From a bacterium (lineage in GTDB: Bacteria; SZUA-79; Acidulodesulfobacterales; Acidulodesulfobacteraceae): a stretch of 64,000 bases of DNA. Position numbers and translations under genes: made by a program. The first letter of the stretch is position 1. Each line of letters begins with the position of its first letter. The stretch is from contig DAHVNW010000004.1 in assembly GCA_027319095.1 (NCBI GenBank), positions 1-64,000 on the forward strand. The letters run 5' to 3'. Positions 1-64,000 of this stretch are shown in pieces. The notes beneath the pieces are model-generated. The model was not told the origin of the DNA, made no database searches, and was given only the letters and a program-made list of their open reading frames with translations.

Positions 1-975
1 AAAGACGACGTTATAAGAAGAGATTTTACAATAAATACGTTAGCGTTTTCGATTAATCCGGAAGATTTTTTGGAGCTTAAAGATTATATAGGCGGATTAT
101 CGGATATTTTTAAAAAAAAAATCAGGGTTTTGCATGCGTTAAGCTTTATAGACGACCCTACGAGAATTTTCAGGGCAGTTAGGTTCGAGAAAAGGCTTAA
201 ATTTAGAATCGACGGTAAAACTTTAGAATTATTAAAGGCCGCTTTAGACGAAAATGTTTTGGATAAAATTTCCGGCAAAAGAATAACCGCCGAATTAACT
301 ATTTTGCTGAAAGAAAAAAAACCGGAAATTTATCTCGCAAGGTTGGACAGCCTGGGAGTTCTCAGCCATATTTACGGCAAGTTAAGATTCACCAAAAAAA
401 ATAAAATAGTTTTTAGTAAAATTTCGAATTACTTCGATAATCCTAAGAATATATCTGTTTCCAGATTAAGAAGAATATACAAAGAAATAGAGGCGGACAT
501 ATTTTATAAGGCCGAAATTTTTTCGGGGTTAAATAATACGGAATTTAATGAAGCCGCTAAAAGATTGAATATGGGCGGCAAAGTCGAGAAGACTTTAAAA
601 ACGATGTATTCCGGACTTGAAATGATAAATAATTTAGAAAAAAATAATTTTTTATATTTAAATAAAAAACCTGCGGAAATTTACGATAATTTAGATAAAA
701 TATGCATAAGAAGTATTTTATTTTATTTATTTCAAGAAAGCGGAAAGGATGCCGCAGGTTTTAATTTTAGGCGAATTGCGGTAAAATATATAAATAAAGT
801 AATATTTATCAAGCCGTCGGTCAACGGAAACGATATTAGGGCATTAGGAATATGCGAAGGCCCGCTATACGGAAAAATATTAAGCGAAATAAAAAACTTG
901 AAGATAAGCGGTAAATTAAAATCTAAGGAAGACGAAATAAAATACATTAAAGAGAAATATTTAAAAAATAATTAA
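1..975 (+). CDS. cca: tRNA nucleotidyltransferase / poly(A) polymerase family, 5'-truncated
   Basis: The reading frame is open from base 1, so the N-terminal catalytic part lies upstream of the window. The first visible residues include RRDFTINTLA, the signature that follows the nucleotidyltransferase active site in class II CCA-adding enzymes and bacterial poly(A) polymerases. Next come the DPTRIFRAVRF motif and an RNA-binding helical region running to the stop. The enzyme adds or repairs the 3' CCA (or A) of tRNA in the cytoplasm. An apparent TTG start at 70 is only an internal codon, because the conserved motif lies before it. The gene is followed 44 bp downstream by pgi on the same strand. 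Whether it is a full CCA enzyme, an A-adding enzyme or a poly(A) polymerase cannot be decided without the missing head domain. Confidence 0.88.
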   Translation, partial: KDDVIRRDFTINTLAFSINPEDFLELKDYIGGLSDIFKKKIRVLHALSFIDDPTRIFRAVRFEKRLKFRIDGKTLELLKAALDENVLDKISGKRITAELTILLKEKKPEIYLARLDSLGVLSHIYGKLRFTKKNKIVFSKISNYFDNPKNISVSRLRRIYKEIEADIFYKAEIFSGLNNTEFNEAAKRLNMGGKVEKTLKTMYSGLEMINNLEKNNFLYLNKKPAEIYDNLDKICIRSILFYLFQESGKDAAGFNFRRIAVKYINKVIFIKPSVNGNDIRALGICEGPLYGKILSEIKNLKISGKLKSKEDEIKYIKEKYLKNN

Positions 976-1019
976 AAATTTAAGTTAAAAGTAAAAAAGC
1001 CAGAAATTGGAGGCGGACG

Positions 1020-2378
1020 ATGCTCGAATTTAACTTTAAAAACGTCCTAAGTTCCGTGACGGGCGAAAACGGATTGGAAGAATCGGAAATAAGGTCTTTC
1101 GAAGGCGAACTGGTGTCGGCGAGAAGAAATCTTAACGAACTTAGGCGCGGCCGCGAGATAGGTTTTTACGACGAGATATCGGATATAGGAATGGTGGATG
1201 CAGTAAAAAAAGCGGCGGAAAAATTGTTTTCCAAAGACATAGCGACCCTTTATGTTTTTGGTATGGGGGGTTCGTCTCTCGGCGCCTTATTTTTAAAGGA
1301 AGCATTAACGGGATTTTATAATCGTCCCCAAAAAAATAGAAAGGTAAACGTTATTTTTTCCGAGAATATAGATCCTGCTTATATTAAAAATAGTTTAGAC
1401 GCCATAGACGTTAAAAAGACCGTATTTTGTTTCGTGTCTAAATCCGCGGATACTATAGAAGTCGTGTCCCAATTTTTTATAATCAAGGAAATTTTGGATA
1501 AAACCGTTAAAAACCCTAAGGACAACTTAATGTTTATAACGGATAAAGAAAGCGGGTTCTTAAGGCGCTATGCCGCCTACAACGGTATCGAGACGTTAGA
1601 TATAGCAAAAAACGTAGGAGGCCGGTATTCCATAGTTACCGCCGGGACCCTTTTTCCTGCATATGTTATGGGCTTTGATATCGAAAAATACCTTCACGGA
1701 GCTTTATCATACAGGGATAATATTCTAAACAAAGGGGTTTTCGAAAATAATCCGGTTTATACCATGGCGGAGGTAATTTACCTTTTTTACGCAAAAAGGA
1801 AGCGCAATATATTCGTTCCGTTTGTTTACAGCGATTACCTCAGGGAATTTTCAAGATGGTTCAGGCAGCTTTTTGCAGAAAGCCTTGGAAAAGATTTAAT
1901 TTCGCCTACCCCTGTCCCGGCGGTAGGCGCTACCGACCAACATTCCCAGCTTCAGCTCTATATGCAGGGTCCTCAGGATAAACTGATAGGGTTTTTCTGC
2001 CTTAAGGATTTCGGGAGCGATTTTTCTATTAATTCTGGCGAATTTAAAGAATTCGACTATTTAAACGGCAAAAAATTGTCGGATATACTTATGAACGAAT
2101 TAAAAGGAGTTGAGCTGGCGCTTGCTATCAATAAAAGACCGTCTTTCAGGGTCACCCTGGATAAAATAGACGAATTTAGCATTGGCGAGCTTTCCTTTAT
2201 GTGCATGGAGGCGGTAGCCGTTCTTGGAATGCTATTAAAAATAAATCCGTTCGACCAGCCTGGCGTGGAGAAAGGAAAGAAGTTCGCTTATCTTTTAATG
2301 GGAAGGAACGACGATTCGCTTTCTAAAGAATCGGAGGAATTAAAAAGGCTTAGCGAAATTCCAGATTTGCCTTATTAA
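1020..2378 (+). CDS. pgi: Glucose-6-phosphate isomerase
   Basis: Interconverts glucose 6-phosphate and fructose 6-phosphate in glycolysis and gluconeogenesis. At 452 residues it is close to the shorter bacterial PGI type. Visible landmarks are the first SIS domain phosphate-binding motif (GMGGSSLG, about residue 80), the KSADTIEV stretch that replaces the usual S-G-T/N-T phosphate loop, the NVGGRYS motif, and HSQLQLYMQG in the C-terminal half. A strong Shine-Dalgarno (GGAGGCGG) sits 5-6 bases before the ATG, which settles the start. It sits between the tRNA nucleotidyltransferase and miaA and is probably cotranscribed with both, since the gap to miaA is only 7 bp. Confidence 0.93.
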   Translation: MLEFNFKNVLSSVTGENGLEESEIRSFEGELVSARRNLNELRRGREIGFYDEISDIGMVDAVKKAAEKLFSKDIATLYVFGMGGSSLGALFLKEALTGFYNRPQKNRKVNVIFSENIDPAYIKNSLDAIDVKKTVFCFVSKSADTIEVVSQFFIIKEILDKTVKNPKDNLMFITDKESGFLRRYAAYNGIETLDIAKNVGGRYSIVTAGTLFPAYVMGFDIEKYLHGALSYRDNILNKGVFENNPVYTMAEVIYLFYAKRKRNIFVPFVYSDYLREFSRWFRQLFAESLGKDLISPTPVPAVGATDQHSQLQLYMQGPQDKLIGFFCLKDFGSDFSINSGEFKEFDYLNGKKLSDILMNELKGVELALAINKRPSFRVTLDKIDEFSIGELSFMCMEAVAVLGMLLKINPFDQPGVEKGKKFAYLLMGRNDDSLSKESEELKRLSEIPDLPY

Positions 2379-2385
2379 ATTCTTT

Positions 2386-3318
2386 ATGCTTAGAAAAATT
2401 ATAGCTATAGGCGGCGCGACATGCTCCGGAAAAACTGAAATCTCTGTTGAATTATCTAAGCTGTTTCCGGTAGAAATAATAAATTTCGATTCCGTGTGTT
2501 TTTACCGGTATTTCGATATAGGAACGGCAAAGCCGGATAATAAAATAAGAACTGCGGCCAGGCACCATCTTATAGATATAAAAAATCCAGACGAAGAATA
2601 TAATGCGCGCCTGTTTTCGGAAGACGCTGCCGCCCTTATAGAAGAAATAACCGCGCGCGGAAAAATACCGCTTTTTACCGGCGGAACCGGATTATACATG
2701 AAGTCTTTGCTTTACGGACTTTCTCCGGTTCCGGAAATAGATAAAAACGTTTACAGGAAAAAAGCGGTCGAACTTATCCGCGAAATCGGAACGGAAGCCG
2801 TTTATGAAATGTTAAAAAAAATAGATCCGGAATATGCAGCAAAAATCTCGAAGTCTGATAGCCAAAGAATAGCTAGAGCATATGAAGTATATGAAGCTAC
2901 CGGTAGGCCATTTTCTTATTATCTTGCAGAAAAACCTTTCGGCAGGCCTCTTTACGATTATAAATATTTTTACTTAAACCCTCCGAAAGATTATTTAAAA
3001 TCCTGCATAGAGGAAAGGACTAAATGGATTATAAAGAAAGGCTTGGCCGTCGAAACAAAAAAAATTTTGGATATGGGATACCGGCGGGATTTAAAGCCTT
3101 TTAATAGCATCGGTTACAAGGAATCCCTGATGTATTTAGACGGCAAGATAAAGACGGAGGAAGATTTGTATTTAAAAATCGTTTCTTCTACGGTAAAATA
3201 TGCAAAGAGACAGGCTACATATTTTAAAAAGACGGAAAACGGGACGGAGGTAAATTTTACGGATTTAAGTAAAAAAACGGCGTTTATAGCAAAAAATATA
3301 GAAGGTTTTTTGAAATGA
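2386..3318 (+). CDS. miaA: tRNA dimethylallyltransferase
   Basis: Transfers the dimethylallyl group of DMAPP to N6 of A37 in tRNAs that read UNN codons. The 310-residue length is normal. The P-loop GGATCSGKTE starts near residue 8. It is followed by the INFDSVCFYRYFDIGTAKP region, which corresponds to the canonical D-S-x-Q-x-Y-R-x-x-D-I-G-T-A-K-P; Cys-Phe replaces the usual Gln-Val at two positions. The HHLID and FTGGTGLYMKSLL motifs follow. Its substrate DMAPP connects it to the MEP-pathway genes elsewhere in the window (dxs, ispD, ispF). The stop overlaps the hflX start by 4 bp, a typical translational coupling. Confidence 0.95.
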   Translation: MLRKIIAIGGATCSGKTEISVELSKLFPVEIINFDSVCFYRYFDIGTAKPDNKIRTAARHHLIDIKNPDEEYNARLFSEDAAALIEEITARGKIPLFTGGTGLYMKSLLYGLSPVPEIDKNVYRKKAVELIREIGTEAVYEMLKKIDPEYAAKISKSDSQRIARAYEVYEATGRPFSYYLAEKPFGRPLYDYKYFYLNPPKDYLKSCIEERTKWIIKKGLAVETKKILDMGYRRDLKPFNSIGYKESLMYLDGKIKTEEDLYLKIVSSTVKYAKRQATYFKKTENGTEVNFTDLSKKTAFIAKNIEGFLK

Positions 3319-4403
3319 CGCAGAAGGCATTGCTCATAGGTATTAACACGGCCGGTACCGGCAGGGAAAAAAGCATGGATTCGCTTAACGAACTTGCGAT
3401 GCTTTCCGAAACCGCCGGAGCCGAAAACGCTTATAAGATAATAAAAAATATAAAAAAAATAGATCCGGCTTATTATCTTTCCAAAGGGATGCTCGACGAA
3501 ATAAAAAATGCCGCCGTTTCCGAAAATGCCGACATCGTCATTATAGACGCGTCGCTTAGTCCGGCGCAGGAACGGAATCTTTCTGAATATTTCGATTTAA
3601 ACGTAATAGACAGAACGAGGCTTATATTAGATATATTTGCCGTTCACGCAAGAACGGCGGAAAGCAGGCATCAGGTCGAGCTTGCAATGATGAACTATTT
3701 AATGCCCCGCCTTAAAGGTTTCGGCACGATGCTTTCGAGAACGGGAGCGGGGATAGGCACGAGGGGTCCCGGCGAAACCAAACTAGAAACCGACAGGAGA
3801 AAAATAAGACAAAAGATTACTCATATTAAGGAAAAACTTAAACTTTCCGAAAAAACCCGTCTGCTGCACAGGATAGGAAGAGGGAAACGAGGCCTGCTCA
3901 CAGCGGCCATAGCTGGCTATACGAACTCGGGCAAAACTACCCTCATGAAAGCTCTAACTGGAAAAGGGGATCCTGGCGAAGATAAACTTTTTGCCACCCT
4001 GGGCACTAAAACGGCTTCTATTTACGATCAGGTAAGAAGAAAAAAAGTTATAATATCCGATACCGTAGGCTTTATTCAAAATTTGCCGCTTTTTTTAGTG
4101 GAATCCTTTAAAGCTACGCTGGAAGAAACGGTTAATTCGGCCTTACTGATACACGTTATAGACCCTCTTCAAGCCGATGCGGAAAATAAATCCGAAGAAG
4201 TTATGAAAATTTTGGGGGAAATAGGCGAAGGAGGAAAAAATATTATTACCGTATTAAATAAAATAGACCTTATTTCGGAAGACCAGGCCTTTTTTTTAAA
4301 GGCAAAATATGAAAGATTGACAGGAAAGCCGGTTATTGCTGTATCGGCCAAAACAGGAAAAAATTTGAATTTATTAAAAGAAAAAATATTCGAATCTTTA
4401 TAA
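3315..4403 (+). CDS. hflX: Ribosome-associated GTPase HflX
   Basis: A GTPase that binds the 50S subunit and rescues or splits stalled ribosomes under stress. The 362 residues contain the HflX N-terminal domain. The glycine-rich linker RTGAGIGTRGPGETKLETD lies near residue 145, followed by a coiled segment and the G domain: G1 GYTNSGKTT (about residue 200), G3 DTVGF, G4 NKID and G5-like SAKTG near the C-terminus. The start overlaps the miaA stop (ATGA). miaA-hflX is a common bacterial pairing, often with hfq between them; no hfq is present here. The next gene starts 60 bp later, beyond a long palindrome. Confidence 0.95.
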   Translation: MTQKALLIGINTAGTGREKSMDSLNELAMLSETAGAENAYKIIKNIKKIDPAYYLSKGMLDEIKNAAVSENADIVIIDASLSPAQERNLSEYFDLNVIDRTRLILDIFAVHARTAESRHQVELAMMNYLMPRLKGFGTMLSRTGAGIGTRGPGETKLETDRRKIRQKITHIKEKLKLSEKTRLLHRIGRGKRGLLTAAIAGYTNSGKTTLMKALTGKGDPGEDKLFATLGTKTASIYDQVRRKKVIISDTVGFIQNLPLFLVESFKATLEETVNSALLIHVIDPLQADAENKSEEVMKILGEIGEGGKNIITVLNKIDLISEDQAFFLKAKYERLTGKPVIAVSAKTGKNLNLLKEKIFESL

Positions 4404-4418
4404 AACAACGATGTTGTG

Positions 4419-4445
4419 AGGGAACCGAATTGAATTCTGTTCCCT
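4419..4445. repeat. 27-bp near-perfect palindrome after hflX
   Basis: Two 13-base arms (4419-4431 and 4433-4445) around a central G match with a single mismatched pair. Outer arms read AGGGAAC and GTTCCCT. There is no T-run after it, so it is a weak candidate for an intrinsic terminator. It could be an operator for the downstream secreted-protein gene or part of a dispersed repeat (see findings). Confidence 0.6.
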
Positions 4446-4463
4446 AATAGAGGAAAATTAAAA

Positions 4464-5174
4464 ATGCAAAACACAAAACCCTGTATGTTTATTTTAGCTT
4501 TTTCATTGTCGATTTTATTGGGCCTGATATCCGTATTTTTTTGCGAAAAGGCATTTTGTATGGGTATCGGGACAAAAACTTACATCATAATTCGCGGGAA
4601 AAGCCACGCGGGCGGGCTGCAATCTTTAGCGGTAAAACGCGCCGTCGGGCTTTCCTTAAAAAAAGCGGTTAAAAGGCTTATCGGCAAAAAACAGTACTTA
4701 AATAAAAACAATATCGCTATTCTGAAAAAAGAGGTTTTCCCTTATAGCCTTAAATATATATATTCTTTTAAAATTTTTGAAGCGAAGAGGTATCTTAACC
4801 TTTACTATATAGACTTAAATGTTTATATCAGGAAAAAAACTTTAATAAGAAGATTGAAAAACTCGGGATTTAAAATTATTTTAAGGCGGCAAACGAAATC
4901 TAAAAAAAACCGTTACGGCGTTTTTTACGTTAAATTTATCGGAAATTTCAGCTACGCGGATTCAAATAAATTTCAAAAATTGATGATTAAATATTCGAAG
5001 CACTTAAAAAATCTTTACATATCTTCCTTTTCCGGCAATTTTGCGGAAATAAAAGTTTTATATTACGGAAACATAATAAGACTGCTTAAAAGAATAAAGC
5101 CGCTCATAAGAACATATTTGAAGGCAAAAATATATCCGGCTAAAAACGGCTTAATCATAGTGGAGGTGAAGTAA
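4464..5174 (+). CDS. Basic secreted protein of unknown function
   Basis: I do not recognise this 236-residue protein. The N-terminus has a hydrophobic stretch at about residues 8-32 that looks like a signal peptide or single membrane anchor. The rest is strongly basic, rich in Lys, Arg and Tyr, with a predicted mix of helix and strand. The segment just after the signal (a short strand followed by a long Ala/Lys-rich helix) vaguely resembles the N-terminal domain of FlgT-like periplasmic proteins, but that is a guess. A purine-rich stretch (GAGGAAAATTAAAA) precedes the ATG. It runs to within 2 bp of the convergent membrane-protein gene on the other strand. Expect it in the cell envelope. Confidence 0.6.
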   Translation: MQNTKPCMFILAFSLSILLGLISVFFCEKAFCMGIGTKTYIIIRGKSHAGGLQSLAVKRAVGLSLKKAVKRLIGKKQYLNKNNIAILKKEVFPYSLKYIYSFKIFEAKRYLNLYYIDLNVYIRKKTLIRRLKNSGFKIILRRQTKSKKNRYGVFYVKFIGNFSYADSNKFQKLMIKYSKHLKNLYISSFSGNFAEIKVLYYGNIIRLLKRIKPLIRTYLKAKIYPAKNGLIIVEVK

Positions 5175-5176
5175 GT

Positions 5177-5665
5177 TCAGAACAGCCCGAACATATTTTT
5201 TAAGGAAGTAATAGCGACGGTATTTAAATAAAAATTAAGTATGGCATATAAAAAAATGCTTGTAATAAGAGGAACGAAAAAATAAGAGTAAATATTTTTA
5301 TCTCTTTCATATAAAACGCCTAGCGCAAGAGATATAGGCGGCGCTCCTATGAACATCTGCCCTATGAAAAGCCCTATTACGGGACCGTATTTTTCAATGT
5401 ATTTATGGGCTTTTTTGCCCTTCCTGGAAGAGCCCATTTTGCCGATCCATTTTATGGATTTAAGTTTCATGCCCGCGTAAAAAAGGAATGTGCATAAAAG
5501 CGTTTCCGATACCGTAATTAAGATAATGCTGACGTACGGATTTAATTTATTATATACGGCGTAAGCGGTAGATACGTATTTGCCGCCTATTAGAGGGATA
5601 ACGTTGATTGCCGTCATTATGAAATATTTATAGCATAAAGGCTTTAGAAATGTTTTATTAAGCAT
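5177..5665 (-). CDS. Small multi-pass membrane protein, possibly VTT/DedA-like or small-exporter-like
   Basis: 162 residues with about four hydrophobic segments. The central part has a positively charged loop followed by an E-K-Y-G-P-V-I-G-L pattern and a Gly/Pro-rich membrane entry (GAPPISLALGVLY). That arrangement recalls VTT/DedA or COG2426-type small membrane proteins, but the resemblance is too weak for a firm name. It is transcribed away from hsp20, with which it shares a divergent intergenic region, and converges on the unknown secreted protein. The N-terminal start is uncertain: Met17 could also serve. Confidence 0.6.
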   Translation of the reverse strand: MLNKTFLKPLCYKYFIMTAINVIPLIGGKYVSTAYAVYNKLNPYVSIILITVSETLLCTFLFYAGMKLKSIKWIGKMGSSRKGKKAHKYIEKYGPVIGLFIGQMFIGAPPISLALGVLYERDKNIYSYFFVPLITSIFLYAILNFYLNTVAITSLKNMFGLF

Positions 5666-5691
5666 AATGCATTTTGTTTTTAGAAATTAAT

Positions 5692-5720
5692 TTGATATAA
5701 TTATATGTATAAACTATACA
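5692..5720 (+). promoter_or_regulatory. Candidate sigma-70 promoter of hsp20 with a dyad over the -10
   Basis: TTGATA (5692-5697), a 17-bp spacer, then TATACA (5715-5720). Transcription would start near 5727, leaving a leader of about 27 nt before the hsp20 ATG at 5754. A perfect 7-bp inverted repeat with a 3-bp centre (5705-5721, ATGTATA/TATACAT) overlaps the -10 element and could be an operator. No CIRCE-type element is present. Confidence 0.5.
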
Positions 5721-5753
5721 TTTGTAAATTATAAAATATATTTAAACGAATTT

Positions 5754-6095
5754 ATGTATTATTTTACGCCCGCGTCCGATATGTTCGAAACGGCAGATTC
5801 TATAGTTATATTCATAGAACTTGCCGGAGTAAAAAAAGAAGATATAAACGTCGAAATCAACGGATGCCGCATAGAAATAACCGGGATTAAGCGGCGCGGC
5901 GAAAGGGCGGACGAATATAATTTCCAAAGAATGGAAAGGACGTTCGGTTTTTTTAAAAGAAATTTCGAGCTGCCGAAAACGTCGGACAGGAATTCCATAA
6001 GCGCGTCTTTTTCCGAAGGGCTTTTAGAAATAATAATACCTAAAAAAAATAGGAATGACGGATTCAGGGTTGCATGTATAAAAATTACAGATTAA
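5754..6095 (+). CDS. Small heat shock protein, Hsp20/alpha-crystallin family
   Basis: An ATP-independent holdase that keeps unfolding proteins soluble for the ATP-driven chaperones encoded downstream. At 113 residues it is almost nothing but the alpha-crystallin domain. That domain starts near residue 8 (SDMFETADSIVIFIELAGV) and ends with the GLLEIIIPK signature. The extreme C-terminus carries an I-K-I tripeptide that fits the IxI motif used for oligomer docking. The usual N-terminal arm is essentially missing. No Shine-Dalgarno is evident before the ATG. The gene is 35 bp upstream of the ClpA-like ATPase on the same strand, so holdase and unfoldase are probably made together. Confidence 0.9.
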   Translation: MYYFTPASDMFETADSIVIFIELAGVKKEDINVEINGCRIEITGIKRRGERADEYNFQRMERTFGFFKRNFELPKTSDRNSISASFSEGLLEIIIPKKNRNDGFRVACIKITD

Positions 6096-6130
6096 AAATT
6101 TAAAAAAAACGGGGACGGTAAAACCAAATC

Positions 6131-8476
6131 ATGTTTAATTTAGACTATTATGAAGATAAATTATCGGAAAGCGGATACAGGGTATTGACCATATCTATAG
6201 AGGAATCGAAGCGGAGAAAACATTATTATCTCGGTCTGGAGCATATATTTTACGCTTTAACTTTAGTGGACGAAGATCTTCTTAACGAGATATTTCTCGA
6301 ATTGAAAATCGACAAAAAAAGAGTTATGAAACTTCTAAACGATTATATGCTTGCGTCCGAACAATATATAGGCGAGGGCATGAAGATTCCGCTCCAGACC
6401 AGAAACCTGTTTAAAAGCGCTTACGATTACGCGCAGAGTTCCGGAAGAAACCTTATAGAATCTACCGATTTTTTAATGGTTATGTTTCAGGAGCCGAATT
6501 CTGCGCCGATAAGGGTATTCAAGAACCTTGGCGTAGATTCCGTGATAATTGCAGATAAAATTTTTCAAAAGATGAGGGAAAGACGGAATAGAAGCGACGA
6601 AAACAGAAGAAAATACGACCTGCCTTATACTTTAAGGCAGCACGCAATAAACTTGAGCAAACTCGCCGTTATGGATAAACTGCCGTTGGTATTCGGTAGG
6701 GAGGAAGAGATTACGAGGCTGATGGAAATATTATGCCATATAGACAGGCCTAATTCAGCCGTTATCATAGGCGAGCCGGGCGTCGGGAAAACCGCCGTGG
6801 TGGAAGGACTTGCAAGAAAAATAGAGCTCGAGCCATACAGCGTTCCTCCCAGACTCAGAAATAAAATTATAGTTAATCTCCAGATGAATTCTTTGGTCGC
6901 CGGTACCGTTTTCAGGGGCATGTTCGAAGACAGGATGGAAAAAATTATAAACGAGCTTAAGTCCCGGAAAAATATAATATTATTTGTGGACGAAGTCCAT
7001 TCTATTATAGGAGCGGGTTCTGCCATAGCGGTTCCGAGCGATGCCGCCAATATATTAAAATCTTCTCTTGCCAGGGGCGAAGTGCAAATCATAGGCGCTA
7101 CCACGCTGTCGGAATACAAAGAATTCATTGCCGAAGACGAAGCGCTTGCAAGGCGCTTTAGGATAGTTAACGTTCAGGAGCCTACCGTCGAAGATACAAA
7201 AAGAATACTTTACGGTTTAAAAAGAAGATTTGAAGATACTTACGGCGTCGAAATAGAAAATTCCGCGCTCGACGAGTCTTTAAGACTATCTTCCCGCTAT
7301 TCTAAATCCTTAAGGCTTCCGGACAAGGCTATCGGCTGGATAGATTCCGGCTGCGTAAAAGCCGAAATTTACAACGACGACAGGGTCGTTAAAAAGGAAA
7401 ACATTTATCAGGTTATTTCTCAGGAAACAGGTATGCCAGTGGATTTAATAAAAAGAGACGTATTAGAAAGATTTCAGGATATTGAGGATTTTTTTTCCAA
7501 AAGAATAGTCGGGCAGAAAGATGCCGTTAATTCGCTTGCCAAACATTTAAGGCTTAATAAAGGCCCATTAAAGGGAAACTTTAACAGGCCGGACGCGGTT
7601 CTCCTTTTTCTTGGTCCGACGGGCGTCGGTAAAACCGAAACTGCAAAGGCTATGGCGGAATACCTGTTCGGTTCGGGAAGAAACGTTATAAGAATAGATA
7701 TGTCTGAATATAAAGACGGCTCGATTGCGGTAGATAAACTGATAGGCATGCCGCGGGGCATAGTAGGCTCTTCCAGGGGAGGAATATTGACGAATCAGGT
7801 AAAAGACAATCCCTATTCGGTTATACTTTTAGACGAAATAGAAAAAGCGAGCGATTTGGTATTCAACCTTTTTCTTCAGGTCTTCGACGAAGGCTTTCTT
7901 ACTGACGGCAGAGGTAAAAGAGTTTATTTTTCCGATTCGGTCATAATAATGACTTCCAATCTCGGGTCGCACGAATTTTCAAGGTTTACGAAGCCTCTTG
8001 GATTTATCGAATCCGGCGATATAGTTAAATCTCTAAAAGGGACTATAAATAAAGAAATAGAAAACTTTTTTTCGCCGGAATTCATAAACAGGATAGACGA
8101 CATAGTGATATTTTCGCCGCTTACTAAAGAAGAAGTCAGGCGCATTGCGCAGATGCACATAGAAACTATTAATAAGACGATGTCGGAATACCAGAAAGAA
8201 GTTATAGTAACAGTTGATGCATTAAATAAACTCGTCGAAACCGGATACAGCGCAAAATTCGGCGCAAGGTTTTTAAAGCGCACAATAGACGACATAATAA
8301 AAGTTCCTTTAACTTTAAAATGGAAAGAAGGCGATTTATTTGCCGCAGATGTTGCGGACGGCGAAATCACGGTTACCGTTACGGCGGACAAGAATGCCGG
8401 AAAGGACAATAAAGATAATTTAAAAAAGGATAAGAACGGAAAAGAAAAATATAAAGAGGAGCCGGACTATGTTTGA
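6131..8476 (+). CDS. ClpA/ClpC-like double AAA+ unfoldase lacking an M domain
   Basis: 781 residues: an N-terminal Clp-N repeat domain (1-150), D1 with Walker A GEPGVGKT (214-221), Walker B ILFVDE and arginine-finger region ALARRFR, then D2 with Walker A GPTGVGKT (495-502), Walker B VILLDE and sensor-2 GAR. D1 leads to D2 without the long ClpB-type coiled-coil, as in ClpA. D2 keeps a ClpP-loop-like tripeptide, Leu-Gly-Phe (623-625), at the place where ClpA has IGL. The D1 pore loop reads VFRG instead of the common KYRG. The D2 pore loop, normally GYVG, reads GIVG (Ile544), so its aromatic residue is gone. It lies between hsp20 and a DUF1844 gene, whose start it overlaps by 8 bp. No clpP or clpS is visible in the window. 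Whether it feeds ClpP or acts alone, as ClpG/ClpK-type disaggregases do, is open. Confidence 0.9.
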   Translation: MFNLDYYEDKLSESGYRVLTISIEESKRRKHYYLGLEHIFYALTLVDEDLLNEIFLELKIDKKRVMKLLNDYMLASEQYIGEGMKIPLQTRNLFKSAYDYAQSSGRNLIESTDFLMVMFQEPNSAPIRVFKNLGVDSVIIADKIFQKMRERRNRSDENRRKYDLPYTLRQHAINLSKLAVMDKLPLVFGREEEITRLMEILCHIDRPNSAVIIGEPGVGKTAVVEGLARKIELEPYSVPPRLRNKIIVNLQMNSLVAGTVFRGMFEDRMEKIINELKSRKNIILFVDEVHSIIGAGSAIAVPSDAANILKSSLARGEVQIIGATTLSEYKEFIAEDEALARRFRIVNVQEPTVEDTKRILYGLKRRFEDTYGVEIENSALDESLRLSSRYSKSLRLPDKAIGWIDSGCVKAEIYNDDRVVKKENIYQVISQETGMPVDLIKRDVLERFQDIEDFFSKRIVGQKDAVNSLAKHLRLNKGPLKGNFNRPDAVLLFLGPTGVGKTETAKAMAEYLFGSGRNVIRIDMSEYKDGSIAVDKLIGMPRGIVGSSRGGILTNQVKDNPYSVILLDEIEKASDLVFNLFLQVFDEGFLTDGRGKRVYFSDSVIIMTSNLGSHEFSRFTKPLGFIESGDIVKSLKGTINKEIENFFSPEFINRIDDIVIFSPLTKEEVRRIAQMHIETINKTMSEYQKEVIVTVDALNKLVETGYSAKFGARFLKRTIDDIIKVPLTLKWKEGDLFAADVADGEITVTVTADKNAGKDNKDNLKKDKNGKEKYKEEPDYV

Positions 8477-8945
8477 AGAAGGCGATAAAAGAAAATTTAA
8501 AGTCATAGACAAAAGAATAAACGGCAAAGCCGAACCGGAAGCCGGAATCAAAAGCGGGGCCGAAGAAGAAAAGAAAGATAAAGCTAAGGAAAAAGCGGAG
8601 GAATCGGAAGCAAATAACGGCGGCATAGATTTCTCGAAAAACGGCGAAGAAATTAAAGAATCTAAAGAAATTAATGGCGGAACCGAATCAGTGGCCGCCG
8701 GTTTCGAAGCCGGTTTCGCCACTTTTATTTATTCTTTAAATACGCAGGCTTTGCTTTTTATGGGGAAAATACCTAATCCTGTAACAAAAAAATACGAAAA
8801 AGAATTAGATGCGGCAAAATACCTCATAGATATCATAGATATGCTTTCTAAAAAAACTAAGGGAAACCTCGACGAAAACGAAGCAAAGCTTATCGAAAAT
8901 ATCTTATATGACCTTAGGATGGCATATATTTCCGAGAAAAAATAA
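8469..8945 (+). CDS. DUF1844 protein with charged N-terminal extension
   Basis: 158 residues. The C-terminal half (from about residue 75) matches the DUF1844 family: a Phe/Ala-rich helix (FEAGFATFIYSLNTQALLFMG), then a Pro-Asn turn, an Asp-Ala-Lys helix and the LIDIIDMLSKKT...NLDENE pattern. This family of small proteins is frequent in deltaproteobacteria and has no assigned reaction. The first 70 residues are almost wholly Lys/Glu/Gly/Ala and look disordered. The start overlaps the upstream ClpA-like gene by 8 bp and clpB follows after 20 bp, so translation is probably coupled. The position suggests an adaptor or partner of one of the two ATPases; that is inference. Confidence 0.8.
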   Translation: MFEEGDKRKFKVIDKRINGKAEPEAGIKSGAEEEKKDKAKEKAEESEANNGGIDFSKNGEEIKESKEINGGTESVAAGFEAGFATFIYSLNTQALLFMGKIPNPVTKKYEKELDAAKYLIDIIDMLSKKTKGNLDENEAKLIENILYDLRMAYISEKK

Positions 8946-8965
8946 AGGGGTTAAAATATTATAGT

Positions 8966-11581
8966 ATGAACTTAAATAATTTTACCATTAAAGCGCAGGA
9001 ATTAATAGAACTTACGATAAACACGGCTAAAGAAGCAAAAAATCCCGATATAAACGATTTGCATCTTTTATATGCTCTTTTAAATTACGACGAAAACAGT
9101 ATAGCGGCATCCGTTTTAAAAAAGATAGGCATAGATATAAAGTCGTTTTCTAAAGAAACGGAAAATGCCCTGTCAAAACTCGCCGTAGTCGAAGGAGGAA
9201 TGGAACCTGGATTTTCCTCCTCGTTAAAACGCATAATCGATGCCGCCGAAAAAAATAAAAACGCGATGAAAGACGATTTTGTTTCGGTAGAGCATTTCGT
9301 TTTAGCATTATTCGACTTTAAGGATACCAGGTCTTACGAAATTTTAACGAGATTCGGTTTAAACAAAGAATCGGTATTAAAAGCTTTAACGGATATCAGG
9401 GGCAATTCCAGGGTTACGGACCAAAATCCCGAAGACAAGTATCAGGCATTGGAAAAATATACCGTCAATTTAACGCAGCTTGCAAAGTCCGGAAAAATAG
9501 ACCCGGTTATAGGCAGGGATGGAGAAATTAGAAGACTTATGGAAGTTCTTTCAAGAAGGACGAAAAACAACCCCGTTTTAATAGGCGATCCGGGCGTGGG
9601 TAAGACAGCCATTGTCGAAGGGCTTGCAAAAAGAATTGCCGACGGGGACGTTCCGGAAATTTTAAAGGGCAAAATCGTTCTTTCTTTAGATTTGGGCTCC
9701 CTGGTAGCGGGGGCAAAATACAGAGGAGAATTCGAAGACAGGCTTAAAGCCGTCGTGAAGGAGATAAAGTCCTCCGAAGGGAAAATAATAATCTTTATAG
9801 ACGAACTTCATAACCTCGTTGGCGCCGGCAAATCCGAAGGTGCAATGGACGCTTCGAACCTTTTAAAACCCGCTTTGGCAAGAGGCGAGCTAAGAGCCAT
9901 AGGCGCAACCACTTTAGACGAATACAGAAAATATATCGAAAAGGACGCCGCATTGGAAAGGAGGTTTCAGCCGGTATTGGTTGACGAACCTTCCCTTGAG
10001 GATACCATTTCTATATTAAGAGGACTTAAAGAGCGATATGAGGCTTATCACGGCATAAGAATAAAAGATTCGGCATTAATTTCTGCGGCGGCGCTTTCCC
10101 ACAGATATATTACGGACAGATTTCTGCCGGATAAGGCGATCGACTTAGTCGATGAGGCTTCGGCAAAATTAAGAATAGAAATAGATTCAATGCCTACAGT
10201 CTTAGACGAGGTACAGAGAAATATAATTAAAATCAAGATAGAACAGGAGGCTTTAAAGAGAGAAAAAGATGCCGAATCTAAAAAAAGATTAAAGGAATTA
10301 GATGTCGAACTTGCAAATTTGGAAGAGGATTTTAATATTAAAAAGGCAAAATGGCAGAATGAGAAAGATTATATCCAAAAAATAGGCGAGATTAAAAAAG
10401 AAATCGATTCGCTCAGGTTTGAAGAGCAAAAATACGAACGTGAAGGAAAATACGACAAAGTTGCGGAAATTAGATACGGCAAATTAAATGAATCAGAGAA
10501 AAAGTTGGAAGACCTGAATAAAGCTATTTCGGAAATTCAGGGAAAAGGCAGTTTTCTAAAAGAAGAAGTCGATGCCGACGACATAGCAAAAGTCGTAGCA
10601 AAATGGACAGGAATACCCGTTTCGAAACTAATGGAAGGGGAAAAAGAAAAACTTCTGATGATAGAAGATCATTTGCACAACAGGGTAATATCGCAGGACG
10701 AGGCGATAAACAGCGTCGCAAATACCGTTAGGCGGTCGAGAGCCGGATTGTCGGATATTAATAAGCCTATAGGTTCATTTATGTTTTTAGGTCCTACCGG
10801 CGTTGGAAAGACGGAATTGGCAAAAGCTCTTGCCGAGTTCTTGTTCGACGACGAAAACAGTATCGTCAGGATTGATATGTCCGAATATATGGAAAAACAT
10901 GCCGTTTCCAGACTTATAGGAGCGCCTCCCGGTTACGTCGGCTACGAAGAAGGCGGACAGCTTACCGAATCTGTTAGAAGGCGGCCTTACAGCGTCGTTT
11001 TGTTCGACGAGGTAGAAAAAGCGCATCAGGATGTTTTCAACGTCCTGCTTCAGCTTCTCGACGACGGAAGACTTACGAACGGTCAGGGCAGGACGGTCGA
11101 TTTTAAAAATACTATTATAATAATGACGTCGAATATCGGTTCCGAAATTATTCAGAGTTACAGCGGTCGGCATTACGAAGAAATGAAAAATAACGTCATG
11201 GGCTTGTTGAAAAACTATTTTAGACCGGAATTTCTTAACAGGCTCGACGATATTATTATATTTCACGCTCTTAGCGAAGACGATATAATAAAAATCGTTA
11301 AAATTCAGATTGCAAAATTAAAAGATATCCTTAAAGAAAAAGGGGTCGATATGGATTATACCGATTCCCTGTTGAAATTTATCGCGATGGAAGGATACGA
11401 CCCGGTTTACGGCGCAAGGCCTTTAAAAAGGGCCATTAAATCTTTTATTCAGGATAGGATTGCGATGGATTTGCTTTCCGGCGGCATAGTTCATGGCGAT
11501 TCGATAGTTATCGACTATAAAGAAGATGCTGGGGGCGTAGTAATAGAAAAAGCGGTATTAGTAAATGCCCAGCCGATATAA
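8966..11581 (+). CDS. clpB: ATP-dependent disaggregase ClpB
   Basis: 871 residues, the normal length. It has an N domain (1-145), D1 with Walker A GDPGVGKT and pore loop KYRGEFEDR, and a coiled-coil M domain (about 400-530, with many Lys/Glu heptads). D2 follows with Walker A GPTGVGKT, intact pore loop GYVGYEEGG and sensor-2 GARPLKRAI. It resolubilises aggregates with the Hsp70 system in the cytoplasm. All catalytic motifs are intact, in contrast to the ClpA-like paralogue just upstream. It is the fourth gene of the quality-control block. The upstream GGGG stretch is only a moderate ribosome binding site and the start is ATG at 8966. After the stop, a regulatory region leads to htrA. Confidence 0.97.
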
Positions 11582-11618
11582 AATTTAAACGATTTAAAAT
11601 TATGAGCTATTTTGACCA

Positions 11619-11659
11619 ATTTGTCATTATGACAAATAAAATATTATCATAATGACAAA
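11619..11659 (+). promoter_or_regulatory. Tandem operator-like dyads upstream of htrA
   Basis: The first dyad (11619-11637) is a perfect palindrome with 9-bp arms around one base, ATTTGTCAT/ATGACAAAT. The second (11644-11658, TTATCAT/ATGACAA) has 7-bp arms with one mismatch. Their centres lie 23 bp apart. Three of the four half-sites share TTGTCAT. They lie roughly 110 bp before the predicted transcription start, a typical place for an enhancer-binding activator of a sigma-54 promoter. Alternatively the outer arms (11620-11632 and 11647-11659) form one 13-bp inverted repeat. Confidence 0.6.
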
Positions 11660-11722
11660 AAGTCCAAGAAAACATCGTTTAAAATCGTTTTAAATCATAT
11701 AAAATATACGCTAAATATTTTT

Positions 11723-11738
11723 TGGCATCATTTTTGCA
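11723..11738 (+). promoter_or_regulatory. Sigma-54 (-24/-12) type promoter for htrA
   Basis: TGGCATCATTTTTGCA matches the RpoN consensus TGGCAC-N5-TTGCA at the GG and GC doublets with exact spacing. Only the C after TGGCA (here T) and the next G (here C) deviate. The predicted start is near 11749, about 29 nt before the htrA ATG, with the ribosome binding site TAGGAG in between. Confidence 0.65.
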
Positions 11739-11777
11739 ATATAAAATTAAACTAAAATTAATAGGAGCTTTTAGATT

Positions 11778-13262
11778 ATGGGGTTAAAATCGGATTCAAA
11801 AATTATCGGTGCCGGAGTTGCCTTGCTTATCGGAATAATAGCTGGAATTATAATTACCGCAAACCTGCATTTATTTAAAAAATCGATGGCAGATGGGAGC
11901 GCGCCGGTAATTTATACGGCTACTAATTCTAAAATGCCGGCTCAGAACGGACCGAGCAATTTTATCGCATTGATAAAACACGATAAACCTTTTGTAGTTA
12001 ATATAAGAACTACCCAAAAGGTGCAGGGTGGGCCGTTTCAAATGTATCAAAGTCCTTTCGGCAGCCAGCCAAATCCTTTCGGAAACTTTTTTAAAAACTT
12101 TTTTAATAACGTTCCTCAGAGGACTTATACGGAGGAAAGTCTCGGCTCGGGTGTAATTATAAGCAAAAACGGGTATATTGTCACAAATAACCACGTCATT
12201 AAGGGCGCGACAAAAATATACGTAAAACTTTCGAACGGAAAAACGTTTAAAGCTAAGGTAATTGGGAAAGACCCGCAGGTTGACCTTGCGCTTCTTAAAA
12301 TTAACGACGGCAATAACCTTCCTGCCGCAATTTTGGGAGATTCCGCTAAGTCGCAGATAGGCGAATGGGTTCTTGCCATAGGAAATCCTTTCGGATTAGG
12401 CTGGACCGTCACCAACGGGATAATAAGCGCAAAAGGCAGAGCTATCGGGGGGCCATACGAAGATTTCATACAGACGAACGCCGCAATTAATCCCGGAAAC
12501 AGCGGCGGACCGTTAATAAATATGAAAGGACAGGTTATAGGCATTAATACGGCCATAATAAAAGGCGCGCAGGGTATAGGATTTTCTATACCTATTAACG
12601 TCGTAAAAGAGGTGCTTCCTGAGCTCGAAACCGGTAAAATTACAAGGGGCTGGCTGGGGATAGAAATTCAAAAAATATCGCCTGCGCTTAAAAAGGCGTT
12701 TAATCTCGAAACTTCGAGAGGGGCATTGATTTCTTCAGTCCTTCCCAACGGTCCGGCGGCAAAAGCAGGATTAAGAAGCGGGGACGTAATAACAAAGTTT
12801 AACGGAAAAACTATCAACGAGATGTCCCAGCTTCCTTGGTTAGTAGGAAATACTAAACCTGGAAAGACGGTTCCTATAGAAATAATAAGAAACGGAAAAA
12901 AAATAACGCTTTCTATAAGGGTAGGCAATTGGAAAAATCCGAAAAATACTTTTAATAAGATAACGCAGAAAGTTTCGGCAAAAAAATTAGGAATTACTGT
13001 TATACCGCTTACGCCCCAAAATATGCAAAGTTACGGTATCCGAAACGTTCGCCGCGGCGTTATAGTTTCGAAGGTAATACCGGGCGGAGCCGGACAAAAA
13101 ATGGGAATTATGCCTGGAGACGTCATACAGTCTATTAATCATCAGGCAGTTAATAATATAAAAGGGTATATAACGGATATAAAAAGAGCCGAGCAATCTA
13201 AGCAGTTTCTTTTTTATATAAGACGCGGCAATATGAAACTTTATCTCGCATATTCGGAATAA
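11778..13262 (+). CDS. degP: Do/HtrA-family periplasmic serine protease-chaperone
   Basis: 494 residues. A short cytoplasmic head and one hydrophobic segment (about 9-28) act as a signal anchor. A trypsin-like domain follows, with the catalytic triad His139 (NNHV), Asp169 (VDLAL) and Ser242 (GNSGG), and then two PDZ domains from about residue 290 and 390. It degrades or refolds misfolded envelope proteins. A Gly/Phe/Pro-rich loop (residues 75-110) precedes the protease core, as in the DegP LA loop. The AGGAG ribosome binding site supports the start. It follows clpB but has its own sigma-54-like promoter and upstream dyads, so it is probably induced separately. A terminator lies 70 bp after the stop. 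Confidence 0.95.
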   Translation: MGLKSDSKIIGAGVALLIGIIAGIIITANLHLFKKSMADGSAPVIYTATNSKMPAQNGPSNFIALIKHDKPFVVNIRTTQKVQGGPFQMYQSPFGSQPNPFGNFFKNFFNNVPQRTYTEESLGSGVIISKNGYIVTNNHVIKGATKIYVKLSNGKTFKAKVIGKDPQVDLALLKINDGNNLPAAILGDSAKSQIGEWVLAIGNPFGLGWTVTNGIISAKGRAIGGPYEDFIQTNAAINPGNSGGPLINMKGQVIGINTAIIKGAQGIGFSIPINVVKEVLPELETGKITRGWLGIEIQKISPALKKAFNLETSRGALISSVLPNGPAAKAGLRSGDVITKFNGKTINEMSQLPWLVGNTKPGKTVPIEIIRNGKKITLSIRVGNWKNPKNTFNKITQKVSAKKLGITVIPLTPQNMQSYGIRNVRRGVIVSKVIPGGAGQKMGIMPGDVIQSINHQAVNNIKGYITDIKRAEQSKQFLFYIRRGNMKLYLAYSE

Positions 13263-13330
13263 AAATTTTGAATAAAAGTTTTTCTTAAAACCAATACAAA
13301 CTGTAAGCTTTCCATCACTCCTCCTAAAGG

Positions 13331-13366
13331 TAGCCCGGCTCCGTAAAAAGAGCCGGGTTATTTATT
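13331..13366 (+). terminator. Rho-independent terminator after htrA
   Basis: GC-rich stem CCCGGCTC (13334-13341) and GAGCCGGG (13350-13357) with an 8-nt loop, extended by A-T pairs and followed by TTATTTATT. It closes the chaperone/protease block. Confidence 0.8.
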
Positions 13367-13399
13367 GAATTCCGCAATTTTCTTTGCTAAAATAATAGA

Positions 13400-15460
13400 G
13401 TGCAAAATTTTATTTTAGGAACCGCTGGACATATAGACCATGGAAAATCTTCACTAATTAAGGCATTGACCGGCGTAGAGACCGACAGGCTCGAAGAAGA
13501 AAAAAGGCGCGGTATTAGCATAGTACTCGGTTATGCCTCTATGGTTTTTCCTTCCGGAATATTCGTCGGCATAGTGGACGTTCCCGGACATGCAAAATTT
13601 ATAAAGACTATGGTTTCAGGTTCGATGGGAATGGACGGCGTTCTTTTGACTGTTGCCGCGGACGATGGAATAATGGCTCAAACCCGGGAACATCTCCTTA
13701 TTTTAAAACTTCTCGGCGTCCGTTTAATCATTCCGGTTATTACCAAAATAGATTTAGTTCCGGACGAAATTATTTTGAAAAGAGAATCTGAGGTTAAAGA
13801 TTTTTTAAAATCGTACGGTTATGTTTTAGCGGTCGAAAATATAATTAAAGTTTCCGTTAAATCAAGGGCGGGAATTGACGAATTAAAAAGCGCAATAGAA
13901 AGAACCGCAAAAGAATATAATTCGAAAACCGGCGGAGAAGCCTTTTCCGAAAAGATATTTTTGCCTATAGACAGAATTATAACGTCGAAAGGTTTCGGAA
14001 CTATTTTAGCGGGAACTTTGAAACACGGAAGGTTTTCATCGGGGGACGAAATAGAAATAATGCCCTCAGGTTTAATTAGTAAAATCAAAAGCATAGAGTC
14101 GCACAACAAGATTATCGAAACCGCCGAAAAATCTATGAGAATAGCGGTTAACATTCCGCCTTTAAAGAAGAGAGGCGTTAATTTCGGCGACGTAATATCG
14201 GCGAAAGGCTCTCTTGCCGCGACGAATTCTATTTTTACTAAATTTTTTTACGATTTCGAAAACAAAAAAGAATTGAAGAGCTATGTTTCGCTGTCTTTTA
14301 TGACCGGCGGAGTATCGGTAAGTTCTAAAATAATAATACTTAACCAAAAAAAAAGAGTGGTACCGGGAGATTATGCTTATGCTTTATTTAAATTAAACAA
14401 TGAAATATCTACTATGAATAAGGAAAGATTTATAGTCCGGGATACGGGAGCAGGTAGGACTATAGGCGGCGGCATTATAATAGACCCTTCGGCGGGGTCG
14501 GGCGTTGCCTTAAACTTAAATCTGCCTGCGGCGTATATGGTCGGAAGCATGGAACGGTTAGAACAGCGCGTTAAGTCCGTAGAAGGCATAAAGGGCATAG
14601 AAGGCGGCGAAGGGAGCGAAAATTCGCCTAAGTTACCCGATTTATATAAGTTAAACGAGTTATACGAAGGCATGATTTCGGATAAGGCGGAAGACGCAGT
14701 TTATAGTTTTATACGCGCTTCAAACGATGGAAATCTCGAAGATATATATAAAAGACTTAACTTGGAACGGACATATTTTATAAATATTTTAGAAAAATTA
14801 AAAGCGGCCGGTCGCATAGCGTCAGACGATAAAAACAAGCATGCTTTCGCAAGAGAATATTTCGAAGAAGGCAGAAATTTATTATTAAAGTTCATAAACG
14901 AAAAAAATGTTTTAAGCGTCCAGGAGCTATACAATATTTTTTCGGAAAATATGAAACATAGGAACGGCTCCCTTTTCGAGGCCGTTTTAGACTATTTATT
15001 ATCCAAAAAGTATGCTTTAAAAACCGGCGGAAATATTATTTCGAAAGAATACGGAAATATAACAGACGTAAATAAAATCTCTCTGCCTCAAGAATATACG
15101 GAAATTGCGGAAAAAATAGAAAAATTATTAAAATTAAGCGGCAACGGCGTTCCGGATTATGCCGAAATAGAAAAGAAAATAAACTCAGGTAAAAAAGCGT
15201 TAAATTTTATTTTAAGCATAATGGTTAAGCAGGGCAGGCTTGTTAGAGTAAAGAACGATATTTATTACCTTAAGGGGCAAATAGACGATATTAAGGCAAA
15301 ATTAGAAGATTTCTTTCTAAAGGAAGAAAAATTGGAGCCTAAAAACATGAAAGAAATAGCCGGAGTATCCCGAAAATATGCTATTCCCCTTCTCGAATAT
15401 TTCGACAATACCGGATATACGGTAAAAAAAGGGGATTATCGAATAAAAAACCGCGGATAA
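13400..15460 (+). CDS. selB: Selenocysteine-specific elongation factor SelB
   Basis: 686 residues starting at GTG. The GTPase domain has G1 GHIDHGKSS, the SelB-typical switch EEKRRGISIVLGYA, G3 DVPGH and G4 TKID. Domains II and III follow, then C-terminal winged-helix modules (from about residue 430) that bind the SECIS hairpin of selenoprotein mRNAs. A Gly/Glu-rich insert (about residues 400-415) precedes the winged-helix part. It delivers Sec-tRNA to in-frame UGA codons. Neither selA, selC nor selD is in the window, so they must be elsewhere if the system is complete. It sits between the htrA terminator and the menaquinone cluster and appears to be a single-gene unit. Confidence 0.93.
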   Translation: MQNFILGTAGHIDHGKSSLIKALTGVETDRLEEEKRRGISIVLGYASMVFPSGIFVGIVDVPGHAKFIKTMVSGSMGMDGVLLTVAADDGIMAQTREHLLILKLLGVRLIIPVITKIDLVPDEIILKRESEVKDFLKSYGYVLAVENIIKVSVKSRAGIDELKSAIERTAKEYNSKTGGEAFSEKIFLPIDRIITSKGFGTILAGTLKHGRFSSGDEIEIMPSGLISKIKSIESHNKIIETAEKSMRIAVNIPPLKKRGVNFGDVISAKGSLAATNSIFTKFFYDFENKKELKSYVSLSFMTGGVSVSSKIIILNQKKRVVPGDYAYALFKLNNEISTMNKERFIVRDTGAGRTIGGGIIIDPSAGSGVALNLNLPAAYMVGSMERLEQRVKSVEGIKGIEGGEGSENSPKLPDLYKLNELYEGMISDKAEDAVYSFIRASNDGNLEDIYKRLNLERTYFINILEKLKAAGRIASDDKNKHAFAREYFEEGRNLLLKFINEKNVLSVQELYNIFSENMKHRNGSLFEAVLDYLLSKKYALKTGGNIISKEYGNITDVNKISLPQEYTEIAEKIEKLLKLSGNGVPDYAEIEKKINSGKKALNFILSIMVKQGRLVRVKNDIYYLKGQIDDIKAKLEDFFLKEEKLEPKNMKEIAGVSRKYAIPLLEYFDNTGYTVKKGDYRIKNRG

Positions 15461-15551
15461 TTCTTTCTTATATTTTTATGGTTTTTTTGTTATAATATTA
15501 TATCGATAAAAATAAATCGAACGAAAATTTTTATTAAATTAAAAATTAATT

Positions 15552-17000
15552 ATGCCATATAAAGACCTGCACGAATTCGTCCGGCTATTGGAAAAAAATA
15601 AAGATTTGCGCAGAATATCGGCGCCTGTGGACAGAATTCTAGAGATTGCCGAAATAGCCGATAGAATGATAAAAAAAGAAGGCCCGGCTCTTTTGTTCGA
15701 AAACGTAAAGGGATATAATTTTCCCGTCCTGATAAATATGTTCGGTTCAAATAATAGGATACTTCGCGCTTTCGAAGTCGAAAGTTTAGAAGACGTAGCA
15801 AAAAGAATATCGGAAATAATCGACCCTGAAATACCGACTAATTTTTTAGAAAAAATAAAATCGCTTTCCAAGCTTAAAAAACTTGCCGATTATATGCCCA
15901 GAGTCGTAAGGAACGCCAAATGTAAAGAAGTAATTATAGATAAGCCTCCGTTTCTCGACATACTTCCCGTTCTTAAGACGTGGCCGGAAGACGGCGGTCC
16001 TTTTATCACCCTTCCGCTTGTGTTTACAAAAGACCCAGAAACCGGTTCTACTAACGTCGGAATGTACAGGATGCAGGTTTACGACGATTCTTCCTGCGGC
16101 ATGCATTGGCATATTCATAAAGACGGAGCGAGGCATTTTAGAAAATATAAAGAAGCAGGTAAAATAATTCCGGTATCTGTAGTTATCGGTTCCGATCCGG
16201 CCGTGATTTATTCGGCAACGGCGCCGCTTCCACCGGATATAGAAGAGATGATGTTCGCAGGATTTTTAAGAGGCGAATCCGTTGAATTGGTTAAAAGCGA
16301 AACAAACGATATATTCGTTCCGGCTAATGCCGAATTTGTATTGGAAGGACATATCGACCCTGCCGAAGATTTCAGGCTGGAAGGTCCTTTCGGCGACCAT
16401 ACTGGATATTATTCTTTAGAAGACTTTTATCCGGTTTTTCACGTAACTCATATAACGCATAGGAAAGACGCAATATATCCTGCTACTATAGTAGGAAAGC
16501 CTCCCATGGAAGATTGCTATATCGGAAAGGCAACGGAGAGGTTTTTTCTCCCCGCTATAAAAAAAGTATTTCCGGAAATAATAGACATTAATCTTCCCTT
16601 CGAAGGAATATTTCACGATTTAGCCTTTATAAGCATTAAAAAAAGTTATCCCGGCCATGCTAAAAAGATAATGCACGGAATATGGGGGCTTGGCTTAATG
16701 ATGTTTACAAAAATTATAGTCGTATTGGACGAGGACGTAAACGTTCAGGACAGAAGCGAGGTTATATGGAGAATATGCAACAATATCGACCCAAAAAGGG
16801 ACATTACTTTCGTAGATGGCCCCATAGACGCGCTGGAACACGCATCCGATATTCCGAACTACGGTTCTAAAATGGGAATAGACGCCACTAAAAAATGGAC
16901 GTCGGAGGGATATAAAAGAAAATGGCCGAACGATATAACTATGTCTGCCGATATTAAAAAACTTGTTGACGGAAGATGGAAAGAATACGGATTAGAATAG
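15552..17000 (+). CDS. mqnL: UbiD-family prenylated-FMN decarboxylase, probable MqnL of menaquinone synthesis
   Basis: 482 residues, normal for UbiD. Visible are the prFMN/metal-binding region (FEGPFGDHTGYY, about residue 280), the HWHIHKDGARHF motif near 180 and the C-terminal WxSEG/D region. UbiD enzymes decarboxylate prenylated aromatic acids. Here ubiA- and ubiX-like genes follow directly, and then mqnE. That fits the futalosine-pathway decarboxylase (MqnL) better than ubiquinone UbiD. A -10-like TATAAT lies near 15493, giving a leader of about 50 nt; there is no clear ribosome binding site. The substrate assignment rests on context. Confidence 0.87.
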   Translation: MPYKDLHEFVRLLEKNKDLRRISAPVDRILEIAEIADRMIKKEGPALLFENVKGYNFPVLINMFGSNNRILRAFEVESLEDVAKRISEIIDPEIPTNFLEKIKSLSKLKKLADYMPRVVRNAKCKEVIIDKPPFLDILPVLKTWPEDGGPFITLPLVFTKDPETGSTNVGMYRMQVYDDSSCGMHWHIHKDGARHFRKYKEAGKIIPVSVVIGSDPAVIYSATAPLPPDIEEMMFAGFLRGESVELVKSETNDIFVPANAEFVLEGHIDPAEDFRLEGPFGDHTGYYSLEDFYPVFHVTHITHRKDAIYPATIVGKPPMEDCYIGKATERFFLPAIKKVFPEIIDINLPFEGIFHDLAFISIKKSYPGHAKKIMHGIWGLGLMMFTKIIVVLDEDVNVQDRSEVIWRICNNIDPKRDITFVDGPIDALEHASDIPNYGSKMGIDATKKWTSEGYKRKWPNDITMSADIKKLVDGRWKEYGLE

Positions 17001-17055
17001 ATTATATAAGAATAGCTTGAATAGCTTTATAACTTTTGCAACTTATTTTATATAA

Positions 17056-17949
17056 ATGCTTAATAAGATAAAACATACTTTAGAATTAGTAAAGTTTTCC
17101 CATACCATATTTGTCTTGCCTTTCGCTTTAAGCGCTTTTCTTCTTGCTTTTTACGATAAATTTCCGGATTCTTTCGGCACCCCTTTTTTTTATAATAAGA
17201 TAATGTGGATAGCAGTCGCCATGGCTTCAGGAAGAAGCGGCGCTATGGCATTTAACAGGGTTATAGACAAAAAAATAGACGCTAAAAATATAAGGACAAA
17301 GGGAAGAACGCTTCCTAAGGGAGAGTTGACCACTTTATACGGCGTTACTTTTGGAATAATTTCGTATATCGTATTAATAATCGCGGCCTACGAACTAAAT
17401 TTTACGTGCTTTGCGCTTTCCCCGTTAGTTATTATTTTTATTACATTTTATTCGTTTACCAAAAGATTTACTTTTTTTTCCCATTTAGCATTAGGAATAA
17501 GTATGGCGTTGGGACCTATAGGCGCATGGCTTGCAGTAACCGGCGGCTTGGATTATAAAATCTTAATTCTGGGCGTAGCAGTAATTTTTTGGGGCGCCGG
17601 ATTCGATATTCTTTATGCCATTATGGATTACGGTTTCGACACTGCAAACGGGCTTTTTTCCGTTCCCGCCAGGTTCGGTATAAAAAATGCCGTAATAATT
17701 TCCAGAGTATTGCATTTTTTTGCTTTAATTTGCCTGATTTATTTATATTTTCTTTTTAACCTTAATTTTTTATATATCATAGGAATAATTCTCGTAACCT
17801 GTTTTTTTTCTTATGAGCATTTATTGGTTTACAGGAGCTTAAGCAATATAGATATGGCATTTTTTACGATGAACGGGTATATTTCGATAACTTTTTTTAT
17901 CTTTATTTTTGCAAGCGTGGCATATTCGGGGTTATTCGGTAAAATATAA
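17056..17949 (+). CDS. mqnP: UbiA-family prenyltransferase, probable MqnP
   Basis: A 297-residue integral membrane enzyme with about eight or nine hydrophobic segments. The first Asp-rich motif is NRVIDKKIDAKN followed by RTKGRTLPKGE (about residues 70-95), and the second is DILYAIMDYGFD (about 190). Both chelate Mg-prenyl diphosphate. The N-R-x-x-D form and the R-T-x-x-R-x-L-P-x-G tail are typical of the UbiA subgroup seen with futalosine genes. It attaches the polyprenyl tail to the naphthoate precursor. It is the second gene of the ubiD-ubiA-ubiX-mqnE run, with gaps of 55 and 29 bp. Confidence 0.88.
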   Translation: MLNKIKHTLELVKFSHTIFVLPFALSAFLLAFYDKFPDSFGTPFFYNKIMWIAVAMASGRSGAMAFNRVIDKKIDAKNIRTKGRTLPKGELTTLYGVTFGIISYIVLIIAAYELNFTCFALSPLVIIFITFYSFTKRFTFFSHLALGISMALGPIGAWLAVTGGLDYKILILGVAVIFWGAGFDILYAIMDYGFDTANGLFSVPARFGIKNAVIISRVLHFFALICLIYLYFLFNLNFLYIIGIILVTCFFSYEHLLVYRSLSNIDMAFFTMNGYISITFFIFIFASVAYSGLFGKI

Positions 17950-17978
17950 AATATATTAAAATTTAATAAAATAAACGA

Positions 17979-18719
17979 ATGAAGGAAATAAAAGAAACTA
18001 AGGAAAGCCGCCAAACTTCTTTTATAATTGCAATAACGGGCGCGTCAGGCTCCATATACGGATTCAGTCTTCTTAAAGCGTTGTTAGAACGCTCTTTTTT
18101 CGTTCATCTTATAATTTCCAAGCCTGGATTTAAGGTAATTAAAGACGAACTCGGCATGTTTGCCGGCATGCATGGAGATGAAGATGCAGGCGAAGGCTCC
18201 GACCCCGGCGTTTCCTGCGAAAACGCGGCGGAGGATGTAACGGCGGCACCGCCTTCAGCAGCGGCAGCGGCTGCCGTAAAAGAAGAAATAGTAAGTAAAT
18301 TCGACTTATACGGGGAAGCGGCAAACTTTGTTTTTTTGAACGAAAATTTCTTAGAAGCCCGCATCGCAAGCGGTTCGGCAAAAAATGTCAAAGGCATGGC
18401 GGTCGTTCCGTGTTCTATGGGCAGTCTTTCGCGGATCGCCAACGGAATTTCTGGAAACCTGATAGAACGGGCTGCGGACGTCATGCTTAAAGAGCGGAAA
18501 AAACTTATAATCTGCCCGAGAGAAACGCCGCTTAACGACATACACTTAAAAAATATGCTGTCGCTTCATTCCTCCGGAGCGGTAATACTCCCCCCTGTTC
18601 CGGCATTTTACGGGAGGCCCCGGACGGTCGAAGATATCGTAAATTTTATAACCGGAAGAATATTGGATAACCTGGGCATAGAAAACGACGTTTACGAAAG
18701 ATGGGCGGGCTATGACTGA
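17979..18719 (+). CDS. mqnM: UbiX-family flavin prenyltransferase with acidic/Ala-rich insert, probable MqnM
   Basis: Makes the prenylated FMN cofactor needed by the UbiD-type enzyme encoded two genes upstream. Conserved blocks are ITGASGSIYG (FMN binding, residue 20), SGSAKNVKGMAVVPCSM (about 131-147), RAADVMLKERKKLIICPRETPL and the GRPRTVEDIV tail. The protein has 246 residues against about 190-200 for the family. The excess is an insert at about residues 62-100 that is first acidic/Gly-rich and then nearly poly-Ala. It replaces a surface loop between two conserved blocks. The last 8 bp overlap mqnE. Confidence 0.9.
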   Translation: MKEIKETKESRQTSFIIAITGASGSIYGFSLLKALLERSFFVHLIISKPGFKVIKDELGMFAGMHGDEDAGEGSDPGVSCENAAEDVTAAPPSAAAAAAVKEEIVSKFDLYGEAANFVFLNENFLEARIASGSAKNVKGMAVVPCSMGSLSRIANGISGNLIERAADVMLKERKKLIICPRETPLNDIHLKNMLSLHSSGAVILPPVPAFYGRPRTVEDIVNFITGRILDNLGIENDVYERWAGYD

Positions 18720-19797
18720 AAATAAAAATTTTGATTTAATAAAAGAAAAGATTTATAATAATACAAGGCTGTCGGAAAGCGACGCTTTATTTTTATTTAA
18801 ATCGAACGATTTGATTTCTATCGGCGAACTTGCCGGTCATAAAAACGACACAATCAACGGAAATAAAGTATATTATATCGTCAATATCCATATAAATTAT
18901 ACAAATATATGCGTAAACAGGTGCGCTTTTTGCGCTTTTTATAGAAACGGGAAGGAACCGGACGCATATTTAATGAATATAGAACAAATAATAGAATATA
19001 TCGAAAAACATAAAAAAACTAATAATTTTAAAGAAGTCCATATAGTAGGCGGGTTGCATCCATCCATCCCCTACGGCTTCTATTTAAAAATGATTAACAG
19101 GATAAAAAGCGAATTTCCGTCTCTTTCTATTCAGGCATTTACCGCCGTGGAAATAGACTATTTATCCAAAATTTCGGGGTCGTCAGTAAAAGACGTCCTG
19201 AGGGATTTAAGGGAAAACGGTTTAGACAGCCTGCCTGGAGGCGGAGCCGAAATATTCGAGCCTTCGATAAGAAAAAAATTATGTCCTCAAAAAATAAGCG
19301 GAAAAAGGTGGATTTCTATTCATAAAACCGCGCACGAATCAGGAATTCCGTCTAACGCTTCGATGCTTTACGGCGTAAAAGAAAGCTACGAAGACAGGGT
19401 GAGCCACTTAAGCGAAATCAGAAAAGCGCAAGATGAGTCGGGAGGCTTTCAATCTTTTATACCTTTTGCGTTTCAGCCCAAAAACACGGCTGTTAAGAAA
19501 GGTAATTTTACTTCTGGATACGACGACCTTAAGGTAATAGCGGTTTCGCGTCTTTTTTTAGATAATTTTAAACACGTAAAGACATTTTTCGTTAATCTCG
19601 GCATTAATCTTGCGCAAGTTTCTTTGTCTTTCGGCGCCGACGATTTCGACGGAACGCTGACGGAGGAAAAAATATCCCACGACGCCGGTTCGGTTAACCC
19701 CGTAGGCTTAAGCGTTAAAAACGTAAAAAAGATAATAAGGGAAGCAGGCAAAATTCCGGTTGAAAGAGATACCTTATATAATATTAATTTTAATTAA
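18712..19797 (+). CDS. mqnE: Aminofutalosine synthase (radical SAM)
   Basis: Radical SAM enzyme that joins SAM-derived adenosyl and 3-carboxyvinyloxybenzoate to form aminofutalosine, the second step of the futalosine menaquinone route. The Fe-S cluster motif Cys67-x3-Cys71-x2-Cys74 is intact. Further marks are IVGGLHP, LPGGGAEIF and the RKKLCPQKISGKRW / NASMLYG blocks that are typical of MqnE rather than MqnC. 361 residues is normal. It overlaps the ubiX-like gene by 8 bp, so it is translationally coupled. mqnA, B, C and D are not in the window. Confidence 0.92.
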   Translation: MTENKNFDLIKEKIYNNTRLSESDALFLFKSNDLISIGELAGHKNDTINGNKVYYIVNIHINYTNICVNRCAFCAFYRNGKEPDAYLMNIEQIIEYIEKHKKTNNFKEVHIVGGLHPSIPYGFYLKMINRIKSEFPSLSIQAFTAVEIDYLSKISGSSVKDVLRDLRENGLDSLPGGGAEIFEPSIRKKLCPQKISGKRWISIHKTAHESGIPSNASMLYGVKESYEDRVSHLSEIRKAQDESGGFQSFIPFAFQPKNTAVKKGNFTSGYDDLKVIAVSRLFLDNFKHVKTFFVNLGINLAQVSLSFGADDFDGTLTEEKISHDAGSVNPVGLSVKNVKKIIREAGKIPVERDTLYNINFN

Positions 19798-19832
19798 ACA
19801 ACCTAACGGTTAAAAAGCTTAAGGAGGCTAAA

Positions 19833-20321
19833 ATGTTTAGCTTAAACGAATTTGTATTTTATCCCGGGTACGGCGTTTGCATAGTTGAATCTATTTCCAA
19901 ACAAACGATAGGTTCCGCCGAGTTGTCTTTTTACGGTATCAGGGTTCTCGAAAACAACGCTAAAATCATGGTGCCCGTTAAAAGTGCGTCGGACACCGGC
20001 CTCCGGCTTTTAATAAAAGAAAACGAGATACAGAAGGTTTTCGACGTGCTCGAGGAAAAATGCGTAAAAAATCCTTTCGCAAGAAAAGAATCATGGAATA
20101 AAAGGTTTAATGGTTATAATATAAAATTATGCTCTTCCTGTCTTTTCGAAGTCGCCGAAGTTTTAAGGGATTTATATATTTTAAAGTGCGAAAAAGAATT
20201 GTCTTTTGCCGAAAAAAAGATGTTCGAAAAAGCGAAACACTTGATAATAAAAGAGCTTTCCACGGTTATGAACAGGCCGGAAACTTTTATAGAAGAAAAA
20301 ATAAAAAGAATATTCATATAA
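19833..20321 (+). CDS. CarD/CdnL-family RNA polymerase-binding regulator
   Basis: 162 residues. The N-terminal CarD_CdnL/TRCF beta-barrel starts at residue 3 (LNEFVFYPGYGVCIVESI) and is followed by an all-helical C-terminal domain. Proteins of this family bind the RNA polymerase beta subunit and stabilise open complexes, often at rRNA and growth genes. A good AAGGAGG ribosome binding site precedes the ATG. The next gene is a PIN/TRAM protein, and carD-PIN/TRAM-ispD-ispF is a recurrent bacterial neighbourhood. Here ispD and ispF follow on the opposite strand. Confidence 0.9.
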   Translation: MFSLNEFVFYPGYGVCIVESISKQTIGSAELSFYGIRVLENNAKIMVPVKSASDTGLRLLIKENEIQKVFDVLEEKCVKNPFARKESWNKRFNGYNIKLCSSCLFEVAEVLRDLYILKCEKELSFAEKKMFEKAKHLIIKELSTVMNRPETFIEEKIKRIFI

Positions 20322-20409
20322 AACGGAAACAAAACGCCTTCAAAATTAAATTTAAACGCTTAGTCCAGACAATATTTATTTAAATACAATAAAATTTAAA
20401 TAATATCCA

Positions 20410-21540
20410 ATGAAAATTTTAAATAAAAAACCAATCCTTTGCATAAGGATAATGCTGATTCTTACCTCCGCCATTCTCGGCTATCTTATAGGAAAAGAAT
20501 ACTGGCGCAACGATTTTTTGTCTTATGTAGGGCTTTTATTTGGTTTTACCATTGGTTTTATTGTAGTCTCGGTAGAAAAGAGCATGGAATCCATTTCCAC
20601 GAAAAAAATTTTAACGGGGGGAATCGGACTTTTTATCGGACTTTTTATAGTTAATTATATTACCTATAAGTTGTTTAAATCCTTTTTTACGAGTTCGGAA
20701 CTCGGTTATATTACATATGCCTTCATTAATTTTGTCGCGGGCTATCTTGGTTTAATCATAGGCTTGAGGATGAGCGACGATTTTTCTGGAGGCTTTAGGG
20801 GGGCTGCTGGAACGCAGGGAGCGGGTGGAGGACAGGCCAATATAGCCATAAGAGATTTTAAGGACGTTAAGGATGCCGTACTTAAAACTGCAAGGGCGGA
20901 ACAGTGCCGCAATTATAAAGTAATCGATACCAGCAGTTTAATAGACGGGAGAATTCTAGACGTATCTAAAACCGGATTCATCGACGGCACTTTTGCGATA
21001 CCCACCTTCGTTCTGCATGAACTTCAGCATATAGCAGATTCTCAGGATCCGCTAAAAAGAGTGAAAGGCAGAAGAGGTTTGGACATACTTAAAGAACTGA
21101 GGGAAGATAAAAATATAAATATCGAGTTTACCGATGTGGATTATCCTAATCTCAAAGAAGTGGACGCCAAATTGATAGCGTTTGCCAAGGAAAAAAATGG
21201 AAAAATTATAACTACGGATTTTAATCTCAATAAAGTTGCCCAGGTTAGAAATATCGCCGTTTTAAATATAAACGACCTTGTTAAGGCTCTAAGGCCTATT
21301 CTGGTCCCCGGCGAAACTATGACGGTTTTGATAACGAAAGAAGGAAGAGAAAAGAATCAGGGCATTGCCTATATGGACGACGGCACAATGGTTGTAGTCG
21401 AAGATGCCATGAAATTAGTCGGCTCCGAGCTTGAGGTCGTCGTTACTAGTATTTTACAGACTTCAAGCGGCAGAATGATATTTGCCAAAATAAATTCGGA
21501 AAGGGAAACAGCGGTATCAGCAGCTGCCGAAATGAAATAG
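20410..21540 (+). CDS. PIN/TRAM-domain membrane protein (YacL family)
   Basis: 376 residues. About four N-terminal membrane segments (to residue 120) are followed by a Gly-rich linker. Next is a PIN nuclease-like domain (VIDTSSLIDGRI near 175, then acidic residues in TDVDYPNLKEVDAKLIAFA and TTDFNLN), and last a TRAM domain (about 300-365) that probably binds RNA. This architecture is widely conserved, but its substrate is not firmly known; an RNA-processing role at the membrane is inferred. It lies 88 bp after the CarD-like gene. The 292 bp after its stop holds repeats. Confidence 0.9.
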   Translation: MKILNKKPILCIRIMLILTSAILGYLIGKEYWRNDFLSYVGLLFGFTIGFIVVSVEKSMESISTKKILTGGIGLFIGLFIVNYITYKLFKSFFTSSELGYITYAFINFVAGYLGLIIGLRMSDDFSGGFRGAAGTQGAGGGQANIAIRDFKDVKDAVLKTARAEQCRNYKVIDTSSLIDGRILDVSKTGFIDGTFAIPTFVLHELQHIADSQDPLKRVKGRRGLDILKELREDKNINIEFTDVDYPNLKEVDAKLIAFAKEKNGKIITTDFNLNKVAQVRNIAVLNINDLVKALRPILVPGETMTVLITKEGREKNQGIAYMDDGTMVVVEDAMKLVGSELEVVVTSILQTSSGRMIFAKINSERETAVSAAAEMK

Positions 21541-21547
21541 GTACTCT

Positions 21548-21643
21548 GGATAATGCGTCATATTTATATATTTTCAGACGAACGTGCGTGCTTTATGTCC
21601 TAAGTTAGCGCCTGAAAATAAAAATAAATCTGACGCATTATCC
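21548..21643. repeat. Long imperfect hairpin between convergent genes
   Basis: Perfect outer arms GGATAATGCGTCA (21548-21560) and TGACGCATTATCC (21631-21643), plus inner perfect arms TATTTTCAG (21569-21577) and CTGAAAATA (21612-21620). They enclose a 34-nt loop. It could be a transcription barrier between the convergent PIN/TRAM and ispD genes, a structured RNA, or a miniature repeat element. Confidence 0.65.
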
Positions 21644-21706
21644 CTCGTTTAGCCGGGTTGTAAAATTCCTTTATCTGATGATTGATGCCTTTTCCCTCTT
21701 TACCTC

Positions 21707-21804
21707 TTTAGCAGGCAGTTGAAACAAAAAGGGGAGCGGGCAAGTTTCAAAGAAGTTTTCGACGCGGCTTTAGCAGGTAGTTGAAACACAAAGGGGAGCG
21801 GGCA
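21707..21804. repeat. Two direct copies of a 36-bp repeat, 62-bp period
   Basis: Copy 1 at 21707-21742 and copy 2 at 21769-21804 differ at two positions. Both contain AGTTGAAACA and AAAGGGGAGCGGGCA. The 26-bp intervening sequence is unique. The first copy is followed by GTTTCAA, which can pair with its TTGAAAC. Only two copies exist and no cas gene is nearby. Confidence 0.7.
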
Positions 21805-21832
21805 GATTGATTTTCCGCCTCGCCATTCTTGT

Positions 21833-22789
21833 TTAGTCGGTAAATCGTTTATCAAATTTACTTAATAGCAGTTCGGCTATTTCAAGGTCGATGGCGGAAG
21901 TTATTTTGATGTTCATTGGATTTGACATTACAGGCGTTGCCGATATGCCAATATTTTCGACGAGGGATACGTCGTCGGTGGACGTAAAATTTTCCGCTGC
22001 GGCTTTTTCGATGGCATTTTTTATTATTTCGTATTTGAAGACTTGCGGGGTTTTAGCTGATATCAGGTTTGACCTTTTGAGCGTTTTTATATTTAGTCTT
22101 AGTCCTTTTTGTTCCGGCATATTAAAAATAGGAACTTCGTTTTCTCCGGCTGCTTTTATTTTTTTGATTTTTATCTTTTCGATTGTTTTTATGGTTTCGG
22201 TTACTTCCGAATATAAAAATGCAGCGCCGTTTTCAGCCGTTTTTTTCAGCAATAAATTAAGCTCTCCTTCGGTTACGAACGGTCTTGCCGAGTCGTGTAT
22301 AAAAACTATTGGATTTTCCTGAAAGGTTTGCGCGCTTTGCGCGCCTTGAGGACATTTAGAGCTTTTAGAGGATATAGCGGCGGCAGAGGCTTGTATAATT
22401 TGTGCGGCTTGGGAAGAGGCTTGAGAATTTTGACAGGCTTTAGAGATTTGCCCCTTTTTAGAAATAATGCTTTCTATATATTTAACAGAGTTGGCGACCG
22501 ATTCCTGCCTTGTTGCGCCGCCGGTTACTATGCGTAATTTTCCGGCTTCACCGGAAGGCATATTTTCTTCAAAAAAATTTTTCCAGTTAAAATTAAAGAC
22601 GGAAGAGGGTGGAACCGCAAGGACTATACTTTCGAAATTAATTTTGGATTTTAAAAAAATTTCGAGGCTGTGCAATATAATTTCTTTATTTTTTAATTTT
22701 ATAAGCTGTTTAGGAACGGCAAAACCGGTTCTGTTGCCCATGCCTGCAGCAAGCAGGATTGCATATGATTTAGGCGTATATTCCGGCAT
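21833..22789 (-). CDS. ispD: 2-C-methyl-D-erythritol 4-phosphate cytidylyltransferase with low-complexity insert
   Basis: Third MEP-pathway enzyme; couples MEP to CTP. Motifs: LLAAGMGNRTG (nucleotide binding, residue 12), PKQ, GGATRQESV, VFIHDSARP and STDDVSLVE. The protein is 318 residues against about 230 for the family. The surplus is a Ser/Gln/Ala-rich stretch at about residues 111-159 and a second Lys-rich insert before the TPQVF motif. I start it at the ATG at 22789 because GGAAGAA lies just upstream. The frame stays open to another ATG at 22846, but that would add 19 non-conserved residues and overlap ispF. It is transcribed after ispF. Confidence 0.9.
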   Translation of the reverse strand: MPEYTPKSYAILLAAGMGNRTGFAVPKQLIKLKNKEIILHSLEIFLKSKINFESIVLAVPPSSVFNFNWKNFFEENMPSGEAGKLRIVTGGATRQESVANSVKYIESIISKKGQISKACQNSQASSQAAQIIQASAAAISSKSSKCPQGAQSAQTFQENPIVFIHDSARPFVTEGELNLLLKKTAENGAAFLYSEVTETIKTIEKIKIKKIKAAGENEVPIFNMPEQKGLRLNIKTLKRSNLISAKTPQVFKYEIIKNAIEKAAAENFTSTDDVSLVENIGISATPVMSNPMNIKITSAIDLEIAELLLSKFDKRFTD

Positions 22790-22812
22790 ATGATTTCTTC
22801 CAGTTTTGTTTT

Positions 22813-23316
22813 TTATTCCGATGATAACAGGCATACGGAAAAGCACTCGATTGCTTTTTGTTTTCCAACTGAATCCAGTCCTTCTTTCGTCTTGCCTTTT
22901 ATGTTTATGCGCGATACGTCAGTTTCAAGGACAGATGCCACTTTCGCAGTCATTCGTTCTTTATATGCGGAGACTTTTGGCGTTTGGGTTATAACGGTAA
23001 TATCTGCGTTGACTAATCCATAGCCTTTTTCGCGCACCAATTTGTAAGCGTGCTTTAATATTTCGACACTATTTATTCCTTTGGTAGATTTAAGGTCGTC
23101 GGGAAAAAGGACGCCTATATCCGGAAGGGATATGGCGCCCAAAAGAGCGTCGGTAAGAGAATGAAGAATAACGTCGCCGTCCGAATGGGCGGCAACGCCG
23201 ATATGCCCGTCTATTAAAATTCCGCCGAGGTATAATCTTTTGGCGGCGTTTTCAAAAAGCGCAATTTCTAAAAACTTATGTATGTCGTAGCCGCTTCCTA
23301 TTCTAAAATCCTTCAT
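22813..23316 (-). CDS. ispF: 2-C-methyl-D-erythritol 2,4-cyclodiphosphate synthase
   Basis: Fifth MEP-pathway enzyme; makes the cyclic diphosphate. 167 residues with the zinc-binding GSGYDIHKF at the N-terminus, HSDGDVILHSLTDALLGA, DIGVLFPDD and the C-terminal KTKEGLDSVGK region. All are intact. It is transcribed towards ispD with 23 bp between the ispF stop and the preferred ispD start, so the two form an operon in the order ispF-ispD, the reverse of the common ispD-ispF. Confidence 0.95.
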   Translation of the reverse strand: MKDFRIGSGYDIHKFLEIALFENAAKRLYLGGILIDGHIGVAAHSDGDVILHSLTDALLGAISLPDIGVLFPDDLKSTKGINSVEILKHAYKLVREKGYGLVNADITVITQTPKVSAYKERMTAKVASVLETDVSRINIKGKTKEGLDSVGKQKAIECFSVCLLSSE

Positions 23317-23527
23317 CGTATAATTATATCATAACGGTTTTAGCGCGTAAACGCAAATTCAAAACCCAAAATTCAGATTTAGAAATTTATAATATAAAAA
23401 AATAAAAAAACCGCTTATATTGCTTATTTGGAAATCTCGCCATAAAAAGGACAAAAATGGGTAAAAAAATTTTAAAATTTAGTTAGATACGAAAAGGGCT
23501 TAAAACCGGAAAACCTTATAAAATAAC

Positions 23528-23614
23528 TGGTGCCGAAGGGGGGAATCGAACCCCCATGGGATTGCTCCCGCCGGATTTTGAGTCCGGTGCGTCTACCAGT
23601 TCCACCACTTCGGC
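23528..23614 (-). tRNA. tRNA-Leu (anticodon CAA)
   Basis: On the minus strand an 87-nt cloverleaf: acceptor GCCGAAG paired with CTTCGGC, anticodon stem CCGGA/TCCGG with loop CTCAAAA, so the anticodon is CAA. A long class-II variable arm and the T-arm GGGGGTTCGATTCCCCC follow, and the CCA is encoded. It reads UUG leucine codons. It lies between truA and ispF. Confidence 0.97.
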
Positions 23615-23645
23615 TTCTTGCGGATAAATAAAATATGAAATATGC

Positions 23646-23677
23646 TATAAGTCCCTCCATTTCGGGATGGACTTATA
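23646..23677 (-). terminator. Hairpin between truA and tRNA-Leu(CAA)
   Basis: Perfect 9-bp arms TATAAGTCC (23646-23654) and GGACTTATA (23669-23677) with a 14-nt loop. It is 110 bp after the truA stop. The following sequence is AT-rich but lacks a clean T-run, so it may be a weak terminator or a processing site for the tRNA precursor. Confidence 0.4.
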
Positions 23678-23786
23678 AAGACAATCGAATAAAGACAATT
23701 AGGCAATTATAACCAACAATTAAGTTTAAATTTTACAATATTATCGATTAAAATTCAATAAAACATTTTTTTGAAATAAACGGGTG

Positions 23787-24584
23787 TTATGTCGGCAATG
23801 TTTCATAAACTTTATGTTTATATTTGACCGAATATAAAAAAAGCCCGTATGGCGGAGCGCATGGAAAACCGGATGCGCTATTTTTCCCGTCAAGCATTTC
23901 CTTAATGCTGTTGACGCCGATCTTGCCGGCGCCGCAAGTAACGATAGCCCCCACTATCCTTCTTACCATATGCCTTAAAAAACCTTCTCCTTCGACGAAT
24001 ATGTCAAAGCCGTAATCCACGGCGCAAATTTTTATATCGGAAATTATTTTGTAATAGTTCGTTATTTTCTTTCCTTTTTCTCTCTTTGCAAAATTAAAAA
24101 AGTTATTTCTTCCCAGGAAAATACTTGCGGATTTGTTTATTAAGCCTATATTTAAGTCTTCTTTGATAAACCAGGACATACCAGACAATAATGGACTTCT
24201 GAGCCCGGAATTTATTTTATAAAGATAAGTTTTAGAAATCGTATCGTATGTGGCATGAAACGAGTCGTGCACCGTCTCTATATTTTTGACGCATATATCC
24301 CGCGGCAAAACTCCGTTTAACGAAATCTTCAACATATTTAAATCGTAATAAAACGGGAGCCTGAAATTAGCGACCTGATTTAAGGCATGGACTCCGGCAT
24401 CCGTCCTTCCGGAAACCGACAGCTTAACGTCCGACTTAGTTATAATTCTTATAGCCTTCAGTAGCTCATTTTCTACGGTTTTATTTCCTTCTTCAAAACA
24501 CTCATGGTTTTTCGAAGATTTATTTTGAACTTGCCAGCCGTTATAATTTGCTCCGCAATATTCTATCACTATTAAATAATTCAT
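23787..24584 (-). CDS. truA: tRNA pseudouridine(38-40) synthase
   Basis: Isomerises uridines 38-40 in the anticodon arm. 265 residues. The catalytic aspartate is in the GRTDAGVHALNQVANF block (about residue 60). Other family blocks are YCGANYNGWQVQ at the N-terminus, the SKTYLYKI region and FLRHMVRRIVG near the C-terminus. It follows pilR by 58 bp on the same strand. It is probably read through from the pilus block or from a local promoter that I cannot identify. Confidence 0.95.
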   Translation of the reverse strand: MNYLIVIEYCGANYNGWQVQNKSSKNHECFEEGNKTVENELLKAIRIITKSDVKLSVSGRTDAGVHALNQVANFRLPFYYDLNMLKISLNGVLPRDICVKNIETVHDSFHATYDTISKTYLYKINSGLRSPLLSGMSWFIKEDLNIGLINKSASIFLGRNNFFNFAKREKGKKITNYYKIISDIKICAVDYGFDIFVEGEGFLRHMVRRIVGAIVTCGAGKIGVNSIKEMLDGKNSASGFPCAPPYGLFLYSVKYKHKVYETLPT

Positions 24585-24642
24585 TTAATTAATCCCTTAT
24601 CTAGTATTTCGCTAACAATTTACAAAAAATTTTCATTGTCCT

Positions 24643-26217
24643 TCACTTAGCCTCTTTAGATAGTATATACCTGAGCGACCTTAAGGATAAGCCCAAGCTT
24701 TTAGCCGCTTCTATTTTAGAATTTTCCGTTTTTATCCTGTTTGCCGTTATGTAATTCTCTATTTTTTTAATAAAATCAGGAAGAGATATATTCTCCGTTT
24801 TATTTACATAATTAAAAATATCAGCTATATCCGCCATATAATCTTTGCCTTCTTCAACTTCCTTGCCATCCTTGTTCTCTTCGTAATTTTTGCCGTGGTT
24901 CATGGAATGCGCATATGTTTTTTGGATTTCCGGCATTTTTTCTTTTACGGTTTCTTCGTGTTTTTCGCTTTTATCATTATTTATAACGTAATCGGGAAGG
25001 CATTCTAAACCTATTTCCATAATGTTCCTGCCTTCGCCAGCATTCGGTAAGGTTTGCGCTACGCCGCCTTCGCAGTAAATACAGGCTCTTTCGATAATAT
25101 TTTCAAGTTCTCTGACGTTTCCAGGATAATCGTAGGCGGTAAGGATTTCCAAAGCTTCCTTAGAAACCGAATTAATATTTTTTGAATATTTCTTTATAAA
25201 ATAAGAAATAAGCTCTGGAACATCTTCTTTATGGTTTCTAAGGGGCGGCATCTTAATATTTATCTTATTTAGTCTGTAATACAAATCGTCTCTGAATTTT
25301 CCGGCAGATATTGATCCATCCAGGCCTATGTTGGTAGCGGCTATTATCTTAATGCTGACCGGTTCTTCCCTGTTGGAACCTAATCTTCTGCATGTTTTCT
25401 CCTGCAATAGCCTCAATAACTTTACCTGAACCTGCATAGGCAAATCGCCTATTTCGTCTAAGAAAAGTATCCCGCCGTCCGCATATTTTATTAAACCCAT
25501 TTTATCAGTTTCCGCTCCGGTAAAAGCCCCCTTAGCATATCCAAAAAGTTCGCTTTCTATGAGATTTTCGGGAATAGCGGCAATATTAACTGGAACGAAG
25601 GGTATGTTTTTTTTGCCTCCTGATCCTTTCGAATAAATTTCATAAATTAATCTTGCGGCGAGTTCTTTCCCTGTTCCGGATTCGCCTGTAATTAATATGG
25701 TATTAAAACCTGCGGAGACCTTGTTTATCTCGTTTAAGATATGGATTATGGCTTTAGAGCCGCCTTTTATTTCTCCGGCGTAAACTTTAGCCGCTTTTTT
25801 TATATTATGCAATTCGTCTAAGACGCCGAAATAATCTATCGCCCTTCTGACGATTATTTTAAATTCTTCGTTATCGAAAGGTTTAATAAGATAGTCGAAT
25901 GCCCCCAGCTTTATCGCTTCTATTCCAGTTTTAATGTCGGAAAAAGCCGTCATCAATATGACCGGAATTTGTTTATATTTCAAACTCGAGTCGGCTGTTT
26001 CGTTTTTAAAATATTTTATAAAATCTATCCCCGACATTTTCGGCATTCTGACGTCCGATATAATTAAACTAAAACTTTTTTCCCGAATAAGTTTTACTGC
26101 CGCGTTTACGTTTTCGGCAGTAAAAATATCGTATCCTTCAAGTTTAAGAAGTATAGATAAAGATTCGAGTATGGATTTTTCGTCGTCTATTATTAATATT
26201 TCAGGCTTTTTTTTCAT
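24643..26217 (-). CDS. pilR: Sigma-54-dependent response regulator, PilR-like
   Basis: 524 residues. Receiver domain (1-125) with acidic pocket DDE, phospho-acceptor Asp in ISDVRMP and Lys in LIKPFD. AAA+ domain (about 145-380) with Walker A GESGTGKE, intact GAFTGA loop for sigma-54 contact, and Walker B GGILFLDEIGD. A Fis-type helix-turn-helix lies at the C-terminus (AAKSLGLSLRSLRYILS). An unusually long, Lys/Glu-rich linker of roughly 70-80 residues separates the AAA+ part from the HTH. It is activated by the kinase encoded just upstream (4-bp gap) and probably drives pilin transcription. It is the only enhancer-binding protein in the window, and so the only local candidate for the htrA promoter. 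Confidence 0.92.
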   Translation of the reverse strand: MKKKPEILIIDDEKSILESLSILLKLEGYDIFTAENVNAAVKLIREKSFSLIISDVRMPKMSGIDFIKYFKNETADSSLKYKQIPVILMTAFSDIKTGIEAIKLGAFDYLIKPFDNEEFKIIVRRAIDYFGVLDELHNIKKAAKVYAGEIKGGSKAIIHILNEINKVSAGFNTILITGESGTGKELAARLIYEIYSKGSGGKKNIPFVPVNIAAIPENLIESELFGYAKGAFTGAETDKMGLIKYADGGILFLDEIGDLPMQVQVKLLRLLQEKTCRRLGSNREEPVSIKIIAATNIGLDGSISAGKFRDDLYYRLNKINIKMPPLRNHKEDVPELISYFIKKYSKNINSVSKEALEILTAYDYPGNVRELENIIERACIYCEGGVAQTLPNAGEGRNIMEIGLECLPDYVINNDKSEKHEETVKEKMPEIQKTYAHSMNHGKNYEENKDGKEVEEGKDYMADIADIFNYVNKTENISLPDFIKKIENYITANRIKTENSKIEAAKSLGLSLRSLRYILSKEAK

Positions 26218-26221
26218 CGAA

Positions 26222-27970
26222 CTAACAAGGCAAATTAATTTTAATTAGCGTTCCTTTTCCTTTACTGCTTATTATTGCCGTTTCTCCGCCCATGCTTTCT
26301 ATAATCGAATATACGATAGATAAGCCCAGCCCGGATCCGTTTTCCTTGGTAGTAAAAAGCGGCTTGAAAGCATTTTTTTTCGTAAAATCGTCCATTCCTT
26401 CCCCGTTATCTGAAACGCTTATAGATACATAATTTTTGTTGCCGGTTTTTAATATTTTTTTTGAGCTTATTCTAATAATTCCCGTTCCGGTTATTCTACT
26501 CTTGCCGTCAAAAAATTTCTTTTCCACTGATTGTACCGCATTCTGAATTATATTTGCAAGGACTTGCCTTATCCTGCTTTTTTCCGAGAGCGCTACGGCA
26601 TTTTTTTCGATGCCGTTATGTATTTTCACGTAAGCGCCGGCATACGGACGAATTAATTCCTCTGCAAGCAAAAATAAATTAATATTTTCAAAATTGTCGC
26701 GGAAACGGTCATTCCTTGGTTTAACTTTTACGAAACCCAGGAAATCGTTTACTAAATTATCTAATCTTCCGGCTTCGGATTGTATTATTCCTATTAACTT
26801 TTTATAATCGTTCTCCTTGCTGTCTATGTTTTCGGAACTTAAAATATAAATAGACGTATTTATGGCGGAAAGCGGATTTCTTATTTCATGCGCAAGCCAT
26901 CCGGCAAGTTTTCCCGCCGTCGTCAGCCTTTCGTTAATTTTAGATTCCAGTTCCAACTGTTTTATATAAGTTATATCCCTAAATAATAAAATAAAGCCGC
27001 CTGTTTTATTTTCCGCGTTTTTTAATTTCGTCAGCGCAAATCCCAAAATGGAATCTTTATGCTTTAATTCAAACCTTTCCAGGCTGTCTTTGTCTTTATT
27101 CGCAATATTGCCGGCAGTTGCGTTATCTAATTTGCCTTTTTCACCAAAAATTTCTATAGGAAAATTTTCTATTATATCAGACAATTTTATATTAAATTTA
27201 TACAGGATACCGGTTTTATTTCTAAAATAGGCATCATAGCGGCTTAAATTAAGCATATTGATTGCTTCGTTGTTAAGAAAAATAACATTAATTTTATCGT
27301 CTAAAACCATTATGCCCTGCGAAAAACTATTAAATAACTCCCTGTTGAAATTTTGCGATTTTCTTATGAATTCGTCCCTTTCCACCATTTTATCGCTAAG
27401 CATGCCTAATTCTCCTGAAAAGTGGTAAAGCAGCCAGCTGAATATTAAAACTCCCAGTATATTGACGCTAGTTAATAATAGCAGTTTATCAGGATTATAG
27501 AAAAAGTAATAGTGATAGCCTATATTGGAGTAATATTGCAAATCTGCAGACAGACCTAATGCCAATGCTGAAGATATGCCGAATATCATTACGCCTAATC
27601 TTAAAAAAATAAATCCGGCTATAAGAATAAGCAGATAATATAAAAAAATAAATTTACCGTTTATACCTCCGTTAAATACGATTACCGCCGATATAAAAAT
27701 AAAATCGACGAGAAGCTGAAGAAAACCGAAATAGACCAAGAACCTATCATTTTCTTTTTTTCTAAAAAATATAAGCAGCGTGGAATAAATAAAGGTAATG
27801 AATGACGCTATAGATATAGAAACGTATATAAAAATACTGTGGCGGTTTATATCTTTAAAATTAATTAATACATAAGCGAGAATAATTAACGAAAAAGCTA
27901 AAATCCTGAATATTACGGTAAACTTTATTTTCTCGTATAAGTCTTTGTATTTATAACCTATATTATCCAT
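26222..27970 (-). CDS. pilS: Membrane histidine kinase, PilS-like
   Basis: 582 residues. About six N-terminal membrane segments (to residue 190) match the PilS layout. A PAS-like domain (about 210-345) follows, then the HisKA H-box AHEIRNPLSAINTS and the HATPase with N-box NIIQNAVQSV, DNGEGMD and GSGLGLSIV. It phosphorylates the adjacent PilR-like regulator. In PilS proteins the membrane part senses the pilin pool. It sits downstream of pilC but is separated from it by 244 bp of palindromic repeats. Confidence 0.9.
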   Translation of the reverse strand: MDNIGYKYKDLYEKIKFTVIFRILAFSLIILAYVLINFKDINRHSIFIYVSISIASFITFIYSTLLIFFRKKENDRFLVYFGFLQLLVDFIFISAVIVFNGGINGKFIFLYYLLILIAGFIFLRLGVMIFGISSALALGLSADLQYYSNIGYHYYFFYNPDKLLLLTSVNILGVLIFSWLLYHFSGELGMLSDKMVERDEFIRKSQNFNRELFNSFSQGIMVLDDKINVIFLNNEAINMLNLSRYDAYFRNKTGILYKFNIKLSDIIENFPIEIFGEKGKLDNATAGNIANKDKDSLERFELKHKDSILGFALTKLKNAENKTGGFILLFRDITYIKQLELESKINERLTTAGKLAGWLAHEIRNPLSAINTSIYILSSENIDSKENDYKKLIGIIQSEAGRLDNLVNDFLGFVKVKPRNDRFRDNFENINLFLLAEELIRPYAGAYVKIHNGIEKNAVALSEKSRIRQVLANIIQNAVQSVEKKFFDGKSRITGTGIIRISSKKILKTGNKNYVSISVSDNGEGMDDFTKKNAFKPLFTTKENGSGLGLSIVYSIIESMGGETAIISSKGKGTLIKINLPC

Positions 27971-28013
27971 CTGCCGTTTCTCCTTTCATACACTTCGGTT
28001 GGCATAAAGCATT

Positions 28014-28184
28014 CGGCTTTATAAGCGTCAACCTTCGTAATTCGGCTTTTTATAAACGTCAACATTTTCGGTAGGCGCAAAACACTTCGGCAGGTACAAA
28101 AGCTAAGCTTTGTAAGCACATGCCTTCGTAGGGCTTTTGTAAACGCCTGCCTGCATATGTAATTAGGCTTTATAAACGGAAGGC
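28014..28184. repeat. Cluster of degenerate palindromic repeat units between pilC and pilS
   Basis: About five variants of GGCTTTATAAGCGTC-type cores followed by AACCTTCG occur at 28014, 28043, 28105, 28131 and 28166. Several pair with neighbouring sequence: CGGTTGGCATAAAGC folds on GGCTTTATAAGCGTCAACC, and TACAAAAGC folds on GCTTTGTA. The apparent small reading frame across it (27958-28218, minus) has no family features. Confidence 0.65.
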
Positions 28185-28214
28185 TGAGTATTCGAGAGAG
28201 TTTATTGCCTCTGT

Positions 28215-29441
28215 TCATCCCTTAATAGCTTTTCCGAGGTTGAAAATAGGCAGGTACATTGCGACTACGAGCGTTCCTACTACTATCCCTAGAAATATTA
28301 TTAATGCCGGTTCAAGCATCTGCGTAAGATTATTAACGGCATTATCGACTTCTTCGTCGTAATAATCGGCTACTTTAGTAAGCATTGCATCAAGATTGCC
28401 GGTTTTTTCTCCGACCATGACCATCTGGATAACCAAAGGAGGAAACAGTTTTGTTTTATTTAAAGCCGCGCTTAAAGGGGAGCCCGATGAAACGTCCTCT
28501 TTCGTCTGCATTAAAGATTCCTCTATAATTTTGTTTCCGCTGGTTTTGGAAACAATGGCAAGTCCCGCGAGTATCGGAACGCCGCTTTCGACCATAGTAG
28601 AAAGGGTTCTGGCAAATCTTGCTATGGCGACTTTTTTAAGCAGGATTCCCAAAACCGGTATTTTGAGCAAAAACCTGTCTATATTCCTCTTTCCGCTCTC
28701 CTTTTGATAATAAGCCCTGAGGGCAAATATAAGGACTCCGATAGCTATTATTATATACATTATATAGGCTCTCATAAAATTGGAAAAACCGATTACGTCT
28801 CTTGTAAGCGCAGGCAGTTTTGCCCCGACGCTTGCAAAAAGGTTGGCGAATACCGGAATAACGAAAGTCATAAGAATAATTATAACGCCTACCGCAACGC
28901 TAAGGACCACGATAGGATATATCATGGCGCCCTTAATCTTTCTTTTTAATTTTAATATTTTTTCGAAATATACGGCTAATCTTTTAAAAACGCGATCTAA
29001 AACTCCTCCCTTTTCGCCTGACTCTACGAGATTGACATAGAGGTCGTTGAAAACCTTAGGAAATTTTCTCAGGCTGTCCGATAAAGATGCCCCGCTTTCT
29101 ATACTTTCTTTTATTTTTGTCAAAATACCTTTTAAGTCTTTATTTTTTTGCTGCTCGATCATTATTACCAATCCCTGCAGTATAGGGACGCCCGATTCTA
29201 TTAAGGATGAAAACTGGCGGGTAAAAACTATGAGGTTATTGTCGCTTATTTTTGTCTTGGGGCTTATTTCCTTATTACTATTTAGGCTCAACGTAAAAAA
29301 TTCGCTCTTTTTTTTAACGTCGATAGGATAAATATCCATTTTTCTTATTTCGTCTATAACCTGCTGGTAGTTGTCGGCGGTAATTTGCCCTTTTAAATAT
29401 TCTCCCGTATGTTTTTTTCCTTTCCACTGAAATACGGCCAT
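28215..29441 (-). CDS. pilC: Type IV pilus inner-membrane platform protein
   Basis: 408 residues. A soluble N-terminal head (1-70) is followed by two T2SSF repeats (about 72-195 and 275-400), each with the FTRQFSSLIESGVPI / FARTLSTMVESGVPI signature and its hydrophobic segments. This is the platform on which PilB and PilT act. The GGAGGCG ribosome binding site confirms the start. It lies 47 bp after pilT and is transcribed with pilB and pilT. Confidence 0.95.
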   Translation of the reverse strand: MAVFQWKGKKHTGEYLKGQITADNYQQVIDEIRKMDIYPIDVKKKSEFFTLSLNSNKEISPKTKISDNNLIVFTRQFSSLIESGVPILQGLVIMIEQQKNKDLKGILTKIKESIESGASLSDSLRKFPKVFNDLYVNLVESGEKGGVLDRVFKRLAVYFEKILKLKRKIKGAMIYPIVVLSVAVGVIIILMTFVIPVFANLFASVGAKLPALTRDVIGFSNFMRAYIMYIIIAIGVLIFALRAYYQKESGKRNIDRFLLKIPVLGILLKKVAIARFARTLSTMVESGVPILAGLAIVSKTSGNKIIEESLMQTKEDVSSGSPLSAALNKTKLFPPLVIQMVMVGEKTGNLDAMLTKVADYYDEEVDNAVNNLTQMLEPALIIFLGIVVGTLVVAMYLPIFNLGKAIKG

Positions 29442-29488
29442 AAACGCCTCCGGTTACCTTAATTTTGCCGTTAAAATATGCTCCATTG

Positions 29489-30715
29489 TTAAGACGAATA
29501 AGGGAAATTCTTTCCCGGAAGAGGCTTGCCAGCCATTGTCCCCATAGAATTTTCAAAGGCATTGTTCGAAAAAGTTCCTTCTCCCGCGTTCATGCCCATA
29601 TCCGCCTGTTTGATTCCGCCGGTATTTCCCGCAAGTCCGCCTTTCGATATAAGTCCTGTGTTAATAGTCTGTTTAAGTTCTTCTATGTCCGAGGACCTGT
29701 TGTAAGCGTCTTCTTCGCTTATTATCTTTTTATTTACCAAAGACGCCAGCGCCTGATTGAGCGTCTGCATGCCGTATTTTTCCTGTCCGAGTTGAAGCTG
29801 CGAATATATCTGGTGAATTTTATTTTCCCTTATCAAATTTCTTATTGCGGCGTTAGGTATCATTAATTCCGCTGCAAGAATCCTGCCTGAGGCATCTATT
29901 CTCGGCAACAAAGTTTGGGATAAAACAGCAACGAGCGACAGCGAAAGAGACGACCTTACTTCAGGCTGCTGGTTCGGCGGAAATATATCTATTACCCTGC
30001 TTATGGTCTGAACGGCGGAATTGGTATGGAGGGTTCCGAAAGTAAGATGTCCGGTTTCTGCAATGGTAAGAGCCGCTTCCATAGTTTCCATATCTCTTAT
30101 TTCACCGACAAGAACAACATCCGGGTCCTCCCTTAAAATATGTTTTAACGCTTCCGAAAAACTGCTGGAATCCTGCCCTATTTCCCTTTGGTTGACAAGG
30201 CATCCTTTATGAGGGAATACATATTCTATGGGGTCTTCTATGGTTATTATATGTTCGTGCCTGGTTTGGTTTATTGCGTCAATCATTGCGGCTAGAGTAG
30301 TCGTTTTGCCGGAACCGGTAGGTCCAGTAACGAGCACTAACCCGCGGGGAGCTTTAATAATCTCTTTTATCATGGGCGGAAGTCCAAGCAGTTCTATGGA
30401 AGGAATTTCGTGCGGTATAACCCTGAATGCGCCGGCTACCGCGCCTCTGTCGTAATATAAATTCCCCCTAAACCTCGAAATGCCTTTCTGGCTGAAAGAA
30501 AAATCGAGTTCATGGGTCTCCTCGAACTTTTTTTTCTGCATATCGGTAATAATGCTATAGCATAAACCCTGCGTATCGGAAGACGTAAGCGCCGGAAAAT
30601 TTAAAGGGATTAGCGATCCTCTTAATCTTATCTGCGGAGGAGTTCCCGCAGCTATATGAAGGTCGGAAGCTCCCTGGTCGACGGTTGTTTTCAATAAATC
30701 TGCGACTGACGGCAT
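29489..30715 (-). CDS. pilT: Pilus retraction ATPase PilT
   Basis: Hexameric ATPase that powers pilus retraction. 408 residues, somewhat longer than the usual 345-370. Features are Walker A GPTGSGKTTTLAAM (about 130), the Asp-box IEDPIEYVFPHK, Walker B VVLVGEIRD, the His box FGTLHTNSA and the AIRNLIRENK helix of PilT. The extra 50 residues at the C-terminus are Gly/Asn/Met-rich and look disordered. AAGGAGA lies 6-7 bases before the ATG. Confidence 0.96.
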   Translation of the reverse strand: MPSVADLLKTTVDQGASDLHIAAGTPPQIRLRGSLIPLNFPALTSSDTQGLCYSIITDMQKKKFEETHELDFSFSQKGISRFRGNLYYDRGAVAGAFRVIPHEIPSIELLGLPPMIKEIIKAPRGLVLVTGPTGSGKTTTLAAMIDAINQTRHEHIITIEDPIEYVFPHKGCLVNQREIGQDSSSFSEALKHILREDPDVVLVGEIRDMETMEAALTIAETGHLTFGTLHTNSAVQTISRVIDIFPPNQQPEVRSSLSLSLVAVLSQTLLPRIDASGRILAAELMIPNAAIRNLIRENKIHQIYSQLQLGQEKYGMQTLNQALASLVNKKIISEEDAYNRSSDIEELKQTINTGLISKGGLAGNTGGIKQADMGMNAGEGTFSNNAFENSMGTMAGKPLPGKNFPYSS

Positions 30716-30888
30716 ATGCGTCTCCTTTTTCTCTTTTTTAATTATAATATATTTTAATAAAAAAACAATGTTTAACAGGGGAGCGAATTCAACAGGTTTC
30801 CTTACAAATTGATAATTTCATATCTTTACACCACCTTTTTAAACAAAAAACAGTGTCGTGAGGTATCAGATTAAAAATTTGGCACCTG
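30716..30888. other. Intergenic spacer between pilB and pilT with inverted repeat
   Basis: 173 bp. GTTTAACAGG (30770-30779) and CCTGTTAAAC (30885-30894) are perfect inverted copies, the right one reaching into the pilB 3' end. Two AAAAAACA(A/G)TGT-like words occur at about 30758 and 30846. No clear promoter was identified. Confidence 0.5.
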
Positions 30889-32739
30889 TTAAACGTCCAT
30901 ATTTTTTCCGTCTAAATACTGAATAATCTCTTCGATAGAAGTCGTTCCGTCCAGAAACCTTTCTTTCGCCGATTCCCTTAGCGGCTTCATGCCTTTTCCT
31001 GCGGCGGTTTTTTGTATTTCGTATTCGCTGGCGTTTTCATAAATCTTATTCTTAACGTCATCGTCGATGTTAAGAACTTCATAGACGGCTATCCTTCCTT
31101 TATAACCGGTTTTATTGCATGCCGGACAACCCTTTGCTTTATAAAAACGCTTCCCCTTAAGTTCCGTATCCGTAAATCCTAAATTTAATAAGAGGTTAAC
31201 GTCGGCATAATAAAACTCTTTGCATTCGACGCATAATTTTCTTATAAGCCTTTGGGCTATTACGAGATTCAGGCTCGAAGCTACAAGAAAAGGCTCCACT
31301 TTCATATTGATAAGCCTAGATATAGTGGAAGACGCATTGTTGGTATGAATCGTGGAAAAAACTAAATGTCCCGTAAGAGCGGCTTTTATTGCAATTTCCG
31401 CAGTTTCTAAGTCCCTTATTTCCCCAACCATAATAATATCCGGATCCTGCCTCAAAAAAGACCTTAATGCCGAAGCAAAAGTTAAACCGATTTCTTCGTT
31501 GACAAGGATCTGATTGATTCCCTGAATGTTATATTCGACCGGGTCTTCTGCAGTAGAAATATTTACGTCCGGCCTGTTAACCTCGGAAAGAGCGCTATAA
31601 AGGGTTGTGGTCTTGCCCGAACCGGTAGGTCCGGTAACGAGAATCATTCCATATGGTTTGTGTATGGCGGCTTTAACATCTTTTAGCTGTGTTTCCGAAA
31701 ATCCGAGTTTTTTCATATCGAGCTGGAGGTTAGACTTGTCTAAAACCCTGATAACTATTTTTTCCCCGAAAAGCGTAGGCAGGCAAGAAACTCTCATGTC
31801 CACTTCTTTATTTTCCATTTTGGCCCTAATGCGTCCGTCCTGCGGCAGTCTTCTTTCGGCAATATCCAACTGAGACATTATTTTCAGCCTCGAAATAATC
31901 GGATTCTTCAACTGCCCCGGTATTTTCATCTGTTCTATTAGTTTCCCGTCCATACGGTATCTTATCCTTATGACGGATTCGTAAGGTTCGATATGAATAT
32001 CGCTTGCGTTAATTTTAACCGCATCTAAAAGAACCTTATTGACGAACTTAATAATAGGCTGTTCCGAGGATGACCTTTGAAGTTCGGATATATCCACTTC
32101 TTCATTCGTTTCTTCGATGGCGATGGAATCGAGATATTCTTTATTTTCCGTAAGAATACTCGATGCGTTGTAATATTTGGATAAAGCGGAGGAAATTTCG
32201 TTTTCGGAGGTGACGACTATTTCTATGTTCAAACCCGTCAAAAATTTTACGTCGTCTAAGGCTTCGACTTTAGTAGGGTCGGCTATGGCAAGATACAGGG
32301 TGTTGCCCTGCCTTTTAAAAGGAATAACCTGAAGTTTAACAGCTAAGTCAGGCGGAATGAGTTTTATAACGTTTTCCGGAATTTCGCTTTCATAAAGGTT
32401 TACCGTTGCCGCACCGAATTCTTTAGATAAAAAAGAAACGAGATCGGAATCCTTAATAAAGCCCAGTTTAGTTAGCTGTTTGCCTATACTGCCTCCATAG
32501 CGTTTTTGTTCTTCCAATGCCAAGTTTAATTCATGTACCGTAATTATGTCGTTTTTAACGAGAATTTCGCCGAGTTTTAAATCTTTAAGCCTCTCGCCTT
32601 TAGATATGCCTGACCTAATTTTTTCCTGCAGGAGCAAAGCGCTGGATATATCGTTTCTTTTAACGACTCCGTGTTTTAAAAGAATATCGCCTATCTTTTC
32701 TTTATCGAGATTGGAAGGCGACAAAAAAGCGTCGTTCAT
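30889..32739 (-). CDS. pilB: Pilus extension ATPase PilB
   Basis: 616 residues. Two consecutive MshEN-like units (about 10-120) carry the K-I/L-G-x-x-L pattern, which in related ATPases binds cyclic di-GMP. The GspE/PilB core has Walker A GPTGSGKTTTLYSA (about 355), IIMVGEIRDLETAEIA, the FSTIHTNNA box and a zinc-binding four-cysteine site (CVEC and CPAC, about 520-555). Powers pilus assembly. An AAAGGAT ribosome binding site is present. It follows aroE by 48 bp. Confidence 0.95.
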   Translation of the reverse strand: MNDAFLSPSNLDKEKIGDILLKHGVVKRNDISSALLLQEKIRSGISKGERLKDLKLGEILVKNDIITVHELNLALEEQKRYGGSIGKQLTKLGFIKDSDLVSFLSKEFGAATVNLYESEIPENVIKLIPPDLAVKLQVIPFKRQGNTLYLAIADPTKVEALDDVKFLTGLNIEIVVTSENEISSALSKYYNASSILTENKEYLDSIAIEETNEEVDISELQRSSSEQPIIKFVNKVLLDAVKINASDIHIEPYESVIRIRYRMDGKLIEQMKIPGQLKNPIISRLKIMSQLDIAERRLPQDGRIRAKMENKEVDMRVSCLPTLFGEKIVIRVLDKSNLQLDMKKLGFSETQLKDVKAAIHKPYGMILVTGPTGSGKTTTLYSALSEVNRPDVNISTAEDPVEYNIQGINQILVNEEIGLTFASALRSFLRQDPDIIMVGEIRDLETAEIAIKAALTGHLVFSTIHTNNASSTISRLINMKVEPFLVASSLNLVIAQRLIRKLCVECKEFYYADVNLLLNLGFTDTELKGKRFYKAKGCPACNKTGYKGRIAVYEVLNIDDDVKNKIYENASEYEIQKTAAGKGMKPLRESAKERFLDGTTSIEEIIQYLDGKNMDV

Positions 32740-32787
32740 TTTTATCCTTTATTTTTTTATCTTTATTTAGGCGATAGAATTCAATTT

Positions 32788-33678
32788 TTATTTCTTATTT
32801 ATTTTATCATAAATTTTATAATTTTTAAAATATGCCATTAATGCGTTTTTAATTGTACCCGATTCTAATTTTTTCCCCGTCCATATGTAAAAGCTTTCCA
32901 AAGCCTGAAATAAAAGCATGGAAAGTCCGTTTGCATATTTTGGATAATTATAATGGGCGGAAGAATAGGAAACGTCCATAAAATAATTTTTCCCGAGCAA
33001 ATTAGAAAACGTATCTTTCATCAACTTACAGCTTTCCGCGCCGGGAGTCACCGCATTAAATATAAAATCGAAATTTTTAGATACAAATTTTTTTAAAGCG
33101 GCAGCCTGGTTAAAATCAAAAGCAAAAATCTCCGTGGGCGACTTTAATAAATCTTTCCATTTATTTGCATCTTTTTTAAGAATATCGGCATTTTTAAAAG
33201 TGCGGTTTATTATCGAAACTTCCCCGGCATTTTCTTTAATTAAAGCGTATAAAACCGCCCTCGAAGCGCCGCCCGCCCCAATAAGCATTACTCTAGAATC
33301 TTTTAAGCTTTTATTAAACTCATAATTTACGGCTTCGATAAAACCGGGTATATCTGTATTATATCCGCGATAGCCTCCGTCCTGTTCTAACTTTAAGGTA
33401 TTTACGGCTCCGACCGTTTCGGATTCGGCGCTTAAGGAATCCGCATATTTTAAAACTTCGGACTTATAAGGTTTCGTGATATTTGCGCCCTTTAAGCCGA
33501 GTGCCTTGAATCCCTCGATTGCGGTTGGAAACTTGTCTGGAGTAATGTCGAATTTTCCGTAACATAAATTAACGTTAAGAATTTTTGCGATAGAATTATG
33601 TATCAACGGGGAAAGAGAATAGTCGATATTATAACCGAAAATACCGTATAAGTCAGGAGAAGCGGTCATTTTTTCCAT
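32788..33678 (-). CDS. aroE: Shikimate 5-dehydrogenase
   Basis: NADPH-dependent reduction of 3-dehydroshikimate in aromatic amino acid synthesis. 296 residues. The N-terminal substrate domain has GYNIDYSLSPLIHN and the catalytic Lys in GANITKPYKSEV (normally N-V-T-x-P-x-K). AVNTLKL and NTDIPGF follow. The Rossmann domain has GAGGASRAVLYAL and the NRTFKNA stretch that discriminates NADPH. Lies between the DUF4388 gene (16 bp upstream) and pilB. Confidence 0.94.
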   Translation of the reverse strand: MEKMTASPDLYGIFGYNIDYSLSPLIHNSIAKILNVNLCYGKFDITPDKFPTAIEGFKALGLKGANITKPYKSEVLKYADSLSAESETVGAVNTLKLEQDGGYRGYNTDIPGFIEAVNYEFNKSLKDSRVMLIGAGGASRAVLYALIKENAGEVSIINRTFKNADILKKDANKWKDLLKSPTEIFAFDFNQAAALKKFVSKNFDFIFNAVTPGAESCKLMKDTFSNLLGKNYFMDVSYSSAHYNYPKYANGLSMLLFQALESFYIWTGKKLESGTIKNALMAYFKNYKIYDKINKK

Positions 33679-33694
33679 ATTATAGGAAAATTAA

Positions 33695-34645
33695 TTAAAC
33701 GCTCATAAGCAGTTGTTTGAGCATATAGTCTATTTTTGCCGCTTTTTTATCATCTATAAACATATAAACGTACCTTTCTATGTCTTGAATAGTTTTTGTA
33801 ACGGACTGCTTGTCGCCTTTGCTCAGAAGATTATAATCTATGGGGATTTTTTCCGCTTTGTTTCCTAGCTGTTCCTTCAAGATTTTTTTGACCGAGTTGA
33901 CTAATTCCGCGCCGCTATGTTGGTCGTTGTGCGGAGTCTCCAATTTGATGTATCCGCTTTGCAGCAGATTATAAAGAGTTTTTAAAACAAAGAAATCGTT
34001 TTCGACTGTCAAAGAAAGAATCTGGCCGATATTTCTTCTGCCGTCGACTAGAGAAAGAACGTTCCATATCTGGGGGGTTAGAGAGAGCGGCCTTAGATTG
34101 GCACTTCTATTAGTAACGACTATAGGTATGTAATTTTTTGACGGAATAACCTTTGACATAACTAACAGTTCGTCGCGTCTTTTCCTGCAATCCGTTAATA
34201 TCGGCGATAAATTCATCGGGGAGGCAAAATTAATAATATCCGGCAGTGGTTTTTCGTCGAAAGCAAATTCTCCGTTAGTTAAAAACATTATATAATTAAT
34301 GGTTTCAGATATGTAGTTGGACGTAAAATCGTTTTCTTTCGATTTCGGAACAGCTTCCGATTTAAAAAAATAGATATCGAAACCGGCGGCAGTTTTATAA
34401 TAAGTCTTATATTTTTCAAGCATCTGAAGGTAATCCTGCTTGCTCATGTCAAGCAGCTTAACGACTAATTTTTCAAGAATATTATTATCGGATATGGAAA
34501 GAAAATTCAACATCCCTTCTTTAATAAAAAGTTTTGCGGCAAAATTTTCAAACCTTAAGTTTAACACGCCGGTTTTTTTTGAAATTTCCAAAAATTTCAA
34601 AACGTCAAAAAGCTCCAAGTTTGTTATGTTGCCTTTTACATCCAT
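33695..34645 (-). CDS. DUF4388 (PATAN-type) domain protein
   Basis: 316 residues. The N-terminal DUF4388 domain (1-130) starts with the usual GNITNLELFDVLKFLEISKKTGVLNL pattern (split here: GNITNLELFDVL, then KFLEISKKTGVLNL). It has an F/A-A-K-L-F-I-K-E-G strand. A winged-helix-like segment (about 190-235, VWNVLSLVDGRRNIGQIL type) follows. DUF4388 proteins are common in deltaproteobacteria and cyanobacteria and are often linked to pilus or gliding and two-component signalling. Next to aroE and the pilus genes, a role in motility regulation is plausible but unproved. Confidence 0.82.
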   Translation of the reverse strand: MDVKGNITNLELFDVLKFLEISKKTGVLNLRFENFAAKLFIKEGMLNFLSISDNNILEKLVVKLLDMSKQDYLQMLEKYKTYYKTAAGFDIYFFKSEAVPKSKENDFTSNYISETINYIMFLTNGEFAFDEKPLPDIINFASPMNLSPILTDCRKRRDELLVMSKVIPSKNYIPIVVTNRSANLRPLSLTPQIWNVLSLVDGRRNIGQILSLTVENDFFVLKTLYNLLQSGYIKLETPHNDQHSGAELVNSVKKILKEQLGNKAEKIPIDYNLLSKGDKQSVTKTIQDIERYVYMFIDDKKAAKIDYMLKQLLMSV

Positions 34646-34754
34646 AATAATGGTATTAAGATTAAGATTGACTAAGTTAATTAGTTTATATTTTTAATAT
34701 AATAATATAAAATTTAAAAATTTACAATGAGCTTCGTCGTGCTTCTTTTGGCAC

Positions 34755-34799
34755 CTTTGTTTGCTAAAAAACAATGTTTTTTAAAGCATGCAAACAAAG
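34755..34799. repeat. Long perfect hairpin/palindrome
   Basis: Outer arms CTTTGTTTGC (34755-34764) and GCAAACAAAG (34790-34799). Inner arms TAAAAAACA (34765-34773) and TGTTTTTTA (34775-34783) stand around a single A. It lies in the 170-bp gap between the small membrane protein and the DUF4388 gene; upstream of it there is a GCTTCGTCGTGCTTC stretch. Confidence 0.7.
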
Positions 34800-34815
34800 A
34801 TATGCAGTACTCCGT

Positions 34816-35151
34816 TTATTTTTGGATTTCCAACTCCCTGATTAAATGATAAATAAACCTATTGACTATGCCGACGAATATCGAGCCGAAAAATAAAACG
34901 GCTCCTATAAGAAAATATGATAAATCTATGTTATTTAGCGACGATATAAAAAAGAAAGCTCCAGCTTCCGCTATAAAGAAGAAAAGCATAAAAACCCACA
35001 TTATGGTAAGCCATTTCCCGACAAATCCTCCGGGTATTCTTTTTTTAAGGTAAGCGGCGATAACCATATTAGCAAACATTATTATTGCGCCTAAAACCAC
35101 CAGGACATAAAACAATCCTTTTAACGTAAAAATATAATTTAATTCTACCAC
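34816..35151 (-). CDS. Small membrane protein of unknown function
   Basis: 111 residues with three clear hydrophobic segments (about 10-32, 47-70 and 77-97) and a basic loop LKKRIPGGFVGKW between the first two. I do not recognise a family. It reads outward from the divergent region shared with xseB. Codon use looks like that of its neighbours. A C-rich stretch (CCCCCCC on the plus strand, a G-run on the coding strand) just upstream of its start could serve as the ribosome binding site. Confidence 0.6.
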   Translation of the reverse strand: MVELNYIFTLKGLFYVLVVLGAIIMFANMVIAAYLKKRIPGGFVGKWLTIMWVFMLFFFIAEAGAFFFISSLNNIDLSYFLIGAVLFFGSIFVGIVNRFIYHLIRELEIQK

Positions 35152-35276
35152 GGATTACCCCCCCTTTTTTTTCTTATTTAGAAAATTAATATTAATTTAA
35201 TAATACAAAATAGAAGTATTTTTTTCAATAGGTTTCTTAGACTTTTTTATTCAAGCGATTTTCGAATGTTTTTCAA

Positions 35277-35305
35277 TTGATATTTTTTTTAGTTTATTTT
35301 ATAAT
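35277..35305 (+). promoter_or_regulatory. Sigma-70 promoter of the xseB-ispA-dxs operon, nearly leaderless
   Basis: TTGATA (35277-35282), 17-bp spacer, TATAAT (35300-35305). A start about 7 nt downstream (near 35312) is only a few bases before the xseB ATG at 35315, and no Shine-Dalgarno fits in. A second TATAAT directly follows (35306-35311). Confidence 0.6.
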
Positions 35306-35314
35306 TATAATATT

Positions 35315-35572
35315 ATGAAAGAAGAAAATGATACCGATTTAAACGGTTTAGCTTTCGAAGATGCCCTGAAAAAATTAGAAGAAAATGTTCTTAGTCTTGA
35401 AAAAGGCGATCTTGGACTCGACGAATCCATTAAAATTTACCAAGAAGGGATAAAATATTCCGATTATCTGCTTAAAAAACTTGATTCCGCCGAAAAAAAA
35501 GTCGAAGAGTTAAGCGCTAAAAATAACGGAAAAGACCTGCCTTCATACAGTTCCGAACCCTTAAACATATGA
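35315..35572 (+). CDS. xseB: Exodeoxyribonuclease VII small subunit
   Basis: 85 residues. The core FEDALKKLEENVLSLEKG, then GLDESIKIYQEGI, is the XseB signature: two helices that wrap the large subunit. It forms the ssDNA exonuclease with XseA, whose gene starts at 63576, some 28 kb away. The last 4 bp overlap ispA (ATGA). The promoter lies so close to the ATG that the message may have no leader. Confidence 0.95.
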   Translation: MKEENDTDLNGLAFEDALKKLEENVLSLEKGDLGLDESIKIYQEGIKYSDYLLKKLDSAEKKVEELSAKNNGKDLPSYSSEPLNI

Positions 35573-36492
35573 ACGGTTTATCTGTATATCCTACATTCAT
35601 AGACTCATATAAAAAATTAATAGACGATTTCATAATAACTCATTTCGATAAGATGGGTTACGGAAATAAATTTCGGCATAATAAATTTTCTCTTGCAGAT
35701 TCTATGCTTTATACCTTAACCACTCCCGGCAAGCGAATCAGACCTATTTTTCTTATGCTAGCCGCCGAGAGCCTCGGCTTTACCGATAAAAAAAGGATTC
35801 TGCCTTTTGCATCATCCCTCGAATTAATACATTCGTATTCCTTAATACACGACGACCTCCCCCAGATGGACAACGACAGTTTAAGAAGGGGAAAGCCGAC
35901 AAACCATATAGTTTTCGGAGAAGCTGCCGCGATACTTTCCGGAGACGCTCTCCTTACAGAAGCGTTCGTTATGCTTACTGACGAAAATTATACGGAAGGA
36001 TTAGAACCCGGAAAAATTATAAAAGCAATAAGGGAAATTTCTTATGCCTCCGGAGCGGGCGGACTCGTCGAGGGACAGTTTCACGATATTAATTCGTTCG
36101 GCGAATCTTTGAGCTTAGAAGAAATCGAATATATCAACAAAAAAAAAACGGCGGGACTTATCTCGGCGGCATGCGCCGTAGGCGCAATATTATCCGGCGC
36201 GGAAGAACCCGTCGTATCGGAATTTAGAAAATTCGGAAATCTTGTCGGGCTTGCCTTCCAATCTATGGACGACGTTCTTGGAATAACAGGAAATAAAGAA
36301 GTTATAGGAAAAACGGCAGGTATAGATAAAACTAACAACAGGTTGACCGTGGCAGAAAAAATAGGATTGGAAAAAACCGGCGAATTAATTAAAGAATATA
36401 ATGACAAAGCAATGCGCCATCTGGAAAAAACCGGCGCCGAAACAGGCAAATTAGCCGAATTAATTATTTATCTTACTAATAGAATAAGCTGA
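35569..36492 (+). CDS. ispA: Farnesyl/geranyl diphosphate synthase family (IspA)
   Basis: Condenses DMAPP/GPP with IPP to short-chain prenyl diphosphate. 307 residues. Block GKRIRP (about 47) and the first Asp-rich motif DDLPQMDND are intact, as is the following RRGKPTNH. The second motif, usually D-D-I-L-D, reads DDVLG (Gly238 in place of the third Asp). The Lys of GKTAGID and the rest are conserved. Translationally coupled to xseB and upstream of dxs. It supplies the chain for menaquinone and other prenyl products. Confidence 0.92.
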   Translation: MNGLSVYPTFIDSYKKLIDDFIITHFDKMGYGNKFRHNKFSLADSMLYTLTTPGKRIRPIFLMLAAESLGFTDKKRILPFASSLELIHSYSLIHDDLPQMDNDSLRRGKPTNHIVFGEAAAILSGDALLTEAFVMLTDENYTEGLEPGKIIKAIREISYASGAGGLVEGQFHDINSFGESLSLEEIEYINKKKTAGLISAACAVGAILSGAEEPVVSEFRKFGNLVGLAFQSMDDVLGITGNKEVIGKTAGIDKTNNRLTVAEKIGLEKTGELIKEYNDKAMRHLEKTGAETGKLAELIIYLTNRIS

Positions 36493-36566
36493 ATAAGTTA
36501 TAACTAAATTATTTTAAATTATAAAATTGGAATTATTGGGTTATTAAGTTATTATCGCGTAGAAAA

Positions 36567-38567
36567 ATGATATTGGAAAAAATAAAAAAGCCTCAAGATA
36601 TAAAATTGTTAAGCGAAGAAGAGCTTAAATTCCTTGCGGACGAACTCAGGGAAGAAATAATATCCGTCTGCTCCAAAAACGGCGGACATATAGCTTCGAG
36701 TCTCGGAGTCGTCGAACTCACTATAGCCTTATTAAGATCGTTTGATTTTGAAAAAACCGATAAAATTATCTGGGACGTCGGACATCAATCTTATTCCTAT
36801 AAAATTCTAACCGGAAGAAAAGAAAATTTTAATACCCTTAGAAAAATCGGCGGCATATCCGGTTTTCCTTCCTTAAGCGAAAGCAGATACGATTTCTTCG
36901 GGACCGGGCATGCAGGAACGTCTATATCGGCGGCTCTAGGTATGAGCGTCGCAAAAGATTTAAATAGGGGAGGCGCGGTCAAAAACGACGAATCCGGCAA
37001 AAACGACAAGGCTTATTATGCAGGCTGCGGAAACGGAAGAATTATTGCCGTAATAGGCGACGCCTCGATATCTAGCGGTCCGGCGCTCGAAGGATTAAAT
37101 AATGCAGGGTCGCTAAAAAAGGATATAATCGTAGTTTTAAACGATAACGAAATGTCCATTTCTAAGAACGTAGGGGCTATTTCAAATTATTTAAACAAAA
37201 TACTTAGCGGAAATTTTTATCAGGGCATTAGGAAAGAAGCCGAAAAAATGCTTAAATCCATACCCTTGTTCGGTTCGCAAGTAGCGAGGCTTATTTCTAA
37301 ATTTGAAGAATCTTTTAAAAATCTGATAGGCCCCGGTATAATTTTCGAAGAACTTGGTTTCACTTATATAGGCCCGATAGACGGACACAATATTCCCTAT
37401 CTCTTAAATACTTTCGAAAATATAAAAAATATCGAAAAGCCTATTTTGCTTCACGTCATTACAAAAAAAGGCAAAGGCTACGAGCCCGCGGAAAAAAATC
37501 CTTCCATTTTTCACGGAATTTCTGCTTTCGATAAAAAAACAGGGTTAACCTTAAAAAAGTCGGGCAATATCTCTTACGGCGAGCTTGCATCCAATTTTCT
37601 TCTAAACGTTGCCGAAAATAACGGCAAAATAATAGCGGTTACCGCAGCAATGCCGGACGGCACTGGTCTGTCAAAGTTTTCCAAAGTTCTTCCCCGTAGA
37701 TTTTTCGATGTCGGAATAGCTGAAGAGCATGCCGCGGTATTCGCGGCGGGCGCAGCGGCTAACGGATTAAAACCTTTCGTCTTCATATATTCCACTTTTC
37801 TTCAAAGGTCGTTAGACCAGATAATACACGACATATGCCTTCAAAATCTACCCGTAGTTTTCTGTATCGACAGGGCGGGCATAGCCGGAGAAGACGGCGC
37901 TACCCATCAAGGAATATTCGATATATCTTATTTAAACTATATACCAAACCTTATTTTCATGTCGCCGCGAAATGAATATGAACTGATGCGGATGATAAAA
38001 AGTTCCGTTTTATATAATAAACCTGTAGCCATAAGATACCCCAAGGCGGAGGTTTCATATTTTATTCCCCCTGCCGAAAGCGAAGTTGCTCTTATAAAAG
38101 AAGGGGAATTCGACATATTGATAGATCCGGGCATCTTTAAAAACGTTATAATAAGCATAGGTTCTCCGCATACGGAAATTTTAAACGAAATGCTGCCAAA
38201 ACTAAACGGCGATATCGACGAAGAAGAAGAAAAAATAGGTCTGATAGACGCAAGATTTATTTCTCCGGTTTTGCCGGAATTAATCGATAAAATAAAAAAT
38301 GCCAAAAGGATTATGACAGTTGAGGAAAATGTAGAATTTTCCGGTTTCGGGGCAAAGCTTTTAACCTCCTTATGCAAAGAAAGGCACTTAACCGATTTGG
38401 AATATAAAATTATTTCTCTTGGAAATAATTTTGTCGAGCACGGTTCCCGTGGCGAGCTTCTTGCCATCAAAGGATTTTCTAAAGAAAAATTGCATGATTC
38501 CATAAATTCATTTTTTTTTACGAATGCGGCCTGTAAAAAAAATAAGATTAGATATTCTTCTTTCTAA
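36567..38567 (+). CDS. dxs: 1-deoxy-D-xylulose-5-phosphate synthase
   Basis: First MEP-pathway enzyme; condenses pyruvate and glyceraldehyde 3-phosphate with thiamine diphosphate. 666 residues (about 620-640 is usual). The N-terminal block has HIASSLGVVELTIALL and VGHQSYSYKILTGR. The ThDP motif, normally G-D-G, is GDA here (Ala166), followed by an intact LNDNEMSIS. Before it there is a Lys/Asp/Gly-rich insert (about residues 133-155). The transketolase part has EEHAAVFAAGAA and DRAGIAGEDGATHQG. The C-terminal domain is complete. The last 44 bp overlap tlyA. Confidence 0.93.
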   Translation: MILEKIKKPQDIKLLSEEELKFLADELREEIISVCSKNGGHIASSLGVVELTIALLRSFDFEKTDKIIWDVGHQSYSYKILTGRKENFNTLRKIGGISGFPSLSESRYDFFGTGHAGTSISAALGMSVAKDLNRGGAVKNDESGKNDKAYYAGCGNGRIIAVIGDASISSGPALEGLNNAGSLKKDIIVVLNDNEMSISKNVGAISNYLNKILSGNFYQGIRKEAEKMLKSIPLFGSQVARLISKFEESFKNLIGPGIIFEELGFTYIGPIDGHNIPYLLNTFENIKNIEKPILLHVITKKGKGYEPAEKNPSIFHGISAFDKKTGLTLKKSGNISYGELASNFLLNVAENNGKIIAVTAAMPDGTGLSKFSKVLPRRFFDVGIAEEHAAVFAAGAAANGLKPFVFIYSTFLQRSLDQIIHDICLQNLPVVFCIDRAGIAGEDGATHQGIFDISYLNYIPNLIFMSPRNEYELMRMIKSSVLYNKPVAIRYPKAEVSYFIPPAESEVALIKEGEFDILIDPGIFKNVIISIGSPHTEILNEMLPKLNGDIDEEEEKIGLIDARFISPVLPELIDKIKNAKRIMTVEENVEFSGFGAKLLTSLCKERHLTDLEYKIISLGNNFVEHGSRGELLAIKGFSKEKLHDSINSFFFTNAACKKNKIRYSSF

Positions 38568-39273
38568 CAAATCCCCGGAGTTAGGATTAGATTTAACAAG
38601 AACGAAAGCATCGGCTTTGATAATGGAAGGCATGGTTTCGGTAAGCGGAATTGTTTGTACGAAACCCGGAACCCCGGTAAACTTAGATAGCATCATAGAA
38701 ATAAAAGAAACAAACCCTTATGTATCGCGCGGCGGATTAAAATTAAAAGGGGCTATTTTAGAATTCGGCTTAGACGTAAGAGGGAAAAAGGCGATCGACG
38801 TCGGCGCTTCGACGGGCGGATTTGCCGATTGCCTGTTAAAAGAAGGGGCGGAATTCGTTTATGCCGTCGACGTCGGTTACGGACAACTCCATTATTCTTT
38901 AAGGAATAACCCTAAAGTTAAAAATTTGGAAAATACAAACATAAAAGATTTAAAGTTTGAAGATATCGGCGAGGAACTCGACCTTGCCGTCTGCGACGCC
39001 TCTTTCATATCGCTCGTTAAAATTATTCCCGGTATTTTAAAGTTCGTTAAAAAAGACGGACTTATACTTTTGCTAATCAAACCGCAGTTTGAAACCGAAA
39101 ACAAAAGCAGTCTTAAAAAAGGGGTTGTAAAAGACGATAAAATCCATCGAGCCGCTATAAATAAAATCGTAGATTTTTCGAAAAACTTAAATCTTTCGTT
39201 TATCGGAGTAAAAAAATCATGCATAAAAGGAAAAAAAGGAAATACGGAGTTTTTTATATTATTATCGCGTTGA
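38524..39273 (+). CDS. tlyA: TlyA-family rRNA (cytidine-2'-O) methyltransferase / hemolysin-like
   Basis: 249 residues. An N-terminal S4 RNA-binding domain (1-60, RLDILLSNK...SALIMEGMV) is followed by the FtsJ-like methyltransferase fold with SAM motif AIDVGASTGGFADCLL and DVGYGQLHY, then CDASFISL and the IKPQFE motif. Family members methylate rRNA at cytidine 2'-OH. The start lies 44 bp inside dxs and the end overlaps the TPR gene by 55 bp, so translation is tightly packed. xseB-ispA-dxs-tlyA is a familiar order. Confidence 0.92.
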   Translation: MRPVKKIRLDILLSNKSPELGLDLTRTKASALIMEGMVSVSGIVCTKPGTPVNLDSIIEIKETNPYVSRGGLKLKGAILEFGLDVRGKKAIDVGASTGGFADCLLKEGAEFVYAVDVGYGQLHYSLRNNPKVKNLENTNIKDLKFEDIGEELDLAVCDASFISLVKIIPGILKFVKKDGLILLLIKPQFETENKSSLKKGVVKDDKIHRAAINKIVDFSKNLNLSFIGVKKSCIKGKKGNTEFFILLSR

Positions 39274-40910
39274 TTTTAATTTTTTTTGCGGCGCATGCGC
39301 ATAAGGCAAACGCGGGCGAAAACGCAAACGCAAGCCCCGTCGTCAGGCTAAAATCGTCTGCTATATTCGATATTACCGCCGGTTTTATTAATTATTACAA
39401 AGGAAATTATCCTGCCGCCGTTAATTATTTTAAGCGGGAAAGCGGAAACATTTTTAAAAACCGGTATTACGATTATACGATTTCACTTTTATATTATAAA
39501 AAAGGGGAATATAAAAAATCTTTAAAATATTTAAATTCCGCACTGAATTTATATCAGAAAATTAACGGAAACGCAAAACCGCCTAAAACTAAAATTAAAT
39601 ACCTGTTTCTTAAGGCTAAAATAGCCGCGAACCTGCACAATTTAAAAATGTCGGTAAAAATTCTCAAGCGCATTCTTAAATCAAACCCTTATAGCCAGAG
39701 GGCCATTTTGCTTCTTTCTGATATTTACATATATAAAAACGATTTAAAGACCGCCATTTTTTATTTAAATATTATAAAATTAAATTATCCCGGTAATATA
39801 AACTCGTATTACCTGCTTTCTAAAATATATTCCGTTCAAAACAAGAATGATAAAGCCGAAAAAAATTTAAAAAAAATCATAAAACTCGACCCTTACTTTA
39901 AAAAAGCGTATTTCAGGCTTGCCGCTATTTACATTCTTGCCGGAAAAGAAAAAAAAGCGATAAAAGTCTTCGACGATTACTTAAAAATAGATCCTTATTC
40001 TAAAACGGCGATATACCAATCTGCCATACTAGAGTACACTATTAAAAACTACCAGGCGTCCAGAAAACTTTTTTTAAATTTTATAAATATTGCCAAAAAT
40101 TCAAAAAATAATTTTAGATTAATAAACAATGCTTATTTCTTTACCGGCATTTCCTATATATTGCAAAAAAATTACAAAAGGGGATTATTTTATTTAAATA
40201 AGCTTAAGCCGGGAAGGCATTATATAGATGCCAAGTTGCAGGAAATCGAAATATACATAGGCCGCTATAAAAAAACCGGAAACGTTAAATACGGCAAATA
40301 TATAAGGACGGCCGTATCCAATATGCTTTCCAATCCTGGAATAAAGAAAAACCTTAAGCTATATTATTTTTCGGCTATAGCCTGCGAAGAAATTAAAGAT
40401 TATAAAATGTCTGAATACGTAATAAAAAAGGGATTGCTAAAATTTCCAAATAATACATCCCTTCTTTACGAACTTGGTTCGATTTATCATTTGCTGAAAA
40501 AAGATACGGCCGCCAATCTCGTAATGAAAAAGATTTTAAAAATAAATCCATACGACGCGGATGCGCTTAATTATGTTGGATATGAACTTGCTGTAAAAAA
40601 TAAAAATTTAAAAAAATCGGAAGAAATCCTTAAAAAAGCCCTGTCTTACGATAAAGGCTCTCCTTTTATTATAGACAGCCTTGGATTTGCGTATTACATG
40701 GAAAAACAATATGCAAAGGCGCTTAAATTATTTAAAACGGCCCTTAAAAAACTCGGCAAATCTGCAACTGTTTTAAAACATGCCGGCATGGATTATTTTA
40801 TGCTTAAAAGGTATAAAAAAGCCCTAAAATATTTTGAAAAATCCTATAAAATTAAAAAGACCGCGGAGGTAAAGAAATATATAGCAATAATAAAAAATAT
40901 GAAATTGTAA
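39219..40910 (+). CDS. Secreted/envelope tetratricopeptide-repeat protein
   Basis: 563 residues. The signal peptide (basic MHKRKKRK, hydrophobic core, AHA/ANA cleavage area near residue 32) supports the start, even though it overlaps tlyA by 55 bp. The mature part is a chain of about ten or more TPR-like helix pairs. Several units contain K-A-x-x-x-L-x-x-x-L-x-x-D-P-Y patterns near residues 140-290 and 410-560. It is probably a periplasmic or outer-membrane-associated scaffold. Such a protein next to tlyA is seen in deltaproteobacteria, but its partner is unknown. The protein is very rich in Lys, Tyr and Ile. Its stop codon starts a 26-bp inverted repeat shared with ribF. Confidence 0.85.
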   Translation: MHKRKKRKYGVFYIIIALILIFFAAHAHKANAGENANASPVVRLKSSAIFDITAGFINYYKGNYPAAVNYFKRESGNIFKNRYYDYTISLLYYKKGEYKKSLKYLNSALNLYQKINGNAKPPKTKIKYLFLKAKIAANLHNLKMSVKILKRILKSNPYSQRAILLLSDIYIYKNDLKTAIFYLNIIKLNYPGNINSYYLLSKIYSVQNKNDKAEKNLKKIIKLDPYFKKAYFRLAAIYILAGKEKKAIKVFDDYLKIDPYSKTAIYQSAILEYTIKNYQASRKLFLNFINIAKNSKNNFRLINNAYFFTGISYILQKNYKRGLFYLNKLKPGRHYIDAKLQEIEIYIGRYKKTGNVKYGKYIRTAVSNMLSNPGIKKNLKLYYFSAIACEEIKDYKMSEYVIKKGLLKFPNNTSLLYELGSIYHLLKKDTAANLVMKKILKINPYDADALNYVGYELAVKNKNLKKSEEILKKALSYDKGSPFIIDSLGFAYYMEKQYAKALKLFKTALKKLGKSATVLKHAGMDYFMLKRYKKALKYFEKSYKIKKTAEVKKYIAIIKNMKL

Positions 40911-41005
40911 ATATTTTCGGAATTATACACTTGAAGAAGGAATCTATTATAGGTTCTTTAAAATATTATATTGTGCTGCCAAGTGCATAATTCCGAAAAT
41001 ATTTA
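40908..41005. repeat. 26-bp-arm palindrome joining two convergent stop codons
   Basis: Left arm 40908-40933 and right arm 40980-41005 are inverted copies with one mismatch (position 40927). The first three bases of the left arm are the TAA of the TPR gene; the last three of the right arm are the stop of ribF on the other strand. The loop is 46 nt. It probably limits read-through in both directions. Confidence 0.8.
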
Positions 41006-41947
41006 AAGGCAGCCGGCTTTTTTATACTTCCTTTTAAGGATAAGGTTTGCAATTTCGATATCTTTCCTGATTCTCGCTTCAAGTTCGCCTGCATTGCCGA
41101 ATTTTATTTCTTCCCTTAGCCTTTCGAGAAAGAAAACCTCTATTTCTTTACCATAAAGGTCTTCGTTAAAATCGAATATATAAGATTCTATCCTTCTTGT
41201 AATATCGTTAAAAGTGGGGTTGGAACCAACATTGGTAACGGAGTCGTAAAATCCGTCGTTTATCCGGACATGCGTCACATATACGCCGTCTTTAGGGAAA
41301 AGTTCCTCCTCCGGAATTATATTTGCCGTAGGAAATCCAAGCTGCATTCCCCTGCCGCATCCCTTTACGACCCTGCCGTGAACCGAATAATCCCTTCCAA
41401 GAAATCTCTTGACCGAACAAACCTTTCCGATTATGACCAGACGCCTTATAAGAGAACTGGAAACAATTTCGTTGTCTATCACTACCGGTTCGACCACCGT
41501 AAGTTCGAAGCCGAGTTCTTTAGAAAGTTTTTCTAACAAAAGGGTATTGCCCGATTTATTTATACCAAACCCAAAATCGTGGCCTACTATAATCTTAAGA
41601 GGATTTAATTTTTTAACTATAATGTTTTTGATAAAGTCCTCAGGTTTTATATTTGCGAATTCCGGCGTAAACTTTATATAGACTACATAGTCTATTCCGG
41701 TTTCTTCTATAAGTTCTATTTTCTTTTCGAAAGTCGTTATTAATTTAACCTTGGCTTTCGGATTAACGATCTTTAACGGATGCGGGTGAAAGGTGAGTGC
41801 GACAGCTGCGGAATTTAATTCTAATGCGGAATACTTCGTCATTTCCATAAGCCTTCTATGTCCCAGATGAATTCCGTCGAAACTTCCTATAGTTACTACA
41901 GAATTCTTAAAATTAATGCCGGATTGATTTATTTCAAACACTTCCAA
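41003..41947 (-). CDS. ribF: Bifunctional riboflavin kinase / FAD synthetase
   Basis: Converts riboflavin to FMN and FAD. 314 residues. The N-terminal adenylyltransferase domain has GSFDGIHLGHRRLM (about 23), TFHPHP and VGHDFGFG, with SSSLIRRLV near 170. The C-terminal flavokinase has GRVVKGCGRGMQLGFPTANI and GVYVTHVRI. No FMN riboswitch is seen upstream. The following purine-poor leader separates it from the UbiB-family gene, which is upstream on the same strand (55-bp gap). Confidence 0.95.
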   Translation of the reverse strand: MEVFEINQSGINFKNSVVTIGSFDGIHLGHRRLMEMTKYSALELNSAAVALTFHPHPLKIVNPKAKVKLITTFEKKIELIEETGIDYVVYIKFTPEFANIKPEDFIKNIIVKKLNPLKIIVGHDFGFGINKSGNTLLLEKLSKELGFELTVVEPVVIDNEIVSSSLIRRLVIIGKVCSVKRFLGRDYSVHGRVVKGCGRGMQLGFPTANIIPEEELFPKDGVYVTHVRINDGFYDSVTNVGSNPTFNDITRRIESYIFDFNEDLYGKEIEVFFLERLREEIKFGNAGELEARIRKDIEIANLILKRKYKKAGCL

Positions 41948-42002
41948 TTTTTACGCCCCCTTTTTTCTTTTTATCGTATTATATTCGTACTTGTTATTTA
42001 AG

Positions 42003-43685
42003 TTATTTAAATAATAGAATCAATATAAATATAAGTCCAATAATCCATCCCGTTATTCCAAGCGCCGAAATATAAAAAATAGAAAACGCGCTTCCTATAA
42101 AAACGAAAATGCCTGAAGATATTATTACCGACGCGATTAAAAGTCCGTTTGCAATCCTTTTGCTCGACCTTTTTATTTCTTCGATAAATCCGTCCAAACC
42201 TTTATGAATAAAATCTATCGAAAAATTATCTTCCGACATTTTTTTAAGTATTTTTTCGGCTCTTTTTGGAAATCCGCCGATAAGGTCTTTATAATTTTTT
42301 AACTTGTCTAATACCGATTCCTTGATATCTTTTACCCTTTCTTTTTTATCTATCAGGGCGTCGAAATCAAAAAACTTCAGTCCCGAATCGACGAAAGAAA
42401 AATCCGGGTCGAGCGTTTTTGCTATGAATTCTATCGGAAGCAAAGCCTTAAACAGCATAGAAAGCTCCGAGGGTATGACAAGCCTATTTTTTTGTCCTAT
42501 TTTTAATGTTTCCAAAAGGATTTCCGAACTGTAAATATTCCTGAAAGGTTTGTTGTAGAAACTTTCTATGAATTCCATAAGTTCGAATTTAAAAAACTGC
42601 TCTTCCTTATCGGTCAAATCCCCCATGCATATATCGATAAAAATAGATGCCGCTTCTTCGTAATTGCCGTTAAAAAATTCGATAAAGTATTTAAGGACTT
42701 TTTTCCTTAAATCTTTGGTAAGTATTCCTACGGAACCGAAATCTATTATTCCTATTTTTCCGGGATTTATTACGAAAACGTTTCCGGGATGAGGGTCGGC
42801 GTTAAAGTAACCGATTATGAATATCTGCTTAAAAAAATGATTCAGGAAGATTTTAAGAACGGCTTTATTGTCTATATTCATTTTAGACAATGCGTCTAAG
42901 TCGCTTACTTTAACGCCTTCTATGAAGTCTTCGACCAATATCGCTTTTGTCGAATACTGCCAATAAATTTTCGGAATTTCCACGCAGTCTTTGTCTAAAT
43001 TAGACTTTCTTATCTTTTCCGTATATCCGGCTTCCGCCATAAAGTCGAGTTCGGATATAATGCTTTTGCTGAATTCTTTGAATAAATCTTCCGCATTATC
43101 TATATAAAGCAGTTCTTTAACCGCGTCTTTTACTATATTAACGATAAAATACAACACGTCAATATCGTTATTTATTGTTTTATCGACGTTTCTTTTTTTT
43201 ATTTTAACGGCGACGGCGGTCCCGTTTTTTAGGACCGCTTTATGAACCTGTGCTATGGAAGCCGAAGCTACCGGCCTTTCTTCGAAAGAGGCGAAAATAT
43301 CTTTTAAATCGCTTCCGGTTTCGCTTTTGAATATCCCCCTGATTTCGTCTATTGTATTAAAATCTATATTTGCGCTGTCCTGAAGTTTTCTTAACTCGAT
43401 TATATATTTCAAAGGGAGAGTCCGTATTTCCTGAGAAAATACCTGTCCGAGCTTTATGAAAGTGGGACCCAGTTCTTCTAAGGCATATCTGAGCCTTATT
43501 TCCGGCGGAACGTTTTGATAATTTTCAACAGGATACGCCGCTTTAAGGTATTTTTTAAATATAAAAAATTTGGAAAGACCTATATTCGTAATAATCTGAT
43601 AAAACCCGTGTTTTGCAAATATCGCAACTACTTTTCTAATCCTTTTAACCGCCCTTATAAATCTGAAAAAATCGCCGATTTTCAT
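42003..43685 (-). CDS. ubiB: UbiB/AarF-family atypical kinase
   Basis: 560 residues. Features of the ABC1/ADCK family are the K-x-G-Q motif (FIKLGQVFSQ, about 75), the ASIAQVHKAVLKNG loop that replaces the P-loop, VAVKIKK, and NADPHPGNVFV with the Asp of GIIDFGSVG. Two hydrophobic segments lie at the C-terminus. Family members support quinone synthesis or lipid/quinone handling at the membrane. With menaquinone genes in the window, a link is plausible but is not shown by position. It lies 18 bp downstream of rnr. Confidence 0.9.
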   Translation of the reverse strand: MKIGDFFRFIRAVKRIRKVVAIFAKHGFYQIITNIGLSKFFIFKKYLKAAYPVENYQNVPPEIRLRYALEELGPTFIKLGQVFSQEIRTLPLKYIIELRKLQDSANIDFNTIDEIRGIFKSETGSDLKDIFASFEERPVASASIAQVHKAVLKNGTAVAVKIKKRNVDKTINNDIDVLYFIVNIVKDAVKELLYIDNAEDLFKEFSKSIISELDFMAEAGYTEKIRKSNLDKDCVEIPKIYWQYSTKAILVEDFIEGVKVSDLDALSKMNIDNKAVLKIFLNHFFKQIFIIGYFNADPHPGNVFVINPGKIGIIDFGSVGILTKDLRKKVLKYFIEFFNGNYEEAASIFIDICMGDLTDKEEQFFKFELMEFIESFYNKPFRNIYSSEILLETLKIGQKNRLVIPSELSMLFKALLPIEFIAKTLDPDFSFVDSGLKFFDFDALIDKKERVKDIKESVLDKLKNYKDLIGGFPKRAEKILKKMSEDNFSIDFIHKGLDGFIEEIKRSSKRIANGLLIASVIISSGIFVFIGSAFSIFYISALGITGWIIGLIFILILLFK

Positions 43686-43703
43686 ATAGATGCCATCTTT
43701 ATA

Positions 43704-45947
43704 TTATTCGTCTTTATCGAACTTAATGAACCTGAGGTCTATTTCGCGTTTAAGGAGGTCTATCGAATAAACGCTGACCAAAATTTTATCGCCAATTTTA
43801 AAGATTTTTCTCGTATGCCTTCCTTTAAGAATTTTTGAATTGTCGCCGTATTCGTAATAATCGTCGGCTATAGTGGAGACATGTACGAAACCCTGAATAA
43901 AAAAACCCTTGATATCTACAAAAAAACCGAAATTCACGACATTTGTGATAAAACCTTCAAATACGGCCTGTCCGTTTTTTTTTAAAAATTGCATTTTTTT
44001 AAAATCGGCGTACTCCCTTTCCGCATCGGCAGAAAGTTTTTCCCTTCTGGAAATTGCGTTTGACGCATGTCTTAAATATTCGGTATTAAGCCATTCCGGA
44101 GTTTTTTTGTTTTTATCTCCTTCTATTATAAAAATAAGTATCCTGTGTATAATTAAATCTGCATACCTTCTTATTGGCGAAGTAAAATGCGTATACGACT
44201 TAAGTGCAAGTCCAAAATGTTTTATATTGACCGGAGAATAGACGGCTATGCGCATAGATTTTAAAAAAGCCTGCTCTAAAAAAGAGGCAAGCGGCGATTT
44301 CTTCAAATCGTTTAACATTTTGCGGTAATCTAAAGAACTTTTGGGAGAATCGTGCCTTAAAGGCATTTTAAAATATCTTAATATTTTTAAAAATTCTTTA
44401 ACTTTTTCTTCGTCCGGTCTTTCATGTACCCTGTAAATAGAAGGAATATTTTTAGACTCTATGAATTCAGCCACGGCGCAGTTTGCGATTATCATAAAAT
44501 CTTCTATTAATTCGTGAGCGAAATTTCTCGGTTCGGGAACGACGCTTAAAGGTTCTTTGTTTTCGTCAAGTTCCACTTTGCTTTTAATAGGGTCGAAATC
44601 TAAACTGCCGTTTTTGAGCCTTTCATGTCTTAAGATTTTAGAAAGACGCTTCATATCCAATAGCATATCTTTAACCGGTGCAATTTCTTTATCTAACTTG
44701 CCGGTATAGTCCGTTCCTTCCGTCCGGCTTTCCAATGCCGTTAAATAATTATATACCTCGTTATAAGTAAGCCTGGCAAAAGTTTTTATGGCCGACCTGT
44801 ATATTTTTTGTTTTTCCATTTTTCCGGTTTCGGCATCGATGTTCATTTCGCAAACGATTACGAACCTCTTTTTCCCGGGAAGCAGGCTGCACAATCCGTT
44901 GGAGAGTTTTTCCGGAAGCATCGGATAAACGCTGCCGGGAAAATAAGTAGAATTTCCTCTTTTAAATGCCTCTGCATCTATGCCGCTTCCGTAACGCACG
45001 AAATACGAAACATCGGCAATCGCTACGTAAAGTTTAAAATCTTTCGCCTTCTTAAGTCTTTTTAAATATACGGCGTCGTCGAAATCCTTTGCATCTTCCC
45101 CGTCTATTGTTACGAAAGGCAAATCCGTCAAATCGCGCCTGTGTTTTTCCAAGGTTTTTTCTTCGAAATCGGAAGAAAAAGCATCGAGCTCTTTTAAAGC
45201 TTCTTTATCGAAATGCGTATATATATTATATTTATTTAGCGCTATTTCTTCTTCTGCGCCTTCTGTTTCTATACTGCCGATAATGCGGTCTATCTTTGCC
45301 GTCCGCGATGAAAAATCTGCCGTTTCCGGCAAGACGGCATTAACTATTACCCCGTTTTTTAACTTATTCCTGTCTTTAAATTTATTTATATCTAAATAAA
45401 ACGCATCGTCGAACTCCGGCGAAATAGGCGTCAAAACTGCTATGTTTTTTTCTACTCTGACGGTCGCTTTAAAACTTTTTAAATTTCTTTTGATTATCCT
45501 TATGACCCTTCCTCTCCTGTCCTCCGAACCTGAAGATTTCAAGGAAAATTTAGCTTTTTTGCGGCGTTGTTTTTTATTATTATAATAATAATTGTCTGGA
45601 ATAATCTGCAACATTACGATGTCTTCCGGTATGGCGCCGGACAAGTCGGAATTTTTTACGAAAATATCTTTTCCTCCGCCGGCTTCATCGCTTACAAAAG
45701 CATAATTACGCTTTTTCGCAACCACTATCCCGCGTATTAAATTTAATTTTTGCGAATATACATATTTTTCGCCTTTGGTAAAAATCAAGTCGCCGTCTTT
45801 TACCATAGAATCCAATATATTTTTGGCAGCGGAAAGATTTTTGGCCGAAGTTATATCCATGCCGTGCTTTACGTCAGCGAAAGAAAGAGGGACATCTGAT
45901 TTTTGCGAAAACAGGTAAACAATATTTTTCTTTGTTATTGTTTTCAT
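43704..45947 (-). CDS. rnr: Ribonuclease R family 3'-5' exoribonuclease
   Basis: 747 residues. N-terminal helix-turn-helix/OB cold-shock domains (1-200) are followed by the RNB domain from about residue 265, with catalytic aspartates in TIDGEDAKDFDDAVYL, then GSVYPMLPEKLSNGLCSL and HFTSPIRRYADLIIHR. A C-terminal S1 domain (about 655-740) completes it. It degrades structured RNA and takes part in trans-translation turnover. The gene is divergent from tRNA-Leu(CAG). Confidence 0.95.
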   Translation of the reverse strand: MKTITKKNIVYLFSQKSDVPLSFADVKHGMDITSAKNLSAAKNILDSMVKDGDLIFTKGEKYVYSQKLNLIRGIVVAKKRNYAFVSDEAGGGKDIFVKNSDLSGAIPEDIVMLQIIPDNYYYNNKKQRRKKAKFSLKSSGSEDRRGRVIRIIKRNLKSFKATVRVEKNIAVLTPISPEFDDAFYLDINKFKDRNKLKNGVIVNAVLPETADFSSRTAKIDRIIGSIETEGAEEEIALNKYNIYTHFDKEALKELDAFSSDFEEKTLEKHRRDLTDLPFVTIDGEDAKDFDDAVYLKRLKKAKDFKLYVAIADVSYFVRYGSGIDAEAFKRGNSTYFPGSVYPMLPEKLSNGLCSLLPGKKRFVIVCEMNIDAETGKMEKQKIYRSAIKTFARLTYNEVYNYLTALESRTEGTDYTGKLDKEIAPVKDMLLDMKRLSKILRHERLKNGSLDFDPIKSKVELDENKEPLSVVPEPRNFAHELIEDFMIIANCAVAEFIESKNIPSIYRVHERPDEEKVKEFLKILRYFKMPLRHDSPKSSLDYRKMLNDLKKSPLASFLEQAFLKSMRIAVYSPVNIKHFGLALKSYTHFTSPIRRYADLIIHRILIFIIEGDKNKKTPEWLNTEYLRHASNAISRREKLSADAEREYADFKKMQFLKKNGQAVFEGFITNVVNFGFFVDIKGFFIQGFVHVSTIADDYYEYGDNSKILKGRHTRKIFKIGDKILVSVYSIDLLKREIDLRFIKFDKDE

Positions 45948-46093
45948 TGATTTTTTATTTTTTTACGTGCCATAGATTCTAAAATATGATAAAATCTAAA
46001 AATATTATATCTAAATAATAACACTTGGCGAATATTTTTTCATTATAATATTTCTTAAAATATTAAAGCTAAACAATAAAAAACGAATAATCA

Positions 46094-46180
46094 GCCGGAA
46101 TGGCGGAACTGGTAGACGCGCACGGTTCAGGGCCGTGTAAGAATAATCTTGTGGGGGTTCGATTCCCCCTTCCGGCACCA
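46094..46180 (+). tRNA. tRNA-Leu (anticodon CAG)
   Basis: 87 nt with acceptor GCCGGAA/TTCCGGC, D-arm, and anticodon stem CACGG/CCGTG with loop TTCAGGG, so the anticodon is CAG. A class-II variable arm, T-arm GGGGGTTCGATTCCCCC and encoded CCA follow. It reads CUG codons. Confidence 0.97.
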
Positions 46181-46254
46181 GTTAAATTATAATCATGCAA
46201 AATAATAATACGAAACATTAAAATTATACGAATTATGCTTTTAACAAAGCCCGT

Positions 46255-46359
46255 TGCTTCATTTTATTTAAAATGACGGCTTTGTTCCGTCATTGCGGGC
46301 ATATCTTTGACTGCATTTATAAAAGCCGACGGCTTTTATGCAGGCAAAGATGCGAAGCA
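46255..46359. repeat. REP-like multi-hairpin intergenic element
   Basis: Outer arms TGCTTC (46255-46260) and GAAGCA (46354-46359). Inside are hairpin AATGACGG/CCGTCATT (46272-46294) and hairpin 46303-46351, which has ATCTTTG/CAAAGAT and ATAAAAGCC/GGCTTTTAT with a 3-nt loop. The words TGACGG...CCGTCATTGCGGG and GCTTC/GAAGC resemble the widespread CCGTCATTGCGAG...GAAGCAATC repeat family; that match is from memory. Confidence 0.65.
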
Positions 46360-46400
46360 GCCCCAATTTTAACATTTAATAGATTTAATTCGGAGAATTT

Positions 46401-48314
46401 ATGTTAAATCCGCTAAAAATTTTTTGCTCAACCGTTTGCGCTATTACTATAATCGTGTTATTTAATTTTGCGGGAATAAATATTGCTAAAGCGCAGGAAC
46501 AGGCTAAGGCGCAGGCATCGTCTAAAACTTTGCTGGATTATACCCATGAAACTATCGCGAAAAATTACGAAAATATAATGGTAGAACACGAAATAATAAA
46601 AATACTAAATAAAAAAAGTATTAAAAAATATTCGCCTTTATTGTTTCCATTTTCGGCTAAAAATCAAAAACTCAAAGTTTATTTCATTAAAATTATTCAG
46701 CCCGGCGGAAACATCATTCATATAAACTTAAGCAACCTTAAGACCGTAACGGCTCCATTCAATCCGGAAGCGCCTATTTTTTCGAATCAGATGTTAAAGA
46801 CTATTTCGCTTCCTGCCTTAGTTAAAGGTTCGATAGTCGACTATAAATTTAAAACTACGGTAGTAAAGCCCTATATGAAAAACAATTTTTTTACGGAAGA
46901 TTATTTCGGCGGGCTTTCCCCGGTTAAAAAATCCGTCTATAAACTAACCTTGCCGAAGGGCGCATTTTACCGGTATGCCGAATACGGATTACGCGAAAAG
47001 CCGGAAATAATAAACGGCTCTAAAACTACGACGCTTATCTGGTCGGTATGGAACAGAAAAAAAATAACGCCGGAAGAAATGGGACCAGGGGAGTCTTTCA
47101 TTGTTCCGCATGTCATGGTATCGTCCGTCAAGTCTTGGAACGAGGCGGCTTCCTGGTATGCGCACCTTGCGCAAGACATAATAAAGCCAGGCAAGTCGCT
47201 TGATAGTTTCATAAAAAAATTGACTTTTTCAAAAAAAACAAAAATAGAAAAAATAAAAGCGGTATATAATTTCGTCGCAAAAAAAATAAGGTATGTGGGT
47301 TACGAATTCGGCATAGACGGTTACAAGCCGAGCGACGTAAATTCCATTTTTAAAAATAGAATGGGGGACTGCAAGGACCATGCGACTCTTTTTACGTCTA
47401 TACTTAAGAAAATAGGCGTTGAAGCCTATCCTGTTCTCATACCTACGACAGAAATTCCGGATATGAACCCAAACCTGCCCACCCCTTTTGTTTTTGACCA
47501 TGAAATAACGGCAATAAAATTAAAAAACGGTAAATTTATATTTGCCGATACCACGTCTAACGTTACCACTTTTGGCGACCTTCCTACAATGGACCAGGGC
47601 AGGAACGTTTTAATAATAGTTAACGGAAAAGGAATAATAGCAAGAACTCCTATTTTCCCGCCTTCGAAAAACGCTATTTTTACTAAAGAAAACGCTTTGC
47701 TTTCGCCTTCCGGAACTATTAAAGTTAAGGCGTCCGTTACGTACTACGGAGCTTACGATATGTATAAAAGGTATCTTTATTCTTCTACATCTAAGAGAAA
47801 AAAGCTCAATTCTGTTCTAAAAAACGTTTTATCGATAGCCCCCGGCGCCGAACTTACGGGATACTTCTTTAAAAACGGAAACAGCCTTATTAAGCCTTAT
47901 ATCGAAAATTTTTCTTTTTATGCAAAAAAATATTACGTAAAAAACAAAAATATCGTTGCCTTAAGGCTTCCGTTGCGGATAAGGACCATATTGACGAAAT
48001 TAACGGCTCTTAGCCCCAGAAAATACCCTTTAAAGATAGGCTATAACTTTTCCGAAAAAACGGCGCTTGAGCTTAGTTTTCCGAAAAAATACAAAATATC
48101 CTTTATTCCTGAGGCCGTAAATATTAAGGACGCCGCAGGCTCTTTTAAAACAAGCTATTATATTAAAAATAAAAATAAAATCATTTTTGACTCATATTTT
48201 TCCGTCAACGGCTATAAAATAAAACCAAAGAATTATGCGGCTGCAAAAAAATTATTCGACGGGACGATAAAAACTTTAAAAAATCAAATAATTATATTTA
48301 ATGAGTTCGAATAA
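46401..48314 (+). CDS. DUF3857/transglutaminase-like envelope protein
   Basis: 637 residues with a signal peptide (hydrophobic core 10-25, cleavage near AKA-QEQ at 32). The DUF3857 domain (about 50-215) precedes a transglutaminase-like fold. The fold's Cys is in NRMGDCKDHATLFTSIL (about 325), its His in PFVFDHEITAIKL and its Asp in KFIFADTTSN, so the triad is complete. A beta-rich C-terminal region ends the protein. The family is common in bacteria and has no settled substrate; a periplasmic peptidase or crosslinking role is inferred. A CGGAG ribosome binding site is present. Its end overlaps cobO by 14 bp. Confidence 0.88.
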   Translation: MLNPLKIFCSTVCAITIIVLFNFAGINIAKAQEQAKAQASSKTLLDYTHETIAKNYENIMVEHEIIKILNKKSIKKYSPLLFPFSAKNQKLKVYFIKIIQPGGNIIHINLSNLKTVTAPFNPEAPIFSNQMLKTISLPALVKGSIVDYKFKTTVVKPYMKNNFFTEDYFGGLSPVKKSVYKLTLPKGAFYRYAEYGLREKPEIINGSKTTTLIWSVWNRKKITPEEMGPGESFIVPHVMVSSVKSWNEAASWYAHLAQDIIKPGKSLDSFIKKLTFSKKTKIEKIKAVYNFVAKKIRYVGYEFGIDGYKPSDVNSIFKNRMGDCKDHATLFTSILKKIGVEAYPVLIPTTEIPDMNPNLPTPFVFDHEITAIKLKNGKFIFADTTSNVTTFGDLPTMDQGRNVLIIVNGKGIIARTPIFPPSKNAIFTKENALLSPSGTIKVKASVTYYGAYDMYKRYLYSSTSKRKKLNSVLKNVLSIAPGAELTGYFFKNGNSLIKPYIENFSFYAKKYYVKNKNIVALRLPLRIRTILTKLTALSPRKYPLKIGYNFSEKTALELSFPKKYKISFIPEAVNIKDAAGSFKTSYYIKNKNKIIFDSYFSVNGYKIKPKNYAAAKKLFDGTIKTLKNQIIIFNEFE

Positions 48315-48906
48315 TCTTTCCATCCATAATAACTGGTTTAAGGAAATTCCGTCTAAAAATTCTTTGGAAATAGGATTGGTTCAGGTATATACGGGCAACG
48401 GAAAAGGAAAAACCACCGCCGCCCTCGGACAGGCTTTAAGGGCAAGCGGCCATAATATAAAATCCCTCATAATCCAATTTTTAAAAGGCGGGTTTTACTC
48501 CGGCGAAGTCAAAGCTATAGAAAAAATAGAAAGCTGTTTTCCGCTTATTAAAATTTATCAGGCAGGAAGTCCGTTCTTTGTGAACAAAGATAAAATATCC
48601 GAAAAAGACGCCGTTTCCAACAGAAAGGGTTTAACCCTTGCGGAAGAAACCGCATCGTCCGAAAGCGGCAGCGACGTTGGAATACTGATATTGGACGAAG
48701 TCAACGTAGCGGTAAATATGGGCATAATTAAATCCGAAGAGGTAATAAGGCTGGTACGAAATAGACGCAAGAATATCGAAATAATCCTTACCGGCAGAAA
48801 CGCCCCCCAAGAAATATTGGACATAGCCGATTTGGTTACGGAAATGAGGGAAATAAAACATTATTACAACAAAAACGTCCCTTCCAGAATAGGTATAGAA
48901 AAATAA
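48301..48906 (+). CDS. cobO: Cob(I)yrinic acid a,c-diamide adenosyltransferase
   Basis: Adds the 5'-deoxyadenosyl group to the cobalt of corrinoids (CobA/CobO/BtuR family). 201 residues. P-loop VYTGNGKGKTTAALG (about 29-43), the IIQFLKGG strand, the ILDEVN Walker-B-like motif and LTGRNAP near the C-terminus are all present. It starts within the 3' end of the transglutaminase gene. No cobalamin riboswitch or other cob gene is seen, so it may serve salvage. Confidence 0.93.
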   Translation: MSSNNLSIHNNWFKEIPSKNSLEIGLVQVYTGNGKGKTTAALGQALRASGHNIKSLIIQFLKGGFYSGEVKAIEKIESCFPLIKIYQAGSPFFVNKDKISEKDAVSNRKGLTLAEETASSESGSDVGILILDEVNVAVNMGIIKSEEVIRLVRNRRKNIEIILTGRNAPQEILDIADLVTEMREIKHYYNKNVPSRIGIEK

Positions 48907-49052
48907 TCAAATATTAAATTTAATTGATTTTATATATAATTATATAATATAATATCGTTCGATTATTTTTTAAATACCCATATTTATTGAAATATAAATA
49001 AACCGTCTTTAAAAATCTAATAACAAATAACAAAACTACGGAGGTTGCCTTA

Positions 49053-49985
49053 ATGAAAGTTAGCATAATCGGCGCGGGAAGACTCGGCGCGACTCTCGCA
49101 TACACGTTAACCCTTAAAGATACAGTTAGGGAAGTCACACTAATAGATATAAACCATAACCTGTCGAAAGGAGAAATGCTCGATATTTCCCACGGAGTAT
49201 CTCTTACCGGTTATACACGCATTAAAACCGCAGATTACGACTCCGTTAAAGACGCCGACATTATCGTTATTACGGCCGGAATTCCAAGAAAGCCCGGCGA
49301 ATCGAGACTCGACTTAAACAAAAAAAACGTTAATATATTAAAAGACATAGTCGGCAATATTACCAAATATAACAAAAGCGCAATACTTTTCGTCGTATCT
49401 AATCCGGTTGATATAATGACTTACGTGGCATATAAAGTTTCGGGATTCGAAAGGAAAAGGGTTTTCGGAATGGGTACCATGCTCGATACTACAAGGCTTC
49501 GTTCCGCCGTTGGAATGTTTTTCGACCTGAACCCGAAGGACGTTAATATAATGTTTCTCGGCGAACACGGGGACAGCATGACCCCGGTTTTCTCGCTTGC
49601 AAATATAAACAGCATTCCTTTAAGTTCTATTCCAGGCTACGACAAGAAGAAACTTGAGGAAATAGCCGAATATTCGAGAACCTGCGCTGCAGAAGTCATA
49701 GCGTTGAAAGGCGGCACGATATTTGCTCCCGCTGTCGTTATGGCTGAAATAGTCGAATCAATGGTTAAGGACAGAAGGCAAATCATGCCCCTGTCGGTTT
49801 ATCTTGAAGACTATTACGGAATCGACGGAATCTACACAGGCGTTCCCGCGATCCTTTCTAAAAACGGAATAGAAAGCGTCATAAAGCCCATGCTGACCGA
49901 AAAAGAAATAGAAGGCTTAAGAGGTTCGGCGGCTGTAATAAAAAATGCAATAAAAGATTTAAAGGACGGCGGATTTATAGATTAG
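49053..49985 (+). CDS. mdh: Malate dehydrogenase (LDH-like family)
   Basis: NAD-dependent 2-oxoacid dehydrogenase of the LDH/MDH superfamily, 310 residues. Rossmann motif GAGRLG (7-12), the substrate loop IPRKPGESRLDL with Arg79 at the specificity position, DTTRLRS and catalytic GEHGDS (His172). Arg at that position favours malate/oxaloacetate, whereas lactate dehydrogenases have Gln there. A strong GGAGG ribosome binding site is present. A hairpin AGTTCGTT/AACGAACT (49984-50013) begins at the stop codon but has no T-run. Confidence 0.88.
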   Translation: MKVSIIGAGRLGATLAYTLTLKDTVREVTLIDINHNLSKGEMLDISHGVSLTGYTRIKTADYDSVKDADIIVITAGIPRKPGESRLDLNKKNVNILKDIVGNITKYNKSAILFVVSNPVDIMTYVAYKVSGFERKRVFGMGTMLDTTRLRSAVGMFFDLNPKDVNIMFLGEHGDSMTPVFSLANINSIPLSSIPGYDKKKLEEIAEYSRTCAAEVIALKGGTIFAPAVVMAEIVESMVKDRRQIMPLSVYLEDYYGIDGIYTGVPAILSKNGIESVIKPMLTEKEIEGLRGSAAVIKNAIKDLKDGGFID

Positions 49986-50412
49986 TTCGTTATCGAACGC
50001 CTCTAAACGAACTTAAGATTTAAATCTGCCGCTTTTAAGCCTGCCTATTATTGCCGCCGTTTACGAAAAGCTTGTCTAAATCCACATAAATCGGATTCTT
50101 TAATATCAGCCATTAAAAAAATACTACTTTTAGCCAATTAAATTTCTAATAAATAATTTGAGGTAAAAAACTTAACGGTAAATAACCCGCTTTTTATCTT
50201 TAACTTCATCGTTATAGTTATCATTTTTCTCGAAATACATTGTGCCAGTCTTAAGCCCGGCCGTTTTTATCTACCCCCAACTTTATCGTTTATATTTAAT
50301 TTATATCGTATAATTTAATTTTTGTAAAAGTTTATTGTTGATATTTTATTTGATTTTATTTATAATTTTATATATTGGAATATAAAAAGGTTTTACTAAA
50401 GAGTTTTTTATA
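49986..50412. other. 427-bp intergenic region before rimP
   Basis: AT-rich. It starts with the mdh 3' hairpin and then has scattered C-rich words (TACCCCCAAC near 50271). The last 120 bp are very AT-rich and probably hold the operon promoter, but no single -35/-10 pair stands out. I see no open reading frame, tRNA or known riboswitch. Confidence 0.5.
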
Positions 50413-50413
50413 T

Positions 50414-50439
50414 AAAAGTGGGTTATGCCCGCTTTTTTT
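50414..50439 (+). promoter_or_regulatory. Terminator-like attenuator just upstream of rimP
   Basis: Stem AAGTGGG/CCCGCTT with one G-T pair and loop TTATG, followed by a run of seven T. It ends only about 6 bp before the rimP ATG. A leader terminator in this position is known for rimP-nusA operons and fits NusA-dependent autoregulation. Confidence 0.65.
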
Positions 50440-50444
50440 GTTTT

Positions 50445-50942
50445 ATGCATGAGAATTTAATAAAGGAAATAGAAAAAATTATCGAAGAAACAGTTCCTTA
50501 TTACGGGTGCTATCTTGTAGGAGCGTTATTTTTCCCGGCAAAAAAAAATAGCGGCGCTATTCTAAGGGTATATATCGATTCGGAAAACGGCGTGGATATA
50601 TCGGCATTATCCGAAATATCCAAAGAACTGAGCATGATATTAGATGTTAAGGACACCATAAATTTTAGATATACCCTCGAAGTTTCGTCGCCTGGGATAA
50701 ACAGGGTGCTTTTAAAATTTAACGATTATATAAAATACAAAGGGAAAAGGGTTAAAATAGCTTTAAAAAATAAAATAGAGGGCAGGATAAATTTAATAGG
50801 AGAAATTATAGGCGTTTGCGTAAATGACGATATTTGCGGCGGAGAGAAAAACAGAGATATAACTATTTTCGACGAAATAGAAAAAAAACCGCTTACAGTC
50901 AGTTTTTACGATATAAAAAAAGGGAATTTATTAATCATATAA
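50445..50942 (+). CDS. rimP: Ribosome maturation factor RimP
   Basis: Needed for 30S maturation. The core shows the helical N-terminal domain (IEKIIEETVPYYGCYLVGALF), LRVYIDSENGVDISAL with SKELSMILD, and VSSPGINRVL, then the SH3-like C-terminal barrel. I choose the ATG at 50445, giving 165 residues. The frame is also open to a GTG at 50418, but that codon sits inside the terminator-like stem and would add nine unconserved residues. There is no clear ribosome binding site. First gene of the rimP-nusA-infB operon. Confidence 0.88.
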   Translation: MHENLIKEIEKIIEETVPYYGCYLVGALFFPAKKNSGAILRVYIDSENGVDISALSEISKELSMILDVKDTINFRYTLEVSSPGINRVLLKFNDYIKYKGKRVKIALKNKIEGRINLIGEIIGVCVNDDICGGEKNRDITIFDEIEKKPLTVSFYDIKKGNLLII

Positions 50943-50983
50943 ATTTATTTTAATTAAAAAAATTAAAATCAAGGAGTTTTAAC

Positions 50984-52279
50984 GTGTCACAAATTATCAT
51001 AAACGATCTAAATCCGGTTATAGACCAGGTATCCAAAGACAAGAACATCGAAAGGCGTTTAGTCATAGAGGCTTTGGAGCAGGCAATTCTCGCTATCGCC
51101 AGAAAGAATCTAGGTCAGGGATACGATCTTGAAGCTCATTTTACAGAAGAAACCGGCGAAATCGAAGTTTTTATGTTTAAGTATGTGGTGAAAGAAGTTA
51201 AAAATCCGAAAACGGAAATATCTGTTGAAGAAGCCTTAAAAATAGACCCCGATGCTATTGAAGGAGACAGTCTTGGACTTAAGATCGAAAAAAATATCTA
51301 CGGAAGAATCGAGGCTCAAGTCGCTAAGCAGGTTATATTCCAAAAAATAAAAGAAATAGAATATAAAAACATCTACGACGAATTTAATGAGCGAAAAGGC
51401 GAGATAGTCAGCGGACTCGTCAGAAAAGTAGAAAAATCGATGATAATAGTCGATCTTGGAAAAACCGAGGCAATTTTACCGCGAGCCGAGCAAATATTCA
51501 GCGAAACTTACAAGTCGCATGATAGAATAAGGGCAGTGTTATCGAATATTAAAATGGAAAAAGGCGGACCTAAACTTATTCTTTCGCGTTCGTCCGACGA
51601 ATTTTTAATTAAACTCTTCGAAATTGAGGTTCCAGAAATTTACGACGGGATAGTTAAGATAGTAAGAGTCGCCAGAGCGCCTGGATTCAGGTCTAAAATC
51701 GCGGTTGCGACCGCTAATAAAGACGTCGATCCGGTCGGCGCCTGCGTAGGAATGAGAGGAATAAGAATACAGAGCATTACAAACGAACTGAGGGGGGAAA
51801 AAATAGATATTATACCTTTTTCCGAGAATACGGCAAAATTTGTCGTAAGAGCGCTAAGTTCTATCGAGCCGTCCAATATTACGGTCGACGAAAACGCTAA
51901 GTCTATTACCGTTATCGTTCCTGATGACCAGCTTGCGCTTGCGATAGGCAAACAGGGTCAAAATGTCCGGCTTGCCTCAAAAATTACCGGCTATAAAATA
52001 GACATCGTCAGCGAATCAAAAACGGGATCGAGAGATAAAAACGCTTACAAAGAACTCATGGATATACCAAGCGTAGGCGATATTACGGCTAAACTTTTAT
52101 ATCAGAACGGATATATTAATGTAGAAGATATAGTTAATGCCGATGCCGCCAAATTAGCGAAAGACATTTCGGTAGAAGAAAAGAAAGCCGAAAAGATAAT
52201 CGCTTCGGCAAGCGATTATTTAGAAAAAATAAAGTCCGACATCGAACTTAAAGAAAAAATAGAAAAAGATATTATTTAA
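50984..52279 (+). CDS. nusA: Transcription termination/antitermination factor NusA
   Basis: 431 residues starting at GTG behind AAGGAG. An N-terminal polymerase-binding domain (1-125), S1 (about 130-200), two KH domains (about 205-345, with the second [11 protein letters not shown]) and a short helix-hairpin-helix tail ([14 protein letters not shown] onwards). It binds RNA polymerase and could act on the leader terminator in front of rimP. Confidence 0.96.
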
Positions 52280-52320
52280 CTGAAATAAGAAATCAAGAAA
52301 AAGGAAAAGGAACAAAAATA

Positions 52321-54693
52321 ATGGAAGAAAGAAGGGTTTCGAAAGGAGTTATAAGGAGAAGGGCAAGCAAACCCGAACCGGAAGAGACTAAAGAAAAAAC
52401 AGCCGGAGCCGTAACGGAAGCCGTTCGTCAAGATAGTGCGGAAGTTCCGGCAAAAGAGAAAATCAAGGAAAAGAAGCCGGCGCCGGCTATTGTTTCAACC
52501 AATCCGGAAGAAACTTCGAAAGAAACGAAGGCGGTTAAAAAATATAAAGATAATAGACAGGCTAGACTGGAGACTTCTGAAGAAAAATCAGGTAAAGAAA
52601 AGGAAAATGCTGCCAGGCTAAAGAAAGCAGGCAAAAATGAAGCATTTAAAGCGCCGGATGTTCTTAACGTCGTAAAGACTTTAGACCAGGTTAATGTTAA
52701 AAGCTTTACAGGGGAAGCGAATGAAGGTACTGCGCAAAAAAAAGCCGTTAGAAAAGAAGAAATTAAGAAAGGACAGTTTTCTAAATTTTCCAGAAAAGAA
52801 AAATTTATAGATACTGCGGGCGAAGACGAATCATTTATTTTCAGAAAGTATAAAAGAAAGTTCGGAGGCAAGTTTCATAAGCAGCATAAACAGATTCAGC
52901 AGGCAGTTCCGGAAAAGAAGGCGTCCAAGAAAGTAATTAAAATAAGCAGCGGCATTACGGTTAACGAATTGTCCCAGGTTCTTGGAGTCAAGGCATCCGA
53001 AGTCATAAAAAAACTAATGGACGTCGGCGTTATAGCGACGATTAACCATATAATCGATATAGATGCCGCCTCCCTTATAGCTTCGGAATACGGATATACC
53101 GTCGAAAACGTCAGTTTTAACGAGGCTATAGCCCTGGAGGAGCAGGTCGATGCGGAAGAGTCCCTTTTTCAGAGAGCGCCGGTGGTTACGGTAATGGGGC
53201 ATGTGGACCACGGCAAAACCTCACTGCTCGACGCAATAAGAAAAACGAACGTAACGTCGAACGAAGCCGGTGGAATAACGCAGCACATAGGCGCATACAG
53301 CGTTAAGACGGACGATTCCATGATTACGTTTCTAGATACCCCCGGCCATGAAGCATTTACCGAAATGAGGGCAAGGGGAGCCGGTATAACGGATATAGTG
53401 GTGCTGGTGGTAGCTGCGGACGATGGGGTTATGCCTCAGACCATAGAGGCTATTAATCATGCCAAGGCCGCGAATGTTCCTATTATAGTGGCTATAAATA
53501 AGATAGATAAGCCTGGGGCTAGTCCCTCCAGGATTAAAAACAGTCTTTTAGAATACGGTCTTGTTTCCGAAGAGCTAGGTGGGACTACCCTGTATGCAAA
53601 TGTTTCGGCTAAGACCGGGCAGGGCATAAAGGAGCTTCTGGAACTCATCATACTTCAAGCCGAAATATTAGAATTAAAAGCAAATCCGGATAAACCGGCA
53701 AGAGGAGCCGTAGTAGAATCAAAATTAGATAAAGGAAGAGGACCGGTAGCTACCGTTTTAATTCAGAGCGGCACATTAAGGGTAAACGACAGCGCCGTGT
53801 GCGGTTTGTATTATGTTAAAGTAAGGGCAATGGCGGATTATAAAGGAAATAGGATAGAAACCGCAGGTCCTTCTACGCCTGTGGAGATATTCGGATTGGA
53901 AGGCGTTACTTCACCCGGAGATAATTTTATCGCCCTTAAAGACGAGAAGGAAGCAAAAAGGATAAGTCTGGAAAGACAGTTGAAACACAGGGAAACGGAA
54001 CTAAGTTCCAATGCGAGAATGACTCTCGAAGGTTTATACGAAAAGATTAAGACCGGCGATGTGAAGGAGCTGAAATTAATAGTAAAAACTGATGTTTACG
54101 GTTCGATGGAAGCGTTGACGCAGTCTTTTAAAAAGCTTTCGAATCCAAAGGTAAAAGTCAATATAATACACGGAGGAGCGTCGGCGATTACCGAGAGCGA
54201 CATTATGCTTGCAAAAGCGACTAATTCCATAATTATAGCGTTCAACGTCCGTCCAGAGCCAAAAGCATTATCCTTAAGCGAGGCGGAAGGAATAGAAATA
54301 AGGTATTACAGTATTATTTACGATGCGGTGAAAGATATAAAAGACGCTATGGAGGGTCTGCTTGCGCCGATAGAAAAAGAAAAGATCACAGGCAAAGCCG
54401 AAGCCAGAAGCGTTTTTAACGTTCCAAAGTATGGAACTGTCGCGGGGTCGTTCGTATTGGACGGGGTCGTAAAAAGAAATTCCAACGTCAGGCTGTTAAG
54501 GGACAACGTAGTAATATATACCGGACATATAAATTCGTTAAAGAGATTTAAAGAGGATGTAAAAGAAGTGCAGGCAAATTTCGAATGCGGGATTCTTCTG
54601 GAAAATTTTAACGATATAAAAACCGGGGATATCATAGAAGCCTACGACATAGAATATATTAAACAGACCCTGGATTCGGCTGCGGAAAATTAA
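52321..54693 (+). CDS. infB: Translation initiation factor IF-2
   Basis: 790 residues. A long Lys/Glu/Ala-rich, probably disordered N-terminal region (1-190) precedes the IF2_N domain ([21 protein letters not shown], about 225). The GTPase is intact: G1 [12 protein letters not shown], switch [18 protein letters not shown] and NKIDKP. Domains II to IV complete the fMet-tRNA-binding part. It follows nusA by 41 bp and precedes rbfA. Confidence 0.97.
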
Positions 54694-54731
54694 GTATAAC
54701 ACTTGGATAAAATCGGCGGGGTACCGTTAAA

Positions 54732-55082
54732 TTGATAGAAAGAAATAAAAGGGTGGCTGAACTAATTGCACGAGAAGTTTCTTTATGCCTGGCATTTGAA
54801 GTTAACGATAACAGATTAAGGAACGTTACCGTTATAAATGCCGAGATTTCAAAGGATTTAAAATTCTGCAAGATATTTTTCAGCGTTATGGGTTCGGAAA
54901 AAGAAGTTAAAAAGGCATTAAGCGGTTTTGAGAGTTCTAAAAATTTTATTAAAAAAATCGTTTTTTCCAAAGTTCTTTTAAGAGTAGTGCCGGAAATAAG
55001 ATTCGAATATTGCGATGGATTACAAAAGTCTTTCGACATAAATACAATTATAAATAACTATAATTCTGCAAAACAGAAATAA
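54732..55082 (+). CDS. rbfA: Ribosome-binding factor A
   Basis: 116 residues, late 16S rRNA maturation. The KH-like fold shows ERNKRVAELIAREVSLCLAFEV (in parts), the NVTVINAEISKDL strand-helix and PEIRFEYCDGL. Its start is TTG at 54732 with only a weak GGCGGGG site 12 bp before. In-frame ATG codons downstream would remove conserved N-terminal residues. Confidence 0.92.
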   Translation: MIERNKRVAELIAREVSLCLAFEVNDNRLRNVTVINAEISKDLKFCKIFFSVMGSEKEVKKALSGFESSKNFIKKIVFSKVLLRVVPEIRFEYCDGLQKSFDINTIINNYNSAKQK

Positions 55083-55120
55083 AATAATAAAAAAACAATA
55101 TAATTAATAGAAAGCAAATT

Positions 55121-56257
55121 ATGATATCTTTAAAAAAAGAATATTCGGTTGATGATTTAAAAGTTATAAAAAATTCTACAGGCGAAATATTCCGCATAAT
55201 AGAAACGTCCAAAAAAGTCCTTGTCGCGACTCATGAAAATCCTGAAGGGGATGCGATAAGTTCTGCAATAGCTACAGGCATATTTTTAAGATCGATAGAT
55301 AAAGACGTTTATCTGTACGATAAAGACCAGATACCCGGTAATTTAAAATTCTTACCGTGCGCCGGAAATTTTTTAAACGAATTTCCCAATGAGCCGATTG
55401 ACCTTCTTATAGTAGTCGATTGCGGCGAGTTTTCGCGCATAGGTTCTAATTATGAGCGTCTTTCCGGCATAAACAGAATAATTAATATCGACCATCATTT
55501 TACGAATACTTATTTTGGCCATTCTAATATTGTCCTGCCTGACGCAAGTTCTACCGGAGAAATTCTTTTTTATCTTCTGTTAGCATACGGGGCTTATGCT
55601 AACAATATCGAATATTCGCCGTACGATAGTTTTCTCGGCGAAAAACTTACCGAGCCGCTTCCCTGCAATATGGAAGAAAGAAGAAAAATATTATCTTTTA
55701 TAAACGACGATATTGCGTTGTCTTTATATACGTCAATTTTAACCGATACCGGTTCTTTTCATTACTCTTCTGCAAATAAGAGGTCTTTTTATATATGTTC
55801 CGTTTTAAACGAATACAATATCGACCCTGCTAAAATTGCTACCGAACTTTTTGAAACCAAGCCTGCCGAGATGTATTTTTTGCTAGGCAAAAGTCTAAAC
55901 ACGCTTGAATTTTCTTTGGACGGAAAAGTAGCGTCGATGATAGGGACAAAAAAAATGATAGAGGACGCTCTAAAGGAATCCGATCCAAATAGAATCAATA
56001 ACAAGGTTAACGGATTATACGAAAATTTTGTTAACTATCCGAGGTCTATTCAAGGCGTGGAAATTGCCGTTTTTATAAGGGAAACCGGTTTTAATCAATA
56101 CAGGTTGAATTTCAGGTCTAAAAGTTATGCAAACGTTGCCTACGTAGCCGAGAAGTTTGGCGGCGGCGGGCATAAATTTGCAGCCGGATGTAAAGCCAAC
56201 GGGGACTTAAATGAAATTAAAAGCGAAGTATATAAATATTGCGGCGAAATTTTATAA
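55121..56257 (+). CDS. nrnA: NrnA-type DHH/DHHA1 oligoribonuclease / pAp phosphatase
   Basis: Degrades nanoRNAs and pAp. 378 residues, slightly longer than the usual 320. The DHH phosphoesterase part has VATHENPEGDAISSA, VDCGEF and the DHH signature in NIDHHFTN. The DHHA1 part ends in GGGGHKFAAG. An extra segment of about 30 residues (PYDSFLGEKLTEPLPCN area) lies between the DHH motif and the later Asp motif TDTGSF. It has its usual place between rbfA and truB. Confidence 0.92.
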   Translation: MISLKKEYSVDDLKVIKNSTGEIFRIIETSKKVLVATHENPEGDAISSAIATGIFLRSIDKDVYLYDKDQIPGNLKFLPCAGNFLNEFPNEPIDLLIVVDCGEFSRIGSNYERLSGINRIINIDHHFTNTYFGHSNIVLPDASSTGEILFYLLLAYGAYANNIEYSPYDSFLGEKLTEPLPCNMEERRKILSFINDDIALSLYTSILTDTGSFHYSSANKRSFYICSVLNEYNIDPAKIATELFETKPAEMYFLLGKSLNTLEFSLDGKVASMIGTKKMIEDALKESDPNRINNKVNGLYENFVNYPRSIQGVEIAVFIRETGFNQYRLNFRSKSYANVAYVAEKFGGGGHKFAAGCKANGDLNEIKSEVYKYCGEIL

Positions 56258-56270
56258 TAATTTTTAAAAT

Positions 56271-57002
56271 ATGAAAATATACGGCAATAAAATAAATGAC
56301 GGTAATATAAGCGGCGTAATAGTAATCGACAAGCCCAATGACATGACGTCTTTTAAAGTTGGTTCTTTGATAAAAAAAGAACTTGGATGTTATAAAGTAG
56401 GGCATGCGGGTACGCTTGACCCTTTTGCAACCGGGGTGCTGCCGATACTTATAAACAAAGCCACTAAACTGCAGGACGGCTTAGTCGGTATTCCAAAATC
56501 TTACGAAGGGACTTTTAAATTAGGCGCAAGCACGGATACTTTGGATATTACAGGCTGTCAAAACGCGGAGAAAACGGTTTCGAATTCCGAAGCGGAAGAT
56601 ATTGCCGGATACCTTAGCTGTTTATCGGGGGATTTCGTTCAAAAGATACCGGCTTTCAGCGCAAGAAAATTTAAAGGTAAGCCTTTGTATAAATATGCAA
56701 GGAAAAATATAGACGTAGTTTTAGAAAATCCTACGTCCGTAATTAAAATTTATAATTTTGAGGTAAAATCGTGCCGCAATCCTTTTATAGATTTTAAATG
56801 CACGGTATCGAAAGGGACTTATATAAGGGCTTTCGCGCAGGATATAATGGATAAATTCGATATTCCCGCCCTTCTTTACAGCCTTAAAAGAACAAGTTCC
56901 GGAGGATTCGATATTTCAGACGCGCTACCGCTTAAATCTATAGAGAAAGGCGCAAGTTTTATAATAGAAAACATTATTCCGGTCAATTTATTGAATAAAT
57001 GA
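56271..57002 (+). CDS. truB: tRNA pseudouridine(55) synthase
   Basis: 243 residues. IDKPNDMTSF, the catalytic Asp in AGTLDPFATGVLPI and the YEGTFKLGASTDTLD block are typical. The C-terminal PUA-type extension is short. It modifies U55 of all tRNAs. It follows nrnA by 13 bp and precedes rpsO. Confidence 0.95.
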   Translation: MKIYGNKINDGNISGVIVIDKPNDMTSFKVGSLIKKELGCYKVGHAGTLDPFATGVLPILINKATKLQDGLVGIPKSYEGTFKLGASTDTLDITGCQNAEKTVSNSEAEDIAGYLSCLSGDFVQKIPAFSARKFKGKPLYKYARKNIDVVLENPTSVIKIYNFEVKSCRNPFIDFKCTVSKGTYIRAFAQDIMDKFDIPALLYSLKRTSSGGFDISDALPLKSIEKGASFIIENIIPVNLLNK

Positions 57003-57067
57003 AATAAAAATAAAATATCATAATTAAATAAACTAAATATTATTTACTTTAAGGGGGGTTTGATTAA

Positions 57068-57337
57068 ATGCCTATTTCAAAAGAAGAAAAAAATGCAATA
57101 ATTCAAAAATTTAAAACTCACGACAACGATTCCGGTTCCGTGGAAGTTCAGGTTTCGCTGCTTACCTACCGCATTAACCTGTTATCGGAGCATTTTAAAA
57201 AGTTTGCTAAAGACCATCATTCGAGGAGGGGCCTTTTGAAAATGGTAGCGAAGAGAAGGCATCTTCTGGATTACTTAAAGAACAATGACGAAGCAAGGTA
57301 TAAATCGCTGATAGAAGCTTTAGACCTTCGCAAATAA
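57068..57337 (+). CDS. rpsO: 30S ribosomal protein S15
   Basis: 89 residues, exact family length. Helical protein with [22 protein letters not shown] and the [21 protein letters not shown] signature. A long GGGGGG-containing ribosome binding site lies upstream. It has its classical place between truB and pnp. Confidence 0.98.
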
Positions 57338-57400
57338 ATAAAAAAAGAGATAAATCAATTTTTCTTGAAAGCAAGTTAATAAGACTTAATAGGAGACAAG

Positions 57401-59470
57401 ATGATAAGCGATACAATAATGTTCGACGGCAAAAAAATAACCATCGAAACCGGAAGGCTTGCAAAACAGGCGTCAGGAAGTGCTTTGGTTACGATAGGCG
57501 ACACAAAAGTTCTGGTTACCGCGTGCTTAAATAAAACAATCAAGGAGGGGGCCGATTTTTTGCCTCTTACCGTTAACTATGTTGAAAAATATTATGCGGC
57601 GGGAAAAATACCCGGAGGGTTTTTTAAAAGAGAAGCAAGGCCTTCCGAGAAAGAAGTTTTGACTTCCCGGTTTTTGGACAGGCCGATAAGGCCGCTTTTT
57701 CCGGATAATTATTTTTTCGATACGCAGGTTATAGCCACGGTCGTTTCCATGGACAGCGAGAATGACCCCGATATGGCTGCAATGCTCGGCGTTTCTTTTT
57801 CCCTAATGACTTCCGAAGCTCCTTTTAACGGACCGACCGCCGGTGTCAGAATCGCGAGGATAAACGGTAATTTTATTGCAAACCCGACATATAAAGAGCT
57901 TGAGGCAAGCGACATGTTTCTTATAGTAGCCGGTTCGAAGGATGCGATAACTATGGTCGAAGGAAGTTTTAACGAATTAGACGAGGAGGAACTTATCTCG
58001 GCAATTGAATTCGCACATAATAAAATTATCGAGTTAGTCGAGTTTCAGGATAAAATCATTTCGGGAATGTCTGTTATTAAAGTCGCGCCGGCAGAAATTA
58101 AAATACCTGACGGATTATATGAAAGGGTAAAAGAACTTTCTTACGACGATTTGTCTGATGCTCTTAAAATTCCGGCAAAACTTGAAAGAAACGAAAAAGT
58201 GGAAAATTTAAAAGCCAAAATTACCGAACTGATGCAGGAATCTTATCCGGGAAACGAAGATATAATAGGCGGTATTTTAGAATCTATCCAGAAAGAGATA
58301 TTGAGAGGCAACATAATAAAAGACGGCGTAAGAATAGACGGAAGAACGGTCAGGGATATCAGGCCTATAACTTGTTCCGTAGGCGAACTTCCGATGGCCC
58401 ACGGAAGCGCGGTGTTTACCCGCGGCGAAACTCAGGCGCTCGTCGTCGTTACGCTCGGCACTAAATTCGACGAGCAGATTATAGATGCGCCGGAGAAAGA
58501 ATCTACGAAGAGATTTATGCTGCATTATAATTTTCCTCCTTTTTCCGTCGGAGAAGTTGCTCCTTTAAGGTCTCCTGGAAGAAGGGAGATAGGTCACGGT
58601 TCGCTGGGAGAAAAAGCCCTTAGGTATATTATTCCGTCCGCCGAAGAATTTCCTTATACCATAAGATTGGTATCGGAAATTTTAGAATCTAACGGGTCGT
58701 CGTCTCAGGCTACTATTTGCGGCGGAACGTTGGCTTTAATGGATGCAGGAGTGCCGATAAAAGCGCCTGTTGCCGGAATAGCTATGGGGCTTATAAAAGA
58801 GGACGATAAGGTTGCCATACTTTCCGATATTTTGGGCGACGAAGACCACCTTGGCGATATGGATTTTAAAGTTGCCGGAACGGCAAAAGGGGTAACCGCC
58901 TTGCAAATGGATATTAAAATATCCGGCGTTACTAAAGAAATCTTAAGAAACGCACTTTCGCAGGCCAAAGAAGGGCGTCTGCATATACTCGGAATTATGC
59001 TTCAATCCATAGCCGAACCGAGAAAAGATATGGCGCAAAATGCCCCAAGAATCGTTACGATGAATGTTAAGCCGGAAAAAGTAAGGGAAGTTATAGGTTC
59101 TGGCGGCAAGGTTATTAAAGGCATAGTCGAAAAGACCGGCGCAAAGGTCGATATAGACGATTCCGGAAAGGTTACTATTTCTTCTTCGAATAGAGAATCG
59201 TTAAAACTTGCCGTTGCCATGATTAACGACATTACTCAGGAAGCCGAAATCGGTAAGATTTATTTCGGGAAAGTAAGAAAGATAATGGATTTCGGAGCTT
59301 TCGTGGAGATTTTTCCCGGAACAGACGGACTCGTTCATATCTCACAGCTCGATTCTAAGAGAGTCGAAAAGGTTTCCGACGTTTTAAAGGAAGGAGACGA
59401 AGTAAAAGTTAAAGTTATAGACATAGATAAAACCGGCAAAATTAAGTTATCCAGAAAAGAAACTTTATGA
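57401..59470 (+). CDS. pnp: Polyribonucleotide nucleotidyltransferase
   Basis: Phosphorolytic 3'-5' exoribonuclease of the degradosome. 689 residues. Two RNase PH repeats (1-220 and about 310-540, with RTVRDIRPI, GETQALVV and the catalytic Asp region DILGDEDHLGDMDFKVAG), a KH domain (GSGGKVIKGIVEKTGAK) and a C-terminal S1 domain ending KLSRKE. AGGAGA precedes the ATG. The last 4 bp overlap the M16 peptidase gene. Confidence 0.98.
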   Translation: MISDTIMFDGKKITIETGRLAKQASGSALVTIGDTKVLVTACLNKTIKEGADFLPLTVNYVEKYYAAGKIPGGFFKREARPSEKEVLTSRFLDRPIRPLFPDNYFFDTQVIATVVSMDSENDPDMAAMLGVSFSLMTSEAPFNGPTAGVRIARINGNFIANPTYKELEASDMFLIVAGSKDAITMVEGSFNELDEEELISAIEFAHNKIIELVEFQDKIISGMSVIKVAPAEIKIPDGLYERVKELSYDDLSDALKIPAKLERNEKVENLKAKITELMQESYPGNEDIIGGILESIQKEILRGNIIKDGVRIDGRTVRDIRPITCSVGELPMAHGSAVFTRGETQALVVVTLGTKFDEQIIDAPEKESTKRFMLHYNFPPFSVGEVAPLRSPGRREIGHGSLGEKALRYIIPSAEEFPYTIRLVSEILESNGSSSQATICGGTLALMDAGVPIKAPVAGIAMGLIKEDDKVAILSDILGDEDHLGDMDFKVAGTAKGVTALQMDIKISGVTKEILRNALSQAKEGRLHILGIMLQSIAEPRKDMAQNAPRIVTMNVKPEKVREVIGSGGKVIKGIVEKTGAKVDIDDSGKVTISSSNRESLKLAVAMINDITQEAEIGKIYFGKVRKIMDFGAFVEIFPGTDGLVHISQLDSKRVEKVSDVLKEGDEVKVKVIDIDKTGKIKLSRKETL

Positions 59471-60708
59471 AAAATTTCAGGAAGGAAGTTTTAAAATCGG
59501 GTATTACGCTTATTACGGAAAAAAAATCGTATTTTAATTCCGTAAGTATCGGATTGTGGGTTAAAACAGGTTCGGCGTATGAACCTATGGAGCTTAACGG
59601 CATATCCCATTTTATCGAGCACCTGCTTTTTAAGGGAACGCGGAAAAGAACGTATAAGGAAATAAACAGGGAAATAGACCTGATGGGGGGAGCGTTAAAC
59701 GCATTTACCGGGACCGAACTTATTTGTTTATATACGAAAGTCTTATATGAAAATTATGATAACGCCATAGACCTGCTTATAGATTTGATGTTTAACTCCA
59801 TATTTCCAAAAGACGAGATTGAAAAAGAAAAAAGCGTAATATTGCAGGAAATTTCCGGAGTTCAGGACGACCCGTCGGATTATTCGATGGAATTGTTCAA
59901 TAAAAACTTTTACGGAAATTCTTCATACGCCTTTCCTATACTCGGTACCGAAGATACGATTAGCTGCTTTGACAGAAAGGCCATATTAGACTATTATTAT
60001 TCGCATTACAATCCTTCCAATATCGTAATTTCCGCAGCCGGAAATTTCGAACACGATAAGATTGCGGATTCGATAAATATGCGCATGGATAATTTAGCTT
60101 CATTTTTCTGCGAAAAGGCTGGACAAAAAGAGTTTAAAACGGACAAAGTATTCGGCGATTTTTTTCAAAATAAAGATTTGGAGCAGACCCATTTTTTAAT
60201 TGGACTTGAAGGTATAAACAGGTCTGACGGCGATTTTTTTTCCGCCGAAGTTTTAAACACCATCCTCGGAGGTTCCGTCAGTTCTAAGCTTTTTCAGGAA
60301 GTTAGGGAAAACAAGGGACTTGCTTATTCTATTTATTCAAGTTCGGTTTTTCATAAAACCGACGGCTATTTTTATATATATGCAGGTGTTTCGCCGGTAA
60401 AATTTAAGCTCTCGAAAAAGTTAATTTTTGAAATTATCGATGAAATAGTTGCAGGAAATATTACGGACGACGAAATTATTAATGCAAAAAAACATATATA
60501 TGACGGGTTCCTCCTTGGGATGGAATCGACAGGTCAAATAATGAACCGCAATGCTATTAACGAAATCTATGAAGGCAAGTATATTCCTAAGGCACAGGTT
60601 TTAAAAAAGATAGAAAAGGTTGACAGGATTTCGGTTAAAAAAATTGCCGGGCGCCTGTTTTCCAACAGGGGGAACAGAAATATTTCCGTTCTCGGCAGAA
60701 TTCAATAA
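59467..60708 (+). CDS. M16-family zinc peptidase
   Basis: 413 residues. The inverted zinc motif H-x-x-E-H is at His48-Glu51-His52, with the distal Glu128 in VILQEISG. Both M16 domains are present. A mitochondrial processing peptidase/PqqL-type protein of this size directly after pnp is common in bacteria. Its substrate is unknown. ATGA overlap with pnp. Confidence 0.92.
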   Translation: MKNFRKEVLKSGITLITEKKSYFNSVSIGLWVKTGSAYEPMELNGISHFIEHLLFKGTRKRTYKEINREIDLMGGALNAFTGTELICLYTKVLYENYDNAIDLLIDLMFNSIFPKDEIEKEKSVILQEISGVQDDPSDYSMELFNKNFYGNSSYAFPILGTEDTISCFDRKAILDYYYSHYNPSNIVISAAGNFEHDKIADSINMRMDNLASFFCEKAGQKEFKTDKVFGDFFQNKDLEQTHFLIGLEGINRSDGDFFSAEVLNTILGGSVSSKLFQEVRENKGLAYSIYSSSVFHKTDGYFYIYAGVSPVKFKLSKKLIFEIIDEIVAGNITDDEIINAKKHIYDGFLLGMESTGQIMNRNAINEIYEGKYIPKAQVLKKIEKVDRISVKKIAGRLFSNRGNRNISVLGRIQ

Positions 60709-60738
60709 TATATAATGGTATAATAAAAATAAGGCATT

Positions 60739-61287
60739 ATGGAAAAAGAAGTTTACTATCCTAAATTTTACGATATTATTTACAGGTCCGGCTATATAAT
60801 CGGCTTTATAGGAATAGTATTATTTGTTTTTTCCTATATTTTTTCTAATATATACGGGCTTTATGCCGGTATTTCGGTTTTTTTCGCAGGTTCTTTAATT
60901 TCGTCGTGGTTTCTTTTGGTATGGAAAAGGGAAATTAAAATATTTATATTGTCATGCGTAATCGCAGGTATTTTGTTAGGCCTAAGCTATATTTTAGTTA
61001 TCAGGAATATCGAGGTTTTAATAATATCTTTCGGGTTTGTTCTTGCAGGATTAGCCGGGCTTTACGGAAAAGAGGCGCACTGTTTTCATTTTGTCGAAGG
61101 CTGGATTTTAATGTGGACGTTTCCGGTTTTAGTATTCGCAAATTTATTGGTCTATGGATTTAACATCGAAAGAGATACCGGAGTGCATGTTATTTTTTCC
61201 GTAATTTACCTGATTATAATGCTTTTAGCGCTTTCATTTTTAATAAAAAAATTAAAACAGCCTTTAATGCAGTTTTGTCAAGGTTAA
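60739..61287 (+). CDS. DUF2301-like integral membrane protein
   Basis: 182 residues with about six hydrophobic segments. The block GLYGKEAHCFHFVEGWIL (about 108-125) matches the K-E-A/G-x-C-F motif of DUF2301 membrane proteins as I remember that family. No function is established. A short AAGG site precedes the ATG and TATAAT-like words occur at 60711-60725. It stands 30 bp after the M16 gene and just before the TetR promoter. Confidence 0.65.
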   Translation: MEKEVYYPKFYDIIYRSGYIIGFIGIVLFVFSYIFSNIYGLYAGISVFFAGSLISSWFLLVWKREIKIFILSCVIAGILLGLSYILVIRNIEVLIISFGFVLAGLAGLYGKEAHCFHFVEGWILMWTFPVLVFANLLVYGFNIERDTGVHVIFSVIYLIIMLLALSFLIKKLKQPLMQFCQG

Positions 61288-61307
61288 ACGTAAAAATTAT
61301 TTTTTTA

Positions 61308-61336
61308 TTGAATTATGACTTTTAAGTCATTATAAT
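61308..61336 (+). promoter_or_regulatory. TetR-gene promoter with operator inside the spacer
   Basis: TTGAAT (61308-61313), a 17-bp spacer and TATAAT (61331-61336). The palindrome ATGACTT-TT-AAGTCAT (61315-61330) fills the spacer. The predicted start is about 61343, one base before the ATG at 61344, so the message is close to leaderless. This layout fits autorepression by the encoded TetR protein. Confidence 0.7.
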
Positions 61337-61343
61337 AAATCAT

Positions 61344-61946
61344 ATGAGTGAAAATACTGCTAAATTTGAATTGATTTTGTCTTCGTCGAAGAAACTGATA
61401 GAAGAGATCGGTTTTTCTTCCCTTACTATGGATAAAGTGGCGCAAAAAGCCGGTATAGCCAAAGGAACCGTTTATCTTTATTTTAAGGATAAAGACGATC
61501 TTATCGAAAAAGTGCTTTCCACCGGTTTCGAAAGAATGTTCGACAGGATAAAGCGGAAGGTTTCCGAAGAAAACGGCATGGTCGATAAATTAAAAGTCCT
61601 GGTTAACGAAAATATAAATCACATTTACGAAAACAGATATTTTTTTAAAACTATTTTTTTAGACGAGGTAAACGTCGTTTTTTTAAAAAAAAAATCGAAA
61701 GAGTCTTTTAATTTAAGAAGGAAAAGATATTCCGATTTTATAAGCGAAATTATTAAATCCGGCATGAAGTCGGGAGAATTCAGGCAGGACTTGAATTCTC
61801 CAAGGGCCGGATATATGCTGGTTTCCTTGATAAAATCAAGCGCCATATACGATTTTCTAAACGAAAAAATTGAATCTAATCCAGAAAATATTAAAAATGT
61901 TACCGAGGAAATATTAAATTTATTCCTGCGGGGAATAACGCGATAA
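61344..61946 (+). CDS. TetR-family transcriptional repressor
   Basis: 200 residues. The N-terminal helix-turn-helix (1-60) has SSLTMDKVAQKAGIAKGTVYLYFKDKDDLI (in parts), the classical TetR form. The C-terminal ligand domain is helical and only family-level. The gene sits directly before an EmrB-type efflux pump (26 bp) and has an operator-like palindrome in its own promoter. It probably represses both genes until a toxic ligand binds. Confidence 0.92.
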   Translation: MSENTAKFELILSSSKKLIEEIGFSSLTMDKVAQKAGIAKGTVYLYFKDKDDLIEKVLSTGFERMFDRIKRKVSEENGMVDKLKVLVNENINHIYENRYFFKTIFLDEVNVVFLKKKSKESFNLRRKRYSDFISEIIKSGMKSGEFRQDLNSPRAGYMLVSLIKSSAIYDFLNEKIESNPENIKNVTEEILNLFLRGITR

Positions 61947-61972
61947 CGAAATAGCTTTATTTTTTTTAAAAA

Positions 61973-63562
61973 ATGGTTGAAAAATCCCATAAAAATTATA
62001 AGTGGATAGTTCTTGCCTTAGTAGTAGTGTCATCGTTTATGGCAATTTTAGACGTTAACATAGTTACCGTCGGCATTCCTAAGATGATGTCCCATTTCGG
62101 GATAAACGTAACCGATGCGGAATGGGTTATGATTGCTTACACTATGGCTTACTCCATAGTTATTCTTCCCATGGCTTATATAAGAAGAAGATGGGGGATA
62201 AAATATCCATTTATTATCTCGATTGTTATTTTTGTTATAGGTTCGGCTTTATGCGGAATTTCCCCATCGTTTACCGACCTTGTCATATTTCGCATTATAC
62301 AGGCTTTAGGGGGGGCAGGACTTACTCCGACGGGTTTAACATTGCTGGCGGAAGTTTTTCCTCCCGACGAGAGAGGCGAAGCGATGGGAATATGGTCAAT
62401 AGGCGCAATGGTAGCCCCGGCGGCAGGACCTGCACTGGGAGGATACTTAGTCGATTACGTGAACTGGAGATGGATATTTTACGTTAACGTTCCAATAGGA
62501 ATTATTTCGATTTTGGGCGCTATTTTAATTTTGAGCAAGGATATGCCGGTTAAAAAATATGCTAAAAAATTCGACATATTCGGTTTTTTGTTCATGGCTT
62601 TGTCTATGGCTTCTTTGCTGTATGCATTAAGCGAAGGGCAGACCATGGGCTGGCACGCGCCCATAATAATCCAATCGGAAGTTATAAGCGGTTTTTCTTT
62701 CGTATTTTTTATAGTAGCCGAATTGTTCGTAGAAACTCCGCTATTAAATTTAGAAATTTTTAGAAATTATAATTTTGTTATTGCATTTATAGTAAATATG
62801 GTTAGGGCGGTCGGAATTTTCGGCGCCATGTTTTTACTGCCTCTTTTTATAGAAAATATAATGAATTATAACGCGATGCACGCCGGGTTTTTAATGGCGC
62901 CTACGGCCGTTGCCGTGGCTTTTGTTTCGCCTTTTTCCGGAAAAATATCCGACAGGATAGGACCTAAATATCCGCTTTTTATAGGGCTTTTAATCGTAGC
63001 CGTTTCCATGTTCATGTTCGACAATATTTCTTTAAATACAAGCGTTTACGATATAATAGTAAATCAAATAATTAGAGGGTTGGGAATAGGGCTTTTAAAT
63101 GCGCCGGTTATGAGCGCCGCGTTAAACTCCGTCAAAACCGAACTAATTCCGGAGGCTTCCGGTTTAATACCCGTTTCCCTTCAAATAGGGGCGTCTTTCG
63201 GGATAGCATATATAGGAAACGAATTGGCGGTACGTCAAACTTATCATTTAAACCAGTATGCCCGCGATATACGATATAATTCTACAGCTTTTCACGGGGC
63301 TATGAATTTTATTAACGGCGATTTGATTAACAAAGCGGCGGCTTATTTTAGGTCAGGCATCATTTTTCCAAATCCGCCTTTAAGCTTTTTCGACGAAATA
63401 GTGCAAATATTGGCCCAGATAGCTTCCTTCGGAGATTCGTTTGCAATACTCGGCTATATAACCCTTGGAGGGGCAGCCGTAGCATTTTTTATAAAAAACA
63501 AAACTCATCGGGCAGCCGGTGGCATGAAAAGTAATCATAAAGAAAATATTTCAGGGGAGTAA
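61973..63562 (+). CDS. DHA2-family (EmrB/QacA-type) 14-TM drug:proton antiporter
   Basis: 529 residues with about 14 membrane segments. Motifs of the DHA2 group are LDVNIVTVGIPKM in TM1, WVMIAYTMAYSI, the GGAGLTPTG region, motif C with GPALGGYLVDYVNWRWIFYVNVPIG (in parts) and a Gly-rich antiporter motif. Its cotranscription with tetR suggests efflux of the TetR ligand. No MFP partner gene (emrA) or outer-membrane channel lies in the visible part. Confidence 0.92.
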   Translation: MVEKSHKNYKWIVLALVVVSSFMAILDVNIVTVGIPKMMSHFGINVTDAEWVMIAYTMAYSIVILPMAYIRRRWGIKYPFIISIVIFVIGSALCGISPSFTDLVIFRIIQALGGAGLTPTGLTLLAEVFPPDERGEAMGIWSIGAMVAPAAGPALGGYLVDYVNWRWIFYVNVPIGIISILGAILILSKDMPVKKYAKKFDIFGFLFMALSMASLLYALSEGQTMGWHAPIIIQSEVISGFSFVFFIVAELFVETPLLNLEIFRNYNFVIAFIVNMVRAVGIFGAMFLLPLFIENIMNYNAMHAGFLMAPTAVAVAFVSPFSGKISDRIGPKYPLFIGLLIVAVSMFMFDNISLNTSVYDIIVNQIIRGLGIGLLNAPVMSAALNSVKTELIPEASGLIPVSLQIGASFGIAYIGNELAVRQTYHLNQYARDIRYNSTAFHGAMNFINGDLINKAAAYFRSGIIFPNPPLSFFDEIVQILAQIASFGDSFAILGYITLGGAAVAFFIKNKTHRAAGGMKSNHKENISGE

Positions 63563-63575
63563 TAAGAAAAATAAA

Positions 63576-64000
63576 ATGGAGAATGTGGAAACAGGCGATA
63601 TTATTTTAACCGTTTCTGAATTATCCCATATTTTAAAAGAAACGCTAGAAAACAATTTTTTCGATATAAGGGTAAAAGGCGAAATTTCTGGTTTAAGGAC
63701 AAATTATTCTTCCGGATATTATTTCGACCTTAAAGACGAATATTCCAGGTTAAAATGTATAATTTTTAAGAGCGATATACGCAAAATAAAATTCGATGTA
63801 AAAGAAGGTTTGTCGGTAACAGTTTTCGGCAGGATTAATCTTTATGAGCCGCGGGGCGAATACAGCTTCATAGTTTCGGAGATAGAACCTTTGGGCTACG
63901 GCGAACTTTATATGCTTTTCGAGCGGTTAAAGGAAAAGCTGCAAAAAGAAGGCTTATTCGACGAAGCGCGCAAGCGGAAAATACCTTTTTTGCCCCGGAC
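63576..64000 (+). CDS. xseA: Exodeoxyribonuclease VII large subunit, 3'-truncated by window end
   Basis: 141 codons are visible. The N-terminal OB fold shows LTVSELSHILKETLENNF, VKGEISGLRTNYSSGYYFDLKDE and the GRINLYEPRGEYSF strand, followed by the start of the nuclease part with GLFDEARKRKIPFLP. The ATG at 63576 has a GGGGAG site 16 bp upstream, rather far. It pairs with XseB, encoded at 35315. Confidence 0.93.
   Translation, partial: MENVETGDIILTVSELSHILKETLENNFFDIRVKGEISGLRTNYSSGYYFDLKDEYSRLKCIIFKSDIRKIKFDVKEGLSVTVFGRINLYEPRGEYSFIVSEIEPLGYGELYMLFERLKEKLQKEGLFDEARKRKIPFLPR

Follow-up and report, generated by a model that had tools for sequence, protein, structure and literature searches.

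A putative sigma-54 envelope-stress regulon headed by htrA, with an RNA element in the htrA 3' UTR, in the Acidulodesulfobacterales

Results

In the family studied here, which consists of uncultured bacteria of acid-mine settings, the gene for the periplasmic protease HtrA probably heads a small envelope-stress regulon that would be switched by sigma-54 and an enhancer-binding protein (EBP), and that would make both HtrA and a small RNA (sRNA) from the 3' UTR of its transcript. The proposal is built on features that can be read from the sequence itself: a promoter and paired dyads, their conservation and recurrence, the presence of rpoN, the invariance of the RNA, its covarying terminator and its stand-alone copies. 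The starting point was a window of 64,000 nucleotides (contig DAHVNW010000004.1), which belongs to a 1.78-Mb draft genome, G000, of a family that includes Candidatus Acididesulfobacter diazotrophicus.

The htrA locus and its sigma-54 promoter

Since clpB ends at 11581 and htrA starts at 11778, the gap between them (11582-11777) measures 196 bp. The htrA product carries the trypsin-like and PDZ domains of the Do family (HtrA/DegP) and scores 474 bits against TIGR02037 (cut-off 416), a Shine-Dalgarno sequence AGGAG stands immediately 5' of the htrA ATG, and the gene after htrA begins at 13400. The features of the locus up to the end of htrA are as follows.

8966-11581, forward strand: clpB, the upstream neighbour of the regulatory gap
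11620-11636, no strand assigned: distal candidate activator dyad, TTTGTCATTATGACAAA, paired upstream of all orthologs and not repeated exactly anywhere else in the genome
11643-11659, no strand assigned: proximal candidate activator dyad, ATTATCATAATGACAAA, a member of the conserved pair
11723-11738, forward strand: sigma-54 promoter, -24/-12 element TGGCATCATTTTTGCA, found ahead of htrA at each of the 27 distinct orthologous loci
11749, forward strand: inferred transcription start, from sigma-54 geometry, about 12 nt past the -12 GC
11778-13262, forward strand: htrA, encoding a Do-family periplasmic serine protease with a trypsin domain and two PDZ domains

The original prediction, made from the window alone, had put a -24/-12 element at 11723-11738 in this 196-bp gap, and its position is correct. 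The element TGGCATCATTTTTGCA has the GG-N10-GC arrangement, and the window has no other sequence that fits TGGCAT-N2-TT-N-TTGCW exactly; none of 2000 dinucleotide-shuffled versions of the gap contained a strict -24/-12 element. A scan for RpoN motifs, which had been proposed as a check, gave 14 occurrences of the strict pattern in G000 versus 2 for the reversed control. These sites precede the nif genes, glnK, pilA, lpxC and a ccdA-like gene, among others (gene names taken from the sequences), as expected for a functioning sigma-54 system. The genome also encodes one copy of rpoN, the absence of which was to have counted against the idea, and seven EBPs.

As an observation on the surroundings, positions 6131-13262 of the window form a proteostasis cluster that encodes a ClpA-like ATPase, a DUF1844 protein, ClpB and HtrA; an Hsp20-like gene lies just upstream of the cluster in one relative (L118), and upstream of the clp genes the window has a 162-aa open reading frame on the reverse strand (5177-5665) with no Pfam match.

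Paired dyads upstream of the promoter

The distal dyad reads TTTGTCAT-T-ATGACAAA and the proximal one ATTATCAT-A-ATGACAAA, with their centres about 121 and 98 bp upstream of the inferred start. The two TTGTCAT/ATGACAA dyads noticed initially, 23 bp apart, are thus real, with the qualification that the second carries one mismatch in an arm. A search of G000, likewise suggested at the outset, returned the mismatch-free dyad pattern at these two htrA sites only and no second target for it in the window's own genome; a search with a 2-nt centre gave no match, the actual centre being 1 nt. An equally perfect 7+1+7 palindrome appeared in 11% of 2000 dinucleotide shuffles of the gap, so in such AT-rich DNA the dyads become convincing only through comparison.

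For that comparison, htrA orthologs (75-100% identity in HtrA) were gathered from 30 family genomes. The promoter and the paired dyads occur together at 27 of 27 distinct htrA loci, spread over six genera: every region has TGGCA(C/T)-N5-(T/A)TGC(A/T) at 48-218 bp 5' of the start codon, with two dyads upstream of it (in G026 these sit on an abutting contig), and conservation rises over the flanks at the dyads and at the promoter. This conservation in close relatives, the lack of which would have spoken against the element, marks the dyads as genuine. The motif compiled from 56 sites reads TTTG(T/C)C(A/G)-N3-(T/C)G(A/G)CAAA, with C invariant at -3 and G, C and A invariant at +3, +5 and +6. The dyads are spaced by 22-24, 30-33 or 39-43 bp, close to 2, 3 and 4 helical turns and never near half turns, a phasing that is suggestive, the clades not being independent. 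The centre of the proximal dyad lies 94-265 bp from the inferred start, within the 80-300 bp range of EBP sites, and the sites are paired and in helical phase. Across 386 genomes, the paired pattern was found in 19 of 30 family members versus 1 of 356 others, and the reversed control in none. We examined the lone match outside the family (G274, L278) as a possible true module and rejected it; it is a dispersed intergenic repeat.

The module also recurs elsewhere. One genus (g2) has a second locus at which this pair of dyads and a sigma-54 promoter precede conserved non-coding DNA closed by an intrinsic terminator; the next gene upstream of this second locus is divergent. Given this recurrence, the module is best seen as a portable unit of regulation, not as the end of clpB. 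A gene for a 181-aa secreted protein near the second locus was considered as the driven gene and dismissed, given that the module drives an RNA about 700 nt upstream of it. In three genomes of three genera (G001 of g1, G018 of g4 and G023 of g2), related dyads and TGGCATATTTATTGC-type promoters stand before a gene for a protein of 96-103 aa with no Pfam match, which is likely a further member of the regulon (L378, L379, L115).

One could also speculate that the dyads act as an RNA hairpin, either a terminator of clpB or an mRNA end, and not as activator sites. The pair does fold as a stem of 13-15 bp (z-scores of -4.5 for the window and -4.2 for L035), in many genomes each site is almost exactly the reverse complement of the other, and one subclade has imperfect dyads that are nevertheless fully complementary to one another. 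Any palindrome present twice pairs with its other copy, however, and cross-site pairing cannot by itself separate a hairpin from protein sites. What makes the hairpin highly improbable is that the htrA dyads have no terminator-like T-run, that at the second g2 locus the divergent upstream gene leaves no transcript to terminate, that the spacing keeps helical phase, and that the cross-pairing is broken in some genomes.

Candidate activators

That htrA is under sigma-54 and an activator encoded elsewhere, as originally proposed, is well supported by the presence of rpoN, the conservation at 27 of 27 loci and the occurrence of the module at unlinked loci; the further proposal that this activator is PilR is unproven. 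PilR had been singled out as the only EBP in view, and the window does hold a real PilS/PilR-type pair, adjoining pilC, pilT and pilB, but the genome encodes six other EBPs. Only two EBPs, NtrX and the two-component EBP at G000:C103, were found in all six genera.

24643-26217, reverse strand: PilR-like EBP, a candidate activator
26222-27970, reverse strand: PAS histidine kinase, the likely partner of the PilR-like EBP
G000:C103 (L120:3589-5163): orphan NtrC-family two-component EBP with a two-helix membrane kinase

Our slightly preferred candidate, put forward tentatively, is the C103 EBP over PilR and NtrX. It was not found in 5 of 30 genomes, all of them incomplete. The idea that the changed dyads of one subclade (G002, G005, G011 and G014) reflect an altered DNA-binding domain of this EBP was discarded, as the domain is intact.

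If PilR (24643-26217) bound the htrA dyads, pilus signalling and envelope quality control would share an activator. PilR is present in 5 of the 6 genera compared, its recognition helices are conserved, and the half-sites TTGTCAT/ATGACAA are the same upstream of htrA and of pilA in G000 and G019. They are, however, everted at pilA (ATGACAA-N3-TTGTCAT) and inverted at htrA (TTGTCAT-N-ATGACAA), two arrangements that a rigid Fis-type dimer should not both read, and the C at -3 that is fixed in the htrA site is C or A in the pilA copies. PilR is established elsewhere as the driver of pilA; if it is so here, the PilR site is the same half-site in everted form, and PilR probably reads a geometry other than that of the htrA dyads. 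The identity of the half-sites is striking and keeps PilR in play, the geometry weighs against it, and we regard it as a rather unlikely activator of htrA. The apparent absence of PilR from G018, which keeps the htrA element, was set aside as counter-evidence because pilB/pilT lie at a contig end there.

As a separate observation, pilA of G000 (L165, G000:C105) and a pilin operon of G019 (G019:C1:2897) each have a sigma-54 promoter accompanied by ATGACAA-N3-TTGTCAT repeats, two or three in number, which are the probable PilR site in this family.

NtrX (G000:C11, L119:3761-5134), a regulator of envelope genes in alphaproteobacteria, would be a third candidate. The protein at G000:C11 has NtrX as its best match, it occurs in 6 of 6 genera, and in Rhodobacter the cell envelope is under NtrYX control (PMC7240162). 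No TTGTC-N5-GACAA dyad, however, accompanies the sigma-54 promoter adjacent to ntrX (porin-glnK-amtB), and NtrX seems a very unlikely choice; an activator other than these three is also quite unlikely.

An RNA element in the htrA 3' UTR

The locus has a further part, an RNA element 3' of htrA, which the original prediction did not mention.

13290-13378, forward strand: htrA 3'-UTR RNA element (model R1, 99 bits)
13299-13330, forward strand: conserved core of the RNA element, AACTGTAAGCTTTCCATCACTCCTCCTAAAGG
13333-13366, forward strand: intrinsic terminator of the htrA transcript and RNA, stem 13333-13341 with 13350-13358 and a T-rich tail

When the g2 RNA was searched in all fetched DNA, an element of about 70 nt was found directly 3' of htrA at every family locus. 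Its 34 aligned copies share an invariant CACUCCUCCU-AAAG, an anti-Shine-Dalgarno sequence, and a conserved leader ACUGUAAGCUUUCC. Column identity is 1.0 in the RNA core versus about 0.8 in the adjacent htrA coding sequence, and the terminator stem covaries between genera, with two-sided changes in 5 of 13 pairs. The element thereby has the conserved unpaired region and the intrinsic terminator of a 3'-UTR-derived sRNA. In five g2 genomes a stand-alone copy of the RNA lies behind its own dyads and sigma-54 promoter, and in four g2 genomes an additional copy follows the gene for the 181-aa secreted protein. In 1.2 Mb of G019 a covariance model detected no additional copies above noise, and Rfam gave no match at threshold. 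It may be noted in passing that the secreted protein gene (L111, L112, L113 and L257; g2) has copies of the htrA 3'-UTR RNA on both sides.

The features that usually mark an sRNA are all present, namely an invariant unpaired seed, a covarying terminator and free-standing copies with a promoter, and the stand-alone g2 genes make a separate, trans-acting RNA likely. Its complementarity to Shine-Dalgarno sites suggests translational repression as the likely action, and the Shine-Dalgarno form expected to face the seed would be AGGAGGAGUG. Prediction of sRNA targets in G019 was too noisy to name any.

The element could instead act in cis, with CUCCUCC pairing with the Shine-Dalgarno sequence of htrA and limiting its translation, or it could be just a terminator whose 5' flank is conserved. 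There are precedents for cis action by an anti-Shine-Dalgarno 3' UTR, such as icaR, and most loci have AGGAG or GGAGG before htrA. Against this, the RNA occurs without htrA behind its own promoter, and its predicted duplex with the htrA leader has a modest energy of -13.9 kcal/mol. We consider a cis role unlikely.

Proposed mechanism and known systems

Taking the trans-acting sRNA as the preferred reading, we infer EBP binding, the stress signal, the release of the sRNA and its targets as follows. A signal would pass through a kinase to a phosphorylated NtrC-family EBP, probably a two-component response regulator, which would sit as a hexamer on the two dyads (TTGTCR-N3-YGACAA) on the same helix face, about 100-120 bp upstream. 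DNA looping would then allow RNA polymerase-sigma54 to form an open complex at 11723-11738; activation of this kind is all-or-none and ATP-dependent. A single transcript would encode HtrA and carry in its 3' UTR an RNA that has a terminator of its own and leaves its anti-Shine-Dalgarno sequence exposed; this RNA would probably be a small RNA that reduces the translation of other mRNAs during envelope stress. While HtrA clears misfolded periplasmic protein, the RNA would cut the synthesis of unneeded, perhaps envelope, proteins.

A limited search of the open-access literature found no paper on sigma-54 control of htrA. HtrA/DegP is a textbook output of sigmaE and Cpx, and the sigmaE regulon includes the sRNAs MicA and RybB. 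Like that regulon, in which degP is under sigmaE control (PMC8103513), the present system would place HtrA/DegP and regulatory RNA on one envelope-stress switch, although the switch there is an ECF sigma factor under anti-sigma control and here a sigma-54 promoter with upstream dyads. In the Cpx response of E. coli, the envelope-stress gene cpxP gives rise to the 3' UTR sRNA CpxQ (PMC4817254), so that an sRNA and terminator lie in the 3' UTR of a stress gene, and protein and RNA come from one stress promoter, as we propose here; that promoter is CpxR-dependent and CpxP is chaperone-like, whereas here we find a sigma-54 promoter, the protease HtrA and stand-alone copies of the RNA.

The nearest known link of sigma-54 to envelope stress is QseF/GlrR. 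Together with sigma-54, QseEF/GlrKR serves GlmY and rpoE P2 through TGTC/GACA half-sites (PMC8745638, PMC8103513), and hence shares with the present case a two-component EBP and sigma-54 serving an sRNA and envelope stress, as well as the half-sites. Its site is nevertheless TGTC-N10-GACA, compared with TGTC-N5-GACA here, and it has no direct control of htrA. In the sigma-54 regulome of Desulfovibrio vulgaris, envelope stress is the assigned role of two EBPs, and one of the two has an ncRNA target as well (PMC4641369); no mention of HtrA was found in that report, and the targets differ from those here.

A broader conjecture, which we hold to be evenly balanced, is that in the Acidulodesulfobacterales/SZUA-79 a sigma-54 envelope-stress response replaces sigmaE or Cpx, with HtrA and an embedded anti-Shine-Dalgarno sRNA as its core, and that in one genus the sRNA has broken away into a gene of its own under the same enhancer. 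Control of HtrA/DegP by sigma-54, together with a co-transcribed regulatory RNA, would mean that a stress output of protease plus sRNA has been rebuilt in evolution on a transcription switch of unrelated kind. The sharply defined element makes the activator directly testable, and the RNA seed predicts targets.

Other sigma-54 promoters

In each of two genera a sigma-54 promoter precedes an lpxC-like gene, of lipid A synthesis (L168, G000:C124:58701; G019:C1:78607), with TGCGAA/TTCGCA dyads upstream in G000; sigma-54 control of lpxC would be unusual. Downstream of a kinase-EBP pair (L121, G000:C124:71256; G019:C1:138603) lie a sigma-54 promoter and a CcdA/DsbD-like gene, the dyads of which read TTGTTCC-N5-GGACA in G000.
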